Below, one piece after another: positions 1 to 59,336 of a stretch of 59,336 nucleotides of DNA. Under the pieces are notes generated by a model. The model was not told the origin of the DNA and ran no database searches. It saw nothing but the letters and a program-made list of their open reading frames with translations. Made by a program: the position numbers and the translations under genes. This DNA comes from Salegentibacter tibetensis (GTDB lineage Bacteria; Bacteroidota; Bacteroidia; Flavobacteriales; Flavobacteriaceae): assembly GCF_020164485.1 (NCBI RefSeq), contig NZ_JAIQZA010000026.1, forward strand, positions 1 to 59,336, in the 5' to 3' direction. Numbering within the stretch: position 1 is the stretch's first letter; the number at the start of each line of letters is the position of its first letter.

Positions 1-2
1 TT

Positions 3-119
3 GAAGAAGGGAAAAATAAAATGAGCGTATTAAATGCAGTAAGAAACAAGTTAATCCACATTGCTATGGCATTGGTTAAAAACAAAACATATTACCAAAA
101 TCGCTTGGTTTTGTCATAG
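3..119 (+). CDS. IS110-family transposase, C-terminal end only (cut by window edge)
   Basis: An open frame runs in from the window edge and stops with TAG at 117-119. Its residues include GKNKMSVLNAVRNKLI and end in ...KTYYQNRLVLS. The pattern GK-K-x-x-x-NA-x-R-x-KL followed by a short tail ending in a basic/aromatic stretch is what I recognise as the C-terminus of IS110 (Transposase_20) DEDD transposases in Bacteroidota. Only about 38 residues are visible, so whether the element is intact cannot be told. It lies directly behind the convergent end of the peptidoglycan-salvage operon and marks that side as an insertion site. Family call is from memory of the family pattern, not a search. Confidence 0.6.
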   Translation, partial: EEGKNKMSVLNAVRNKLIHIAMALVKNKTYYQNRLVLS

Positions 120-176
120 AAATCGAAATGACGCTTTTTTCTTAATCTAAAGTGTAATTAAAAGCTTCTTTTCAGA

Positions 177-203
177 CCTACAAGGTTAAAAAAACCTTGC
201 AGG
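177..203. terminator. hairpin between the transposase end and the epimerase gene
   Basis: Arms at 177-187 and 193-203 pair over 11 positions with one G-U type difference around a 5-base A-rich loop. It lies between two convergent genes, so it may end transcription of the minus-strand operon. There is no clean T-run after it on either strand, so a terminator role is uncertain; it could also be a short interspersed repeat. Confidence 0.35.
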
Positions 204-241
204 AAGATTCTTTTACAATTCGTGTATTCGTGGCAAATTTA

Positions 242-1258
242 TTATTTCTCATACAATTCCACACCGGTGCCGTTTCTTTCAGGGAAATGAGCTTTTTCAT
301 CATAGACTTTTACGCCATCGGCGATATCGTTTTTAATCAGGAGTCCGCCGTCCATGTCTACATAATCCAGTAGCGGCAATAATTGTGCAATTGCTGAAAT
401 GCCCACCGTAGATTCTGTCATACAACCCACCATCACTTTTAAACCAAGGGATTTTCCTTGTAAAATCATTCGTTTGCCGGGGGTGAGTCCACCGCATTTG
501 GTAAGCTTAATATTTATTCCATGGAAATAGCCGGCACATTTTTCCACATCACTTTCTTCAATACAACTTTCATCGGCAATAAGTGGCAAAACCGATTCTT
601 TGTAAAGATTTTCCATTCCTTCCCAATCATCGGCTTTTAAAGGCTGCTCCAGGAATTCAACATTTAATTCTTTTAAAGCTTTGGCATTTTTTATGGCCTG
701 ATCTGCCGTCCAGGCGGCATTTGCATCTACCCTAAAAACAGCATCGGTATATTTTCGCAATTCTTTTACTATCACCACATCATTCGCGGTACCCAGTTTA
801 ATTTTGTAAAGCGGCCAGGGGAATTCTTTAATTTTCTGGACCATTTTTTCTACGGAATCTATCCCGATGGTATAATTTGTAAGCGGAATATTTTCCAAAT
901 TCAAGCCCCATAACTGATAAAGCGGCATTTCATTTCGCTTACCGTGTAAATCGTGCAGGGCGATATCCAAAGCACATTGCGCAAAAGGGTTTTGTTTAAG
1001 CTTAGGCCAGGTAAGCTCCCAGATTTCTTCAGGGGATTTATCGATATTTTCAGCAAGAAGAGGTTCTAAAGATTGAATATCCTGCTGCATCTTTTCAATA
1101 CTAACCCCATAATAAGAAGTTGCCGTAGCTTCACCATAACCCGTGTAGTTCCCCTCTGTTACCGCCACAATTAATGTGGGTTGATAATCCCGCGAGCCGT
1201 GACTTATGGTAAAAGTGTTTTTTAATTCGAGCTTATATGGATAAAACTTTAATTGCAT
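242..1258 (-). CDS. dipeptide epimerase (L-Ala-D/L-Glu type), enolase superfamily
   Basis: Cytoplasmic 338-residue enolase-superfamily enzyme. The family converts L-Ala-D-Glu from murein turnover to L-Ala-L-Glu so that it can be hydrolysed and reused. Visible signature: the KxK acid/base pair K152/K154, metal ligands D178 (RVDAN), E204 (EQP) and D229 (ADES), the second catalytic lysine in KLTKCGG (251-257), and the DMD motif at 301-303, which in dipeptide epimerases binds the substrate amino group. Length is normal. It is the last gene of the minus-strand operon, 11 bases after the symporter gene. The murein context (MurQ, hexosaminidase, DigH-like enzyme) supports the Ala-Glu substrate, but other hydrophobic dipeptides are possible. 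Confidence 0.85.
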   Translation of the reverse strand: MQLKFYPYKLELKNTFTISHGSRDYQPTLIVAVTEGNYTGYGEATATSYYGVSIEKMQQDIQSLEPLLAENIDKSPEEIWELTWPKLKQNPFAQCALDIALHDLHGKRNEMPLYQLWGLNLENIPLTNYTIGIDSVEKMVQKIKEFPWPLYKIKLGTANDVVIVKELRKYTDAVFRVDANAAWTADQAIKNAKALKELNVEFLEQPLKADDWEGMENLYKESVLPLIADESCIEESDVEKCAGYFHGINIKLTKCGGLTPGKRMILQGKSLGLKVMVGCMTESTVGISAIAQLLPLLDYVDMDGGLLIKNDIADGVKVYDEKAHFPERNGTGVELYEK

Positions 1259-1269
1259 TTTTCAGAATA

Positions 1270-2727
1270 TTATTTGGCTAATAAATCTTCAGCTTTAGTC
1301 CTATATAAGGAAAAAAGGCCTAACATGGTAATGGCCGCGTTAACCAATAAAATTTCAAAACCAAACTTATAGCCGTTAAACCAGGCTTCAGAATTAAAAT
1401 CTAAAATTACAGAAATTATAGGCGATAAAATACATACCACCGGTACCCATTTATCGCGAACCGGATTTTTACTCAGTAAACCATAAGCGAATAAACCCAA
1501 CAATGGGCCATAAGTAAAACCGGCCACTTTAAAAACCGCGCTTACCACGCTGCTGTCGTTTACCGCATTAAAAGCGATAATTACCAAAAACATTAAAACG
1601 GTAAAACCAATGTGCACCATTAACCTGGTTTTCTTCTGATTTTTTTCTTTTTTCTGAATGTCGAGAATATCAACACAAAAAGAAGTAGTAAGTGCCGTTA
1701 AAGCTGAATCTGCACTGGAAAAAGCAGCAGCGGTAATTCCTAAAAGGAAAACAACGCCGGCAAGGATTCCGAAGTGATTTAGGGCTAACAAGGGATAGAG
1801 ATCGTCTGTTCTTTCTGGAATTGCGATTCCCTGATCCATGGCGTATTTGTAAAGCAAAACCCCGAGTGCTAAAAAAAGTACGGTTGAAAAGAAAAATACG
1901 ATAGAAAACCAGAAAATATTCTTTTGCGCTTCCCCTTTGTTTTTGCAGGTAAGGTTTTTCTGCATCACGTTTTGGTCAAGCCCGTTCATCGCGATGGTAA
2001 TAAATATTCCTGCGAGGAAACTCTTGTAAAATGCGTTGTTAGAACGCCAGTCCCATTCAAAAATGGTAGACTTTTCACTGTTGCCAATCGTTGCGAAAAC
2101 ATCAGTAAAGCTGAGCTCCATATGGTCTGTGATCATCCAGATACTTATCACAACCGCCAGCAACAAAAATGTGGTTTGTAAAGTATCAGTCCAAACAATG
2201 GTTTTAATCCCACCGCGATAGGTATAAAGCCAAATTAAAGCAATGGTGATCATAACGGTGATCCAAAATGGTATTCCAAAGGCATCAAAAAACGCGATTT
2301 GCAGCACTAATGCCGCTAAAAACAATCTAAAGGAAGCACCAATGGTTTGGGAGATAAGGAAAAATGAAGCCCCGGCATAATAAGAATTTTGCCCAAAACG
2401 ATCTTTTAAATATTCATAAATAGAAATCAGTTTCAGTTTATAAAATAATGGAATTAACACCAGGGCAATTACAGCGTAACCTACCATATTCCCCATTACA
2501 AACTGCAAATAATTCCAGTTGGAATTACCCACCTCGCCGGGTACCGAAATAAATGTAACCCCAGATAAAGTAGCGCCAACCATCCCATAGGCTACCAAAA
2601 ACCAGGGTGATTGCCGGTTGGCCGTGAAAAAGGTATTGTTATCGGCCTGTTTTGAAGTAAAATGGCTAATGGCCAGCAGTAAAAAAAAATAACCGGCGAT
2701 TACACCAAAGACTAAAAAAGGGCTCAT
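1270..2727 (-). CDS. sodium:solute symporter (SSS family)
   Basis: A 485-residue inner-membrane protein with about 13 predicted hydrophobic helices and the SSS family start (GMVGATLSGVTFISVPG at about 49-65, the conserved helix-2 region). Members couple sodium entry to uptake of sugars, amino acids or small organic solutes. It sits between a DigH-like murein glycosidase and a dipeptide epimerase, 7 and 11 bases away, so the likely cargo is a murein fragment (N-acetylmuramic acid, an anhydro sugar or a peptide). Cargo is inference from context only; sequence alone does not tell the substrate. Confidence 0.85.
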   Translation of the reverse strand: MSPFLVFGVIAGYFFLLLAISHFTSKQADNNTFFTANRQSPWFLVAYGMVGATLSGVTFISVPGEVGNSNWNYLQFVMGNMVGYAVIALVLIPLFYKLKLISIYEYLKDRFGQNSYYAGASFFLISQTIGASFRLFLAALVLQIAFFDAFGIPFWITVMITIALIWLYTYRGGIKTIVWTDTLQTTFLLLAVVISIWMITDHMELSFTDVFATIGNSEKSTIFEWDWRSNNAFYKSFLAGIFITIAMNGLDQNVMQKNLTCKNKGEAQKNIFWFSIVFFFSTVLFLALGVLLYKYAMDQGIAIPERTDDLYPLLALNHFGILAGVVFLLGITAAAFSSADSALTALTTSFCVDILDIQKKEKNQKKTRLMVHIGFTVLMFLVIIAFNAVNDSSVVSAVFKVAGFTYGPLLGLFAYGLLSKNPVRDKWVPVVCILSPIISVILDFNSEAWFNGYKFGFEILLVNAAITMLGLFSLYRTKAEDLLAK

Positions 2728-2733
2728 AAATTA

Positions 2734-4332
2734 TTAGTTTATTTCAAGGTCGATGAATTCACTTTGGTTGCCGGTGCGATCTACCGCAGTTACTCCAATT
2801 TTTTGAAGTTTACGCTTCTTATCCCCTACTTCTTTCTGCAAATCCTGACTCCTTTTTTCGGCATTTAGAATTTTATAATCCCAGTTTCCGGTTTCATATT
2901 TAAAATATAAGACCCATTGTTTTATATCGGATTCATCTTCTACACCCCAGGTAATTTCAATTTTGTCCCGATTTTCATTAGCGGTAACGTTTGGAATTTC
3001 AGGAGGCGTATTATCTAACCAGGGACTGGGTGGCACCAAAGTTTTCTTTTTATAAGGCCCTTCTTTTATGGCTTTTGCAAGCTCCTTATTTTTTACCAAT
3101 GGCCCAATACTCCAATGAACGGCGCCTTTACTCTCAGGAAGCATTCCACGGGTAATCATAATCTGGTTAATCACTTCGGTAATGTGCATTTGGTCTCCTT
3201 CGCCACCAACATTCATTCCTGGCCATAAATGACGCTGTTTTGTGTTTTCACTTTCCCACCAGCCAAGTAGTTCTGGAAAACTCTGCCCTAACTGACTTAT
3301 TTTCCAGTATAACTGTGGCGTATAATAATCTATCCAGCCCTCATTCAACCATAATTTGGCATCGGCATATAATTTATCGTATTGATCGTAACCCTGTACC
3401 GACTCAGGATAACCTGGACGCCATATTCCGAAGGGGCTTAAGCCGAATTTTACGTGTGGCTTTTCAGCTTTAATTTCTTCATAAACCCTTTTAATGAAAA
3501 CATTTACACTCTCCCGACGCCAGTCACCCCGGGACAGTTCACCGCCTGCGGCCTGGTAGGCCCTCCAACTTAAATCGTCTGGAAAATCCTTGCCGTTATT
3601 ATAAGAATCGTAGGGATAAAAATAATCGTCAAAATGAATACCGTCTATATCGTAGCGTTTTACAATATCCATCACTACTTCACTGGAGCGATCTTGAGTT
3701 CCCTTTTGCGCCGGATCCATCCACCACATTCCATTTGCCAGCTCTACTACAAGATCTGGATTGGTTTTAATAACCGATTTTTCACTAATTTCCTTTCCGG
3801 TAGTGTGATGCGCACGGTATGGATTTAACCAGACGTGCAATTCCAGTCCGCGTTTGTGAGCAGCATTTACCCAGAATTTTAGCGGATCGTAATAAGGCTC
3901 AGGAGCTTTTCCCTGTTTTCCGGTGAGAAAGTATGACCAGGGTTCTATTTCACTGTCGTAAAGTGCATCAGCCTGCGGACGTACCTGGAAAATTACCGCA
4001 TTAAAATTGTGTGCTTCTAAAAAGTCTAAAAGTTCCAGGGCCTCTCTTTGCTGTTCTGAAGTAGAAAGACCGGATTTGCTGGGCCAGTTGATATTGGCAA
4101 CGGTAGCCACCCAGGCTGCACGGAATTCCTCAATATTTCTTGGGGTTTTGGGATCCCACTTCACCTCATCTTTTTGCGGGGTTTCAGGAGCCTCAATTTC
4201 TTCGGGGATTTGTTCAATTACCTCTTCTGGTTCAGGTGTTTCCTGAGGTTGTGGTTGCGACACTTCCTGAGTTGTTTTGCAGGAATAGAAAAACAAAATT
4301 ACTGCAAGTAAGGAAAGAATTATTTTTTTCAT
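2734..4332 (-). CDS. GHL10/DUF187 glycoside hydrolase lipoprotein (DigH/YngK-like)
   Basis: A lipoprotein: MKKIILSLLAVILFFYSCK gives a lipobox cysteine, followed by a Pro/Glu-rich linker. An in-frame ATG 33 codons upstream exists but would bury this signal, so the start at the MKK codon is chosen. The catalytic part begins near EFRAAWVATVANINWPSK and contains HVWLNPYRAHH, IDGIHFDDYFYPY and GLSPFGIWRPG, the typical (beta/alpha)8 blocks of the GHL10 family. A fibronectin-like C-terminal segment follows (PEIPNVTANENRDKIEITW). The E. coli relative DigH cuts murein glycan strands stripped of peptides; the same role at the cell surface or in the periplasm is inferred here from family and from MurQ next door. 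Confidence 0.8.
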   Translation of the reverse strand: MKKIILSLLAVILFFYSCKTTQEVSQPQPQETPEPEEVIEQIPEEIEAPETPQKDEVKWDPKTPRNIEEFRAAWVATVANINWPSKSGLSTSEQQREALELLDFLEAHNFNAVIFQVRPQADALYDSEIEPWSYFLTGKQGKAPEPYYDPLKFWVNAAHKRGLELHVWLNPYRAHHTTGKEISEKSVIKTNPDLVVELANGMWWMDPAQKGTQDRSSEVVMDIVKRYDIDGIHFDDYFYPYDSYNNGKDFPDDLSWRAYQAAGGELSRGDWRRESVNVFIKRVYEEIKAEKPHVKFGLSPFGIWRPGYPESVQGYDQYDKLYADAKLWLNEGWIDYYTPQLYWKISQLGQSFPELLGWWESENTKQRHLWPGMNVGGEGDQMHITEVINQIMITRGMLPESKGAVHWSIGPLVKNKELAKAIKEGPYKKKTLVPPSPWLDNTPPEIPNVTANENRDKIEITWGVEDESDIKQWVLYFKYETGNWDYKILNAEKRSQDLQKEVGDKKRKLQKIGVTAVDRTGNQSEFIDLEIN

Positions 4333-4387
4333 AGAGTAGGTTTTGGAATTAACGGAAGATGCGATCTTAAATTGGCTAATAAAAAAA

Positions 4388-5206
4388 TTAAGCTTTGCGA
4401 TAGGCAACAACAGCCGCCCGTACACTTCCATATTCCAGAAGTAGATGTGCTGCTTCCTTTTCTTCCACTCCTAATTCTTCCATAATCATCCGGGTGCCAC
4501 GTCCTACCAATTTTTTATTGGAAAGCTGCATATCGACCATTTTGTTTCCTTTTACCCTCCCCAATTTTATCATTACCGAAGTAGAAATCATGTTTAAAAC
4601 CAATTTTTGAGCGGTTCCCGCTTTCATTCTTGTACTTCCGGTTACAAATTCAGGTCCGGTGATAACTTCAATAGGAAATTCACTGGCTTCTGCCAAAGGA
4701 CTACCAGAACTACAGGTTACACAGCCGGTAGCAATTCCTTTTTTACGGGCTGCCTTAATTCCTCCAATTACATAAGGCGTAGTTCCTGAAGCAGCAATTC
4801 CTACCAACACATCCTTTTCTGATATTTGATATTCCTGAAGGTCTTTCCAGGCTTGCTCTGTATCGTCTTCGGCACCTTCAACAGCATTTCTAAGCGCAGT
4901 ATCGCCGCCAGCGATTAAACCAATTACCATTTGATCTGAAACCCCAAAAGTTGGAGGGCATTCTGAAGCATCTAAAACCCCTAATCTGCCGCTGGTTCCA
5001 GCACCAATATAGAAAAGCCTGCCGCTTACTTCCATTTTAGCCACTATCTCATCTACCAGCTTTTCTATGGCCGGAATCTGTTTTTCAACGCTTTCAGGAA
5101 CAGTTTTATCTTCCTTATTTATGTTACCTAGAAGATCTGCAGTATTCATCTTCTCCAAATCATTATAATTTGAAGTTTTTTCTGTATCGGGATTATTGCT
5201 TTCCAT
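4388..5206 (-). CDS. murQ: N-acetylmuramic acid 6-phosphate etherase
   Basis: Cytoplasmic SIS-domain lyase that removes D-lactate from MurNAc-6-phosphate to give GlcNAc-6-phosphate. The hallmark GAGTSGRLGVLDASECPPTFG-type block spans residues 68-88, with E82 as the expected catalytic glutamate, followed by AEDD near 113-116 and GPEFVTGSTRMKAGTAQKL, which is diagnostic for MurQ. At 272 residues it is slightly shorter than the E. coli protein, at the C-terminus. It is cotranscribed with the GH20 gene upstream (22 bases) and the DigH-like gene downstream. A MurNAc kinase that would make its substrate is not in this window. Confidence 0.95.
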   Translation of the reverse strand: MESNNPDTEKTSNYNDLEKMNTADLLGNINKEDKTVPESVEKQIPAIEKLVDEIVAKMEVSGRLFYIGAGTSGRLGVLDASECPPTFGVSDQMVIGLIAGGDTALRNAVEGAEDDTEQAWKDLQEYQISEKDVLVGIAASGTTPYVIGGIKAARKKGIATGCVTCSSGSPLAEASEFPIEVITGPEFVTGSTRMKAGTAQKLVLNMISTSVMIKLGRVKGNKMVDMQLSNKKLVGRGTRMIMEELGVEEKEAAHLLLEYGSVRAAVVAYRKA

Positions 5207-5228
5207 TTCCTAATTCAGTTAAAATAAT

Positions 5229-6797
5229 TTACCACCTGGACTCAGGCATAAACTCTGAAAAAACACCTTTATTTCGACTGCTGTTCCAATTCACCTCCGG
5301 GGTTCTAAAATAATTTACATCCATAAGGTCCAGTCTCAACCCGTGCTCTCCAAGTCGGTTTACAAAGTTTTTAAAGTCTTTGTTTTCATCTTTAGACCAA
5401 CCCACTTCTGCCATTGCAATACTTCTGGGCCAAAATCTATCATCTGCAGCTTCGTCAGAAAGCACCATTTCTGTCCAAACCGGGGCCTCTACTCCTATTG
5501 TTTTCGGATTTTTTGCCTTGAAGGTATAAGCATCTTTTAAAGAAACTCCTCTTTCCTGGCACCAGTTATTGGTCATTTCCTGTCCCGGAATATTGGCATG
5601 GTCAAAATAGAAATTGGTACAAATAGATTCTATAACACGAGTATCCACGACCCTTTTGGTATTGCCGGTCCAACGCTGACTAATAAAAGTGCTATCTACT
5701 GCTGCCTGGGTTACTTCTTCCCAACCAATAGTTATTTTTCCCAATTTCCGTACAATAGAATCAGCCTTTACCACGAATTCTTTATAGCGTTCATCTTCAA
5801 TTTCATCTCCGCCAATATGTAAATAATCCCCTGTGGTGATCTCGGCCATTTCGCCTAAAACCGTAGCTACAAAATCATAGATTTCGGGCTTATCAAGACA
5901 TAGTTTGCTCCACCCTACCTGGTATTCATGGTAAAGCTGTGGTGGAGTTGCCATTCTGGGTTCTATATTGGCCAACTCATCACAATTTAATTCTGGATAA
6001 GCCATTAAGGCCGAATAAATGTGACCCGGCAAATCAATTTCCGGTACAATCACAATATTTCTGGCAGCAGCATATTCCTGAATTTCTTTATATTCTTCCT
6101 GAGTTAAATATCCAGAACGTCCACCTTTTACGGCACCTTTACCTCCAAGTTCGGTTAACTTAGGTTTTTGCTTTATTTCTATACGCCAACCCTGGTCATC
6201 GGTTAGGTGTAAATGCAGCCTGTTTAACTTATAAAAAGCCATTCTATCCAGGTGCTTTTTAATATAATCTGGGCCAAAAAAACTGCGGGCAATATCCAGC
6301 ATAGAACCTCGCCACTCAAATCTTGGACTGTCGGTAATTGATACTTGCGGAAGTTTAATTTCTTCGGAAACCTTTTCATTTTCAATTTCAGCCGGAAACA
6401 TTTGACGTAAAGTCTGGATACCATAGAATAATCCGGCTTCTGAAGCGGCTTCTAAATAAACAATGTTTGAAGAAATATCTAATTGATAACCTTCTTTACC
6501 TAAAGTTTCTTCCAGGTTTGGATTAAGATTGAGATTAAAACCGTTGCAATCTTCTCCCTGCATCGTATAGCTTTGCGTGTAAGTATTTTGCAGCAATCTT
6601 TGCAACCAGGCAGCCGATGCTTCTGCACCGGAATTAAAACAAACCACTGTTCTTTCCTGAAGTGTAAAGAAATCTTCTTTCCACTCAACTTCTGCCGGCT
6701 GCGGGATGATTGCCGGTTTTTCAGCTTCGGGTTCTTGTGCGGATAAACCCAGCTGAAAAAACACTAAAAAAACTAAACTAAATTTTAAACTTTTCAT
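5229..6797 (-). CDS. beta-N-acetylhexosaminidase, GH20
   Basis: Secreted 522-residue enzyme with a signal peptide (MKSLKFSLVFLVFFQLGLSAQ). An N-terminal GH20b-type domain (about 30-150) is followed by the GH20 barrel starting at SPRFEWRGSMLDIARSFF. The catalytic Asp-Glu pair is D331/E332 in HIGGDEI. Such enzymes remove terminal GlcNAc from chitooligosaccharides, glycans or murein fragments. In the operon it lies between the MFS transporter (12 bases) and murQ, so freeing GlcNAc from murein glycans is plausible, though chitin or glycoprotein targets cannot be excluded. The protein ends soon after the barrel and lacks extra carbohydrate-binding modules. Confidence 0.92.
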   Translation of the reverse strand: MKSLKFSLVFLVFFQLGLSAQEPEAEKPAIIPQPAEVEWKEDFFTLQERTVVCFNSGAEASAAWLQRLLQNTYTQSYTMQGEDCNGFNLNLNPNLEETLGKEGYQLDISSNIVYLEAASEAGLFYGIQTLRQMFPAEIENEKVSEEIKLPQVSITDSPRFEWRGSMLDIARSFFGPDYIKKHLDRMAFYKLNRLHLHLTDDQGWRIEIKQKPKLTELGGKGAVKGGRSGYLTQEEYKEIQEYAAARNIVIVPEIDLPGHIYSALMAYPELNCDELANIEPRMATPPQLYHEYQVGWSKLCLDKPEIYDFVATVLGEMAEITTGDYLHIGGDEIEDERYKEFVVKADSIVRKLGKITIGWEEVTQAAVDSTFISQRWTGNTKRVVDTRVIESICTNFYFDHANIPGQEMTNNWCQERGVSLKDAYTFKAKNPKTIGVEAPVWTEMVLSDEAADDRFWPRSIAMAEVGWSKDENKDFKNFVNRLGEHGLRLDLMDVNYFRTPEVNWNSSRNKGVFSEFMPESRW

Positions 6798-6809
6798 AAT
6801 AAGAGATTT

Positions 6810-8075
6810 TTATTTTATTTTATGTCCTTTTGCAGCGAAAAACCAGATGTACAAATAACTTGGAATTACAATCCAGTAAGCCGATTGCGGATCAAAAGTA
6901 TCGGCTAAATAACCGTAAATAAGCGGTAAAATAGCTCCCCCGGCAAGCGCCATAATTAGAAAGGAAGAACCCATTTTAGTAAATCTTCCCAGTCCGTGTA
7001 AAGCTAATGGCCAGATAGCAGGGAATACCAAAGCGTTTGCTAAACCTAAAAGCGAGATACAAAGCACTGAAATATATCCATCAGTGAAAATTGCACAGAG
7101 TCCCAGAATAATCCCCAGGATACCCGAAATTTGCAATGCTTTTTGCTGACTGATATATTTAGGAATGGTGACCGTGCCAATCAAGTATCCCACAATCATA
7201 GCGATTAAGGTGTACGTAGTGAAATATTTAGCGACATCTGTTGAAATATCATGCGCGTCACGGGCATAGCTAATTACGGTATCTCCGGCGATCACCTCCA
7301 CCCCAACATAAAGAAACATGGCTAGGGTACCCAGCAATAAATTTGGAAACTGAACCACGCTTGTTTTACTCTTATTCGATGCGGCAAGGGTATCATCTTC
7401 TCCATCGGTTTCAATTTCAGGTAAAGCTGAATAATAAATAAGTACTGAAAGTCCTACCAGGATTACAGCCATTACTATATAGGGCGTAATAACCAGAGAG
7501 GCAAGTTCATCTAATTCTGCTGCTTTTGCAACTGCCCCCATACCTTCAAGCCTTGCTTCTACCGCATCCATATTTTTAAGCAAAATCGCACCAAAAATAA
7601 TTGGAGCCAAAGCACCGGCAACCTTGTTACAAATGCCCATGATACTAATCCGCTTTGCCGCACTTTCAATTGGACCAAGGATAGTGATATAAGGGTTTGC
7701 AGCCGATTGCAGCAAAGCAAGACCGGTTCCCTGAACGAACAAGCCGAAAAGAAACATCGCGTAAGTTCTGGACAATGCTGCGGGTATAAAAATCAAAGCC
7801 CCAATAGCCATAACAACTAGGCCAAGGGACATTCCGTTTTTAAATCCTGTTTTCTTTAAAACCCAGGCAGAAGGAATAGCCATAACGAAATAGGAGATGT
7901 AGGATGCAAAAGCAACGAGATAAGATTCAAAGTTATTTAACTGGCTGGCAGTTTTTAAAAATGGAATTAGCACAGAATTTAGCCAGGTGACAAATCCGAA
8001 GATAAAAAATAAGGCCCCAATTATAACAATAGATCTACTGGTGTTATTCTGTTTAGTTGCGGTTTCAGCAGTCAT
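6810..8075 (-). CDS. MFS sugar transporter (FucP/GluP/NagP-like)
   Basis: A 421-residue inner-membrane transporter with about 12 hydrophobic helices. Recognisable blocks of the fucose/glucose-galactose permease family are FIFGFVTWLNSVLIPFLK near residue 22, FVQGTGLALLQSAANPYIT at about 112-130 and PLALHGLGRF with SSFLIMALAGGAILPL in the C-terminal half. Members are proton symporters for monosaccharides; Bacteroidota versions next to hexosaminidases are usually assigned to GlcNAc (NagP). It is the first gene of the salvage operon, so its import product probably feeds the same pathway as MurQ. Substrate is inferred from context. Confidence 0.87.
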   Translation of the reverse strand: MTAETATKQNNTSRSIVIIGALFFIFGFVTWLNSVLIPFLKTASQLNNFESYLVAFASYISYFVMAIPSAWVLKKTGFKNGMSLGLVVMAIGALIFIPAALSRTYAMFLFGLFVQGTGLALLQSAANPYITILGPIESAAKRISIMGICNKVAGALAPIIFGAILLKNMDAVEARLEGMGAVAKAAELDELASLVITPYIVMAVILVGLSVLIYYSALPEIETDGEDDTLAASNKSKTSVVQFPNLLLGTLAMFLYVGVEVIAGDTVISYARDAHDISTDVAKYFTTYTLIAMIVGYLIGTVTIPKYISQQKALQISGILGIILGLCAIFTDGYISVLCISLLGLANALVFPAIWPLALHGLGRFTKMGSSFLIMALAGGAILPLIYGYLADTFDPQSAYWIVIPSYLYIWFFAAKGHKIK

Positions 8076-8498
8076 AAGTGTATGTCTTAAATTATTGTTC
8101 GTATTTATTTTAGGCTAAACTTAATGTCTTTTCATCAAATTGTCTTCAACAATTTAAAATGGGAAATTAAAAAAAGTAAAAATTCTCTGTACAAGCCTCC
8201 AGGCTGCGATAATACTCTGGATTAAATCTCACTTAATTTGAAAGATCTAACAAGATTGTTTCTTACAAAAGAAATAAACTTTTTTACAACTGCTATATAC
8301 TTAAGTAAGTTTTTTATAAATAAATAAAAGATATGTGAATTTTTTATTTAAATGATTTTCACAAAAGCAATTATTCAAACTTCGGGTTTCTTCCAATTCT
8401 TATATTCCATCTTTCTTTTAGGACTATGAAATAAACTATATTTGTAAACTTAAATTTGTTGATTACCTTTTAAGGAATTCAAATATTAAAAATACCCG
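8076..8498. other. divergent intergenic region between the salvage operon and lepA
   Basis: AT-rich, no gene of its own. It must carry the promoter of the minus-strand operon, for which I found no perfect TANNTTTG match, and the lepA promoter, which is listed separately. Runs such as TAAATAAATAAAAG near 8320 may be an upstream AT element. Confidence 0.5.
8437..8444 (+). promoter_or_regulatory. Bacteroidota-type -7 box of lepA
   Basis: TATATTTG fits the Bacteroidota sigma consensus TANNTTTG. A T-rich tetramer lies at the right distance upstream (about 8412-8418) but is not a perfect TTTG. The implied start of transcription is about 50 bases before the lepA ATG. Confidence 0.55.
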
Positions 8499-10295
8499 AT
8501 GAAGCATATAAGAAACTTCTGTATAATCGCCCATATTGATCACGGTAAAAGTACCCTGGCAGACCGTCTTCTGGATTTCACAGGTTCTGTAACCGATCGT
8601 GAAAAGCAGGAACAATTGCTGGATAGTATGGATTTGGAACGTGAGCGCGGCATTACCATTAAGAGTCACGCTATACAGATGGATTATGAATACGAAGGTG
8701 AAAAATATGTTTTAAATCTTATTGATACTCCCGGTCACGTAGATTTCTCCTATGAAGTTTCACGCTCTATCGCCGCCTGTGAAGGTGCTTTGCTGATTGT
8801 AGATGCTGCTCAAAGTATACAGGCACAAACCATTTCTAACCTTTATCTTGCCCTGGAAAATGACCTTGAAATTATCCCGGTTCTCAATAAAGTAGATTTG
8901 CCAAGTGCCAATCCAGAAGTTGTAAGCGATGATATTGTAGACCTTCTTGGATGTGAACATTCTGACATTATTCCTGCCAGTGCAAAAACAGGTTTGGGAA
9001 TTGAAGAAATACTTTCTGCGATTATTAAAAGGGTTCCACCACCAAGTGGAAAAGTAGATGCTCCGTTAAGAGCTTTGGTTTTTGATTCAGTTTACAACCC
9101 GTTTCGTGGGGTGGAGACTTATTTTAGGGTAATTAACGGATCGATCAAAAAAGGCCAGAATATTAAATTTGTGGCTACAGATAAAAATTATTTTGCCGAT
9201 GAGGTTGGAACACTACGTTTAAAACAATTCCCCCGGCAGGAAATTAAAACCGGCGATGTAGGTTACCTCATCACCGGGATTAAAGACGCCCGCGAAGTAA
9301 AAGTGGGTGATACTATTACCGACGCTAAAAATCCAACCACAGAAGCCGTTGCCGGCTTCGAAGATGTAAAGCCTATGGTTTTCGCAGGAATTTATCCTGT
9401 AGATACAGAGGATTATGAAGAACTGCGAAGTTCTATGGAAAAGCTTCAGTTAAACGATGCTTCCCTGGTATTTTTACCTGAAAGTTCTGCAGCATTAGGC
9501 TTTGGATTTAGATGTGGTTTCCTTGGAATGCTTCACCTGGAAATTATTCAGGAGCGTTTGGAAAGGGAATTTGATATGACGGTAATTACAACCGTTCCCA
9601 ATGTATCTTATCATGCCTACACCAATAAAAATCCTGATGATCTTATTTTGGTTAATAACCCATCAGACTTACCGGAACCTTCATCTCTAAACCGGGTAGA
9701 GGAGCCTTATATTAAAGCTACCATAATCACCAAATCTGAATATGTAGGGAATGTAATGTCCCTTTGTATTGAGAAAAGAGGTGAAATCACTAATCAGGTT
9801 TATTTAACTCCTGAAAGGGTTGAGCTAAGTTTTGACATGCCTTTAGCTGAAATTGTATTCGATTTTTACGACCGGTTAAAAACCGTTTCCCGGGGTTATG
9901 CGTCTTTTGACTATTCGCCTATAGGATTGCGCCAATCTAAATTGGTAAAGGTTGATGTTTTATTGAATGGCAATGTAGTAGATGCCCTTTCTGCCCTACT
10001 CCACGTAGATAATGCCTACGATATTGGTAAGAAAATGTGTGAAAAGCTGAAAGAATTAATCCCAAGACAGCAATTTGATATTCCAATTCAGGCGGCAATC
10101 GGCGCAAAAATTATTGCCCGTGAAACCGTAAAAGCGCTTAGAAAAGACGTTACCGCCAAATGTTACGGTGGTGATATTTCACGTAAGAGAAAATTACTTG
10201 AAAAGCAGAAAAAAGGTAAAAAACGCATGCGCCAGGTAGGTAATGTGGAAATCCCACAGGAAGCCTTTATGGCGGTGTTAAAGTTGAATGATTAA
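8499..10295 (+). CDS. lepA: elongation factor 4 (LepA), ribosome back-translocase GTPase
   Basis: A 598-residue translational GTPase of normal length. G1 is AHIDHGKS at 12-19, followed by the switch block [20 protein letters not shown] (G3) and NKVD (G4). The LepA-only C-terminal domain is visible in [21 protein letters not shown]. It acts on stalled ribosomes. A good promoter lies about 50 bases upstream, and the gene appears monocistronic: downstream lie a pseudogene and a separate yebC promoter. Confidence 0.98.
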
Positions 10296-10403
10296 AAGTT
10301 TAAAGTTGTAGACTGTAGTTGAGAGTTTGTAGTTAGTTAGTTAATATTCATTAGCTGTTTAAAATCAATGGTTTATATTTAATGTAAACTAGCAAAACTC
10401 ATT

Positions 10404-10764
10404 ATGAAAATTCAATTTTGAAGATTTAGTAGTTCATCAAAAAACGCTTGACTTTATTGATTTTGTTTATTCTATAACAAATTAATTTCTTAAAGAAGAA
10501 GTCTACGGTTTAACTTCTCAATTTAGAAGGGCTGCGGTTTCTATTGCTTTAAATATTTCTGAGGATTCTGGCGGTACTGATAAGGAGTTTTTAAAACTTC
10601 TGAGAACTTCCTCGAATTCTCTAAAAGAATGCGTGGTATATACTACGATAGCCACGCGTCAAAATTATATTTCGGAGCAGATTAATCAAAAAAGTCGTAA
10701 AGATTTAGTAGAAATTTCTAAGATGATTTCTGGCCTTCGTAAATATCTTCGAAATAAAAAATAA
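10404..10764 (+). pseudogene. degraded four-helix-bundle protein (S23 / 23S rRNA intervening-sequence protein family)
   Basis: The reading frame ...LKEEVYGLTSQFRRAAVSIALNISE...DKEFLKLLR...ISKMISGLRKYLRNKK is the PF05635 four-helix-bundle family, with its typical EVYGLTSQ-RRAAVSI core. Two lesions are visible. An extra T in the run at 10416-10419 shifts the frame after MKIQF (the total of 361 bases is one more than a multiple of three). A TAA at 10483-10485 interrupts the usual 'ITN-K-F-KEE' segment, as if AAA had become TAA. It fills most of the 590-base gap between lepA and yebC and is flanked by low-complexity repeats of CTAC-CAACT type on both sides. Confidence 0.8.
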
Positions 10765-10815
10765 CTGTTTTTAGCTACCACTACCAACTATTTTTCTAAA
10801 TTAATAGCTATTTTT

Positions 10816-10823
10816 TATTTTTG
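10816..10823 (+). promoter_or_regulatory. Bacteroidota-type -7 box of yebC
   Basis: TATTTTTG fits TANNTTTG. The implied leader of about 55 bases contains the right-hand CTACC-CAACT repeat copies, so those repeats would be transcribed into the yebC 5' UTR. Confidence 0.45.
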
Positions 10824-10885
10824 TATTTAAGGTAAACAGGGTTAAAAACTACCCACTACCAACTCCAGACTAAAAACTAATAAGA

Positions 10886-11647
10886 ATGGCCGGACATAGT
10901 AAATGGGCAAATATAAAGCACCGTAAAGGTGTTCAGGATAAGAAACGAGCAAAACAGTTTACACGTGCAATCAAGGAGATAAGTGTAGCGGTAAAAGAAG
11001 GCGGCGGACCAGACCCTGAAGCCAACCCGGCGCTGCGTAATGCGATTTCTAATGCCAAAGGTGTAAATATGCCCAAAGACACCATAGAACGCGCCATAAA
11101 GAAAGCCAGTGGTGCAGATGCCGATAATTATGAGACCGTAACTTTTGAAGGCTACGGCCCAAACGGAATCGCTTTTTTTATTGAATGTACTACCGATAAT
11201 ACTAACCGTACCGTAGCTGCCGTTCGTTCTATATTCTCTAAAAATGGCGGAAATTTAGGAACCAATGGTTCTCTTGAATTTCTTTTCGCTAAAAAAGGTG
11301 TGTTTACTATTGAACGTCAAAATATCGAGATAAACCTTGAGGAATTTGAACTGGAACTTATAGAAGGTGGGGCTTCAAAAATTGAAAAAGAAGAAGATTT
11401 CATAACTATTTATACCGATTTTAATGATTTCGGGCTGATGTCTTCAAAATTGGAAGAATTGGAAATAGAAGTTAAATCGTCTGAAGTACAACGCATTCCT
11501 TTGAATACGGTGGAATTACCGGTTGAAGACGCGAAAAAAATTCTGAATCTCGCAGAAAAATTTGAAGATGACGATGATGTCCAGAATGTTTATCACAATA
11601 TGGAAATTACCGATGAGCTGGTAGAAGAAATGGAAAAAGAAGATTAG
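10886..11647 (+). CDS. yebC: YebC/PmpR family protein (TACO1-like translation/transcription factor)
   Basis: The start MAGHSKWANIKHRKGVQDKKRAKQFT is the signature N-terminus of the YebC family. Length (253) is a little above the usual 240-250 because of an acidic C-terminal tail (KFEDDDDVQNVYHNMEI...MEKED). Members were described as DNA-binding regulators; newer work on relatives shows they help ribosomes through proline stretches. The stop codon abuts the stop codon of the convergent antiporter gene with no base between them, so the two transcripts must overlap. Confidence 0.95.
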   Translation: MAGHSKWANIKHRKGVQDKKRAKQFTRAIKEISVAVKEGGGPDPEANPALRNAISNAKGVNMPKDTIERAIKKASGADADNYETVTFEGYGPNGIAFFIECTTDNTNRTVAAVRSIFSKNGGNLGTNGSLEFLFAKKGVFTIERQNIEINLEEFELELIEGGASKIEKEEDFITIYTDFNDFGLMSSKLEELEIEVKSSEVQRIPLNTVELPVEDAKKILNLAEKFEDDDDVQNVYHNMEITDELVEEMEKED

Positions 11648-13687
11648 TTATTTTTCTTGCGGATAAACAATGATCTTGGTATTATCTTTAAAATACGTAG
11701 CCATTTTTAGTGGAATTTGCTCCAGGATTCCCCGGTGAGCAATGCTTCCGGTTCGAGCTGAAATAAGCATAATAATATCCTCGACGCTTAAATTTTTAGA
11801 AATAATAAGGAAGTCTTCCCAATTACTAAATTCCTGAAATTCAAAGGGCGCTTTTAATCTAAGTTTTTCTACTAGTTGCTCTACGGCGTTTCGGGTTTCG
11901 GTATCACAATAAAGGAAAATAGGAATACTGAGCTCTTCCGAGAATTTTATAACTTTTTTTACCCATAATTCAAAACCGGCCATTTCAGCTGACCTTGGTG
12001 GGGCAGCTACAATTAAACGTTCGTGGGTAGCCCAGGGTGTATGGGTTTCACAAATAAAAACTGTATTACGCGTACCTCGAATTATCCCCGCCATTTTATC
12101 GCCAATAATATCATTTTCATCGGTAGAGCTGGTAGGCCAGCCCAAAACGGTAACATCGGCAATAATTTCACGGGATTTTCGGGCAATTCCGTTGGCCACA
12201 TCCTGGTCTATAGTTGCGGTTACATCTACATCGGTTTCTGAAGCAGAAGCCTGTTTTACGAAATCTTCCAACTTATTCTGTGCCTGCGCAATATTGATTT
12301 CGGCTTCTTCATCGTTGGGGACCACCGAAAGTATGGAAACAGGATTAGTAGAAGCCTTATCTTTAATTAGAATAGCGAATTCAAGCAGTTTATCGAAATT
12401 CACAATATTGGCCAGAGGCAATAAAATGCTTTCTTTCTTATAGTTTTCCGAATTCTTAATTGCTTCAGGATCTACTTCCTGGTTTTCCAGTGCAAGTCTT
12501 TCCGCAGCTTTTTCCGTAGCAAAAGTCGCTACTATTGAAGTTATGAGGATTAGAATAATGGTTCCGTTAAGGATATTTTTATCAATAATCCCGGCATTAA
12601 AACCCACAATAATAACTGCCAATGTAGCCGCGGCGTGACCACTACTCAATCCAAAAATAACCTTGCGTTGTGAAGCTGAATATTTAAAAGCTATTTGGGT
12701 AAAATAAGCGGCGGCCCATTTTCCAATCAACGCTACTGCCGATAAGGTTAAGGCTACCACAATGGCCATATATCCGCTTAAAATCACACTGATGTCTACC
12801 AACATACCCACACTTATTAAGAAGAAAGGGATAAACAGGGAATTACCCATAAATTCAATTCGGTTCATAAGCGCCGAAGAATGTGGAATTAATCGGTTTA
12901 AGGCCAATCCTGCCAGGAATGCCCCAATAATATCTTCAACGCCTGCTAATTCAGCTAAAAATGCGGCAAGGAATACCACCGTGAGTACAAAAATGTAATG
13001 TAAATGTTTTTCCTTTTCGAGACGTGTAAAAAACCATTTGGCAATTTTAGGCACCAGATAAAACATAATACCGCAAAAAATTGTGAGGGAAACTACCAGC
13101 CTAATCCAGAAATCCATCGTAAGTCCGCCTTCCTGGGCATTCCCCATAATTACGGCAAGAATTATTAATACTGCTGTATCGGTTAGGATGGTTCCTCCAA
13201 CGGTAATGGCAATAGCTTCATTCTTAGAAACCCCCATTTTACTTACTATGGGATAGGCAATTAGCGTGTGCGTAGCAAACATACTGGCCGTTAAAAAACT
13301 GGCGTTAAAATCGTAACCCAGTAAATAATAACATACCGGATAACCTATAATCAGAGGAATAGCAAAAGTAAAAAGCCCGAAGAGAAAGCTTTTATTCCGG
13401 TTTACTTTAAACTGGTTCATATCCAACTCCAAACCGGCTATAAACATGATGTAAAGCAAACCAATTTTAGAAAACAGATCTATGGCGGTATTTTGTTCTA
13501 AAAGCCCGGTACCATAAGGCCCAATGATAATACCCGAAATAATAAGTACAATAATGCCGGGAATCTTTATTCTTCGCAACAAAACAGGTGAAACGAGAAT
13601 TATAAGAAGTATAAGTGAAAAAACAAGTACCGGGTTGCTTAAAGGAAGTTCAAATTCGTGTTGCAGAATTTCATAAAATTCGTTCAT
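11648..13687 (-). CDS. CPA2-type cation/proton antiporter with C-terminal UspA-like domains
   Basis: A 679-residue membrane protein. The N-terminal ~400 residues hold about 12 helices of a Na+/H+ exchanger domain (GPYGTGLLEQNTAIDLFSKIGLLYIMFIAGLELD at about 57-90; GVEDIIGAFLAGLALNR, the family's conserved motif). The remaining ~270 residues are soluble, with alternating strands and helices as in universal stress protein domains (ILLPLANIVNFDKLLEFAILIKD; ADVTVLGWPT; RLIVAAPPRS). It exchanges Na+ or K+ for protons across the inner membrane. It is monocistronic, convergent with yebC, and next to two unrelated antiporters. Confidence 0.85.
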   Translation of the reverse strand: MNEFYEILQHEFELPLSNPVLVFSLILLIILVSPVLLRRIKIPGIIVLIISGIIIGPYGTGLLEQNTAIDLFSKIGLLYIMFIAGLELDMNQFKVNRNKSFLFGLFTFAIPLIIGYPVCYYLLGYDFNASFLTASMFATHTLIAYPIVSKMGVSKNEAIAITVGGTILTDTAVLIILAVIMGNAQEGGLTMDFWIRLVVSLTIFCGIMFYLVPKIAKWFFTRLEKEKHLHYIFVLTVVFLAAFLAELAGVEDIIGAFLAGLALNRLIPHSSALMNRIEFMGNSLFIPFFLISVGMLVDISVILSGYMAIVVALTLSAVALIGKWAAAYFTQIAFKYSASQRKVIFGLSSGHAAATLAVIIVGFNAGIIDKNILNGTIILILITSIVATFATEKAAERLALENQEVDPEAIKNSENYKKESILLPLANIVNFDKLLEFAILIKDKASTNPVSILSVVPNDEEAEINIAQAQNKLEDFVKQASASETDVDVTATIDQDVANGIARKSREIIADVTVLGWPTSSTDENDIIGDKMAGIIRGTRNTVFICETHTPWATHERLIVAAPPRSAEMAGFELWVKKVIKFSEELSIPIFLYCDTETRNAVEQLVEKLRLKAPFEFQEFSNWEDFLIISKNLSVEDIIMLISARTGSIAHRGILEQIPLKMATYFKDNTKIIVYPQEK

Positions 13688-13839
13688 ATCGCGTACCGGT
13701 TTGTGGTTTAAAAGCCCTAAAGATACAGGAAAATTGAATAATTTTATTTCTTTCCAAGAAATATAATATAGTGCTATAAACTAATATTTCAACACAAGCA
13801 TTGGTGCATTTTTAGTCCTAGAGGTTCGGATTTAATTTT

Positions 13840-15720
13840 TTAAGAATTTCCTTCTTTCTCCTCTTCAACAACCTCTGTGTAGTCTTCTTCAACTTTTTCT
13901 TCCCGTTGTATTTTCTTTCCTAAATAAACAAGCTGAAACCCTTCTTCAATCTCAACATCTGAACTATGTGAAGGTATTATGGTTAGCCCCCCTTTTTTAT
14001 TCTTTACAAACAATGGAATAATGTCTGGATCGGTTTTAGAAATTTCAATTAAACCTTCATAATGCTCTTTGCTGTTCAGCGCGAGTTCGTGGATTTTTGG
14101 ATAGCTCCTGGAAACCTCTGTGAGTTTTATATAATCATCGGTATGGGAAAATAAGCCTTCGGTAGGATTTTTTTCGGGATTGTTCATTTCATCGGCAGTG
14201 ATGACCCTAAAAGAACCGTTTTCCCCAAATTGCTTTTTAAATTTCGAAATAGCTGTTTTATTGATATCGCTGTTCCCGGTCATGGCCATTAAATAGCCAA
14301 TATCGTTCAGTTCTATATTATTCATGAGATCATCTGAATAAACACTCCCTTCAATAGCATCAATCCCTAAGTCTCGTGCTTTTTTTACATTATCAGAATT
14401 ATTATCCAGCAATACAACATGGCGTTCATTATCGTGCAGGTATTTCCCTATTAATCTTGCAATAGATGAAGCACCAATTATCAAAATTCCTTGTGAATCT
14501 TTTATAAAAACCCCTACTAAACGTGCAAAAAGCCTTGCTGTTGCTGCGTTTAATAAAACCGAACAAAGCACGATCATAAATACTAATGGGGTAATATATT
14601 CGGCGCCAGCAATACCTTCCCGTGCCAAACGAAGACCGAATAATGAGGCAATACCTGCGGCAACAATACCCCGGGGCCCAACCCAGCTTATAAAAGCTAT
14701 TTCATTGAGTTTTAGACCTGATCCCAGTGAACTTAAAATCACCCCAATTGGCCTTACCACTAAAGCCACTACTCCAAAAAGAATAAGCGAATTCCAGTTA
14801 AAAACCAGCAATAGTTCTTCAACTTCAATATTTGCGGCGAGAAGAATAAAAAGTATCGAAATTAATAATACACTTAGCGATTCCTTGAAGTATAAAAGTT
14901 CTTTAATATTGGGTAATTTTTGATTCCCCATTACCATTCCCATAATCACCACGGCCAAAAGCCCGCTTTCGTGGGCAAAAGTATCGGCCAGAACGAAAAC
15001 ACCAAGTACCGTTGCGAGAATAAAGACATTGAGTAAATAGTGCGGAATGATCTGTCTTTTAATCAAAAATGCCAGTAAATGGGCGAAAGTAAAACCAAAG
15101 GTAAATCCGAATAACAGGATCTTTCCAAATTCAATTAGCGCAGTTTGCGTAAAATCCTGCCCGCCTTCTACCCTAATAAATTCAAACATCAATACTGAAA
15201 TAAGAGCGCCAATGGGATCTATAAGAATTCCCTCCCATTTTAAAATAGAAGAGACGTGAGTTTTTAAGGGAATATTTCGCAGAATGGGTGAAATAACCGT
15301 AGGTCCTGTTACAATTATCAATGCTGAAAATAAAAATGAAATCTGCCAGGAAAGGTCAAATATAAAATGTGCAGCTAAACCCGCACCCAGAAAAGTTACT
15401 ACCGTCCCTACGCTGATAAGTTTCAGGATAACCGGGCCAATATTGCCTACCTCACTTCTTCTAAGGGTTAATCCACCTTCAAAAAGAATAACCGAAATAG
15501 CGAGGGAAACAAAATAAAACAGGCTTTCACCGGGGAATAAACCTTCAGAGCCATTCCAAATAGGTTCTACCCATTTGGTACCGTCTTCACTAATTAAGGT
15601 TGAGATTGGTCCAACCAAAAGGCCAATCAAAATAAGTGGCAAAATTGCGGGGGTTTTAATCTTCCAGGCCAACCACTGGGCCAGGATCCCTAATATTACC
15701 AAACTTGCAAGTTCTAACAT
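13840..15720 (-). CDS. CPA1/NhaP-type cation/proton antiporter with RCK (TrkA-N) domain
   Basis: A 626-residue protein: about 12-13 membrane helices (residues 1-395), with FEGGLTLRRSEVG and FISWVGPRGIVAAGIASLFG typical of NhaP-type exchangers, then a Rossmann RCK domain (GILIIGASSIARLIGKYL, then VVLLDNNSDNV) and a TrkA-C-like end. The acidic tail (EEKVEEDYTEVVEEEKEGNS) is unusual but short. RCK domains gate transport by nucleotide or ion binding. It is transcribed divergently from the next antiporter with a 188-base spacer. Confidence 0.87.
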   Translation of the reverse strand: MLELASLVILGILAQWLAWKIKTPAILPLILIGLLVGPISTLISEDGTKWVEPIWNGSEGLFPGESLFYFVSLAISVILFEGGLTLRRSEVGNIGPVILKLISVGTVVTFLGAGLAAHFIFDLSWQISFLFSALIIVTGPTVISPILRNIPLKTHVSSILKWEGILIDPIGALISVLMFEFIRVEGGQDFTQTALIEFGKILLFGFTFGFTFAHLLAFLIKRQIIPHYLLNVFILATVLGVFVLADTFAHESGLLAVVIMGMVMGNQKLPNIKELLYFKESLSVLLISILFILLAANIEVEELLLVFNWNSLILFGVVALVVRPIGVILSSLGSGLKLNEIAFISWVGPRGIVAAGIASLFGLRLAREGIAGAEYITPLVFMIVLCSVLLNAATARLFARLVGVFIKDSQGILIIGASSIARLIGKYLHDNERHVVLLDNNSDNVKKARDLGIDAIEGSVYSDDLMNNIELNDIGYLMAMTGNSDINKTAISKFKKQFGENGSFRVITADEMNNPEKNPTEGLFSHTDDYIKLTEVSRSYPKIHELALNSKEHYEGLIEISKTDPDIIPLFVKNKKGGLTIIPSHSSDVEIEEGFQLVYLGKKIQREEKVEEDYTEVVEEEKEGNS

Positions 15721-15908
15721 GCGTAAACGTTTTAAAGTAAATAGCTATCTACAAAAATAGGCCGATTTAATCGCAACGATATAATGAATTCAGGCTTTTT
15801 AAGCCATATTACTTAATAAGTAAGTTTTATAGCCATTTAACATAAATAATTATCTAAAAGTTGCAAAAATATTGATATTTTGTAACTCTAACTACCAAAT
15901 TATTCTTT

Positions 15909-17693
15909 ATGGAAGAATTAAATATCCTCAATCTCTTGATTATTTTATTCAGTGCCTGGTTAGGAGGATCAGCGGCTAAAAAACTGGGATATCCTGCAAT
16001 ACTGGGAGAACTCATTATAGGAATTATAATTGGTCCTGCCCTTCTTGGTCTTCTTGAACCTTCTGAAATGATTAACGTTCTGGCAGAAGTGGGTATTATT
16101 CTTCTTATGGTTTATATAGGGATGGAAATTAACTTCCGCGATCTCGGAAAAGCTTCCTGGCCGGGACTTTTGGCCGCTATTGGTGGTTTTATTGTTCCTT
16201 TTGCCCTAGGCTACTATACTATTATTTATTTTGGCGGTACTCAAATGGCCGCCATTTTTGTGGCGATTGCAGTTGCTGTCACCTCTCTGGCTACCAAAAG
16301 CAGGATTCTGGTAGATCTGAAACTCCTCAACACCCGAATAGCCTACGTCCTAATGGCAGGTGCGCTTATTTCTGATACCCTTGCATTGGTTATTTTTGCA
16401 GGGATAGTAAGTTATGTAGATGCCGGTAGCATAAATACCCTTGGTTTGGTATGGGTAGCAGGAAAAGCTGTTTTATTCTTTGTCTTTACCGCCCTTGCAG
16501 GGCTTTATCTTATGCCATTACTGGGAAGGTTTTTAATGAAATCTAATATTCACAGCCGGACACTTCATTTTACCCTAATTCTAATTATAGTGCTGGGCTT
16601 TTCAGAATTGGCTGAAGTAGCCGGTTTGCATAGTATTTTAGGAGCTTTTATGGCAGGATTGTTTATTCGTGACGGAGTTTTTAACCGGCAAATTTCAAAA
16701 GATATCAATCATATTTTCCATGATGTCTCCATAGGATTTTTAGCACCAATATTCTTTGTTTCTGCAGGCTTTAATGTAACCCTGGAGATTTTTCAAACCG
16801 ACCTTATGATGTTAATCGTAGTTACATTGGTTGCGATGATTGGTAAAATTTTTGGTACCGCTTTGTTCTATTTACCCAGCGGTTATGGATGGCGAGAAGG
16901 TATTGCTGTGGGAACCGGTATGAACGGCCGTGGTGCGGTTGAAATTATTATTGCGGGGATTGGCTTACAAATGGGTATTATTACCAGTGAGATTTTCTCT
17001 ATCCTGGTTTTTATGGCCATTTTTACAACGCTAACAGTTCCGCTTTTTTTAACCTGGACCACCACCTGGCTACGAAACAGAAACGAACTTGTACTCCAGG
17101 AATCCAAAAGTGGATATATTATTTTAGGTGCAAATCCCCTTGGTTTGTATATGGCTAAAAAGCTTCAGGATAAGGACGAGGTGGTGATTATAGATTCCAA
17201 CCGGGAAATGGTTGCTGAAGCAAAAAAGCAAGGCTTCAACAGTATGTATGGTAATATTCTAAAGGAAGAAACCATGGAGGATGCGAAAGCCACGGAGATA
17301 GGCACATTTATAGGAGTTACCGGTAATAGTGAAATAAACTTTCTGGCTGCACAAATAGCCGACGATACATTTTATATCCCCAACAAAATAGTACTGGTAT
17401 CCCCAAGTGAAACCGGTGCTGATGTAGATATGCTTGATAAAATTAATGCTACTTCCCTTTTTGCCAATAAAACAGAATTAGAACCCTGGGCAATAAAAAT
17501 AAATGACGGTGATTTTGAAGAAAAAACGCAAACTATTAAAGAAGAAATTTCAACCAGAGAATGGGTGAAAAAACATAAAGGCGAAAAAAATTCAATTTTA
17601 CCATTTTTTATAATTAATACCGAAGGAATTAAAAGGCCTTTCCGTTACAACGATAGCATTGCCGAAGGCGAAAAAGTAATTTACCTGGTATAA
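15909..17693 (+). CDS. CPA2 cation/proton antiporter with TrkA-N domain (KefB-like)
   Basis: A 594-residue protein. The membrane part begins at NLLIILFSAWLGGSAAKKLGYPAILGE and includes GLHSILGAFMAGLFIRDGVF and GMNGRGAVEIIIAGIGLQMG, typical CPA2 blocks. A Rossmann TrkA-N domain (GYIILGANPLGLYMAKKL, then VVIIDSNREMVAEA) starts near residue 400. It probably exports K+ or Na+ against protons. It is followed by a strong intrinsic terminator. Cation specificity cannot be read from sequence. Confidence 0.87.
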   Translation: MEELNILNLLIILFSAWLGGSAAKKLGYPAILGELIIGIIIGPALLGLLEPSEMINVLAEVGIILLMVYIGMEINFRDLGKASWPGLLAAIGGFIVPFALGYYTIIYFGGTQMAAIFVAIAVAVTSLATKSRILVDLKLLNTRIAYVLMAGALISDTLALVIFAGIVSYVDAGSINTLGLVWVAGKAVLFFVFTALAGLYLMPLLGRFLMKSNIHSRTLHFTLILIIVLGFSELAEVAGLHSILGAFMAGLFIRDGVFNRQISKDINHIFHDVSIGFLAPIFFVSAGFNVTLEIFQTDLMMLIVVTLVAMIGKIFGTALFYLPSGYGWREGIAVGTGMNGRGAVEIIIAGIGLQMGIITSEIFSILVFMAIFTTLTVPLFLTWTTTWLRNRNELVLQESKSGYIILGANPLGLYMAKKLQDKDEVVIIDSNREMVAEAKKQGFNSMYGNILKEETMEDAKATEIGTFIGVTGNSEINFLAAQIADDTFYIPNKIVLVSPSETGADVDMLDKINATSLFANKTELEPWAIKINDGDFEEKTQTIKEEISTREWVKKHKGEKNSILPFFIINTEGIKRPFRYNDSIAEGEKVIYLV

Positions 17694-17728
17694 GCCCATA
17701 TTTCTATATCTGAAGTTTATAATTTATA

Positions 17729-17769
17729 AAACATGCCTGCTAACAGAATTTTAGCAGTGCATGTTTTTT
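17729..17769 (+). terminator. intrinsic terminator of the KefB-like gene
   Basis: Arms 17729-17744 (AAACATGC CTGCTAA) and 17749-17765 pair almost completely around a short loop, followed by a T-run. Confidence 0.8.
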
Positions 17770-17804
17770 GCTTTTAGTAATTTGCAGAATAAAATTCAAA
17801 TTTT

Positions 17805-18668
17805 ATGAAATTATATCCAATAGAGTCAGGTAATTTTAAACTGGATGGTGGCGCTATGTTTGGCGTTGTTCCAAAAAGTCTCTGGAGCAGGACCAACCCT
17901 GCCGATTCCAATAATATGATAGATATGGCCGCTCGCTGCTTGCTTATAGAAGATGGCGATAAACTAAGCCTTATAGATACAGGAATGGGCGATAAACAAA
18001 GCGAAAAATTCTTTGGATTTTACTACCCCTGGGGCGAACATTCTATAGATAAATCGCTTGAAGAACATGGTTTTCACCGTGATGAGATTACCGATATTTT
18101 CCTAACCCACCTTCATTTTGACCATTGTGGAGGAGCGATTAAATGGAATAAAGATAAAACCGGGTACGAACCCGCTTTTAAAAATGCAAAATTCTGGAGC
18201 AATAAAGATCACTGGAAATGGGCTACAGAACCTAATGCTCGTGAAAAAGCTTCCTTTTTAAAAGAAAATATCCTGCCTATGGAAGAAAGCGGGCAACTTC
18301 ATTTTTTAGATCGTAAAGAGAACCAAAACTTTATTCAATCTCAGGAATTTGATTTTGGCGTGTTGTTTGTAGATGGACATACTGATAAGCAAATGATACC
18401 CCATATTCAGTATAAAGATAAAACCCTGGTTTTTATGGCAGATTTACTTCCAACTGCCGGCCATATTCCGTTACCTTATGTAATGGGCTTTGATACCCGG
18501 CCGCTGCTTACTTTAACCGAAAAAGAAAAGTTTCTTAAACAGGCTGCAGATAAAGGTTATTATTTGTTCCTGGAGCACGATGCTCACAACGAAATTATAA
18601 CTTTAAAAAACACCGAAAAAGGAGTAAGGTTAGACAAAACCTTTACTTTTAATGAACTTTTTAATTAA
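17805..18668 (+). CDS. MBL-fold metallo-hydrolase (lactonase-like)
   Basis: A 287-residue cytoplasmic enzyme with the metallo-beta-lactamase motif HLHFDHCGG (H102, H104, D106, H107) and later ligands in DGHTDKQM and the C-terminal LEHDAHNE. Its layout, with an N-terminal strand pair and a long insert after the metal motif, resembles the YtnP/AiiA-type lactonases, so a lactone or other ester is a possible substrate. The exact reaction is unknown. No signal peptide. It stands alone between a terminator and the S8 protease gene, 59 bases away. Confidence 0.85.
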   Translation: MKLYPIESGNFKLDGGAMFGVVPKSLWSRTNPADSNNMIDMAARCLLIEDGDKLSLIDTGMGDKQSEKFFGFYYPWGEHSIDKSLEEHGFHRDEITDIFLTHLHFDHCGGAIKWNKDKTGYEPAFKNAKFWSNKDHWKWATEPNAREKASFLKENILPMEESGQLHFLDRKENQNFIQSQEFDFGVLFVDGHTDKQMIPHIQYKDKTLVFMADLLPTAGHIPLPYVMGFDTRPLLTLTEKEKFLKQAADKGYYLFLEHDAHNEIITLKNTEKGVRLDKTFTFNELFN

Positions 18669-18727
18669 AATTCAATTCGCTTAAAACACAAAAAAGCCAT
18701 TAAGGCAAATTAAATTCAATAGAATAA

Positions 18728-20401
18728 ATGAAAATACCCTTTTTAAAACCTGCGTTAATAATGGGAAGCGCGCTTATTTTAGCTTCCTGCGGAAGTGGCT
18801 CTCCAAAAATAGTTTCTACCCCAATCGCAAATATAGATTCTATCCCGCTTAAGATCACCGATCTTTCTGAAACTCAACTTAAAGGATGGGGAGGTGCCGA
18901 TCTAATGAACGATACTATTCCCGGGATGAGCGTAGACAAAGCTTATTCAGAAATAATTAAAAACAACAAAGGTCAGAAAACCATTGTAGCCGTAATAGAT
19001 AGCGGCGTAGATATAGAGCACGAAGACCTGGAGGGCGTTATCTGGACCAATACCGGTGAAATTCCAGGTAACGGAAAAGACGACGATAATAACGGCTATA
19101 TAGACGACGTTCACGGTTGGAATTTTCTAGGCGATGCCGTGGAAGAAAATATGGAGTATACCCGTATTTATAAGCGTTTAAAGCCAAAATATGAAGGTAA
19201 ACCTGCAAGCTCTATAAGTACGGCAGACAGGGCTGAGTTTATTTATTATCAGGAAGCGAAAGAAGAGTACGAAAAGGAGTATGAAGAAACTATTCAGAAT
19301 AGAAACCAGTACGAGCAAATAAAAAAACAACTTGTAGCGGCACACCAGGCCGTTTCTTCACAATTAGGAAAAGAAGATTATACCAAGGAAGAACTTAGCG
19401 CAATGCAAGCTACAGGCCAGTTGGCTCAGTATAAAGCTATGTTGCAACAAATTCAGGATAACGTAAACGAAAATATTCCGGAGGCATTGGAAGAACTTGA
19501 CGAAGGCATTGAATATTATGCCAATCGTATAGAAACCCATTTAAACCTGGAATTAGACGGTCGTGCGCCCGTAGGCGATGATCCTTATGATATTACCGAT
19601 ACCAATTATGGAAACGCCAATGTTATGGGACCATCTAAGGATAAAGAAGATATTAAACACGGTACTCACGTAGCAGGAACTATAGCTGCGGAAAGAAATA
19701 ATAATATCGGCATAAATGGCGTTGCCAATAACGTGGAAATTATGGTGCTGCGGGCAGTTCCAGATGGAGATGAATATGATAAGGATATCGCACTGGCGAT
19801 ACGTTATGCAGTAGATAATGGTGCAAGAGTGATCAACACCAGTTTTGGAAAGTATTTTTCTCCAAATCCTGAGTGGGTAACAGAAGCCATTAAATATGCG
19901 GCTGAAAACGATGTTTTAATCGTAAATGCAGGAGGAAACGAAGGCCTTAACTTAGATGAAAACACTGTATATCCTAACGATCAAAACCCGGAAGCACCGG
20001 AAGAAATTTCAGATAATTTCCTAACCGTTGGTGCGCTAAATTTTGATTATGGCTCTAAACTGGTTGCCGATTTTTCTAATTATGGAAAATCAAATGTTGA
20101 TGTTTTCGCTCCCGGAACTAAGATTTGGTCTACCACTCCAAATAACGAATACGAATACTTGCAGGGAACTTCTATGGCGGCTCCTGCAGTTACCGGAGTA
20201 GCAGCAATTATTCGTTCTTTTTATCCAAAATTAAGTGCAGCTCAAGTAAAGCAGATTATTATGGACAGCGGTTTGACTACAGATGCGAAAGTAATTGTAG
20301 GCGGTGACCGTAACAATACTAAAGATTTTAATGAATTATCTGTTTCAGGAAAAATGGTAAATCTTTATAATGCCCTTATCTTAGCTTCCCAAACAAAATA
20401 A
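18728..20401 (+). CDS. S8 (subtilisin-like) serine protease, lipoprotein
   Basis: Lipoprotein signal (PALIMGSALILASCG, cysteine at about 21) followed by a subtilase domain with the complete triad D91 (VIDSGVD), H311 (HGTHVAG) and S482 (GTSMAAP). The Asp and His are about 220 residues apart, while classical subtilisins have about 30; the extra segment includes a charged, probably coiled-coil stretch (YEKEYEETIQNRNQYEQIKKQL). It should act at the outer membrane or in the periplasm on proteins. It may form an operon with the M1 peptidase gene 34 bases downstream. Confidence 0.93.
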   Translation: MKIPFLKPALIMGSALILASCGSGSPKIVSTPIANIDSIPLKITDLSETQLKGWGGADLMNDTIPGMSVDKAYSEIIKNNKGQKTIVAVIDSGVDIEHEDLEGVIWTNTGEIPGNGKDDDNNGYIDDVHGWNFLGDAVEENMEYTRIYKRLKPKYEGKPASSISTADRAEFIYYQEAKEEYEKEYEETIQNRNQYEQIKKQLVAAHQAVSSQLGKEDYTKEELSAMQATGQLAQYKAMLQQIQDNVNENIPEALEELDEGIEYYANRIETHLNLELDGRAPVGDDPYDITDTNYGNANVMGPSKDKEDIKHGTHVAGTIAAERNNNIGINGVANNVEIMVLRAVPDGDEYDKDIALAIRYAVDNGARVINTSFGKYFSPNPEWVTEAIKYAAENDVLIVNAGGNEGLNLDENTVYPNDQNPEAPEEISDNFLTVGALNFDYGSKLVADFSNYGKSNVDVFAPGTKIWSTTPNNEYEYLQGTSMAAPAVTGVAAIIRSFYPKLSAAQVKQIIMDSGLTTDAKVIVGGDRNNTKDFNELSVSGKMVNLYNALILASQTK

Positions 20402-20435
20402 AATAAGTTAGTTACATCATAAAAACCACAATTAA

Positions 20436-22283
20436 ATGAAGAAATTATTATTAAGTATAGCCCTTATAGCAACCTCCTGGGCAGGTGCTCAAAATAACAC
20501 CAGTTACTGGCAACAGCACGTAGATTATAAGATGGAGGTAGATATGAATGTTGAAAACTTTCAATATACCGGTACTCAGGAATTGGTGTACACCAACAAT
20601 TCACCTGATACTTTAGACCGTGTTTTTTATCATTTATATTTTAATGCTTTTCAACCGGGAAGTGAAATGGACGTACGTTCATTAACAATAAAAGACCCTG
20701 ATAGAAGGGTAGGAGATCGTATTTCGAAATTAAGCGAAGCGGAGCAAGGATATTTAAGAGTATCCAGCCTTTACCAGAATGGAAACGACCTTTCTTTTGA
20801 AGAAGTTGGAACTGTATTAGAAGTAGAGCTGGACCAACCTATTTTACCGGGAGAAAAAGCCACTTTTAATATGGAATTTGAAGGCCAGGTGCCCGAGCAA
20901 ATTCGCCGTTCTGGAAGAAACAGCTCAGAAGGTGTAGCACTTTCTATGAGCCAGTGGTTTCCTAAAATGGCCGAATACGATTTTGAAGGCTGGCACGCAG
21001 CGCCCTACATTGGCCGTGAATTTCATGGCGTTTGGGGAGATTTTGATGTAAAACTTAGCATTGATAAAGATTATACCGTTGCTGCTTCAGGATATCTTCA
21101 AAATCCTGATGAAATTGGTCACGGTTATACCGATGAAGAAGTTGAAGCTGAAGGAGATACACATACCTGGCATTTTTTAGCACCAGAAGTACACGACTTT
21201 ACCTGGGCTGCAGATCCTGAATATATTCACGATAAAAGAATTGCTGCGGATGGAACTGTGCTTCACTTTTTCTATAAAAACAATGATGAAATAAAGGAAA
21301 ACTGGAAAAACCTTCAGGAGAAAACTGAAGATTTATTGTTGTTTTTCAATGAAAATATTGGGCCTTACCCATGGGATCAATACTCTTTGGTACAGGGTGG
21401 TGATGGCGGAATGGAATATGCCATGTTAACCTTAATCACCGGAGAACGTAACTTTGGAAGTCTTGTAGGTGTTACCGCACACGAATTGGCACATGCATGG
21501 TTTCAACATTTAATGGCTACAAACGAAAGCAAACACGAGTGGATGGACGAAGGTTTTACCAGCTATATTTCCAGCGCTGCTATGAACCAGGTAATGGAAA
21601 CTTATGCTGATAATCCTCATACGGGTTCTTACCGTGGATATATGCAATTGGCTAATTCTGGCGCTGAACAACCACAAACCACACAGGCCGACAGATATGA
21701 CCTAAATGCCGCTTATGGAGCTGCTGCTTATTCAAAAGGTGCTGTTTTTATTGCTCAGTTAGGATATATCATAGGAAAAGATAATCTCGATAAAACCCTT
21801 AAACGTTATTATGACGAGTGGAAATTTAAACATCCTACGCCTAACGATTTTATAAGAATTGCTGAAAAGGTTTCAGGAGCAGAATTAGACTGGTATTTAA
21901 ATGACTGGACGCGTACTACTGCAACTATAGACTACGGAATTAAAGAAGTTACCAAAGCTGATGAAAATTCAACTAAAGTGACCTTAGAGCGTCATAAATT
22001 GATGCCAATGCCTATAGATGTTACTGTACGTTATACAAATGGTGAAGAAGAAATGATCTATATTCCGTTGCAAATGATGCGTTGGGAAAAACCGGCAGAA
22101 CACGAAAACTGGACAGTTGCAGACGATTGGGCCTGGGCGTATCCAACTTACGAGTTGAAAATAGAAAAACCACTCAGCGAGATAGAAAGTATTGAAATAG
22201 ACGAATCTCAGCTAATGGCAGATGTAAACAGGGACAACAACCTATATACTGCTGAAGAAACTTCAGCAGAAGCAGGGCAGTAG
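20436..22283 (+). CDS. M1-family metallopeptidase (gluzincin), secreted
   Basis: 615 residues with a signal peptide (MKKLLLSIALIATSWAGAQ). Zinc site HELAHAW: H349, E350, H353 with the third ligand E372 in WMDEGF, exactly 18 residues on, as in M1 enzymes. The exopeptidase motif appears as GGMEYAM near 322-328 in place of GAMEN, as in other bacterial M1 subfamilies. Probably a periplasmic aminopeptidase acting on peptides released by proteases such as its S8 neighbour. Followed by a strong terminator. Confidence 0.92.
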   Translation: MKKLLLSIALIATSWAGAQNNTSYWQQHVDYKMEVDMNVENFQYTGTQELVYTNNSPDTLDRVFYHLYFNAFQPGSEMDVRSLTIKDPDRRVGDRISKLSEAEQGYLRVSSLYQNGNDLSFEEVGTVLEVELDQPILPGEKATFNMEFEGQVPEQIRRSGRNSSEGVALSMSQWFPKMAEYDFEGWHAAPYIGREFHGVWGDFDVKLSIDKDYTVAASGYLQNPDEIGHGYTDEEVEAEGDTHTWHFLAPEVHDFTWAADPEYIHDKRIAADGTVLHFFYKNNDEIKENWKNLQEKTEDLLLFFNENIGPYPWDQYSLVQGGDGGMEYAMLTLITGERNFGSLVGVTAHELAHAWFQHLMATNESKHEWMDEGFTSYISSAAMNQVMETYADNPHTGSYRGYMQLANSGAEQPQTTQADRYDLNAAYGAAAYSKGAVFIAQLGYIIGKDNLDKTLKRYYDEWKFKHPTPNDFIRIAEKVSGAELDWYLNDWTRTTATIDYGIKEVTKADENSTKVTLERHKLMPMPIDVTVRYTNGEEEMIYIPLQMMRWEKPAEHENWTVADDWAWAYPTYELKIEKPLSEIESIEIDESQLMADVNRDNNLYTAEETSAEAGQ

Positions 22284-22316
22284 TAGTATTTCTATATTTT
22301 TAAATTATAAATTTAG

Positions 22317-22351
22317 ACCTCACAGTTTTTTAAATTCTGTGAGGTTTTTTT
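22317..22351 (+). terminator. intrinsic terminator after the M1 peptidase gene
   Basis: Perfect 9-bp stem (22317-22325 with 22337-22345), 11-base loop and a run of seven T. Confidence 0.9.
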
Positions 22352-22379
22352 ATGAAAAAAATTTTACCTGTTCCTGTTT

Positions 22380-22487
22380 CGTCATTCTGAAACTGCCCGT
22401 CCGTTCAGACGGGCTTGTTTCAGAATCTAAGCTGTTAGAACTCCGAACAAATTTCGGAACAGGCTCTGAAACAACTTCAGCTTGAGG
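22380..22487. repeat. interspersed repeat of the CATTCTGAA / TTCAGCTTGA type
   Basis: Starts CGTCATTCTGAA, contains TTTCAGAATCTAA, TTAGAACTCCGAA and ends ACTTCAGCTTGAGG. Internal hairpins pair TGAAAC..GTTTCA and CCGAA..TTCGG. A perfect 6-bp GC hairpin (CCCGTC/GACGGG, 22396-22413) is nested inside. Related copies are at 25076, 29404 and 34769 and at the ends of the long repeat at 58663. Confidence 0.75.
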
Positions 22488-22523
22488 TTAGCACAATTAA
22501 TATAATCAGCTTACTTTTGAGCT

Positions 22524-22904
22524 ATGGATGAAAGTTTTGGAAAAGACGAAAAACTAAAGAGCAAAAAGCTGATAGATATTTTGTTTCAGGAAGGGAAATC
22601 GGTTAAAAAATATCCTTTAAAACTCATCTATCTTCCCATAACAAACCCTGAAATTACCAATTTTAAAACCGGGGTATCTGTCCCTAAAAAACTGGTAAAA
22701 ACCGCTGCTGGCCGAAACCGGATTAAAAGACTGATGCGGGAAGCTTTCAGAAAAAATAAGTATCTTGTAACCAGCAACTTTCCAAAACCTTACGCGTTGA
22801 TGTTTATCTATATTTCCAGGGACGAAATTAGCCTCGAAGAGCTTAATAAGGCAATGATAAAAGTGATGGAGAAGTTTAAGGAAGAACAAAATAAACTACG
22901 CTGA
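22524..22904 (+). CDS. rnpA: ribonuclease P protein component
   Basis: 126 residues with the RNase P protein signature: basic GVSVPKKLVKTAAGRNRIKRLMREAFR at about 52-78, containing the RNR motif (AGRNRIKR). It binds the RNase P RNA and matures tRNA 5' ends. The usual partner rpmH is not beside it; instead an S41 protease gene follows after 33 bases, an order I know from other Flavobacteriia. Confidence 0.95.
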   Translation: MDESFGKDEKLKSKKLIDILFQEGKSVKKYPLKLIYLPITNPEITNFKTGVSVPKKLVKTAAGRNRIKRLMREAFRKNKYLVTSNFPKPYALMFIYISRDEISLEELNKAMIKVMEKFKEEQNKLR

Positions 22905-22937
22905 TTTTTCTATAAATCCGCTTAAAAAATATTCAAA

Positions 22938-24572
22938 ATGAAAAAGAAACTCACCAAAAAAATTGCGGTAATTACGCTGGGTGCTACACTTATATTCAGC
23001 AGTTTTGGCTTTAAATCTGATTTTTTTGAGATCGCCAAACAAATTGAAATTTTTACCACGCTTTTTAAGGAAATCAACATGAATTATGTTGAAGAAACCA
23101 ATCCAGCAGCTTTAATGGATACCGCGATTAAAGCGATGCTGGCAGATTTGGATCCCTATACCAATTACTGGAACGAACAGGATGTTGAAGCGGCCAGGAT
23201 TAATAATTCTGGTGAATACAGCGGCATTGGCGCCACCGTGCAGGTAATTGAAGATGCTTTGCTTATTATGGAACCCTACAAAGGTTATCCCGCCGATAAG
23301 GCCGGATTAAAAGCGGGAGACAAGATTATTGAAATTGAAGGAATAAAAGTAGCCGATTATACCGATGATGTTGGAGAACTACTTAACGGCTCTCCAGATT
23401 CTCAAATCAACATTAAATTTCGTCGCCAGGGAGAAATAAAATCAACAGATCTTAACCGTAGCGCCATTAATTTAAAAGCAGTTCCGTTTTATGAACTTTT
23501 GGATGAAAAAACCGGTTATATTGTACTTTCCCGCTTTAATGCCAAGGCTTCTTCCGAAACCATAAGGGCACTTAAAGATTTAAAAAATCAGGGGGCAGAA
23601 GAAATTATCCTTGATCTCAGGGGAAATCCAGGTGGCTTGTTGACCGAAGCCATAAATGTGAGTAATATTTTCTTACCAAAAGGCGAGTTGATCACCACCA
23701 CAAAATCGGTTATAGAAAAATACAATAGGGCTTACCAAACCCAAAAAGAACCTGTAGATACGCAAATTCCCTTAGTGGTTCTGGTAAATGGGCGTAGTGC
23801 TTCTGCAAGCGAGATCGTAGCCGGTGCAATCCAGGATTTAGACAGGGGAGTGGTTGTTGGTGCGCGCAGCTTTGGAAAAGGTCTTGTGCAGCGGCCTAAA
23901 GAGCTAGCATATGGCACCCAGTTAAAAATTACCATTTCGCGCTATTACACCCCTAGCGGAAGGTGTATACAGTCACTTAATTATGCTGAAAGGGATGAAG
24001 AAGGAAAAGCCATAAAACGCACTGCAGACGATTACAACGAGTTTAAAACCCGCAAAGGGCGTAGCGTTTTTGATGGCGGCGGAATTTCTCCCGATGTAAA
24101 ACTGGAAACTTCCGAATACAGCAATATCACTAACGCCTTGCTCGCTGAAAATACCATCTTTGATTTTGCTACAGAGTATTATTATAAAAATGAATTAAGT
24201 GATCCTGAATCATTCGAGTTTACCGATGCAGATTTCAACAGTTTTAAAAACTTTTTGAAAACTTCAAACTTTAACTATCAAACCGCTACAGAAGCTGATT
24301 TGGAAGAGCTTTTAACTACTGCCTCTCAAGAAGGTTATGAACAGGATATTTTAGATCATTACAAAAGTATTTCTACTACAATTGATGAGCAGAAAAAAGA
24401 AGAATTAGATAATAAAAAACACGAAATAGTGAGTTTATTAACCGATGAAATTATTAAACGTTATTTCTACAAAGAAGGTTTGTATGAATATTACATAGAT
24501 CACAATCCTGAGATCCTGGAAGCCAAGTCAATTTTAAATGATACACAGCGTTATTCACAGATTTTGCAATAA
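22938..24572 (+). CDS. S41 C-terminal processing peptidase
   Basis: 544 residues, N-terminal signal/anchor (ITLGATLIFSSFGFKS). A PDZ domain (about 85-165, YSGIGATVQV...AGLKAGDKIIEIEG) is followed by the S41 core with GRSASASEIVAGA (catalytic serine, near residue 290) and RSFGKGLVQ (catalytic lysine, about 25 residues on). It clips periplasmic proteins from the C-terminus. The coding region ends immediately before the last codon of the convergent GNAT gene (24572/24573). Confidence 0.93.
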   Translation: MKKKLTKKIAVITLGATLIFSSFGFKSDFFEIAKQIEIFTTLFKEINMNYVEETNPAALMDTAIKAMLADLDPYTNYWNEQDVEAARINNSGEYSGIGATVQVIEDALLIMEPYKGYPADKAGLKAGDKIIEIEGIKVADYTDDVGELLNGSPDSQINIKFRRQGEIKSTDLNRSAINLKAVPFYELLDEKTGYIVLSRFNAKASSETIRALKDLKNQGAEEIILDLRGNPGGLLTEAINVSNIFLPKGELITTTKSVIEKYNRAYQTQKEPVDTQIPLVVLVNGRSASASEIVAGAIQDLDRGVVVGARSFGKGLVQRPKELAYGTQLKITISRYYTPSGRCIQSLNYAERDEEGKAIKRTADDYNEFKTRKGRSVFDGGGISPDVKLETSEYSNITNALLAENTIFDFATEYYYKNELSDPESFEFTDADFNSFKNFLKTSNFNYQTATEADLEELLTTASQEGYEQDILDHYKSISTTIDEQKKEELDNKKHEIVSLLTDEIIKRYFYKEGLYEYYIDHNPEILEAKSILNDTQRYSQILQ

Positions 24573-25010
24573 TTATTTAACCATCGCGATATGTGGAATT
24601 CCGTCTTCCAGATAACCTTCCCCAATTTGCATAAAACCGTGGCTTTCGTAGAAATCGGTTAGGTATTGCTGGGCGGAGAGTTTAATATTATTGGTTTTAA
24701 AACGTTCTTCAATGGCTAAAATTGAAGCTTTTAATATAAGATGGCCATAGCCAAATTTCCTTTGATTTTCCTTTACTACCACACGACCAATGGCAGCTTC
24801 ATCAAAGTAAAATCCTTTATCAAAACAGCGGGTATAAGCAATAACTTTTCCTTCTTTGAGTCCCAGAACGTGCAATGCTTTTTGATCTTTGCCATCTATA
24901 TCCTGGTAAACGCAATCCTGTTCTACCACAAATACTTCAGAGCGAAGTTGTAGTATCTGGTAAAGCTCTTCAAGACTAAGTTCATTAAATGTTTTTAAAA
25001 GAATTTCCAT
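24573..25010 (-). CDS. GNAT N-acetyltransferase, ElaA-like
   Basis: 145 residues. The start ...ELYQILQLRSEVFVVEQDCVYQDIDGKDQ is the ElaA signature and GRVVVKENQRKFGYGHLI is the acetyl-CoA binding motif A. The acceptor substrate of ElaA proteins is not known. Convergent with the S41 gene with no spacer. Confidence 0.88.
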   Translation of the reverse strand: MEILLKTFNELSLEELYQILQLRSEVFVVEQDCVYQDIDGKDQKALHVLGLKEGKVIAYTRCFDKGFYFDEAAIGRVVVKENQRKFGYGHLILKASILAIEERFKTNNIKLSAQQYLTDFYESHGFMQIGEGYLEDGIPHIAMVK

Positions 25011-25075
25011 ATTTTTTTAAAGTAGATTTGTTCAAAATTAAAAAAGAAAAGACCTGTCTAAAAGGCTTTTTAAAT

Positions 25076-25224
25076 CGTCATTCTGAACCTGCCCGTCCGT
25101 TCAGGCGGGTTTATTTCAGAGCTTGCTCCAAAATTTGTTCGGAGTTCTAAGTTATGGGTAACACATACATGTTAGAATCCCGAAGTAAATTCGGGATAAA
25201 GTCTGAAACAGGTTACCATTGACG
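25076..25224. repeat. interspersed repeat, CATTCTGAA type
   Basis: Begins CGTCATTCTGAACCTG and ends CAGGTTACCATTGACG. Contains the nested GC hairpin (25092-25109), CTCCAAAATTTGTTCGGAG and CCCGAA..TTCGGG. Clearly related to the copy at 22380. Confidence 0.75.
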
Positions 25225-25591
25225 TATTTCTAAAATCCTGATATTTAGGTTTGTTTTTATATTTCTATATTCAAAAAGAAACTTACCTGGTTTGGAAGTT
25301 CATTTTTCATTTTTTGCGTGTATTCCTCTCACTGCGTTCGTCGGATACAAGTAAAACGAAACAAAAAAGGGCGCCCTATGTGGAGGTGTTTTTTTGGCAA
25401 CAAGGCCAAAAAACTGCAAATCAGCAGCTAAATTTTTTCCAGGGCCCTTCGACTCCACTCAGGACAAGCTTTCAAAAATTATTAACGCTGCTGATTTTCT
25501 ACACTCACACACGGAGTTTAAAACTGGCTTTGCTCGAAAATGTCATTTTCCTCCGCTAGGTAATTTTTTTATCACGGGTCTCAGCTTGACG
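25201..25591 (+). repeat. long interspersed repeat, copy A
   Basis: Almost the whole segment reappears as reverse complement at 58663-59110. Shared blocks in order include ATCCTGATATTTAGGTTTG, AAAGAAACTTACCTGGTTTG, CCTCTCACTGCGTTCGTCGG, ATGTGGAGGTGTTTTTTTGG, AATCAGCAGCTAAATTTTTT, TCGACTCCACTCAGGACAAG, CACACGGAGTTTAAAACT and CTCCGCTAGGTAATTTTTTT. Open frames on it are not conserved proteins, only a by-product of nucleotide identity. It fills the gap between the GNAT and rpiB genes. Confidence 0.9.
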
Positions 25592-25636
25592 AAATTAGAC
25601 TTTTTAGACGGCCTCTTTTATAATTAAATATTCTTA

Positions 25637-26071
25637 CTAATTTTCAACCGGAATTTTATCTACTCTCTTTTGGTGTCTTCCACCTTCAAAAGGAGTTTCC
25701 AAAAAGATTTCTACCATATCCACCGCCTGGTGTACAGATACAAAACGCGCCGGAATACTTAATATATTTGCATCATTATGCTCCCTGGCCAATTTAGTGA
25801 TCTCTCCCATCCAGCATAGAGCAGAACGTACACCCTGGTGTTTATTAGCTGTCATATTAGCACCATTACCACTTCCGCAGATAATAATACCAAAGTCTAC
25901 TTTTTTATTCTGAACATCATCGGCTACCGGATGCACAAAATCTGGGTAATCTACACTATCATCACTGTTAGTACCATAGTTAATAACTTCTATACCCTTG
26001 TTTTTTAGATAATCAACTACTTTTTTCTTGTATCCTGTACCGGCGTGATCGTTTCCTATTGCAATTTTCAT
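25637..26071 (-). CDS. rpiB: ribose-5-phosphate isomerase B
   Basis: 144 residues from the MKIAIGNDHAGTGYK start; a longer frame begins 20 codons upstream but the extension is hydrophobic and absent from the family. Interconverts ribose-5-phosphate and ribulose-5-phosphate. Signature: GNDHAG near the N-terminus and the catalytic loop CGSGNGANMTANKHQGVRSALCW. Upstream is the long AT-rich gap. RpiB/LacA relatives also act on other sugar phosphates, but this length and context fit RpiB. Confidence 0.93.
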   Translation of the reverse strand: MKIAIGNDHAGTGYKKKVVDYLKNKGIEVINYGTNSDDSVDYPDFVHPVADDVQNKKVDFGIIICGSGNGANMTANKHQGVRSALCWMGEITKLAREHNDANILSIPARFVSVHQAVDMVEIFLETPFEGGRHQKRVDKIPVEN

Positions 26072-26188
26072 AATTAAGGTTTTAGCTGCAGCAAAGGTAA
26101 AAAAACCACTTAGTAACAGCACTGTTTTCAATTGTTAATTACTTTTTAAATAAGCTTTAAAATCAAGGCTTTAGTATTGACATAGTAT

Positions 26189-26197
26189 TGTGGATAA
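26189..26197 (-). promoter_or_regulatory. DnaA box, perfect match
   Basis: TGTGGATAA on the plus strand, which is TTATCCACA on the minus strand, the consensus DnaA site. Confidence 0.5.
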
Positions 26198-26579
26198 GCA
26201 TTGATGAGAAACTGACAAACTTATTTGCGGTATTCAATTTAAATTTCAATAGCAAAATATTACCGAGTAAATCAAATTATAAGTCGGTTACTTTTGGAGA
26301 AGTTATCAGCATATAAAAACAGGTTGTAAACAGTAATTTATTTTCCAGTTATCCCGATTTAATATTGGAATTCACTTATTAACTTTTGTTAAGTAAATAT
26401 TAAAATAGTAAGATTTCCAGACTTTTAGAGTTTTAGAAGTATGTTAATAAGTTGTTACCAAATCAAGCTAACTTAAAAACCAAACAAAGCTTAAAAAAAT
26501 TGTTCTACAAGTTAACAGCCTATAATCATCATTAGTTTTAATTTTTATAAAAAGAAGAAAAAAAGATAATAATATATAA

Positions 26580-26588
26580 TGTTGATAA
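26580..26588 (-). promoter_or_regulatory. DnaA box, one mismatch
   Basis: TGTTGATAA on the plus strand (TTATCAACA on the minus), one base from consensus, next to an A/T-only stretch that could melt easily. Confidence 0.35.
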
Positions 26589-26736
26589 CATTGAGTGCTA
26601 TCTATAAAATTGTAATTTGATTTTTAAAGTTTTATTTGTTGGGAATATAAAAGTCTGGAAATGAATTAAGTCTTTTTCTTATGCTTATTATATGAAAAAT
26701 ATTAATTCTTAAATTACTGAAAAACAGAAACTTAAA

Positions 26737-26919
26737 TTAATTCAAATAATAAATTGTTTCTTCAGAATAACTCATACTGTGTTCCATATAAAGTTGAGCT
26801 GATTCAAGATTTATCTGGCTTTTTTTATTTAGGGAAATATTAATGGACGCGATAAAAACTATCAACCCGAGTAGGAAAATAGCAAAGAAAATAAACGATA
26901 TTTTTTTAGCTTTATTCAT
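26737..26919 (-). CDS. possible small single-pass membrane protein
   Basis: 60 codons: basic start MNKAKKISF, one clear hydrophobic helix (about 8-27), then a polar tail. I do not recognise it. The amphipathic order of the segments looks protein-like and there is a near-match to a -7 box upstream on the minus strand, but the AT-rich setting makes chance open frames common. Confidence 0.35.
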   Translation of the reverse strand: MNKAKKISFIFFAIFLLGLIVFIASINISLNKKSQINLESAQLYMEHSMSYSEETIYYLN

Positions 26920-27182
26920 AGTAAACTGATAAACTAACCTTACAAAAATGAGAATAAAATGCAGCGAGAACTTTAAATTAAAATTAAGAAAAAATTAAGA
27001 TTGAAAATTGCTTTTATTGTTATCTGACAAAAAACGGGGGTTTATACCCAGATTGAAAATTATGTTAATTAAATGTGAAAATATTCTTTAAGAGAATAAT
27101 TTTCAGAGCGCTTAACAAAACTTTAATCGCAAATAGAGCTCATGTAACACAGAAGCCGTAATTTTATACTTTAAATATTGAA

Positions 27183-29372
27183 ATGAGTAAAAAGAATAAA
27201 AATAAATCCCAACACCAGGGTGACCTTACCAAAAGTATTACAGATATCCTTAGAAAGGAACCTGGAAAAACCTTTAATCATAAGCAAATTGCCGCTAAAC
27301 TTGGTGTTAACGATGCTAATAGTCGTAATAATATTATTAAGAAATTAGCCCAGTTAGCTGCTAAAAAGCAGATAGAAGAAGAGGAACGCGGAAAATTTAA
27401 AATAAGTAGGAAAAGCAACGATTATTACCGCGCAGTGATAGATATGACCACTAAAGGTTATGCCTATGCTTTGGTAGATGAACTGGATGACGATGTATTT
27501 ATATCGCCAAAAGATCTAAATACCGCATTTAACGGTGATGAAGTAGAAATCTATATCTACAATCGCAAACGCAATAAAAAATCTGAAGGAGAAGTAACCC
27601 AAATTTTAAAGCGTAAAAGAACCGAATTTGTTGGTGTTCTTGATATGCAAAAGGATTTTGGTTTTGTGGTTATTGGCGATCCAAAAATGTATACCGATGT
27701 TTTTGTTCAGAAAAACAAAATGGGAGATGCTAAAAACGGCGATAAAGTTGTTGTTGAGATTGAAGAATGGCCAGAAAAAGCTGATTCTCCCTTTGGTAAA
27801 GTAGTTCAGGTTTTAGGTGTTCCCGGGGAGCATAATACCGAGATACACTCTATCCTTGCACAATATGGTTTACCACATGAATTTCCGAAGGAAATAGAGG
27901 ATTTTGCCGATCAGATAGATACTTCAATTCAACCTGAAGAAATTAAAAGACGTCGCGATATGCGTGATGTGTTAACATTTACCATAGATCCAGAAGATGC
28001 CAAGGATTTTGATGATGCCTTGAGTTTTCAAAAACTGGATAATGGAAATGTAGAAATTGGAATTCATATTGCCGATGTTGCGCATTACCTGCAACCGGGA
28101 ACAATTTTAGACGACGAGGCTTACGAACGTGCAACTTCGGTCTACCTGGTAGATCGCGTAGTGCCAATGTTGCCCGAAGTACTTTCTAACAATGCCTGTT
28201 CTTTAAGACCAAACGAAGAAAAATATACCTTTTCTGCAGTTTTTGAAATAGATAAGAATACAAAAGTGGTTAACGAATGGTTCGGTAGAACCGTTACTTA
28301 TTCTGATGCAAGATTTGCCTACGAGGAAGCTCAACAAATTATAGATACTGAAAAGGGAGAAATTCCTGCGGAAGTTTCTATTCAGGACCAAGGCTATACG
28401 GTGAAAGATGAAATAGTTGAAGCCGTATTAACTATGAATAAGCTGGCAAAAAGGATGCGTTCAGCAAGAATGCGTCAGGGAGCTATATCTTTTGATAAAG
28501 TTGAAGTTAAATTTCAACTGGATGAAGAAAACGAACCGATTGGTGTTTATTTTAAAACCGCCAAAGATGCCAATAAGCTTATTGAAGAATTTATGCTTTT
28601 AGCTAACCGAAAAGTTGCTGAATTCATAGGAAAACGAGATGAAAAGAAAACCTTTATTTACCGTTGTCACGACGAACCAGATGAGGAAAAACTGGTTTCT
28701 TTAAATAGTCTGGTTTCCAGGTTTGGGCATGGTTTAAACCTTAAAAACAGGAAAACCGTTTCTTCTTCTTTAAACCAATTGCTTCAGGATGTTCAGGGTA
28801 AGAAAGAACAAAATTTAATAGATACGCTTACTATCAGAACAATGAGCAAGGCCTATTATGGCACAGAAAATATTGGTCATTACGGTTTAGCTTTCGATTA
28901 CTATTCCCATTTTACATCGCCAATTAGAAGATATCCAGATGTAATGGTGCATCGTTTATTGCAACGTTATTTAGATAATCAACCTTCCGCAAAAGAAGAC
29001 GAATACGAAGAAAAATGTCACCACTCCAGCCAGATGGAAAATCTTTCTACTAATGCTGAAAGAGATTCTATTAAGTATATGCAGGTGAAATTTATGATAG
29101 ATCACCAGGATAGGGAATTTATTGGGGTGATTTCAGGGGTAACCGATTTCGGAATTTTTGTTGAAATTGTAGAAAATAAATGCGAAGGAATGATTCGCCT
29201 GCGAGACATAAAAGGTGATCATTATGATTTTGATGCCGATAATTACGCAATTGTGGGCAGAAAGACCAAAAAGGCTTATCAGCTTGGAGATGAAGTTATC
29301 GTAAAAGTTAAAAATGCCGATTTAGTGAAAAGACACCTTGATTTTACCCTAATCGGTAAAAAAGAAGAATAA
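27183..29372 (+). CDS. rnr: ribonuclease R (3'-5' exoribonuclease)
   Basis: 729 residues in the usual order: N-terminal helix-turn-helix (KTFNHKQIAAKLGVND), cold-shock domains, the RNB catalytic domain with TIDPEDAKDFDDALS (metal-binding aspartates) near 263-277, and a C-terminal S1 domain (FIGVISGVTDFGIFVEIVENKCEG). It degrades structured RNA and takes part in rRNA and tmRNA-linked quality control. First gene to the right of the long AT-rich gap. Confidence 0.96.
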   Translation: MSKKNKNKSQHQGDLTKSITDILRKEPGKTFNHKQIAAKLGVNDANSRNNIIKKLAQLAAKKQIEEEERGKFKISRKSNDYYRAVIDMTTKGYAYALVDELDDDVFISPKDLNTAFNGDEVEIYIYNRKRNKKSEGEVTQILKRKRTEFVGVLDMQKDFGFVVIGDPKMYTDVFVQKNKMGDAKNGDKVVVEIEEWPEKADSPFGKVVQVLGVPGEHNTEIHSILAQYGLPHEFPKEIEDFADQIDTSIQPEEIKRRRDMRDVLTFTIDPEDAKDFDDALSFQKLDNGNVEIGIHIADVAHYLQPGTILDDEAYERATSVYLVDRVVPMLPEVLSNNACSLRPNEEKYTFSAVFEIDKNTKVVNEWFGRTVTYSDARFAYEEAQQIIDTEKGEIPAEVSIQDQGYTVKDEIVEAVLTMNKLAKRMRSARMRQGAISFDKVEVKFQLDEENEPIGVYFKTAKDANKLIEEFMLLANRKVAEFIGKRDEKKTFIYRCHDEPDEEKLVSLNSLVSRFGHGLNLKNRKTVSSSLNQLLQDVQGKKEQNLIDTLTIRTMSKAYYGTENIGHYGLAFDYYSHFTSPIRRYPDVMVHRLLQRYLDNQPSAKEDEYEEKCHHSSQMENLSTNAERDSIKYMQVKFMIDHQDREFIGVISGVTDFGIFVEIVENKCEGMIRLRDIKGDHYDFDADNYAIVGRKTKKAYQLGDEVIVKVKNADLVKRHLDFTLIGKKEE

Positions 29373-29403
29373 ATTGACTTTAATTTTTGATGCATAGGCG
29401 AGA

Positions 29404-29461
29404 AGATCTAAGTTGTTGAGATACAAAACATATTAGAAGCTGAAACAAGTTCAGCTTGACG
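29404..29461. repeat. partial interspersed repeat, CATTCTGAA type
   Basis: Only the right half is left: GATCTAAG, then ATTAGAAGCTGAAAC and AAGTTCAGCTTGACG, matching the right side of the copies at 22380 and 34769. Confidence 0.55.
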
Positions 29462-29480
29462 TAAATATAAAATTATAGCG

Positions 29481-30152
29481 ATGAAAAAATATCTTTTTGC
29501 ACTGTTTTTTATGAGTGTTGGTATGTTAAGCGCTCAGGAACTTACCCAGGAGCTGGGAGATTTTACGGAGATTAAAGTCTATAACGGTTTGGAGGTTATT
29601 TTAAAGGAAGCGAACCAAAATAAGGCTACAATAACCGGAGAAAACCGAACTGATGTAAAATTCAAGATAGATAACGGGATCTTAAAAGTTAGGATGAGTA
29701 TAGATGAAATTCTTAGTAATGATAATACTCAAATCACAATTCAGTTTAAAAAACTGGAGAAAATAGATGCCCGGCAAAATGCTTCGATAAAAATTGATTC
29801 TATTCTGAAACAGGAATTTCTTCATTTAAATGCTTCAGAAGGCGCCGATATTTTTGCTGATGTAGATCTTAGTAAACTCTATGTAGATGCTAATACCGGG
29901 GCCGAAATCGAGGTGGAAGGAAATACGGAAAATCAGGAGATAAGCATTAATACCGGTGGAAAATTCTTCGCTAAAAACCTAAAATCCACAAATACCGAAA
30001 TTAGCATTAAAGCTGGTGGAGTTGCAGATATTACAGCCAGTGGACTTGTAGAGGCAAAGGTTAGGGCAGGAGGTACTGTAAATGTTTATGGTAACCCAAA
30101 GACCATAGATCAAAATACCATGTTCGGTGGAAAAGTGATTAGAAAGAACTAA
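29481..30152 (+). CDS. head GIN domain-containing protein (DUF2807), secreted
   Basis: 223 residues with a signal peptide (MKKYLFALFFMSVGMLSAQ) and a beta-helix-like repeat domain: GLEVILKEANQNKATITGE, LHLNASEGADIFADVDLSKLYVDANTGAEIEVEG and AGGVADITASGLVEAKVRAGGTVNVYGNP. This is the DUF2807 (putative auto-transporter adhesin, head GIN) family common in Bacteroidota. Function is not established; periplasmic or surface location is expected. Confidence 0.85.
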   Translation: MKKYLFALFFMSVGMLSAQELTQELGDFTEIKVYNGLEVILKEANQNKATITGENRTDVKFKIDNGILKVRMSIDEILSNDNTQITIQFKKLEKIDARQNASIKIDSILKQEFLHLNASEGADIFADVDLSKLYVDANTGAEIEVEGNTENQEISINTGGKFFAKNLKSTNTEISIKAGGVADITASGLVEAKVRAGGTVNVYGNPKTIDQNTMFGGKVIRKN

Positions 30153-30157
30153 AAGTC

Positions 30158-30165
30158 TACATTTG
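30158..30165 (+). promoter_or_regulatory. Bacteroidota-type -7 box of the LysE-family gene
   Basis: TACATTTG fits TANNTTTG and ends 17 bases before the ATG, implying a leader of roughly 13 bases. Confidence 0.5.
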
Positions 30166-30182
30166 TAAAATAATACAATTGT

Positions 30183-30881
30183 ATGTTTCAGGATGTATTA
30201 GCAGCCCTACCCTTAGGTCTTTTCTTAGCTTTTTTACTTGGCCCAGTCTTTTTTGTACTGCTGGAAACCGCTGCTATTAAAGGGTTTAGAGCCGCATTTG
30301 CATTTGATTTAGGTGTTATTTTAGCCGATATTGTATTCCTGTTTGTCGCCTATTTAAGTACTACCAAACTACTTGCCAGCATTAAGGACGATCCCGCTTT
30401 ATTCATTTTTGGAGGTATGATTCTGGCCACCTACGGTGTTATGAGCTTTGTACAGACTAAAAAGGTGCTTCGGCAGGAAGATGATACCCCAGAGATCAGA
30501 AAACTCAGCAAAAGCGATTATATGGGTTTAGCCGTAAAGGGATTCCTACTGAATTTCATAAATATTGGAGTTTTGGGATTCTGGCTGGGATTAATTATCA
30601 TTTTTGGTCCAAAATTAGAAATGGAGCAAAACCGAATAGTGGTTTTCTTTGGAAGTGTTTTAGGAACTTATCTCGTTTTAGACGTTTTTAAAATCCTGCT
30701 GGCTAAAAAATTAAACCGAAAACTTACTCCCACCCGAATTTATATTATGAAAAAAGGTATTAGTGTTTTACTGATAGTTTTTGGTGGAATGCTTATTTTC
30801 CAGGGCCTTTTCCCAAACCAGGTTAATGGCATTAAAGAACAGATTGAAACCATTACTCCCAGCGATACCATAACAAATTAA
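30183..30881 (+). CDS. LysE family exporter
   Basis: 232 residues, six hydrophobic segments; the start ALPLGLFLAFLLGPVFFVLLETAAIKGFRAAFAFDLGVILAD is the conserved LysE/RhtB helix 1-2 region. Family members export amino acids or related small molecules. Substrate unknown. Ends just before a bidirectional terminator shared with tRNA-Cys. Confidence 0.85.
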   Translation: MFQDVLAALPLGLFLAFLLGPVFFVLLETAAIKGFRAAFAFDLGVILADIVFLFVAYLSTTKLLASIKDDPALFIFGGMILATYGVMSFVQTKKVLRQEDDTPEIRKLSKSDYMGLAVKGFLLNFINIGVLGFWLGLIIIFGPKLEMEQNRIVVFFGSVLGTYLVLDVFKILLAKKLNRKLTPTRIYIMKKGISVLLIVFGGMLIFQGLFPNQVNGIKEQIETITPSDTITN

Positions 30882-30885
30882 GCAT

Positions 30886-30914
30886 AAAAAAAGCCCCCAG
30901 AATTGGGAGCTTTT
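30886..30914. terminator. bidirectional intrinsic terminator between the LysE gene and tRNA-Cys
   Basis: Hairpin 30893-30910 (GCCCCCAG..TTGGGAGC, one mismatch), with seven A on the left, which become a T-run for the minus-strand tRNA, and four T on the right. Strong for tRNA-Cys, weaker for the LysE gene. Confidence 0.85.
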
Positions 30915-30987
30915 GGAGGCATCGAGCGGATTCGAACCGCTGTACAAGGTTTTGCAGACCTCTGCCTAGCCACTCGGCCACGATGCC
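30914..30987 (-). tRNA. tRNA-Cys (GCA)
   Basis: Minus-strand 71-nt cloverleaf plus an encoded CCA. The acceptor stem GGCATCG pairs with CGATGCC, the discriminator base is U as in Cys tRNAs, the anticodon loop CTGCAAA carries GCA between GAGGT and ACCTT, and the T arm is AGCGG-TTCGAAT-CCGCT. The promoter and the terminator are both visible. Confidence 0.97.
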
Positions 30988-31002
30988 CTATTTAAGGGTT
31001 GG

Positions 31003-31010
31003 CAAATGTA
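31003..31010 (-). promoter_or_regulatory. -7 box of tRNA-Cys
   Basis: CAAATGTA on plus is TACATTTG on minus, ending 16 bases before the mature tRNA 5' end. Confidence 0.55.
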
Positions 31011-31133
31011 GTAAAAATTTTAAGTTTAAAAAATAAAACTAACATACGCGCTTCAGGAAGATTCAAATAGTTTAAAATAAAGAAAAATTGTCAACAAATT
31101 TAAATTCTAAAATCTCTTTCAGTAGAACAAAAT

Positions 31134-31550
31134 TTAACGCGATATACTTCTAATTACACTAACCATTGCTACATTTCCGCCAATCGGCGGATTGATTTTT
31201 GAAACTTCAACCTTTGCTTTTTGTACTAAAATTATCTCCTCTAACACCCGTTTTAGGATACGTTCCGCCACGTTTTCCAGAAGTTTAGACCTAATCGCCA
31301 TTTCTTCCTTTACAATTTTATTTAAATGAACGTAATCTATGGTATCTGCCAGGGCATCGGTTTTAGCCGAATGTGACAAATCGCCTTTTACCTTAAGGTC
31401 TACACGGTAATCGCTTCCTATTTTTCCTTCTTCATCCAGGCAGCCGTGATAGGCAAAAACCCTGATGTTTTTTAATTTAATACTTCCCAAAAGATTATTT
31501 TTTTTACTCGATAATCGAGATTTAAATTTTCCGAGGCCTGCCCGAATCAT
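31134..31550 (-). CDS. folB: dihydroneopterin aldolase
   Basis: FolB makes 6-hydroxymethyl-dihydropterin in folate synthesis. The core IKLKNIRVFAYHGCLDEEGKIGSDYRVDL and the TIDYVHL block are typical. The ATG frame gives 138 residues with a basic N-terminal extension (MIRAGLGKFKSRLSSKKNN) not usual in the family; a TTG codon at LGSIKLKN, about 21 codons in, would give the normal 117-118 residues. The true start is open. Confidence 0.88.
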   Translation of the reverse strand: MIRAGLGKFKSRLSSKKNNLLGSIKLKNIRVFAYHGCLDEEGKIGSDYRVDLKVKGDLSHSAKTDALADTIDYVHLNKIVKEEMAIRSKLLENVAERILKRVLEEIILVQKAKVEVSKINPPIGGNVAMVSVIRSISR

Positions 31551-31814
31551 TCAGATTACCCTCGAATTCAAAATACATTTTTAAATAATGCCTCGTGATC
31601 TTGCCTCGAGGAGTTTACAAAGATAAGTGGGTAGGTGCTTTATATCAATTTTTAAGGAATAAGTTTTTCGGTAATAATTTTTATAAAAATTAGATTTGCT
31701 TCTGGTATTACAAAGCAAGTTTTGTTTCAGTAATAACTTCCATAATAAATACTCTTAAAAGGAAATATATTATTCCTTTAGGCTAAAGCTTGGCCTAAGC
31801 GACCTATTTTTTGG

Positions 31815-31822
31815 TAACTTTG
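31815..31822 (+). promoter_or_regulatory. -7 box of glnS
   Basis: TAACTTTG fits TANNTTTG. A CTTGG near 31789-31793 may serve as the upstream element. The implied leader is about 100 bases. Confidence 0.55.
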
Positions 31823-31825
31823 CGC

Positions 31826-31908
31826 ATTATTCCCGCAAAAGGGAGTAATATTTCGAGCATTATTCGAAATTTAAAATAAATGTCTGATTTTTACCTCTTC
31901 CCAGAGGT
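31826..31908 (+). promoter_or_regulatory. three consecutive hairpins in the glnS leader
   Basis: Hairpin 1: 31826-31834 with 31841-31849, 9 bp with one G-U, loop GCAAAA. Hairpin 2: 31850-31856 with 31864-31870, 7 bp perfect. Hairpin 3: 31893-31898 with 31903-31908, 6 bp perfect, loop TCCC. All lie between the promoter and the ATG. No known riboswitch is recognised. Confidence 0.4.
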
Positions 31909-31926
31909 TCTTGATTTTAATAAATT

Positions 31927-33603
31927 ATGGCTGAAGAAAAAAAATCGCTCAATTTTATAGAGCAAATTATAGAAGAAGACCTTCAAACTACGCACAAAAG
32001 AGAAGAACTGAAATTCAGGTTTCCTCCTGAACCCAATGGTTACCTTCATATAGGTCACGCATCTTCTATTTGTCTCAATTTTGGCTTGGGGGAAAAATAC
32101 AATGCTCCCGTAAACCTTCGTTTTGACGATACCAATCCTATTAAAGAAGAGCAGGAGTTTGTAGATGCCATAAAAGAAGATGTTTTATGGCTCGGATTTA
32201 AATGGGAAAAAGAATGTTATGCTTCAGATTATTTTCAGCAGTTGTATGACTGGGCTGTTGAAATGATCAAAAATGGAGATGCTTATGTAGACAGCCAGAC
32301 TTCAGAAGAAATAGCAGAACAAAAGGGAACCCCCACTGAACCCGGTACAGAAAGCCCATATAGAAAACGTTCCGTAGAAGAAAATATTGAACTTTTCGCG
32401 AAAATGAAAAACGGTGAAACCCCCGAACGTGGACACGTTTTACGCGCAAAAATAGATATGGCTTCGCCAAATATGCTAATGCGCGATCCTGTGATGTACC
32501 GTTGTTTGCATAAAAGCCACCACCGCACCAAGGATAACTGGAAAATTTATCCTATGTACGATTGGGCCCACGGGGAAAGCGATTTTATTGAAAGTATTTC
32601 ACATTCTTTTTGTACGCTGGAATTTTTACCTCACCGGGAATTATATAACTGGTTTGTTGAAAAAGTAAGTAAAGAAGGCAAATTAAAGCCCAAACAAAGG
32701 GAATTTGCCCGTAGAAATCTAAGTCACACAGTTGTTAGTAAACGTAAACTGATGCAACTGGTAGAAAAAGGCGTGGTTAATTCCTGGGACGACCCTAGGA
32801 TGCCAACAATTTCCGGATTAAGAAGAAGAGGTTATACACCAAATTCTATCAGGAAATTTGCCGATTCTATTGGAGTTGGAAAACGTGAAAATATGATTGA
32901 TGTTGCACATTTAGAATTTTGTGCACGGGAAGACCTTAATAAAACTGCTCCTCGAGTTATGGGCGTTTTAGATCCTGTAAAATTGGTAATTACCAATTAT
33001 GAAGAAGGAAAAGAAGAGTGGCTGGAAGCTGAAAATAATCCGGAAGATGAGTCGGCGGGAAGCAGGGAAATCCCTTTTTCAAGAGAACTTTATATTGAAA
33101 AGGAAGATTTCAAGGAAAGTGCAAACAGAAAATTTTTCAGGTTAACCCTGGGGAAAGAAGTAAGGTTAAAAAATGCCTATATCATTAAGGGCGAGGATGT
33201 GATAAAGGATTCCGAAGGAAATATTACTGAAATCCATTGTACTTACGATCCAAAAAGTAAAAGTGGAAGTGGTACCGAAGAATCTAAGAGAAAAGTGAAG
33301 GGAACTTTACACTGGGTCTCTGCAAAACACGCTTTAGAAACCGAAATCAGACTATATGACCGTTTATTCAGCGTAGAGAATCCAGATGGCGATAAGGAGA
33401 AAGATTATATGGAATTCGTTAACCCAAATTCCCTGGATGTTATTAAAGGATTTGTGGAACCAAGTTTAAAATCGGCGGGAATTCAGGATAAATTTCAGTT
33501 TCAGCGAATAGGATATTTTTGTGTAGATAAGGAATCAGAAGAAGGAAATCCTATTTTTAACCGCACGGTTACACTTAGAGATTCCTGGTCAAAAATTAAA
33601 TAA
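31927..33603 (+). CDS. glnS: glutaminyl-tRNA synthetase
   Basis: 558 residues, class Ic synthetase charging tRNA-Gln. The HIGH motif lies in RFPPEPNGYLHIGHA (29-43), followed by the nucleotide/amino-acid pocket FDDTNP, and the KMSKS equivalent is VVSKRKL, as in bacterial GlnRS. A C-terminal anticodon-binding beta-barrel is present. With gltX nearby, the organism can charge Gln directly, so an amidotransferase route is not required for tRNA-Gln. Confidence 0.97.
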   Translation: MAEEKKSLNFIEQIIEEDLQTTHKREELKFRFPPEPNGYLHIGHASSICLNFGLGEKYNAPVNLRFDDTNPIKEEQEFVDAIKEDVLWLGFKWEKECYASDYFQQLYDWAVEMIKNGDAYVDSQTSEEIAEQKGTPTEPGTESPYRKRSVEENIELFAKMKNGETPERGHVLRAKIDMASPNMLMRDPVMYRCLHKSHHRTKDNWKIYPMYDWAHGESDFIESISHSFCTLEFLPHRELYNWFVEKVSKEGKLKPKQREFARRNLSHTVVSKRKLMQLVEKGVVNSWDDPRMPTISGLRRRGYTPNSIRKFADSIGVGKRENMIDVAHLEFCAREDLNKTAPRVMGVLDPVKLVITNYEEGKEEWLEAENNPEDESAGSREIPFSRELYIEKEDFKESANRKFFRLTLGKEVRLKNAYIIKGEDVIKDSEGNITEIHCTYDPKSKSGSGTEESKRKVKGTLHWVSAKHALETEIRLYDRLFSVENPDGDKEKDYMEFVNPNSLDVIKGFVEPSLKSAGIQDKFQFQRIGYFCVDKESEEGNPIFNRTVTLRDSWSKIK

Positions 33604-33701
33604 GCTGTAATCCATTTGGTTATATGGGTTTTTAAGAATATTTTAGTAAAGGATTTTAACATATTAACCGGTTATTAACAGCATAGCCTTAACCCATCTT
33701 G

Positions 33702-33709
33702 TATCTTTG
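33702..33709 (+). promoter_or_regulatory. -7 box of the YtxH operon
   Basis: TATCTTTG fits TANNTTTG, 33 bases before the YtxH start. Confidence 0.55.
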
Positions 33710-33742
33710 GGTTTAGTATTAATTTAACTAACAAAAACTATT

Positions 33743-34117
33743 ATGGCAAATACAGGAAGTACACTATTAGCATTAATTACCGGAGCTGCAATTGGAGCAG
33801 GAGTAGGTCTATTATATGCACCAGATAGCGGAGAAGAAACCCGCAAAAAATTAAAAGACGAGTCTAAGAAGGCTCAGGACAGATTAAATAAAAAGTATAC
33901 TGAGACTTCTTCTAATCTAACCGAAAAAGCTAAACAAGCTCGTGTAGATTTTGAAGCACGCTTAGAAGAAACACTTTCTTCAGCGAGTCATAAAGCAGAT
34001 GATATTCTTACTGCAATGGAAACTAAATTAGAAGAGCTTAGAAAGCAAAATGCCAAACTACAGAAAGATGGTAAAGGCGGAGATTCTAAAGACCAACCTA
34101 ATAAAGCAGTAGTATAG
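33743..34117 (+). CDS. YtxH domain protein
   Basis: 124 residues: one N-terminal hydrophobic segment with GAAIGAGVGLLYAPDSGEETRKKLKD, the YtxH signature, then a long charged helix likely to form a coiled coil (KQARVDFEARLEETLSSASHKADDIL...). Membrane-anchored; related proteins are induced by general stress in Bacillus. First of three closely spaced genes (gaps of 10 and 5 bases). Confidence 0.85.
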   Translation: MANTGSTLLALITGAAIGAGVGLLYAPDSGEETRKKLKDESKKAQDRLNKKYTETSSNLTEKAKQARVDFEARLEETLSSASHKADDILTAMETKLEELRKQNAKLQKDGKGGDSKDQPNKAVV

Positions 34118-34127
34118 AAGCATTTGT

Positions 34128-34478
34128 ATGGCATTCGAAAAACTATCCAGAAGTATTGATGAGTTAAATTATAATTTGAAGGCATTTGCGCATAGCAATG
34201 CCGAATATTATAAACTCAAGTTCTTTAAACAAGCCATGAAAGGGGCCATCGGTCTCGTGCAGGGTCTTTTGCTGGGTATTTTTATCATTTTTGCCATGAT
34301 CTTGCTATCTGTAGCCGTTGCAATTCTTATTAGTGAGGCTATAGGCTCACCAAGTTCCGGTTACTTTATTGTTGGCGGATTCTATTTTCTATTATTCCTC
34401 CTTATCCTAATCTTCGGAAAAAAACCTATTGAAAAAATGCTTTTGGTAAAAGTTTCGAGAAAATTTTTTAACGACTAA
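34128..34478 (+). CDS. holin-superfamily-III-like membrane protein (not prophage)
   Basis: 116 residues: an amphipathic start, then two membrane helices (about 43-70 and 82-102) and a basic tail. It matches proteins commonly labelled 'phage holin family' in Bacteroidota. Here it lies in a YtxH operon with no phage genes nearby, so a cell-envelope role is more likely than lysis. Function unknown. Confidence 0.7.
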   Translation: MAFEKLSRSIDELNYNLKAFAHSNAEYYKLKFFKQAMKGAIGLVQGLLLGIFIIFAMILLSVAVAILISEAIGSPSSGYFIVGGFYFLLFLLILIFGKKPIEKMLLVKVSRKFFND

Positions 34479-34483
34479 GCGAT

Positions 34484-34717
34484 ATGAAGGAGTATAGTTC
34501 ATTTAAAGAAATTGATAGGGATTTAAAAATTCTGAAACTGCAAACCAAAATAGACCGGGAGGAGATAAAATTGAATATAGAGCGCACTAAAAGTGCCCTA
34601 TCTCCTTTATCTCTTATGGGAAGTATGGTAGGATCTATCTTGCAAAAAGCATTAATTCTTAAAGCTGTAACGAAGCTTACCGGTTTAAAAAAGGTAACCG
34701 CTTCAGTAAAGAAATAA
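34484..34717 (+). CDS. small conserved protein, third gene of the YtxH operon (possibly DUF6327)
   Basis: 77 residues: highly charged N-terminal helix (FKEIDRDLKILKLQTKIDREEIKLNIERTK), then a glycine-containing hydrophobic stretch (LMGSMVGSILQKALIL). I believe this family is annotated DUF6327, with low certainty. Linked by 5 bases to the holin-like gene and followed by the operon terminator, so it is a real gene. Role unknown. Confidence 0.65.
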   Translation: MKEYSSFKEIDRDLKILKLQTKIDREEIKLNIERTKSALSPLSLMGSMVGSILQKALILKAVTKLTGLKKVTASVKK

Positions 34718-34736
34718 AGATTCTTAGAGATATTAT

Positions 34737-34860
34737 AAAGGTTTGAGAGTTTATTTTTAAAATCATAGGTCATTCTGAATTTATTTCAGAATCTAACATG
34801 TTAGAACCTGAAGCAAGTTCAGGTTGACGGAGATAGAAAATAAACCTTCAAACCTTTTTT
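34737..34860 (+). terminator. terminator of the YtxH operon with a repeat inside its loop
   Basis: Arm 34737-34757 pairs with 34837-34857 at 19 of 21 positions; the second arm runs into a TTTTTT tract. The first arm lies 20 bases after the stop codon. The 79-base space between the arms holds a complete interspersed repeat (34769-34829). Confidence 0.7.
34769..34829. repeat. interspersed repeat, short CATTCTGAA copy
   Basis: GTCATTCTGAA, TTTCAGAATCTAA, CATG, TTAGAACCTGAA, TTCAGGTTGAC: the simplest form of the family, made of two hairpins separated by a palindromic TCTAACATGTTAGA. Confidence 0.8.
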
Positions 34861-34900
34861 ATTCAATAATTTTGACCCATGTGGTAAACTGAGATTGCAA

Positions 34901-35863
34901 TTATTTGCGTCTTGTATCAGGCTTATTCTTTTTCTCCTGTTCAATTTCTTCATTTTTCTTACGCATCGCTTCCCCAATTTGATTGGAAGCTGTAAATGAA
35001 GCCACCATATTATTAAGCATATCGCTTCCAGCCTGGGGTGAATTTGGTAATAAAATAAGATTGCTGTTGGTTTCTTCACCAATTGCCTGTAGCGTGTCAT
35101 AATGCTGCGTCACCACTATTAAAGCAGAAGCTTCCTGCGAGTTTATCCCAACATTATTTAATACATCTACACTTTCTTCGAGTCCGCGGGCAATTTCCCT
35201 CCTTTGATCGGCGATTCCCTGTCCCTGTAAACGTTTACTTTCAGCTTCGGCACGTGCCTTGGCCACAATTCGTATTCTTTCGGCTTCCCCTTCGTATTCT
35301 GCAGCTACTTTCTCGCGTTCTGCGGAGTTTATTCTGTTCATTGCATGCTTTACCTGCTCATCGGGGTCAATGTCTGTTACAAGCGTTTTAATGATGTCGT
35401 AGCCATAATCCTGCATAGATTCGTTAAGCTCACGGTTAACTGCGATGGCAATATCGTCTTTTCTTTCAAAAACATCATCTAAAATCATTTTTGGGACTTC
35501 AGCCCTCACAACATCAAAAACATAGGAAGTAATTTGATCTGACGGACTTTCGAGTTTATAAAAAGCGTCATAAATATTCGTTCTAATTACCTGGAATTGT
35601 ACCGAGATCTTAAGCTTTACAAATACATTATCCTTGGTTTTGGTTTCTACCAGAACGTCCAGTTGCTGTACTTTTAAATTAATCCTGCCGGCAATTTGAT
35701 CTATAATAGGAATCTTTAAATGTAATCCTGAATTTTTAATGGCTTTAAATTTTCCAAAACGCTCTAAAATAGCGGCTTTTTGTTGCCGGACAGTGAAGAT
35801 ACCACTGAATACAATAACAAAGAATAAAATGATAATAAGCGGAAGAAAAATGTAGCCTAACAT
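34901..35863 (-). CDS. SPFH/band 7 (stomatin-like) membrane protein
   Basis: 320 residues: N-terminal membrane anchor (FLPLIIILFFVIVFSGIFTV), SPFH domain (VRQQKAAILERFGKF...), then a long helix rich in Ala/Glu/Arg (EGEAERIRIVAKARAEAESKRLQGQGIADQ) as in stomatins/QmcA. Such proteins form membrane-bound cages or microdomains and modulate membrane proteases. No NfeD-like partner gene is adjacent. The C-terminal KKNEEIEQEKKNKPDTRRK tail is charged and probably disordered. Confidence 0.88.
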   Translation of the reverse strand: MLGYIFLPLIIILFFVIVFSGIFTVRQQKAAILERFGKFKAIKNSGLHLKIPIIDQIAGRINLKVQQLDVLVETKTKDNVFVKLKISVQFQVIRTNIYDAFYKLESPSDQITSYVFDVVRAEVPKMILDDVFERKDDIAIAVNRELNESMQDYGYDIIKTLVTDIDPDEQVKHAMNRINSAEREKVAAEYEGEAERIRIVAKARAEAESKRLQGQGIADQRREIARGLEESVDVLNNVGINSQEASALIVVTQHYDTLQAIGEETNSNLILLPNSPQAGSDMLNNMVASFTASNQIGEAMRKKNEEIEQEKKNKPDTRRK

Positions 35864-35934
35864 AATTGAAGAATATAAGTTGATTATTCTCCAAGATAGT
35901 GAAACTTTGCTTAGCTGTACGATATTGGTTAAAA

Positions 35935-36080
35935 CAAAAAATAGGCTGTTTGAAACTACATTTCAAACGTCATTGCGATCCCGATTCTTATCGGGAGAAG
36001 CAATCTCTCCAATTGTAAAGATTGCTTCGTTCCTCGCAATGACGACCGAAAATCAAGTAGTTTTAAATAGCCTACTTTTA
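35935..36080 (-). terminator. gltX terminator with a repeat inside its loop
   Basis: Read on the minus strand, arm 36074-36057 lies 26 bases after the gltX stop and pairs with 35959-35942 at 16 of 18 positions; a T-run (35936-35941, then TTTT after one G) follows. The 97-base loop holds a repeat with the arms CGTCATTGCGA (35968-35978) and TCGCAATGACG (36034-36044). Confidence 0.65.
35968..36044. repeat. interspersed repeat, CGTCATTGCGA type
   Basis: Perfect 11-bp terminal arms, inner GAAGCAATCT / AGATTGCTTC arms and a small CCCGAT..ATCGGG hairpin. A related copy lies at 44993-45072. Confidence 0.8.
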
Positions 36081-36099
36081 AAAGTATTAGTTAACTCTT

Positions 36100-37617
36100 T
36101 TATCCTAAAGTCTTTATCGCATTTTCCAGACGGGAAATGGTTTCTTTTTTTCCAATCATTTCGGCGATTTCGTATAGGTCGGGGCCTTGCATAGCACCAA
36201 CCAGGGCTAACCTAAAAGGTTGCATTACTTTTCCAAAACCGACTTCCTTTTCCTGGATCCAGGCTTTTACCTTTGCCTGTAATGCTTCGGCTTCAAAGTT
36301 TTCCTGCTCTCTCAGAATATTTATTAACTCCTGCATTAAATCGGCCGTTCCTTCTTTCCAGGCTTTTTTGGAATTTTTAGGATCGTAAGAAGTAGGGGCA
36401 ACGAAGAAGAAATAACCCTGATCCCAAATATCATTCACAAAAACAGCACGTTCCTTCATCAGTTTTACTACCTCCAAAACATAGTCTGAAGAAGCTTCAA
36501 TTTCTTTTTGCTGTAGTATTTTCTCAAGCTTTTCAGCAACTATTTTTTCATCGGCTTCGTGCATATAATGTTGCTGAAACCACTTGGTTTTTTCAGGATC
36601 AAATTTTGCTCCGCCTTTATGAACACGGTTTATTTCAAAAGCTTCAACAAGTTCATTTAATTTAAAGAATTCCTGTTCGGTACCCGGGTTCCAACCCAAA
36701 AAGGCCAGCATATTAGTAACTGCTTCAGGAAAATAGCCATCTTCTCTATATCCGGCAGATATTTCTCCTGAATCTGGATCTTTCCATTCTAATGGAAAAA
36801 CCGGAAATCCGAGTTTATCACCGTCACGTTTGCTTAATTTTCCTTTTCCCTGTGGCTTTAAAATAAGCGGCAAGTGCGCAAATTTAGGGGCATTCCAACC
36901 AAAAGCACGATATAACATAAAATGTAGCGCCAGGGAAGGCAACCATTCTTCACCACGAATAACGTGAGAGATTTCCATCAAATGGTCGTCTACAATATTA
37001 GCCAGGTGATAGGTTGGCATTCCATCACTTTTAAACAAAACTTTATCGTCTAAAGTACTGGTGTCAATTTCCATATCGCCGCGAATTTCATCTTTAATAT
37101 GAAGGTTTTCGTCCTCAGGAGATTTAAACCTGATCACATAATCCTCGTCGGCATCTAATTTATCTCTTACTTCATCTTCAGAAAGTGCGAGAGAATTCTT
37201 TAATTTTTGGCGGTTGTGCCAGTTGTAGATAAAAGTTTTTCCTTTTTCTTCGTGGTCTTTTCTATGCGCATCTAGTTCTTCAGCCGTATCAAAAGCGTAA
37301 TAAGCATTATCGGATTTAATAAGTTCTTCGGCATATTTTCGATACATATTTTTGCGCTCACTCTGGCGGTACGGGCCGTAATCCCCTTCTTTTCCTGGAC
37401 CTTCATCAAAGGGAATTCCACACCAATTAAGGGATTCAATAATATAATCTTCGGCACCATCTACATAACGGTTTTGATCGGTATCCTCAATACGCAATAC
37501 GAAATCACCATTGTGTTTTTTGGCAAATAAATAATTATATAAAGCTGTTCTTACCCCGCCAATATGCAAAGGGCCGGTTGGACTTGGCGCAAAACGCACG
37601 CGAACTTTAGCTGACAT
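36100..37617 (-). CDS. gltX: glutamyl-tRNA synthetase
   Basis: 505 residues from MSAKVRVRFAPSPTGPLHIGG; an in-frame start 8 codons upstream overlaps the promoter region and is rejected. HIGH motif LHIGG, KMSKS motif KLSKRDGD. Charges tRNA-Glu in the cytoplasm. Lies with glnS on either side of the YtxH operon and the SPFH gene. The promoter and the unusual terminator are both visible. Confidence 0.97.
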   Translation of the reverse strand: MSAKVRVRFAPSPTGPLHIGGVRTALYNYLFAKKHNGDFVLRIEDTDQNRYVDGAEDYIIESLNWCGIPFDEGPGKEGDYGPYRQSERKNMYRKYAEELIKSDNAYYAFDTAEELDAHRKDHEEKGKTFIYNWHNRQKLKNSLALSEDEVRDKLDADEDYVIRFKSPEDENLHIKDEIRGDMEIDTSTLDDKVLFKSDGMPTYHLANIVDDHLMEISHVIRGEEWLPSLALHFMLYRAFGWNAPKFAHLPLILKPQGKGKLSKRDGDKLGFPVFPLEWKDPDSGEISAGYREDGYFPEAVTNMLAFLGWNPGTEQEFFKLNELVEAFEINRVHKGGAKFDPEKTKWFQQHYMHEADEKIVAEKLEKILQQKEIEASSDYVLEVVKLMKERAVFVNDIWDQGYFFFVAPTSYDPKNSKKAWKEGTADLMQELINILREQENFEAEALQAKVKAWIQEKEVGFGKVMQPFRLALVGAMQGPDLYEIAEMIGKKETISRLENAIKTLG

Positions 37618-37638
37618 ATCTAATTTTGTTTTTAACAG

Positions 37639-37646
37639 CAAAGATA
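37639..37646 (-). promoter_or_regulatory. -7 box of gltX
   Basis: CAAAGATA on plus is TATCTTTG on minus, 22 bases before the ATG at 37617. Its position supports the shorter start. Confidence 0.5.
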
Positions 37647-37734
37647 CAACCTTATTAAACGAAACCTAATGTGTAGATTACCAATCCCATGATAAATTAC
37701 TCCGCTAAAATTGTTGTATTTTTAAGCCTCAATT

Positions 37735-40700
37735 ATGGAAAGTTACAAACAGATTAGAAGAAAACTCGAAGCGTTTATCAGGAAATTTTACCTGAATAAA
37801 TTGCTGAAAGGCTTTATTTTATTTTTGGCCATTGGCTTGCTTTATTTTCTTGCGGTTCTGGCTATTGAACATTTTTTATGGTTAGATCCCGCTAGCCGTA
37901 CTTTTCTATTCTGGATTTTTGTTGGGGTAGAGATGATGCTTCTGGGATATTTTATTCTAATTCCATTAGCGAAGCTTTTTAAATTTTCTAAGGGAATAAA
38001 TGATGAAGAAGCTTCAAAAATTATCGGTGCTCATTTTCCTGAAGTAAACGATAAATTACTGAATGTACTTCAGCTTAAAAAGGATGCACAACAATCTGAA
38101 TTATTACTGGCTGGCATTGAACAAAAATCGGCGCAATTAAATAAAGTTCCTTTTATCCGTGCGGTAGACTATAAGGAGAACAATAAATATTTGAAATATG
38201 CCTTATTTCCCCTTATCTTGATTTTAGGACTTTTAGTTACCGGAAATATCAATCTTGTCGGGGCACCCTTAGACCGCTTAGCTAGACACAATACTGCTTT
38301 TGAAGCTCCCGCGCCGTTCAGGTTTTTAATTTTGAATGATTCTTTAAAGGTGAGAGAGAATGCTGAATATAAAATCCTGGTAAAAACCGAAGGAAATATT
38401 ACTCCAGAAAAACCTGAAATTTCTTATATCGGACAAACCTATTTCCTTAAACAAATCGCGCCTGGCAGTTTTGAATATACTTTTAAACGGCTTCAGAATG
38501 ATGTAAATTTTAGGTTGAGTGCTAATGGAATTTCTTCGGAAGAGTTTAAACTTGAAACCCTAAAAGTACCGAAACTTTTAGATTTCAATATGAAATTTGA
38601 TTATCCCGATTATATAGGAAAAGTGGATGATAGTTTAAGCGGAACCGGAAATGTAAATGTTCCGGAAGGAACAAAGATCACCTGGAACTTTAATACCAGA
38701 AATACCGAAATTATAAATTTTTCAACTAAAGATTCGCTCGTAAAACTTTCCGCAGAAAACACCGATTTTCGATATTCACAGTCTGTTTATTCCCGTATGG
38801 ATTACCGTGTGAGTACATCAAATAATGCGATTAAAAACTTTGAAGCCTTGGATTATTCCATCCGTGTTATTAAAGATCAATACCCGGAAATGGAAATTCA
38901 GCAAAAACTGGATAGTATAGATAATAGCACACAATATTTCTACGGGAAACTATCTGATGATTATGGACTAAACCGGCTAAACCTGGTTTATTATATTGAA
39001 AATAAAAAAGATAGTCTTAAAAAACAGGAAATTTCGATTTCCAAAACTACTTTTGATGAGTTTCATTATACTTTTCCGGGTGATTTGGACTTAAAACCCG
39101 GAGAAACCTATAATTTTTATTTTCAGCTTTGGGATAACGATGGGGTTAATGGATCAAAAAGAACCAAGAGTTCGACCTTTAGTTTCCGAAGAAAAACAGC
39201 AGATGAAATCGAGGAGGAAAAGTTAAAACAGCAAGGCGAATCCATTAATAATTTGAGTGAAAGTTTAAAGGATATTAAATCTTCTGAAGAAGAATTAAAT
39301 GAATTAAACCGTTTGCAGAAGGAGAATGAAAACCTGGATTATAATCAGCGTAAAAAACTAGAAAATTTTATCCAGCGGCAAAAGCAGCAATCTGAAATGA
39401 TGCGTAATTATTCTGATAAACTGAAGAAAAGTTTCGAGAATGAACAGGACGAATTAAATTCAAATTCTTCGGAAAAAGATGAATTAAAAAATCGTCTGGA
39501 CAGGAATGAAGAACGATTAAAAGAGAATGAAGAATTGCTTAAAGAATTGCAGGAAATTGCTGACAAGATTAATAGGGAAGAATTGGGGGAGAAGTTAGAA
39601 GAATTATCTAAAAGAAACCAGAGTGAAGAGCGAAACCTGGAACAACTTTTAGAATTAACCAAGCGCTATTATGTAGAAGAAAAGCTCCAAAAACTGGTCA
39701 GGGATTTGAATAAACTTTCAGAGAAACAAAATGAATTGTCAGAAAATTCTGATGATGATACTTTAGATGAGCAAAAAGAAATTTCGGAAGAATTTGAAGA
39801 ATTTCAGGAGGAAATGAACCAACTGGAAAAGGATAATAATGAGCTGCAAAAACCTACCGACTTACCTCGTGATGATGTAGATGAAGAAAGTATAAGAAAC
39901 GAGCTGAATGATGCTGAGGATAATTTAGAAAAAAGAGAACTTAAGAAAGCTAAAGAGAAGCAAAAGAACGCTGCACGACAAATGAAGGAAATGAGCGAGA
40001 AATTACAACAACTTTCTATGCAGCAAAGTGGAGAGGAATTAAAAGCCGATATTGAAACCCTTCGACAAATTCTTGATAATTTAGTTACCTTTTCTTTTCA
40101 GCAGGAAGACCTTCTTGTAGATTTCAGTAAGATAGAAATGAATAATCCCGGTTATGCTGCCAAGTTAAGAAGGCAAAGTGATTTAAGAGAAAATTTCAGG
40201 CATATAGATGATAGTTTATATTCTTTGGCTCTTAACAATCCTATGATTACAGAAGATATCACTAAAAACCTTACCGACATTGAATTTGACATAGATAAAT
40301 CCCTGGAGCGACTCGCTGAAAATGAATTACCACAGGGGACCGCGAGCCAGCAGTATGTTGTGACCGGGTCGAATGATTTGGCGTATATGCTCAGTGAAAT
40401 TCTTTCAATGATGCAGCAACAAGCCAACCCTCAATTGGGAAAAGGGGAGGGTGAAGATTCCGATTTTCAACTTCAGGATATTATTAAAAAACAGCAGGAA
40501 ATTAATAAGGATTTTCAGGAAAAAGGCGAACAACAAAAAGGTCAGCAAAACGAAGGTAAGAAACCCGGTAAAGGAATGGGAGAAGGTGAAATGGAAGACC
40601 TTTTCGAAATTTATAAAGATCAGCAGGAGCTAAGGCAGCGTTTACAGGAATTGAATAAGAGGGAGGGCTCACAACAAGGAAAACAAATGGAGGAACAGAT

Positions 40701-40995
40701 GAAGGTAGCAGAGGAGCAACTTCTTGATAAAGGATTTGATCCTGAAAACCTTCAACAATTGCAACAGCTGGAACATGAATTGATGGAGTTTGAAAATGCC
40801 AGGTTGCAACAGGGAGAAAATAATAAACGGGAGTCTGAAACCAATGTTCAGGACTTTGATAATACAGGTAAAGATCAAAGTATTAAGGCTAAAGAATATT
40901 TCAATTCTATCGAAATTTTAAACAGACAAAGCTTACCTTTGCGCGAAATTTATAAACAGAAAGTTAAGACATATTTTGAGCGAACCAATAATTAA
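37735..40995 (+). CDS. large membrane-anchored coiled-coil protein (DUF4175 family)
   Basis: 1086 residues. Three hydrophobic helices near the N-terminus (about 24-44, 55-82 and 155-172), a middle region with beta-rich domains (about 200-490), then some 500 residues of almost continuous Glu/Lys/Gln/Asn-rich helix (ELNRLQKENENLDYNQRKKLENF...) and a Gly/Gln/Lys-rich stretch (QQKGQQNEGKKPGKGMGEGEM). I recognise this as the DUF4175 type usually found before ybeY in Flavobacteriia. Function unknown; a structural envelope role is plausible. It overlaps ybeY by 20 bases. Confidence 0.8.
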   Translation: MESYKQIRRKLEAFIRKFYLNKLLKGFILFLAIGLLYFLAVLAIEHFLWLDPASRTFLFWIFVGVEMMLLGYFILIPLAKLFKFSKGINDEEASKIIGAHFPEVNDKLLNVLQLKKDAQQSELLLAGIEQKSAQLNKVPFIRAVDYKENNKYLKYALFPLILILGLLVTGNINLVGAPLDRLARHNTAFEAPAPFRFLILNDSLKVRENAEYKILVKTEGNITPEKPEISYIGQTYFLKQIAPGSFEYTFKRLQNDVNFRLSANGISSEEFKLETLKVPKLLDFNMKFDYPDYIGKVDDSLSGTGNVNVPEGTKITWNFNTRNTEIINFSTKDSLVKLSAENTDFRYSQSVYSRMDYRVSTSNNAIKNFEALDYSIRVIKDQYPEMEIQQKLDSIDNSTQYFYGKLSDDYGLNRLNLVYYIENKKDSLKKQEISISKTTFDEFHYTFPGDLDLKPGETYNFYFQLWDNDGVNGSKRTKSSTFSFRRKTADEIEEEKLKQQGESINNLSESLKDIKSSEEELNELNRLQKENENLDYNQRKKLENFIQRQKQQSEMMRNYSDKLKKSFENEQDELNSNSSEKDELKNRLDRNEERLKENEELLKELQEIADKINREELGEKLEELSKRNQSEERNLEQLLELTKRYYVEEKLQKLVRDLNKLSEKQNELSENSDDDTLDEQKEISEEFEEFQEEMNQLEKDNNELQKPTDLPRDDVDEESIRNELNDAEDNLEKRELKKAKEKQKNAARQMKEMSEKLQQLSMQQSGEELKADIETLRQILDNLVTFSFQQEDLLVDFSKIEMNNPGYAAKLRRQSDLRENFRHIDDSLYSLALNNPMITEDITKNLTDIEFDIDKSLERLAENELPQGTASQQYVVTGSNDLAYMLSEILSMMQQQANPQLGKGEGEDSDFQLQDIIKKQQEINKDFQEKGEQQKGQQNEGKKPGKGMGEGEMEDLFEIYKDQQELRQRLQELNKREGSQQGKQMEEQMKVAEEQLLDKGFDPENLQQLQQLEHELMEFENARLQQGENNKRESETNVQDFDNTGKDQSIKAKEYFNSIEILNRQSLPLREIYKQKVKTYFERTNN

Positions 40996-41407
40996 TTTTT
41001 ATTCGGAAAATGATTTTGAATTAGAAGATAAAAAATCTTTTGATAAATGGATCAGGGAGGTTATTGCATCGGAGGAGAAAGATCTTGGCGAGATCAATTA
41101 TATTTTTTGTGATGATCACTATTTGTACAAGATCAATTTAAAATTTCTGGACCACGATAATTATACCGATATAATTTCTTTTGATAATTCTGAAGGAAAT
41201 GAATTACACGGTGATATTTTTATAAGCACAGATCGCGTTAAAGAAAATGCTAAGGAGTATGATGTTGATTTTTCCGAAGAAATTAAACGGGTTATGATTC
41301 ACGGTATTTTGCACTTGTGCGGATATGGTGATAAATCTGAAAGTGAAGCCAAAGAAATGCGACAGAAGGAAGACGACAAGATTGCATTGTTCCACGTGGA
41401 ACAATAA
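40976..41407 (+). CDS. ybeY: endoribonuclease YbeY (rRNA maturation), with an altered metal site
   Basis: 143 residues. The only start that fits the family N-terminus is a TTG inside the end of the upstream gene, so translation is probably coupled. YbeY matures 16S rRNA 3' ends and checks ribosomes. The metal motif HGILHLCGYGD gives H109 and H113, but the position of the third histidine (HxxxHxxGYDH in E. coli) is D119. I recall the same change in other Bacteroidota. The gene's end overlaps a 20-bp palindrome resembling parS. Confidence 0.92.
   Translation: MSEPIINFYSENDFELEDKKSFDKWIREVIASEEKDLGEINYIFCDDHYLYKINLKFLDHDNYTDIISFDNSEGNELHGDIFISTDRVKENAKEYDVDFSEEIKRVMIHGILHLCGYGDKSESEAKEMRQKEDDKIALFHVEQ
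41386..41405. promoter_or_regulatory. parS-like palindrome 1
   Basis: ATTGTTCCACGTGGAACAAT is a perfect 20-bp palindrome with the core TGTTCCACGTGGAACA, closely matching the bacterial ParB site TGTTTCACGTGAAACA (symmetrical T-to-C and A-to-G changes). It overlaps the last codons of ybeY. Confidence 0.65.
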
Positions 41408-41427
41408 ATTTAGAAAGATGAGATTTT

Positions 41428-43299
41428 ATGTTCGAAGATGAATATGATGTTATTGTAGTTGGCGCGGGGCACGCAGGAAGCGAAGCCGCAGCTGCAGCTG
41501 CAAATTTGGGTTCTAAAACCTTATTGGTAACTATGAACCTTCAAAATATTGCGCAAATGAGTTGTAATCCCGCAATGGGCGGAATTGCAAAAGGACAGAT
41601 TTTGCGTGAGATTGATGCGATGGGAGGTTACAGCGGATTGGTTAGTGACACCAGTGCCATTCAATTCAAAATGCTCAATAAATCTAAAGGACCCGCAATG
41701 TGGAGTCCGAGGGTACAGAGTGATCGTATGATGTTTGCCGAGCATTGGAGACTTAGATTGGAACAAACACCAAACCTCGATTTTTACCAGGAAATGGTCG
41801 CCGGACTTATTATGGAAGGAAATGAACTAAAAGGAGTAAAGACATCTTTAGGATTGGAAATTCGAGCCAAGTCTGTAGTGTTAACCAATGGTACTTTTTT
41901 AAACGGTTTAATTCATATCGGCGATAAGAATTTTGGTGGTGGTAGAGCCGGGGAAAGAGCCGCAACCGGAATCACAAAGGATCTGGTTGATGCAGGTTTT
42001 GAATCGGGCAGAATGAAAACCGGAACTCCTCCAAGAGTTGATGGAAGATCTTTGGATTATTCCAAAATGATTGAGCAACCCGGAGATGAAGAACCTTCTA
42101 AATTTTCCTTTTTAGATGAAACTCAAGCGTTAAAAAAACAGCGGTCTTGTTATATGACTTATACTTCTCCGGAAGTACACGAAATTTTAAAAGACGGATT
42201 TGAAAGATCGCCGATGTTTAACGGTAGGATTAAAAGTATTGGACCAAGATACTGCCCGAGTATTGAAGATAAAATAAATCGTTTTGCTGATAAAGACCGT
42301 CATCAACTTTTTGTAGAACCAGAAGGCTGGAATACGGTTGAAGTTTACGTAAATGGTTTTTCTACCTCGCTTCCGGAAGATGTTCAATTTAAAGCTTTGC
42401 GTTCTGTTGCCGGTTTTGAGAATGTGAAATTTTTTAGACCTGGATATGCCATTGAATACGATTATTTCCCACCAACACAGTTGAAGCATACTTTGGAAAC
42501 AAAGCTTGTTGACGGCTTATACTTTGCCGGACAAATCAACGGAACTACTGGTTATGAAGAAGCCGCCTGCCAGGGACTAATGGCGGGTATAAATGCTGCT
42601 TTAAAAGTTCAGGAAAAGGAAGAATTTATCATTAAAAGAAACGAAGCCTATATCGGGGTTCTTATAGATGATCTTATTACAAAAGGAACTGAGGAGCCAT
42701 ATAGAATGTTTACCTCTCGTGCAGAATATAGAACTTTATTGCGGCAGGATAATGCTGATTTTAGATTAACCGAGCGCTCTTATAAGATTGGTTTAGCTAC
42801 CGAAGAGCGGATGCGAAAAATGGAGGAGAAGAAAGAAAAGTCTTCTAATTTTGTACAATTCCTTCGGAATAAAAGTGTATCCCACGAAGATTCAAATCCG
42901 GTTTTGGAAGCGAATAATTCTGCTTTGATGAAACAAAGCGATAAGATTTTTAAAATATTTTCTCGCCCAAATATTACGATGAATGATGTTCGGAAATTCC
43001 CGGGGGTAGAAGAATACATTCAGGAGCATAATTTGAATAATGAGATTTTGGAGCAGACCGAAATTCAGATAAAATATTCAGGGTATATTGAAAAGGAAAA
43101 AAACAATGCCGATAAATTGAACAGGCTGGAGGATGTGAAAATCCCTAATGATTTTGACTACTCAAAAATCAAATCTATGTCTTTTGAAGCACGTGAAAAA
43201 TTAAATAAAGTTCAACCGATTTCAATTTCCCAGGCTTCAAGAATTAGCGGAGTAAGTCCGAATGATATTTCCGTTTTACTTGTCTATATGGGGAGATAA
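41428..43299 (+). CDS. mnmG: tRNA uridine-5-carboxymethylaminomethyl modification enzyme MnmG (GidA)
   Basis: 623 residues, normal length. FAD-binding start YDVIVVGAGHAGSEAAAAAANLG, the family block CNPAMGGIAKGQILREIDAMGG, and FAGQINGTTGYEEAACQGLMAGINA in the second half. With MnmE it modifies wobble U34 in several tRNAs. Flanked on both sides by parS-like palindromes. In many bacteria gidA lies close to the origin and to parAB. Confidence 0.98.
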   Translation: MFEDEYDVIVVGAGHAGSEAAAAAANLGSKTLLVTMNLQNIAQMSCNPAMGGIAKGQILREIDAMGGYSGLVSDTSAIQFKMLNKSKGPAMWSPRVQSDRMMFAEHWRLRLEQTPNLDFYQEMVAGLIMEGNELKGVKTSLGLEIRAKSVVLTNGTFLNGLIHIGDKNFGGGRAGERAATGITKDLVDAGFESGRMKTGTPPRVDGRSLDYSKMIEQPGDEEPSKFSFLDETQALKKQRSCYMTYTSPEVHEILKDGFERSPMFNGRIKSIGPRYCPSIEDKINRFADKDRHQLFVEPEGWNTVEVYVNGFSTSLPEDVQFKALRSVAGFENVKFFRPGYAIEYDYFPPTQLKHTLETKLVDGLYFAGQINGTTGYEEAACQGLMAGINAALKVQEKEEFIIKRNEAYIGVLIDDLITKGTEEPYRMFTSRAEYRTLLRQDNADFRLTERSYKIGLATEERMRKMEEKKEKSSNFVQFLRNKSVSHEDSNPVLEANNSALMKQSDKIFKIFSRPNITMNDVRKFPGVEEYIQEHNLNNEILEQTEIQIKYSGYIEKEKNNADKLNRLEDVKIPNDFDYSKIKSMSFEAREKLNKVQPISISQASRISGVSPNDISVLLVYMGR

Positions 43300-43306
43300 T
43301 TTTAAT

Positions 43307-43322
43307 AGTTCCACGTGGAACA
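43307..43322. promoter_or_regulatory. parS-like palindrome 2
   Basis: GTTCCACGTGGAAC at 43308-43321 is a perfect 14-bp palindrome; the outer pair is A/A instead of T/A. Identical core to site 1, placed just after the mnmG stop. Confidence 0.6.
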
Positions 43323-43371
43323 AATTTTATTTTTAAATCTACCTTGAAAAAACACCGATCAAAATTCTTCT

Positions 43372-44205
43372 ATGACAGATAAAGATTTTCATTTAAAATG
43401 TAAAGATCATTTAGTTTCTGGAGAGGAATTTCGATTGAGAATGCGAAGCGATTTTGAGATTTTGGAAACGCTTCCCAAACCGAAAAATCTTTTAGCTTAT
43501 TATGAAAGTGAAGATTATATTTCTCATACCGATTCTAAAAAATCTTTTACCGATAAACTTTATCGCGGTGTAAAAAATTATATGCTTGCAGAAAAGCTAA
43601 AATGGATTTTGGAATTTTCTAACGGAAGTGAAATTCTGGACATTGGAGCAGGTACGGGAGATTTTTTACTTGCTGCAAAAAAGAAAGATTTTAATGTTTC
43701 AGGAATTGAACCAAACAAAGGCGCTCGAAAATTAGCTTTAGAAAAGGGAATAGAGTTACGGCAGGAATTATCTTATTTTAAAGAAAATTCTTTCGATGTA
43801 ATTTCTATGTGGCATGTTTTAGAACATGTACCGGATTTGGAATTTCAACTTAAAGAATTGCAGCGATTGTTAAAACCGAATGGAATAGCGGTGATCGCTG
43901 TTCCGAATTTTAAAAGTTTTGATGCGGAGTATTATAAAGAATTTTGGGCCGCTTACGATGTACCCAGGCACCTTTGGCATTTTTCTCAAAATGGAATTTC
44001 GGGATTATTCAAAAAACATAATTTTAAAAAGATTGAAACCAAACCTCTGGTTTTCGATTCGTTTTATGTGAGCCTGCTTTCAGAAAAAAACAAAACCGGA
44101 AAGTCAAATTTCCTTAAAGCTTTCAATTTGGGCCTGAAATCAAATTTGAAGGCGCAAAGCACTTCAGAGTATTCCTCTCTTGTATATTTCTTTCAGAAAA
44201 GCTAA
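43372..44205 (+). CDS. class I SAM-dependent methyltransferase
   Basis: 277 residues. Motif I is EILDIGAGTGDFLL (about 85-98), followed by the acidic GIEPN strand end and FDVISMWHVLEHVPDLEFQL (motif post-I/II), a Methyltransf_11/23-type Rossmann fold. The N-terminal ~60 residues form an extra helical cap. The substrate cannot be named. Downstream of mnmG by 72 bases. Confidence 0.85.
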   Translation: MTDKDFHLKCKDHLVSGEEFRLRMRSDFEILETLPKPKNLLAYYESEDYISHTDSKKSFTDKLYRGVKNYMLAEKLKWILEFSNGSEILDIGAGTGDFLLAAKKKDFNVSGIEPNKGARKLALEKGIELRQELSYFKENSFDVISMWHVLEHVPDLEFQLKELQRLLKPNGIAVIAVPNFKSFDAEYYKEFWAAYDVPRHLWHFSQNGISGLFKKHNFKKIETKPLVFDSFYVSLLSEKNKTGKSNFLKAFNLGLKSNLKAQSTSEYSSLVYFFQKS

Positions 44206-44404
44206 AAATAGCCTTTTAAGCTTGTTTAAAGGCACTTTGGTTCCAAAATGGACTGCTGGGTGGTTTTAAAAGAGAAAATTCGTTAAATTCATCCTGTTTA
44301 ATTCATTTTTCATTAGTAAAATCTATGATTCGGTTTTTTAATATAATAAATTGCTATACAGGTTTATTATTCAATTTTCATTTACCTCGAAAATTTAACT
44401 TTCA

Positions 44405-44412
44405 TACATTTG
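44405..44412 (+). promoter_or_regulatory. -7 box of the OmpH-like gene
   Basis: TACATTTG fits TANNTTTG, with TTTA at the expected upstream position (44381-44384); the ATG follows 20 bases later. Confidence 0.55.
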
Positions 44413-44431
44413 CTTTAAACAAATTATAATA

Positions 44432-44947
44432 ATGATGAAAAAACTTTTAATGATTTTGGTAGTAGCTGTTTTACTTACTTCCTGCAACGAGGAAAAAACA
44501 GCTTATGTAGATACCACAAAACTAATTCAGGAGTACAAAGAAATGAAGGATGTGGAAGCTGACTTTACAACAAAATCAGATTCTGTAAAGAGACAATTAG
44601 ATTCTATTGCCAGAACATTCCAGCAGGAAGTACAGGCTTACCAGGAAGAAATGAATTCTATGTCCCAGGCACAACGCCAGGAAAAGGAACAGGAATTAAT
44701 GCAAAAGCAACAAAGGATTCAGCAGCAACAACAAATGCAGGGTAATCAACTTAGAGAACAAAGCGATGCTGTTATAGATTCTATTGTAAATAAAGTAAAG
44801 GATTATGTTGCCGAGTATGGTGAAGAGAATGGTTATACCTATATTTTTGGATCTAACGAATCTGCTAACATTATGTACGCAAAGGACGGTAAGGATCTTA
44901 CCCAGGAAATCCTTGATAATTTAAATGAGAAATATAATCAGAATTAA
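44432..44947 (+). CDS. OmpH/Skp-like periplasmic chaperone, lipoprotein
   Basis: 171 residues (168-170 if a later Met is used). Lipobox in LLMILVVAVLLTSCN, then YVDTTKLIQEYKEMKDVEADF, the OmpH start, and a long Gln/Glu-rich coiled coil (MSQAQRQEKEQELMQKQQRIQQQQQ) that would form the prongs of the Skp trimer. Skp holds unfolded outer-membrane proteins; a lipid anchor in place of a cleavable signal is a variation seen in Bacteroidota. Confidence 0.82.
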   Translation: MMKKLLMILVVAVLLTSCNEEKTAYVDTTKLIQEYKEMKDVEADFTTKSDSVKRQLDSIARTFQQEVQAYQEEMNSMSQAQRQEKEQELMQKQQRIQQQQQMQGNQLREQSDAVIDSIVNKVKDYVAEYGEENGYTYIFGSNESANIMYAKDGKDLTQEILDNLNEKYNQN

Positions 44948-44971
44948 TTAGGTTCTGAGTTTCTTAAGAAG

Positions 44972-45098
44972 AACTGTCTCAAAATAAATTTCAACCTCAT
45001 TACGAACGAAGTGAAGTAATCTCTAAATGGATTACTACTAATTGCAGATTGCTTCGTTCCTCGCAGTGACGGAAGTTATTATTTTTGAGACAGTTTTT
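44972..45098. terminator. terminator between the OmpH-like and DoxX genes with a repeat inside its loop
   Basis: Arm AACTGTCTCAAAATAA (44972-44987) pairs with 45079-45095 apart from one bulged base, and a TTTTT run ends the right arm. The 91-base loop contains a CGTCATTGCGA-type repeat copy. The arms lie 25 bases after the OmpH-like stop and 9 bases before the convergent DoxX stop. Confidence 0.6.
44993..45072. repeat. interspersed repeat, CGTCATTGCGA type, degenerate copy
   Basis: Shares AGATTGCTTCGTTCCTCGCA and TGACG with the copy at 35968; the left half has diverged (CCTCATTACGAACGAAG). Confidence 0.7.
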
Positions 45099-45103
45099 AT
45101 ATT

Positions 45104-45499
45104 TTATGACATCAGGAAAACTCCAAAAATTACCACGATAAAGTAACCGGTTAGGGTAAAAGCACCGGCATAATCTTTTGCAATTCTTTGTCCGAATAAT
45201 AGCATTAGTAGCGTGATAGCTGCAAGAATGCAAGCGGATAGCGCTATTGATGCATCATTGTAAGCAATAAGCCAGATAATACCCAAAATAGTGGCTATTC
45301 CCGTTATTATTTCAATGATCATAATTATTCCTACCATAAAGGGAACCTGCCCGGCGAGAAAAGTTCCTGAAAAATGATCTTTTAACCAGCCTGTATTTCC
45401 TTTCCAATCGGCAGCTTTATCTATTCCCGATTGCAGAAAAGTGATAAGGATAAAAATTAAAATAAGGATTTCTGTGATGTTTGCGTAGAGGTTTTTCAT
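45104..45499 (-). CDS. DoxX family membrane protein
   Basis: 131 residues, four hydrophobic helices. The first helix runs into LQSGIDKAADWKGNTGWLKDHFSGTF, the usual DoxX loop pattern. Related proteins are linked to quinone redox or sulfur metabolism; the role here is unknown. Four bases after the delta' gene, so probably cotranscribed with it. Confidence 0.75.
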   Translation of the reverse strand: MKNLYANITEILILIFILITFLQSGIDKAADWKGNTGWLKDHFSGTFLAGQVPFMVGIIMIIEIITGIATILGIIWLIAYNDASIALSACILAAITLLMLLFGQRIAKDYAGAFTLTGYFIVVIFGVFLMS

Positions 45500-45503
45500 A
45501 ATA

Positions 45504-46658
45504 TTAAGCGGTTTTTTTATGTAAATATCGTGTTAGTCTAATAGAAAGATCGGTGAGGATAATTTTTGCGTTTCCGTTTCTTTCAATATGATAAATTGCT
45601 TCTTCAAGGGCGCCAATAATATCTTTAATATTATTTCCATGTACAAATGGCGCAAATTTCTCAAGTTTAAATCCCGGTGTGGCCGGTTGTAGATATACCA
45701 GTTTTTCAGCTTTGTAATTCAGCATTAAAGCCTGTCTAAAAAAGTCTATACAATACAGCAAAAAGCTCTTTTGAGATTCACGGCCCATCCCCGAAATTTC
45801 TTCACTCCACGAAATAAGTTCCAGAACTGTCGCTCGATTTCCCTTCGCTTTAAATGCAGTACGAACCCAGTTGATAAACCAGGTTTCAAATTGTTGGTCT
45901 CCGCTATCTTTTTGTAATAAATGCAAAGCGCGGGTATAACTTCCGTTAGCCTGGTGGGCAATTTTTAAAGCATCAGGCTTACTGCAATTTTCATTTTTTT
46001 CTAAAAATGCTGCAATTTCACCTTCGGGTAAAGGAGGGAATTGAAGTTTTTGGCAACGGGACCTTATGGTTTGTATAATTTGCTCTTCATCTTCAGTAAT
46101 AAGCAAGAAAAGTGTATTGTTTGGTGGTTCTTCTATTAACTTCAGTAATTTATTGGCAGCCGCGGTATTCATTTTTTCGGCCATCCAAATAATCATGATT
46201 TTAAATCCGCCTTCATAAGCCTTTAAGGAAAGCGATTTTACAACTTCCTGGGCTTCATCTACCCCAATCTGCCCCTGTTTGTTTTCAATGCCCAGTTTTT
46301 GGTACCATTCAAATAAACTTCCGTAGGGATTGGTTTTAACAAATTCCCGCCACTCTTCTAAAAAGTGGGAAGAAACGGGATGTTTTTTAATCTTTTGATT
46401 TGCGGCAACCGGAAAAGCAAAATGAAGGTCTGGATGGGCCAGTTTTTTAAAGCGCACATTACAGCTCTCATTTCCCGCCGAATTTTCACCTTCCTTATTT
46501 TTACAAAGCACATACTGCGCATAGGCTATGGCAAGTGGCAATGTTCCGCTACCACTCTTTCCAACAAACAGCTGTGCGTGTGGAACCCGACCATTATCAG
46601 CGGTGGTGGTAAGATGTTTCTTTAAATGCTGTAAACCTATTATTTCTTCAAAAAGCAT
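45504..46658 (-). CDS. holB: DNA polymerase III delta' subunit
   Basis: 384 residues from the ATG giving MLFEEIIGLQHLKKHL; a TTG two codons earlier lies inside the promoter. The clamp-loader AAA+ fold is visible in GRVPHAQLFVGKSGSGTLPLAIAYA (degenerate P-loop), IIWMAEKMNTAAANKLLKLIEEPP and SRCQKL (sensor 1). It loads the beta clamp. The zinc-binding cysteines are not obvious (only CNVRFKKLAHPD-type remnants), as in other Bacteroidota versions. Confidence 0.87.
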   Translation of the reverse strand: MLFEEIIGLQHLKKHLTTTADNGRVPHAQLFVGKSGSGTLPLAIAYAQYVLCKNKEGENSAGNESCNVRFKKLAHPDLHFAFPVAANQKIKKHPVSSHFLEEWREFVKTNPYGSLFEWYQKLGIENKQGQIGVDEAQEVVKSLSLKAYEGGFKIMIIWMAEKMNTAAANKLLKLIEEPPNNTLFLLITEDEEQIIQTIRSRCQKLQFPPLPEGEIAAFLEKNENCSKPDALKIAHQANGSYTRALHLLQKDSGDQQFETWFINWVRTAFKAKGNRATVLELISWSEEISGMGRESQKSFLLYCIDFFRQALMLNYKAEKLVYLQPATPGFKLEKFAPFVHGNNIKDIIGALEEAIYHIERNGNAKIILTDLSIRLTRYLHKKTA

Positions 46659-46661
46659 AAG

Positions 46662-46669
46662 CAAATATA
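46662..46669 (-). promoter_or_regulatory. -7 box of holB, almost touching its start codon
   Basis: CAAATATA on plus is TATATTTG on minus; only three bases separate it from the ATG at 46658, implying a nearly leaderless mRNA. Confidence 0.45.
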
Positions 46670-46704
46670 AAATTTATATACACTTTAATGTCTTCGGAAA
46701 AATT

Positions 46705-46712
46705 TATATTTG
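46705..46712 (+). promoter_or_regulatory. -7 box of pgk
   Basis: TATATTTG fits TANNTTTG. It lies back to back with the holB box, 36 bases apart, and gives a leader of about 75 bases with an AACCAAA..TTTGGTT hairpin (46764-46780). Confidence 0.55.
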
Positions 46713-46791
46713 TAAATAGCGTATGCTGAATAAAAGCCGATTGGGCTTAATCTTAACCAACTAAACCAAATTTTTTGGTTTTAAAAAAGAA

Positions 46792-47982
46792 ATGAAAATG
46801 AAGACTTTAAACGATTTTAATTTTAAAGACAAACAGGCACTAGTAAGGGTAGACTTTAATGTACCTTTAAATAAAGACCGCCAGGTAACTGATGCTAATA
46901 GAATTGAAGCTGCCAAACCAACTATCACTAAGATTTTGGAAGATGGTGGGAGCGTAGTTCTAATGTCACACCTGGGAAGACCTGAAGGGAAGGAAGAAAA
47001 ATACTCTTTAAAAAATATAGTTAGCAAAGTAGCAGAGGTTATTGGGGTAGAACCAAAATTTGTGAACGATTGTATTGGGGAAGAAGTAAAAACCGCTGCC
47101 GATAATTTAAATCCCGGCGAAATTTTGTTGCTGGAAAACCTTAGATTTCATAACGAGGAAAAAGCCGGTGATGAAGGTTTTGCAAAACAACTGGCAGAAC
47201 TTGGAGACATTTATGTAAACGATGCTTTTGGTACAGCCCACCGTGCACACGCTTCTACTACCATAGTTGCGAAATATTTTGACGATAAATGTTTTGGATA
47301 TTTATTAGAAAAAGAGATCAAAAACCTGGATAAAGTACTTCACAGTAAAGAAAAGCCAGTAACCGCTGTTTTAGGTGGCGCTAAAGTTTCTTCTAAAATT
47401 ACGGTGATTGAGAATATCCTTGATAAGGTGGACCATTTAATTATTGGTGGCGGAATGGCCTATACTTTTATTCTCGCTAAAGGCGGAAAAATAGGAAATT
47501 CACTTGTAGAAGAAGATAAGCAGGAATTAGCTCTGGAAATCCTTAAAAAGGCTGAAGCTAAAAACGTAGAGGTACACCTGCCGGTAGATTCTGTAATTGC
47601 CGATAGCTTTTCTGAACAGGCTGCTACCGATACTACTAAGATTAGCGAGATTCCAGATGGCTGGATGGGACTGGATGCAGGACCAGAAAGTATTAAGAAT
47701 TTTGATGCTGTAGTTCAGAAATCTAAAATTATTCTTTGGAATGGACCACTAGGGGTTTTCGAGATGGATAAATTCGCAAAAGGAACCATTTCTTTAGGAA
47801 ATTCTATCGCAGAAGCTACCAAAAATGGAGCCTTCTCTTTAGTTGGAGGTGGAGATTCTGTGGCTGCGGTTAAGAAATTCGGTTTTGAAGATAAAGTAAG
47901 TTATGTTTCTACAGGTGGCGGTGCCATGCTGGAAATGTTAGAAGGAAAATCCCTGCCCGGTATTGAGGCGATTGGGAAATAA
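46792..47982 (+). CDS. pgk: phosphoglycerate kinase
   Basis: 396 residues (394 if translation starts at the second ATG, MKTLNDF, as is common in the family). Makes ATP from 1,3-bisphosphoglycerate in glycolysis. Blocks: RVDFNVP, SHLGRPEG (substrate), GGAKVSSKI, GPLGVFE and GGGDSVAAV (nucleotide site). Own promoter. Confidence 0.98.
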   Translation: MKMKTLNDFNFKDKQALVRVDFNVPLNKDRQVTDANRIEAAKPTITKILEDGGSVVLMSHLGRPEGKEEKYSLKNIVSKVAEVIGVEPKFVNDCIGEEVKTAADNLNPGEILLLENLRFHNEEKAGDEGFAKQLAELGDIYVNDAFGTAHRAHASTTIVAKYFDDKCFGYLLEKEIKNLDKVLHSKEKPVTAVLGGAKVSSKITVIENILDKVDHLIIGGGMAYTFILAKGGKIGNSLVEEDKQELALEILKKAEAKNVEVHLPVDSVIADSFSEQAATDTTKISEIPDGWMGLDAGPESIKNFDAVVQKSKIILWNGPLGVFEMDKFAKGTISLGNSIAEATKNGAFSLVGGGDSVAAVKKFGFEDKVSYVSTGGGAMLEMLEGKSLPGIEAIGK

Positions 47983-48031
47983 GGCGTACTAAAATCTATG
48001 ATTTTACGTTCTTTTTAAAATCTTGAATATT

Positions 48032-49615
48032 ATGGGTAAGTATATAGTTTTATCTCTTGTATTCCTTTTGGGAATTAGCCTTCAGGCACAGGAAGAAAAG
48101 AAGGAGAAGCAGGTAGAAAAGGCTAATTTTAGAGTGCAGATCTTTCAAAAGGTAGACAGTAGTGAAATTATTCTTGCTCATCCAGATCCGGAATTCAAGA
48201 ACAAACTACCAATTTCGGCTGTGATTAGGGATTCTTCGGCGGTATCGCTGGAAGATTTGCCTCGCGCGGCCGAAATTGATTCTGTTTGGAAAGCACAGCT
48301 TACCAACTCAGATCTTTTTGATAAGATGTATAAAAGCATCAGGGAGCAGGATTATGAAGACGAAGTATATAAAGAACTTCCCACCGACACTTTAAAGGCC
48401 AGACTGGCCAAATTAAATGCGCGTACGCCTTTTAACGTAGAATACCATCCAGTACTGGAAAGTGTTATAAATTCTTATTTAAAACGAAATAAGAAGGCTA
48501 TGGAGCGTCTTATGGCCTTAAGTGAGTATTATTTTCCAATGTTCGAGCAACAGCTTGATCGTTATGATATTCCGCTGGAAATAAAATATCTTGCCATTGT
48601 AGAGTCGGCTTTAAACCCAAGGGCAAAATCCTGGGTTGGCGCCACCGGACTTTGGCAGTTTATGTACAGAACAGGAAAAGCACACGGACTAGACGTGAGC
48701 AGTTATGTAGACGAAAGGATGGATCCGCATATGTCTACAGAAGCTGCCGCCCAATATCTTGCAAATTTATACCGTTCGTTTGGTGATTGGGACTTAGCCC
48801 TGGCGTCTTATAACTCAGGACCCGGTAATGTTTCTAAAGCCATTCGCCGTAGTGGAGGTTCTAATAATTACTGGGAATTAAGAAGGTTTTTACCCAGGGA
48901 AACTGCCGGTTATGTTCCTGCATTCCTGGCGACCCTTTATCTTTTCGAATATGCCGATGAGCACAATTTCCAGCCACAGGGGCCCGAAATCGCTTTTTTT
49001 GAGACGGATACCATTAAAGTAAAAAAATTGATCACCTTCGATCAAATTTCTAAAGTAACCGGAGTAGAAAAGGAGATGCTTCAGTTTTTAAATCCGAGTT
49101 ACAAATTGGACATTATTCCTTTTGTTGAAGAGGAAAATTATATGATTAGGCTTCCAACAACGGTTAGTGGGGCCTTTGTGAGTAACGAAGCCGCAATTTA
49201 TAATTTTGCTGAAGAGGACATACAAAACAAAGCGAAAGCTTTCCCTGAATTTGTGAAAGCAGAAGATAAAATTAGGTACCGCGTGAAAAGCGGCGATTAT
49301 TTAGGAAAAATTGCCGAGCGTTATGGGGTAGGAGTGAGCAGTATTAAACGCTGGAACAATCTTAGAGGTAATAATTTAAGAATAGGCCAGTACCTTACAA
49401 TTTATCCGCGAAAACCTGGGGTGACAACTGATAATGCTGCCGCTGATAATACTCAGAATAACAACACAAAAACCTATGTAGTGAAGAAAGGAGATTCGCT
49501 TTGGAGTATTTCCCAAAAGTTTCCGGGAGTTACGGTACAGAATTTGAGGGCTTGGAATGATATGGGCAATAGTAGCCTAAAACCCGGGATGGAACTTAAA
49601 CTTTCCAAGGGTTAA
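48032..49615 (+). CDS. mltD: membrane-bound lytic transglycosylase (MltD-like) with LysM domains
   Basis: 527 residues from the ATG; a TTG 3 codons earlier is less likely. Signal peptide (YIVLSLVFLLGISLQAQ). The SLT domain contains IKYLAIVESALNPRAKSWVGATGLWQFM (catalytic Glu in VESAL) and LALASYNSGPGNV. Two LysM repeats follow (YRVKSGDYLGKIAERYGV and YVVKKGDSLWSISQKFPGV). It cuts murein glycan strands in the periplasm, possibly producing anhydro-muropeptides that feed salvage pathways such as the one at the left of this window. Confidence 0.93.
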   Translation: MGKYIVLSLVFLLGISLQAQEEKKEKQVEKANFRVQIFQKVDSSEIILAHPDPEFKNKLPISAVIRDSSAVSLEDLPRAAEIDSVWKAQLTNSDLFDKMYKSIREQDYEDEVYKELPTDTLKARLAKLNARTPFNVEYHPVLESVINSYLKRNKKAMERLMALSEYYFPMFEQQLDRYDIPLEIKYLAIVESALNPRAKSWVGATGLWQFMYRTGKAHGLDVSSYVDERMDPHMSTEAAAQYLANLYRSFGDWDLALASYNSGPGNVSKAIRRSGGSNNYWELRRFLPRETAGYVPAFLATLYLFEYADEHNFQPQGPEIAFFETDTIKVKKLITFDQISKVTGVEKEMLQFLNPSYKLDIIPFVEEENYMIRLPTTVSGAFVSNEAAIYNFAEEDIQNKAKAFPEFVKAEDKIRYRVKSGDYLGKIAERYGVGVSSIKRWNNLRGNNLRIGQYLTIYPRKPGVTTDNAAADNTQNNNTKTYVVKKGDSLWSISQKFPGVTVQNLRAWNDMGNSSLKPGMELKLSKG

Positions 49616-49639
49616 TCATTTCAAACCAAACTAATTAAA

Positions 49640-50620
49640 ATGAAAAAAACATTATTTCTTCTATTCAGTTTAATTTTTCTCGTCTCCTGTAATGAAAATG
49701 GCGATAAAGCAGAAGAACGCATCCTATCAGACTCTTCAGGAAATATTAATCAAATCACCCTAATAATCGAAAACGAATTATGGGAGGGGCCTGTGGGCGA
49801 AGCCATAAGAGATAATTTTGCTGCTACGGTAGAAGGGCTTCCGCAGGAAGAACCTATGTTTTCATTGAGCCAGATTCCGCCGGAAACCTTTAGCGGATTT
49901 GTTCGAAAAAACCGTTCTTTTATCTCTATTCAGAAAGGTGAAGAGCCTGGAGCGAAAGTTATTAAAGATCTATATGCCAGACCGCAGACCGGCGTAATAA
50001 TTTCCGGGCAAAATGAAGAGGAACTTATTCATGTTATTAATGAGAGTTCAGAGAAGTTAGTCGCAGCTTTTAAAGCTACTGAAATGAAAGAGAAGCAACG
50101 CCGAATGGGAAAATCGCTTAAAAAAGATGATAAGCTCGAAGAAAAATTCGGTTTGTCGCTTAAATTTCCTTCGGCGTATAGGTATGCCTTGGAAGATGAA
50201 AAATTTGTGTGGATTAGAAAGGAAATTCCGAAAGGGAATATGGAGATTCTAATTTATGAAGTACCTATTAATCAAATTGAAGCCGATACGAATACGATCG
50301 GAAATATAATTAAAATGCGAGATTCAATTGGGAGAGCGCACATTCCCGGGCCTACTGAGGGAACCCATATGATTACTGAAGATGCCTATGCTCCTTATCT
50401 TTTTGAAACTGAAATAGACGGAAAATTTACTTATGAAACCCGGGGAACCTGGGAAGTAAAAGGCGCTTTTATGGCTGGGCCGTTTTTGAATTACGCGATT
50501 AAAGATGAAGCCAATAACCGCTTTTTAGTAGTAGAAGGTTTTGTTTTTTCGCCCTCAAGAGGGAAAAGGGACAACATCTTTGAGATAGATGCTATCCTGC
50601 AATCGGCAGATATTAAATAA
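49640..50620 (+). CDS. DUF4837 family lipoprotein
   Basis: 326 residues with a lipobox (LLFSLIFLVSCN). The central part (LIIENELWEGPVGEAIRDNFAATVEGLPQEEPMFSLSQIPP) matches what I know as DUF4837, a Bacteroidota-only family usually next to mltD, as here (24 bases). Function unknown; the pairing suggests cell-wall work. A strong terminator follows. Confidence 0.82.
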   Translation: MKKTLFLLFSLIFLVSCNENGDKAEERILSDSSGNINQITLIIENELWEGPVGEAIRDNFAATVEGLPQEEPMFSLSQIPPETFSGFVRKNRSFISIQKGEEPGAKVIKDLYARPQTGVIISGQNEEELIHVINESSEKLVAAFKATEMKEKQRRMGKSLKKDDKLEEKFGLSLKFPSAYRYALEDEKFVWIRKEIPKGNMEILIYEVPINQIEADTNTIGNIIKMRDSIGRAHIPGPTEGTHMITEDAYAPYLFETEIDGKFTYETRGTWEVKGAFMAGPFLNYAIKDEANNRFLVVEGFVFSPSRGKRDNIFEIDAILQSADIK

Positions 50621-50644
50621 ATATTCTAAGATTTTACAACAAAT

Positions 50645-50678
50645 AAAAAGCCCGAATTTTTTAAAATTCGGGCTTTTT
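50645..50678. terminator. bidirectional intrinsic terminator
   Basis: AAAAAGCCCGAATTTT pairs perfectly with AAAATTCGGGCTTTTT. Serves the DUF4837 gene on the left and the convergent tatA gene on the right. Confidence 0.92.
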
Positions 50679-50695
50679 AATAGGTAGTTATTTGT

Positions 50696-50908
50696 CTATT
50701 TTTTCTCTTCAGAAAAATTCTTGTCATCGGAAGTAACCGTCTTTTCGTCATTGTCATCCTTTGAAGCGTCTTTAAATTCTTTAATCCCACTACCTAAACC
50801 TCTCATCAATTCAGGAATTTTTCGACCTCCAAATAATAGCAATATTACCACAACAATTAATATAATCTGTGGGGCACCAATAGCTAAGGGTAAAATAAAT
50901 GCATTCAT
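50696..50908 (-). CDS. tatA: twin-arginine translocase subunit TatA/TatE
   Basis: 70 residues: one membrane helix ([37 protein letters not shown]) with the typical FGGRKIPEL hinge and amphipathic helix, then a charged tail. Forms the Tat pore for folded proteins. tatC is not adjacent. Confidence 0.95.
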
Positions 50909-51103
50909 AACGTATGATTTTAATATTACAAACTTAACAAGAATTAAGCAATTACAACGTTAATATAGCTTAAATTTAAGTTATACTTGAGCTTAATTTA
51001 GATACCTATCATACGTTATTTCTGAAAACCCTGATTTCCCGGAGTAAAATTCAATCTGGAACTAAGTTTGATAACCTTCATTATTCAAGCTGAAATTTTA
51101 AAT

Positions 51104-51111
51104 TATCTTTG
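51104..51111 (+). promoter_or_regulatory. -7 box of the M23 peptidase gene
   Basis: TATCTTTG fits TANNTTTG and lies only 10 bases before the ATG, so the leader would be about 5-7 bases. Confidence 0.5.
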
Positions 51112-51121
51112 TTTGTAAATT

Positions 51122-51991
51122 ATGGCCGAAAATAAAAAAGAGATAAAAAAATTCACCAAAAAGTTACTTCATAAATACCGTATGGTAATTTTAAATGAAG
51201 ATACTTTTGAGGAAAAACTTTCTTTTAAATTAACCCGACTCAATGTTTTTGTCACTATTACTCTAAGTGCTATAATTTTAATTGCCGCGACAACCTTTAT
51301 AATCGCTTTTACTCCGCTTAAGGAGTATATCCCTGGGTATTCTTCCGCCCAATTAAAGCAACAGGCTTCTCAATTAGCTTATAAATCAGATTCCCTGCAG
51401 CAGGTTTTAAAGATGAATAATCAATATTTAAGTTCCATTAAAGATGTGCTTACCGGGAAAGCAGATACGTCAAGTCTTAATCGTGATTCTTTAATTGAAA
51501 ATCCCATTATGGGCCAGGAAGTTGAACCTATAGAACCTTCCCGGGCCGATTCGCTGCTTAGGGAAGAAGTAGCCCAGGAAGATAAATACAATGTTTTGCC
51601 CTCGGCTACAGATAATATAGATTTTTCCTTATTCCCGCCGGTAAAAGGAGCAATTTCCGCAGGCTATGATGCTAAAGAAAAACATTATGCTGTAGATATT
51701 GTGGTCGCCAAGAATACCCCGGTAAAATCGGTAGCCGATGGCCGGGTAATTTTTTCAGAATGGACTACAGAAACCGGTTATGTGATTATCATTAAGCACG
51801 AATATGGATTGTTGTCGGTTTATAAGCACAATGCTTCTTTGTCTAAAGAGCAGGGCGAAAATGTAAGACGGGGAGAGGTTATTGCCACGGCCGGTTCTAC
51901 CGGGGAATACACCACCGGCCCGCATTTGCATTTTGAACTTTGGAACGAAGCCGTACCCGTAGACCCTACAGATTATATTGATTTTGATTAA
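51122..51991 (+). CDS. M23 (LytM) murein endopeptidase, membrane anchored
   Basis: 289 residues: cytoplasmic basic start, one membrane helix (about 38-64), a coiled-coil/linker, then the LytM domain (about 180-285). Zinc-site residues are present: HYAVD and HLHFE (both motifs of active enzymes). It probably cuts peptide cross-links during growth. Followed after 70 bases by the GH3 gene, an order I remember from other Flavobacteriia. Confidence 0.9.
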   Translation: MAENKKEIKKFTKKLLHKYRMVILNEDTFEEKLSFKLTRLNVFVTITLSAIILIAATTFIIAFTPLKEYIPGYSSAQLKQQASQLAYKSDSLQQVLKMNNQYLSSIKDVLTGKADTSSLNRDSLIENPIMGQEVEPIEPSRADSLLREEVAQEDKYNVLPSATDNIDFSLFPPVKGAISAGYDAKEKHYAVDIVVAKNTPVKSVADGRVIFSEWTTETGYVIIIKHEYGLLSVYKHNASLSKEQGENVRRGEVIATAGSTGEYTTGPHLHFELWNEAVPVDPTDYIDFD

Positions 51992-52061
51992 TAAATCACG
52001 ACCTTTGCAAGGCCAAAGTATTGCTGAAGTAAAGAATGCCATTTAATTCCAAAAAAAACCT

Positions 52062-53561
52062 ATGTCTTTAAAGTCGTTTGGAGCAAAGATTTTTGCTAAA
52101 AATATCAAAAAAAAAATAGATAAATGGGCTTCAAAACCTGAAGCTACACAACAAAAGGTATTTCAGGAGCTTCTTGAGAAAGCCAAAGACACAAAATTTG
52201 GTCAGGATCACGATTTTAAGAACATTAAATCTTATGCCGATTTCACCAAAAATGTACCGGTTCGCGATTATGAAGAATTGCGGTTTTATGTGGATAAAAT
52301 GGTAGCCGGAGAAGACGATATACTTTGGCCGGGAAAACCTTTATACTATGCAAAAACTTCTGGAACCACCAGTGGTGCCAAATATATCCCGCTTACCAAA
52401 GATTCTATGCCTTCGCATATAAATGCGGCCAGAAATGCGATTTTGTGCTATATCGCAGAAACCGGAAATGCCAAATTTGTTGACGGGAAAATGATCTTCC
52501 TGCAGGGAAGCCCGGAAATGGATGAGAAAAACGGGGTGAAACTTGGTCGCTTATCCGGGATCGTGGCCCATTATGTGCCTTCTTACCTTCAGAAAAACAG
52601 GATGCCCAGCTGGGAGACCAATTGTATCGAAGATTGGGAAACCAAAGTTGATGCGATCGTAGAAGAAACCCGGAATGAGGATATGAGCGTAATTAGCGGT
52701 ATTCCATCCTGGGTGCAGATGTATTTTGAAAGGCTTCAGCAAAAAACCGGCAAAAAAGTGGGAGAACTGTTCCCGAATTTCGATTTGTTTATTTACGGGG
52801 GGGTAAATTATGAACCTTATCGTGCTAAATTTGAAAACTTAATAGGTAGAAAAGTAGATAGCATTGAGCTTTATCCGGCTTCAGAGGGGTTTTTCGCTTT
52901 TCAGGATAAACAAACTGAAAAAGGAATGTTGCTGCAACTCGATTCAGGCATGTTCTACGAGTTTATAAAAGCCGATGAATTTTTTGATGAAAATCCTACA
53001 AGACTTAGTATTGGCGATGTTGAAACTGACGTGAATTATGTGATGCTGGTTTCTTCAAACGCGGGTCTTTGGGCCTATAATATTGGGGATACGGTACAGT
53101 TTACCAGCATAAAACCTTATCGGGTTATGGTTTCAGGAAGAATAAAGCACTTTATTTCTGCTTTTGGGGAACACGTTATAGCCAAAGAAGTGGAAGAAGC
53201 CATGCAGGAAGCAACTTCGGCTACAAATGCCCGCATCAGCGAGTTTACCGTGGCACCACAAATCACTCCCGATAACGATAAATTACCGTATCACGAATGG
53301 TTTATAGAATTTGAAAAGGAGCCTGAAGATTTAAAGAAATTCAGCAAAATCCTGGATCAAAGTCTTCAGCAGCAAAATTCTTATTATTTTGATCTTATTG
53401 AAGGCAAGATTCTTCAGCCATTAAAAATATCAAGAGTTCCGGAAAACGGTTTCCAGCAGTATATGAAATCTATCGGAAAACTGGGCGGGCAAAACAAATT
53501 ACCGCGCCTGGCCAATGACCGAAAAATTGCTGTAGTCCTCGAACAAATTATAAAAGCATAA
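52062..53561 (+). CDS. GH3 auxin-responsive-promoter family protein (acyl-adenylating enzyme)
   Basis: 499 residues, cytoplasmic. The phosphate-binding loop YAKTSGTTSGAKYIPLT at about 105-121, SELYPASEGFF-like motif (SIELYPASEGFFAFQ) and the YNIGDTVQF / VSGRIKHFISAFGEHV adenylation motifs are all present, as in plant GH3 amido synthetases. Bacterial substrates are unknown. Six bases before the next gene; the pair is likely one functional unit. Confidence 0.88.
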   Translation: MSLKSFGAKIFAKNIKKKIDKWASKPEATQQKVFQELLEKAKDTKFGQDHDFKNIKSYADFTKNVPVRDYEELRFYVDKMVAGEDDILWPGKPLYYAKTSGTTSGAKYIPLTKDSMPSHINAARNAILCYIAETGNAKFVDGKMIFLQGSPEMDEKNGVKLGRLSGIVAHYVPSYLQKNRMPSWETNCIEDWETKVDAIVEETRNEDMSVISGIPSWVQMYFERLQQKTGKKVGELFPNFDLFIYGGVNYEPYRAKFENLIGRKVDSIELYPASEGFFAFQDKQTEKGMLLQLDSGMFYEFIKADEFFDENPTRLSIGDVETDVNYVMLVSSNAGLWAYNIGDTVQFTSIKPYRVMVSGRIKHFISAFGEHVIAKEVEEAMQEATSATNARISEFTVAPQITPDNDKLPYHEWFIEFEKEPEDLKKFSKILDQSLQQQNSYYFDLIEGKILQPLKISRVPENGFQQYMKSIGKLGGQNKLPRLANDRKIAVVLEQIIKA

Positions 53562-53567
53562 TCAAAA

Positions 53568-55250
53568 ATGATAAATCTTAAATTACTCGGTCGTACCCGT
53601 GCACAAGAAAGTACCCATGCTATAGAGCGAATGTATATTACCATGCGTCATCTTTTTAATCGTGGATTTTATAAACCAATGGGAGTATCTGGCGAGACCC
53701 TTAGGGAGGCTTTGCTTATTCTTCGCCCGGAAATCTACGGTTCTATTGCCGATGATAAAGCAGAACTTAACGGTTTACTGTATGTAGTAGACCGGTTACC
53801 CAAGGGAATTGAAGAATGCCGGTTTATTAATCTTACTAGCGATGAAGGCTACGGAAATTCGCATTTTAAGCCCATTGTTCCCCCAAAACGCCGTCGTAAC
53901 TGTTACAGGATAGACGCTGAACAAATGAACATTGAGATTACCCGTGGCCGTTCTGAGATCTATGATATTCTTACCCACCTAACCTTTTTGTTTGTAGAAT
54001 CGCATAAAATAATGCGACGTGTAATTATAGATGAGGAAGGCAGCGTTACCCGTGATTGGCAAAAACTGGAAAAAGCCGTTTTACAGGAAGAACCTTTAGA
54101 CCAGGCGCAGCGGGAGATCGCATTAACCCATACCGCGAATATTCTAGGCCGTACTTTCTATGAAGTGCAGGAGATATATCCAAAATTCTCTTTACCCGAA
54201 AATCCAGAGCGTTTTCTACATATAATTTACTGGTTGGCAAAACTAGCCATTGCAGAAACGGTTGAGAACAATAAAAGGATAATCACTTTTAGCCCTGTAT
54301 TGCGCGAACGTTTAGGCCATCATATTCACGGCGAGATTTGGGCCGATAATATTAAGCAGCATCTAATAAAGGGGAATTTAATGCACCGCCCCTTGCATAT
54401 TATTAGCGCAAATATGCACAGTGTGATGAACACGCTTTATACACCATCAGCCTTAAAAGCCGAGCTTAAAAATAAAAAACCGCTGGAGATCTACGAGGCA
54501 CTTAGTAATAGTGCAAACGGGAGTTTACGAAATAAGGTAATGAAAACCGGGCTCGATAACGGGATGACTTTTCTTGAAGATAACAGTGGTACAAATATAG
54601 ATGTTCAAATCTTTGATACGGCCAGGTTAAAGGGGAAATTCGGGAAATGGGATATTAAAACCGATGAAGAAGCCCCGGTAATTATTGTCATGGATTATGC
54701 TTTTGGGGAGCAGGCTTACGAAACTATGGACGAGCTGCTGAAGCCTTATAATTTTGAAGGCAATGAGATTAAGATGAATGTTGAATCTATCTCAATAATG
54801 GGAAAAGCCGGTATCCTGGAAGGTGGGAAAGGCGATATTATGGTCCCTTCTGCCCACCTGTTTGAAGGAACAGCAGATAATTATCCTTTTAAAAATGAAC
54901 TTAGCCGCGCCGATCTGGAAGGTAGCGGAATCGATATTGTAGACGGCGCTATGATTACCGTTTTGGGAACTTCTCTTCAAAACCGGGATATCCTTAAATT
55001 TTTCCACGATTCTACCTGGAATGTTGGCGGGCTGGAGATGGAAGGCGCCCATTACCAAAAAGCCATTCAGGCAGCTTCAAAATTACGGGGCAGTATAGAT
55101 AATGACGTTAAGGTGAGGTACGCATATTACGCTTCAGATAATCCGTTGGAAACGGGGAGCACTCTGGCTTCGGGTGGTCTTGGTACTACCGGGGTAAAAC
55201 CTACTTATATGATTACCGAAAAAATCCTGGAACAAATCTTTAAATCTTAG
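53568..55250 (+). CDS. conserved Bacteroidota protein (probably DUF6909) with a nucleoside-phosphorylase-like C-terminal part
   Basis: 560 residues, no signal or membrane helix. The N-terminal ~330 residues look mostly helical and match nothing I can name with certainty. The C-terminal part (about 370-560) has an order of motifs seen in the nucleoside phosphorylase/MTA-SAH nucleosidase superfamily: strand VIIVMDY, glycine turn MGKAGILEGGKGDIMVPSA (411-429), GLEMEGAH (489-495, ribose-binding Glu-Met-Glu) and YYASDNP (520-526, comparable with the catalytic ISD). This is inference from motif order. Tightly linked to GH3 upstream and rfbC downstream (4-base gap). Confidence 0.75.
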   Translation: MINLKLLGRTRAQESTHAIERMYITMRHLFNRGFYKPMGVSGETLREALLILRPEIYGSIADDKAELNGLLYVVDRLPKGIEECRFINLTSDEGYGNSHFKPIVPPKRRRNCYRIDAEQMNIEITRGRSEIYDILTHLTFLFVESHKIMRRVIIDEEGSVTRDWQKLEKAVLQEEPLDQAQREIALTHTANILGRTFYEVQEIYPKFSLPENPERFLHIIYWLAKLAIAETVENNKRIITFSPVLRERLGHHIHGEIWADNIKQHLIKGNLMHRPLHIISANMHSVMNTLYTPSALKAELKNKKPLEIYEALSNSANGSLRNKVMKTGLDNGMTFLEDNSGTNIDVQIFDTARLKGKFGKWDIKTDEEAPVIIVMDYAFGEQAYETMDELLKPYNFEGNEIKMNVESISIMGKAGILEGGKGDIMVPSAHLFEGTADNYPFKNELSRADLEGSGIDIVDGAMITVLGTSLQNRDILKFFHDSTWNVGGLEMEGAHYQKAIQAASKLRGSIDNDVKVRYAYYASDNPLETGSTLASGGLGTTGVKPTYMITEKILEQIFKS

Positions 55251-55253
55251 TTT

Positions 55254-55799
55254 ATGCACGTTGAAGAATCACCTTTAAAAGACTGTTTTATCATCAAACC
55301 GGATATCTTTAGGGATAAACGCGGTCTTTTTTTGGAGAGTTATCACAAAAAGAAATTTATAGAATTAACCGGGATTGAAAAAGAGTTTGTTCAGGACAAT
55401 CAATCTATTTCCAAACGTGGTGTTTTGCGCGGTTTACACTATCAAACCGGGCAATTTGGCCAAACCAAACTGGTACGCGCCATTTATGGCAAAGTGTTGG
55501 ATGTAGTGGTAGATCTAAGACCAGAATCACCAACTTTTAAACAGAGTTTTAAGATTATCCTGGACGATGAGAATTTGTACCAGCTCTATATTCCGAAAGG
55601 TTTTGGTCACGGATTTGTTACCCTTTCAAAAACTTCGGTTTTTGCTTATAAATGCGATGAATATTACTACCCGGGTTATGAAGCCGGTATCATTTACAAC
55701 GATATGGATTTGGCGATAGACTGGGAGTTCCCGGAGGAAGAAATGATAATTTCAGATAAAGATTTAAAACAACCCCATTTTAAAGAGGTTTTTGGATGA
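55254..55799 (+). CDS. rfbC: dTDP-4-dehydrorhamnose 3,5-epimerase
   Basis: 181 residues. Cupin enzyme with DNQSISKRGVLRGLHYQ (catalytic His in GLHYQ), VDLRPESPTFKQ and YIPKGFGHGFVTLSKTS. Acts on the dTDP-sugar before RfbD. Overlaps rfbD by ATGA, so translation is coupled. rfbA and rfbB are not in the window. Confidence 0.96.
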   Translation: MHVEESPLKDCFIIKPDIFRDKRGLFLESYHKKKFIELTGIEKEFVQDNQSISKRGVLRGLHYQTGQFGQTKLVRAIYGKVLDVVVDLRPESPTFKQSFKIILDDENLYQLYIPKGFGHGFVTLSKTSVFAYKCDEYYYPGYEAGIIYNDMDLAIDWEFPEEEMIISDKDLKQPHFKEVFG

Positions 55800-56644
55800 A
55801 AAATATTCTCGTAACTGGTGCTAACGGGCAATTAGGAGCTTGTTTTAAAAAGATTTCAGCCAATTATTCCCAGCTTAATTTTGTATTTAAATCTTCTGCG
55901 GAAGCCGATATTACTAAGAAAGCGAATTTAAAAAAGCTTTTTTCTGAAATTAAATTCGATTGGGTAATTAATTGCGCTGCTTACACAAATGTTGAAAAAG
56001 CTGAATCTGAAGAAGAAAAAGCCTTTAAAATAAATGCGGATGGCGCCAAAAACCTCGCTGAGGTTTGTGATGAATTTGGCGCAATTTTGATTCATTTTTC
56101 CACCGATTATGTTTTTGACGGGAAAGCTGAAAATCCCTATAAAGAAACCGATACCACCAATCCTATAAACGTTTATGGAGCTTCAAAATTAAAAGGCGAA
56201 CAAACTCTCGCTGAGGTTTTAAGTGATCATTTTATTTTTCGAACTTCCTGGTTATATTCAGAATTCGGGCATAATTTTTATAAAACAATCCTTAGAAAAA
56301 TAGATGAAAAAGCCGAATTAAATATTACCACTTCTCAAACCGGTACACCAACCAATGCCAATGATCTAGCCGAATTTGTTATTGAAATAATTGTTTCGGA
56401 AAATAAAGATTTCGGTTTGTACCATTTCAGCAATCTGGGCGAAGCTACCTGGTATGATTTTGCTGAAGCTATTTTAGAATTCACAGGAAATTCAGAAGAA
56501 ATCCGGTTAAACGAGAGCAACGATTTTAAAACCATCGCCGCAAGACCTGAATACAGCGTGCTGAATAAAAACAAACTTCAACAAGGTTTTTCAAAACCGG
56601 TTTTAGACTGGAAAGAGAGCCTCAAAAAACTGACAAATGTATAA
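55796..56644 (+). CDS. rfbD: dTDP-4-dehydrorhamnose reductase
   Basis: 282 residues. NAD(P)-binding VTGANGQLG near the start, STDYVFDG and the YGASKLKGE catalytic Tyr-Lys motif, then RTSWLYSEFGHNF. Completes dTDP-L-rhamnose. Overlaps the end of rfbC. Confidence 0.96.
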   Translation: MKNILVTGANGQLGACFKKISANYSQLNFVFKSSAEADITKKANLKKLFSEIKFDWVINCAAYTNVEKAESEEEKAFKINADGAKNLAEVCDEFGAILIHFSTDYVFDGKAENPYKETDTTNPINVYGASKLKGEQTLAEVLSDHFIFRTSWLYSEFGHNFYKTILRKIDEKAELNITTSQTGTPTNANDLAEFVIEIIVSENKDFGLYHFSNLGEATWYDFAEAILEFTGNSEEIRLNESNDFKTIAARPEYSVLNKNKLQQGFSKPVLDWKESLKKLTNV

Positions 56645-56685
56645 TTCTGAAAGGATTTCCTTAAATTCAAATCAAACTTAAATAT

Positions 56686-57675
56686 ATGGCAAAAAAAATA
56701 CTCATTACCGGTGCTGCCGGCTTCTTAGGCTCACATTTATGTGATCGCTTTATTAAAGAAGGCTACAAAGTAATTGGAATGGATAACCTGATTACCGGCG
56801 ATATCAAGAATATTGAGCACCTTTTTAAGTTGGATAATTTTGAGTTTTTTCATCATGATATCACCAAATTTGTACACGTTCCCGGGGATTTAGATTATAT
56901 TCTGCATTTCGCTTCCCCAGCAAGTCCCATAGATTATTTAAAGATCCCTATTCAAACCTTAAAAGTAGGTTCTATGGGAACTTTGCACTGCCTTGGCCTG
57001 GCCAAAGAAAAGAATGCGCGAATTTTGATAGCCTCTACTTCTGAGGTCTATGGCGATCCGCTGGTTCATCCACAAAACGAGGAGTATTACGGCAATGTAA
57101 ATACTATTGGCCCACGTGGGGTTTATGACGAAGCCAAACGTTTTCAGGAATCCCTCACGATGGCCTATCATAGATTTCATTGTTTAGAAACCAGGATTGC
57201 GAGAATTTTTAATACTTACGGTCCCAGGATGCGTTTAAACGATGGCCGCGTAATTCCTGCATTTATTGGGCAGGCTTTGCGTGGTGAGGATCTCACCATT
57301 TTTGGAGATGGTTTACAAACACGTTCGTTTTGCTATGTTGATGATCAAGTTGAGGGGATTTACCGCTTGTTGCTGAGCGATTATTCTGATCCGGTAAATA
57401 TTGGAAATCCGGATGAAATTACCATCAAAGATTTTGCTGAAGAAATCCTGAAACTTACAGGCACCAATCAAAAAGTGGTTTATAAGGAACTTCCGGAAGA
57501 CGATCCCTTAAAAAGGCAACCCGATATTAGCCGGGCAAAAGAAATTTTAAATTGGGAACCCAAAATATCCCGAAGCGAAGGGATGAAAATCACTTACGAT
57601 TATTTTAAAAGCCTGAGTCCGGAAGAACTTGAGAAAAGCGAGCATAAGGATTTTTCAAGCCACATAAGGCGTTAA
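56686..57675 (+). CDS. UDP-glucuronic acid decarboxylase (UXS-like SDR)
   Basis: 329 residues of extended SDR type: [12 protein letters not shown] (NAD loop), [10 protein letters not shown], the catalytic YDEAKR and [10 protein letters not shown], then [18 protein letters not shown]. The order [25 protein letters not shown] is the UXS pattern, turning UDP-glucuronate into UDP-xylose. The UDP-glucose dehydrogenase that would supply the substrate is not seen. Provides a pentose donor for surface polysaccharide. Confidence 0.92.
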
Positions 57676-57685
57676 TAAAGAGGTT

Positions 57686-58456
57686 ATGGAAAATCCGTTG
57701 GTTTCAGTAATTATGCCCGCCTATAATGCGGAAAATTTTATTGAAGACGCGGTAAGCTCTGTAATTTCCCAATCCTATTCCGGCTGGGAATTATTTATTA
57801 TCGATGATGCTTCATTAGATTCCACTCTTTTTAAGGCTGAAAAGCTTGCAAAAAAAGATCCCCGGATTAAAGTACTACGTAACAAACAGAATTCCGGAGC
57901 GGGAATTACCCGAAACAAGGGAATTAAAGCCGCTCAGGGCGATTTTATAGCATTTCTTGATGCAGATGACCAATGGAAGCCAAAGAAGCTGGAAATGCAG
58001 CTTGAAGTAATGCAGGAGCAGAGTGCAGCTGTTTGCTTCTCATGTTATCAGCAAATAGATGAAAACGGTAGTTCGCGTAACGAAATTATAGAAGCCCTTC
58101 CTATTTTAACCTACCAAAAACTTCTAAAATCGAATTACCTCGGTAATCTCACCGGAATTTACAATGCTAAAAAATTAGGAAAAATTTATTCCCCCGAAAT
58201 CAGAAAAAGGCAGGATTGGGCACTTTGGCTGGAAGCCGTCAAAAAAGGCGGTCCGGCTATAGGGATCCAAAGGTGTTTGGCGAAATACCGGGTGAGAAAA
58301 GGGTCAATTTCCGAAAATAAGCTTGAGATGCTTAAATACAATTTCAATATCTATCATAAGGTTTTAGGTTTTAATTCCCTAAAAAGCGCTGGCTATATGC
58401 TGGTTTTTCTAAAAGAACATTTTTTCGTAAAATCAAAACAAGTGAAACGAATTTGA
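57686..58456 (+). CDS. family 2 glycosyltransferase
   Basis: 256 residues, GT-A fold: PLVSVIMPAYNAENFIEDAVSSVISQSY at the start and FLDADDQW (DxD metal site) near residue 94. A WALWLEA motif late in the domain is typical of the polysaccharide branch. No membrane helix. Sugar specificity unknown. Last gene before the repeats; the rest of the locus may lie elsewhere. Confidence 0.9.
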   Translation: MENPLVSVIMPAYNAENFIEDAVSSVISQSYSGWELFIIDDASLDSTLFKAEKLAKKDPRIKVLRNKQNSGAGITRNKGIKAAQGDFIAFLDADDQWKPKKLEMQLEVMQEQSAAVCFSCYQQIDENGSSRNEIIEALPILTYQKLLKSNYLGNLTGIYNAKKLGKIYSPEIRKRQDWALWLEAVKKGGPAIGIQRCLAKYRVRKGSISENKLEMLKYNFNIYHKVLGFNSLKSAGYMLVFLKEHFFVKSKQVKRI

Positions 58457-58470
58457 GATTTTGATAATTT

Positions 58471-58550
58471 CAACTCCTCCCATTATTTATAAGGGGAACC
58501 CGCCTGAATGACTGGGTCGGGCAGGGTGGCCGAAAGGCCGGAGGGGGTTT
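58471..58550. repeat. GGCCGAAAGGCC-hairpin repeat, copy 1
   Basis: CTCCTCCC ... AAGGGGA ... GTGGCCGAAAGGCCGGAGGGGG: the outer CTCC arm pairs with GGAG, and the inner GGCC-GAAA-GGCC is a GNRA-capped hairpin. It carries an extra insert (CCGCCTGAATGACTGGGTCGGGCAGG). Confidence 0.75.
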
Positions 58551-58662
58551 GTTCTTGAAAAATCTTGATTTTGTTTTCGCCTTGTAACGTGTTTAACCAC
58601 CTCATTCTTCAGCAAAGCTGAATTCATTCCCTTTAAATGGAGGAGGAGCAATTGTGACTTCC

Positions 58663-59110
58663 GTCATTCTGAGACCCTTGATAAAAAAATTACCTAGCGG
58701 AGGGAAATGACGTTTCGAGCATAGCGAGTTTTAAACTCCGTGTGTGAGTGTAGCAAATCAGCAGCTTTAAAAATTTTTGAAAGCTTGTCCTGAGTGGAGT
58801 CGAAGGGCCCTGGAAAAAATTTAGCTGCTGATTTGCGATTTTTTCTGCCTCCGACGACCAAAAGGGAGAGGAAGGCAGTTGCCAAAAAAACACCTCCACA
58901 TAGGACGCCCTTCCTGCCCGTCCGTCCAGGCGGGTTTTGTTTCGTTTTACTTGTATCCGACGAACGTAGTGAGAGGAATACATGCAAAAAATGAAAAAAA
59001 GGAAACTTCCAAACCAGGTAAGTTTCTTTTTGAATTATAAAAACATAAAAAACAAACCTAAATATCAGGATTTTAAAAATACGTCAATGGTAACTTGTTT
59101 CAGAATCTAA
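58663..59110 (-). repeat. long interspersed repeat, copy B (inverted relative to copy A)
   Basis: Reverse complement of 25201-25591 with small differences. It carries two extra segments: a GC hairpin with flanks (58917-58934) and about 35 bases around 58845-58885. The ends are halves of the CATTCTGAA repeat family (CGTCATTCTGAG on the left, CAGAATCTAA on the right). Confidence 0.9.
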
Positions 59111-59161
59111 TTTCTTAGAAATATTAATTTCAATTTCCTATTCATTTTAAAAACGATTAAA

Positions 59162-59213
59162 AGCTCCTCCCCTTTATTTTCAAGGGTGTGGCCGAAAGGC
59201 CGGAGGGGTTTTT
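59162..59213. repeat. GGCCGAAAGGCC-hairpin repeat, copy 2
   Basis: Compact form: GCTCCTCCCCTTTATTTTCAAGGGTG, then GGCCGAAAGGCCGGAGGGG and a T-run. A third, fragmentary inverted copy is at 58630-58652. Confidence 0.75.
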
Positions 59214-59336
59214 CATATGTGTTTTATTTTATTTTTAATCAATTAGGGCCAAAACTCTCCCGTAGGGCTTACTGCTCTATGACCGGTTTTCACTATTTAC
59301 AGTGTGCTATAGGCCCAATTTTAATGGTGATCTATA
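59214..59336. other. non-coding right end of window with possible RNA structure
   Basis: No open frame on either strand. GGGCC near 59247 can pair with GGCCC near 59313; in between are small hairpins (CCCGTAGGG; CACTATTTACAGTG). This could be the start of a mobile element or a structured RNA. Cut by the window edge. Confidence 0.3.

Follow-up and report, generated by a model that had tools for sequence, protein, structure and literature searches.

CGTC-REP dimers enclosed by terminator-like inverted arms at gene ends of Salegentibacter tibetensis and related genomes

The window, i.e., the whole stretch of DNA analyzed here, is the 59,336-nucleotide contig NZ_JAIQZA010000026.1 (C107) of the 4.21-Mb genome of Salegentibacter tibetensis (G000). 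On the 3' side of small ORFs (33743-34717) it carries a 26-nt inverted repeat with 85% complementarity, with the left arm at 34732..34757 and the right arm at 34837..34862 (both plus strand), the latter followed by TTTTTT. The left arm is a diverged member of the arm family described below and was found to be kept in seven relatives. Between the arms are 79 nt containing the core, a type A head-to-head dimer of CGTC-REPs at 34769..34828 (plus strand). The layout of arm, core and arm proposed in an earlier note on this DNA was thereby confirmed, as was the spacing of 79 bases. The open loop was not, since the two REPs pair with each other in the predicted fold and the element therefore forms one long hairpin. 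The corresponding RNA (34730-34866) was predicted to fold at -46.6 kcal/mol (z -8.4), and none of 200 shuffled sequences folded as well.

Three further loci had been said to share both the layout and the core. The geometry was recovered at 25050-25619, 35940-36076, and 44969-45098, but the common core was not. At 35.94 kb the arms (35940..35959 and 36057..36076, minus strand, with the T-run on that strand) enclose a type B dimer (35969..36043), where six relatives have type A. At 44.97 kb the arms (44969..44989 and 45078..45098) lie between convergent ORFs and enclose a diverged type B dimer (44996..45070), while five relatives have type A in other arms. The z scores for these two folds were -10.8 and -5.6, respectively; like the 34.74-kb element, both fold far better than shuffled sequences. 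At 25.01 kb, arms on the minus strand (25050..25069 and 25597..25619) enclose a type A dimer (25077..25590). The cores at 35.97 and 45.0 kb read GTCATTGCGA..GAAGCAATCT rather than CATTCTGAA, the sequence taken earlier as common to all four loci. CATTCTGAA occurs six times in the window (expected 0.78, maximum among 100 shuffles 5), with true repeat copies only at 22381, 25077, and 34769 (the last as GTCATTCTGAA). It was rejected as a marker of the element because the other three sites are not repeat copies.

The remaining dimer of the window lacks arms (22381..22487, plus strand, same orientation in seven genomes). It adjoins, on the downstream side, a short terminator-like hairpin at 22316-22351 and is not located in the loop of that hairpin. 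The hairpin itself (ACCTCACAGGTTT..AAACCTGTGAGGT) has further copies as a short terminator-like repeat and is among the top arm 6-mers of G010 and G012; a relative of it adjoins a RAYT-like gene in L232. A further repeat of ~370 bp (~25215-25582), which starts with ACCATTGACGTATTT and ends near ATCACGGGTCTC, splits the right REP at 25.01 kb. Inserts like it were found in L003, L008, L023, and L027, where they interrupt REP dimers at the corresponding position, and the repeat seems to target REPs. An Rfam scan of 20-46 kb returned one tRNA only, and no plasmid match was found.

Both core types consist of two inverted hairpins with CGTC outermost. Type A is present at 34.74 and 25.05-25.62 kb and type B (GTCATTGCGA..GAAGCAATCT) at 35.94 and 44.97 kb. 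In type A, a stem dinucleotide covaries with its partner (TT/AA, TC/GA, AG/CT, AC/GT). Aligned core copies begin with CGTC and end with GACG, apart from a few altered ends, and the stem-loop at 34769 (ATTCTGAA-TTTAT-TTCAGAAT) agrees with the stem of 8-9 bp and loop of 4-5 nt of CGTC-REPs. In many copies the loop is longer and contains additional hairpins, and the stems of type B pair imperfectly. The core fits the known superfamily of CGTC-tagged REPs, two of which are arranged head to head as a dimer. A first REP detector was too loose, with 18, 5, 15, 1, and 2 dimers compared to 9, 6, 7, 3, and 0 for the reversed sequences, and a stricter one was used instead. With the stricter detector 26 dimers were found in 1.2 Mb of G010, G014, and G012 (11, 5, and 10 per 400 kb, respectively) and none in reversed sequence; single units numbered 54 compared to 28 in reversed sequence. 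This detector misses diverged copies: it reports only two dimers in the window, without those at 22.38, 25.01, and 44.97 kb, and none in 31 kb of G005, although composites are plain to the eye there. In 400 kb of G006 it found no dimer.

Within the window alone the arms look unrelated, and the earlier note had regarded them as host terminators on that ground. Genome-wide, however, they belong to one diverged family with the consensus AGAGGCTGTYTGAAAAGT that is common to many loci. CTGTCTVAAA has 85 matches in the genome compared to 31 for the backward pattern; at repeat copies the matches read like AGAGGCTGTCTGAAAAGTTTTTTAAATC..core..GAAATTAGACTTTTCAGACAGCCTC, and near-identical arms are present at many loci. 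For 60 distinct dimers drawn from loci of the window's genome, the window itself and relatives, the mean flank complementarity was 29.5, compared to 22.4 when left and right flanks were taken from different loci and 16.9 after shuffling, and 34 of the 60 exceeded 99% of shuffles. A gapped test was chosen because a gap-free hairpin scan misses bulged arms. The gap-free scan placed 4/11, 2/5, 2/10, and 2/2 of the dimers inside hairpins, and the long-loop hairpins that it found (12, 15, 11, 9, and 4) were, as a class, barely above the reversed control (11, 10, 7, 7, and 1). Arm-bearing dimers were defined by a flank score of at least 28 (n = 36, some of them orthologs); the other 24 REP dimers have weak or no arms, so enclosure in arm hairpins holds for 36 of the 60 and not for all. 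Departures of the left arm from the majority letter were matched on the right arm in 59 of 113 cases (permuted mean 18.1, maximum 33 in 1000 permutations). Sites and genomes are related, and the counts given here and below are not independent. The genome-wide arm family, the flank complementarity and the matched changes together lead us to reject unrelated arms at the four loci of the window.

Arms and core were also found to be copied jointly. G166, from another genus, carries seven copies that form two subtypes; arms, cores and spacers are near-identical among them, and their flanks differ. Similar sets of near-identical composites are present in G005, where one composite is nested in another. 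The earlier note had stated that identical arms at different loci would make them part of the element; near-identical arms are indeed present both within the genome of the window and in the seven copies of G166. Since arms and core are copied together into differing flanks, this suggests that they are mostly one unit and that the arms belong mostly to the element. The copies share terminal inverted repeats, as is typical for miniature inverted-repeat transposons. Among 30 loci from 30 genomes of other genera, six were arms with REPs (five found by script and one by eye), including one with a decayed right arm and one with a single REP, and 24 were chance matches. Of 20 further chosen places 19 were REP-bearing, which added four genera and brought the total to ten besides that of the window.

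Hairpins resembling the arms are also present without cores. Short GCTGTYT..ARACAGC hairpins were found in 198 of 299 Flavobacteriaceae genomes, at ~480 places compared to ~74 for the backward pattern (manual totals). As they are so common, an old terminator type that gained a REP dimer may be the origin of the arms. In 400 kb of G006 one of 68 short hairpins was arm-like by a strict pattern (reversed sequence has 46 hairpins), and at anchored sites the relatives of G006 carry no composite where it has core-less arm-like hairpins elsewhere.

Syntenic stretches were compared in ten other genomes of the genus. The tree (22,989 columns, rooted on G001/G003) is a ladder in which G006, G005, G012, G014, G004, G010, and G002 branch in that order, followed by G009 with G000. 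At 34.74 kb core A lies in alike arms in eight genomes; G006 has those outer arms around a 31-nt loop and no REP, and G001 and G003 have another long-loop hairpin. At 35.94 kb core B was found in G000 and G012, core A in six genomes and short hairpins in G006, G003, and G001, and cores A and B replace each other within matching arms. At 44.95 kb core A was found in five genomes and core B, in other arms, in G000; G010 has a tiny palindrome in the common arms, G006, G003, and G001 have short hairpins and G005 is unreadable. The short hairpins of G006 at 35.94 and 44.95 kb have arms similar to those of the relatives. The core of G010 at 44.95 kb is just CGTCGGCACGGCCGGACG, a third and minimal core with CGTC..GACG ends. 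At 25.01 kb six genomes have composites and G014 and G004 have a short hairpin with matching arms, AAAAGACTGTTTAAAA-TG-TTTTAAACAGTCTTTT or nearly so; G006, G003, and G001 have neither. On the tree this short form is most simply explained by core loss, rather than by a state preceding insertion. The earlier note had proposed looking in relatives for a terminator-like hairpin lacking the core, and one with similar arms was found at each of the four sites (with short loops at three and with 31 nt at 34.7 kb). This result favors the interpretation given in the note, which is thus partly supported.

A short terminator-like hairpin was present in none of the 28 REP-bearing combinations of site and genome and in 8 of the 15 REP-less ones, one further case being unreadable. 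REP elements and short terminator-like hairpins are thus mutually exclusive at the four sites. At a fifth place the same A- and T-tracts flank a composite in G010 and G012 and an unrelated short terminator in G014. At one other locus the short hairpin differs in each of seven genomes, and GTCT-type arms occur in some of them. A search for orthologs of L060 gave, besides itself, short weak matches only, and next to L070 the relatives carry other sequence. We rejected introgression as the source of the state common to G000 and G012 at 34.74 and 35.94 kb, as G012 was nearest to G000 in none of 11 stretches; the nearest was G009 in six, G002 in three, G004 in one and G010 in one.

At three sites two classes of enclosed segment can be distinguished, whose alignment improves when one class is reverse-complemented; the outer arms remain fixed. 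The classes are G000 and G012 versus G009, G014, G004, G010, G002, and G005 at 34.74 kb; G009, G004, G010, and G005 versus G014 and G002 at 35.94 kb; and G014, G004, and G012 versus G009 and G002 at 44.95 kb. The shoulders between arm and core alone, in the 8, 5, and 4 genomes that could be cut, gave the same split (marginal for G005 versus G012, 36 to 37), and the DNA was therefore inverted and not inserted twice. Leaving interspecies exchange aside, a reconstruction by hand on the tree requires at least five events. Only one orientation was seen at the arm-bearing sites 25.01 kb (six genomes), G010:53276 (three), G010:285762 (two), and G010:1690 (two), and at the arm-less sites 22.38 kb (seven), G010:70473 (three), G010:164816 (two), and G010:284135 (two). 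Inversion was thus found at three of seven arm-bearing and none of four arm-less sites, which are too few for a test.

The elements are stable predicted hairpins just downstream of genes, as expected for terminators. Of the 36 arm-bearing dimers 18 lie between convergent and 16 between co-directional genes, none between divergent genes and 2 are unassigned; the corresponding numbers for the other 24 dimers are 4, 17, 1, and 2. The gene end was within 120 nt of the core in 44 of 52 cases (median 49.5). The T-run was said to lie on the side expected for the upstream gene; T-runs are present at the loci of the window, but over the 36 dimers they are not above background. T-rich windows at arm ends were found in 14 of the 36 arm-bearing dimers and in 38 of 96 control flanks, i.e., without enrichment. 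A run of four T was present on the expected side in 24 of 52 cases and on the other side in 5 of 16. All 36 arm-bearing dimers had at least 10 flank-flank pairs in the predicted folds (median 27), as did 133 of 176 folds in which the right flank came from another locus (median 18.5). Swapped flanks also pair because the arms have a common consensus, and the pairing is therefore strong without being specific. Given the lack of T-run enrichment and the unspecific pairing, what speaks for termination is the position of the elements and the mutual exclusion between them and short hairpins.

Y1 transposase genes were searched for REP-like ends. The genome of the window has nine matches to Y1 transposases. 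Of 35 such loci examined in the genus, six had unit-like matches (10 matches in total, compared to 3 in the reversed control). In G010, five of these matches are type B units that flank a single IS200-like gene on either side, and they lie outside a 580-bp element whose copies in G014 and G005 are without them; hence no REP-bounded transposase was found among the Y1 genes at these 35 loci. The 580-bp element of G010 (L238) is located in a cluster of type B REPs, and one end of its copy in G012 (L244) falls within a type A dimer, which would fit insertion into REPs or close to them.

The compared sequences show joint copying of arms and core, matched arm changes, flips of the inside within fixed outer arms, and swaps or absence of the core between similar arms. 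The feature would be a composite of ~110-150 bp, made of a head-to-head CGTC-REP dimer and outer inverted arms (AGAGGCTGTYTGAAAAGT) that, beside an A- and a T-tract, resemble a two-way intrinsic terminator. Placed at gene 3' ends, it may replace the ordinary short terminator; self-folding of the REP dimer could bring the arms together, so that the hairpin would still terminate transcription. DNA polymerase might switch templates between the arms, which would jointly account for matched arms and inversions; it would not account for the unit reaching new places, for which ectopic conversion among terminators or a trans-acting transposase may be considered. With some reserve we lean towards this explanation, in which the composite palindrome stands in for gene-end terminators while its arms are homogenized and its inside flipped by template switching. 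A wider reading, to be taken as tentative, is that these terminators are exchangeable and invertible modules, with arms as template-switch points and a REP dimer that is swapped, flipped or dropped with a working terminator retained throughout, so that a selfish repeat persists as a gene-end signal.

The earlier note preferred independent host terminators, each invaded in its loop by a mobile core; a single-strand (Y1, HUH) transposase might mediate this. The occurrence at these sites of core-less hairpins whose arms are similar, the exchange of A and B cores in one arm pair, the abundance of short GCTGTYT..ARACAGC hairpins in the family and the locus with seven different short hairpins agree with it, but arms are common to loci and copied with the core, such arms surround CGTC-REPs in ten other genera and no Y1 gene with REP ends was found at the 35 loci, and we consider it unlikely. 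An ordinary miniature inverted-repeat transposon with GAGGCTGTYTGAAA ends, whose gene-end location and likeness to terminators are incidental, would explain near-identical copies in different flanks, the nested composite of G005 and T-runs at background level. It would not lead one to expect the absence of arm-bearing dimers between divergent genes or the mutual exclusion with short hairpins; no target duplication was obvious when the flanks of composite copies were read by eye, and no partner transposase was seen among the Y1 genes, which makes this account rather improbable. Least of all do we favor a hairpin that stabilizes or processes mRNA 3' ends and is not a terminator. Its probability appears very small: the predicted folds are very stable and downstream of genes, and REPs are discussed as post-transcriptional elements in cited parts of Di Nocera et al. 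(2013; PMC3733652), but none of the 28 REP-bearing intergenic regions at the four sites has another short terminator-like hairpin.

Parts of this are already described, namely CGTC-REPs, REP dimers within palindromes and template switching. REPINs are two inverted REPs dispersed as one unit; compared to these, the composite has outer arms in addition and no linked RAYT was shown. We know of no transposase and no clear role for CGTC-REPs. The cited parts of Di Nocera et al. (2013; PMC3733652) describe CGTC-tagged REPs in Bacteroidetes and in G. forsetii, mostly as head-to-head dimers with no linked transposase. The elements found here agree with these in the outer CGTC, the palindromic unit, the head-to-head dimers, the 3' side of genes, a Bacteroidetes host and, among Y1 genes, the lack of a linked transposase. 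They differ from that description in terminator-like outer arms, inversion in place, core swaps and short alleles, and in the unpaired tail after the stem, which is CTAA or CTC (CTAA in the genus, CTCA in G166) instead of mostly CCA. The same source places REP dimers within longer palindromes for GTAG-15 of A. variabilis, GTAG-23 of T. roseum and CGTC-1 of H. neapolitanus, with all CGTC-1 dimers of H. neapolitanus inside palindromes, and the REP dimers studied here are enclosed in longer palindromes as well. In the portions cited those palindromes are not called terminators, and target palindromes unlinked to REPs are reported as not found in A. variabilis and H. neapolitanus, whereas here core-less hairpins exist at orthologous sites (PMC3733652). 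Template switching between inverted repeats in yeast, as far as the cited part of PMC8604942 describes it, homogenizes arms and reversibly inverts the spacer. Arms are alike and spacers flip in both cases; spacers are 2-5 bp in coding genes in yeast and ~90-130 nt at gene ends in these bacteria. No precedent was found in the open-access literature for REP dimers inside terminator-like hairpins with short, swapped and inverted orthologous alleles.

The filled, empty, swapped and inverted states at orthologous sites of eleven related genomes make REP turnover directly testable. If the hairpins terminate transcription, a repeat family would have usurped a basic gene-end signal, and bacterial template switching would be recorded naturally at the ends of genes. 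A REP-less segment of 93-106 nt was observed at 308443 in G010, 304503 in G014, and 306001 in G012 (joined 400-kb runs, in the orientation of the window). It is nearly alike in the three genomes, lies in AAAGACTGTTTAAA-type arms with a T-run, and is possibly a small RNA.
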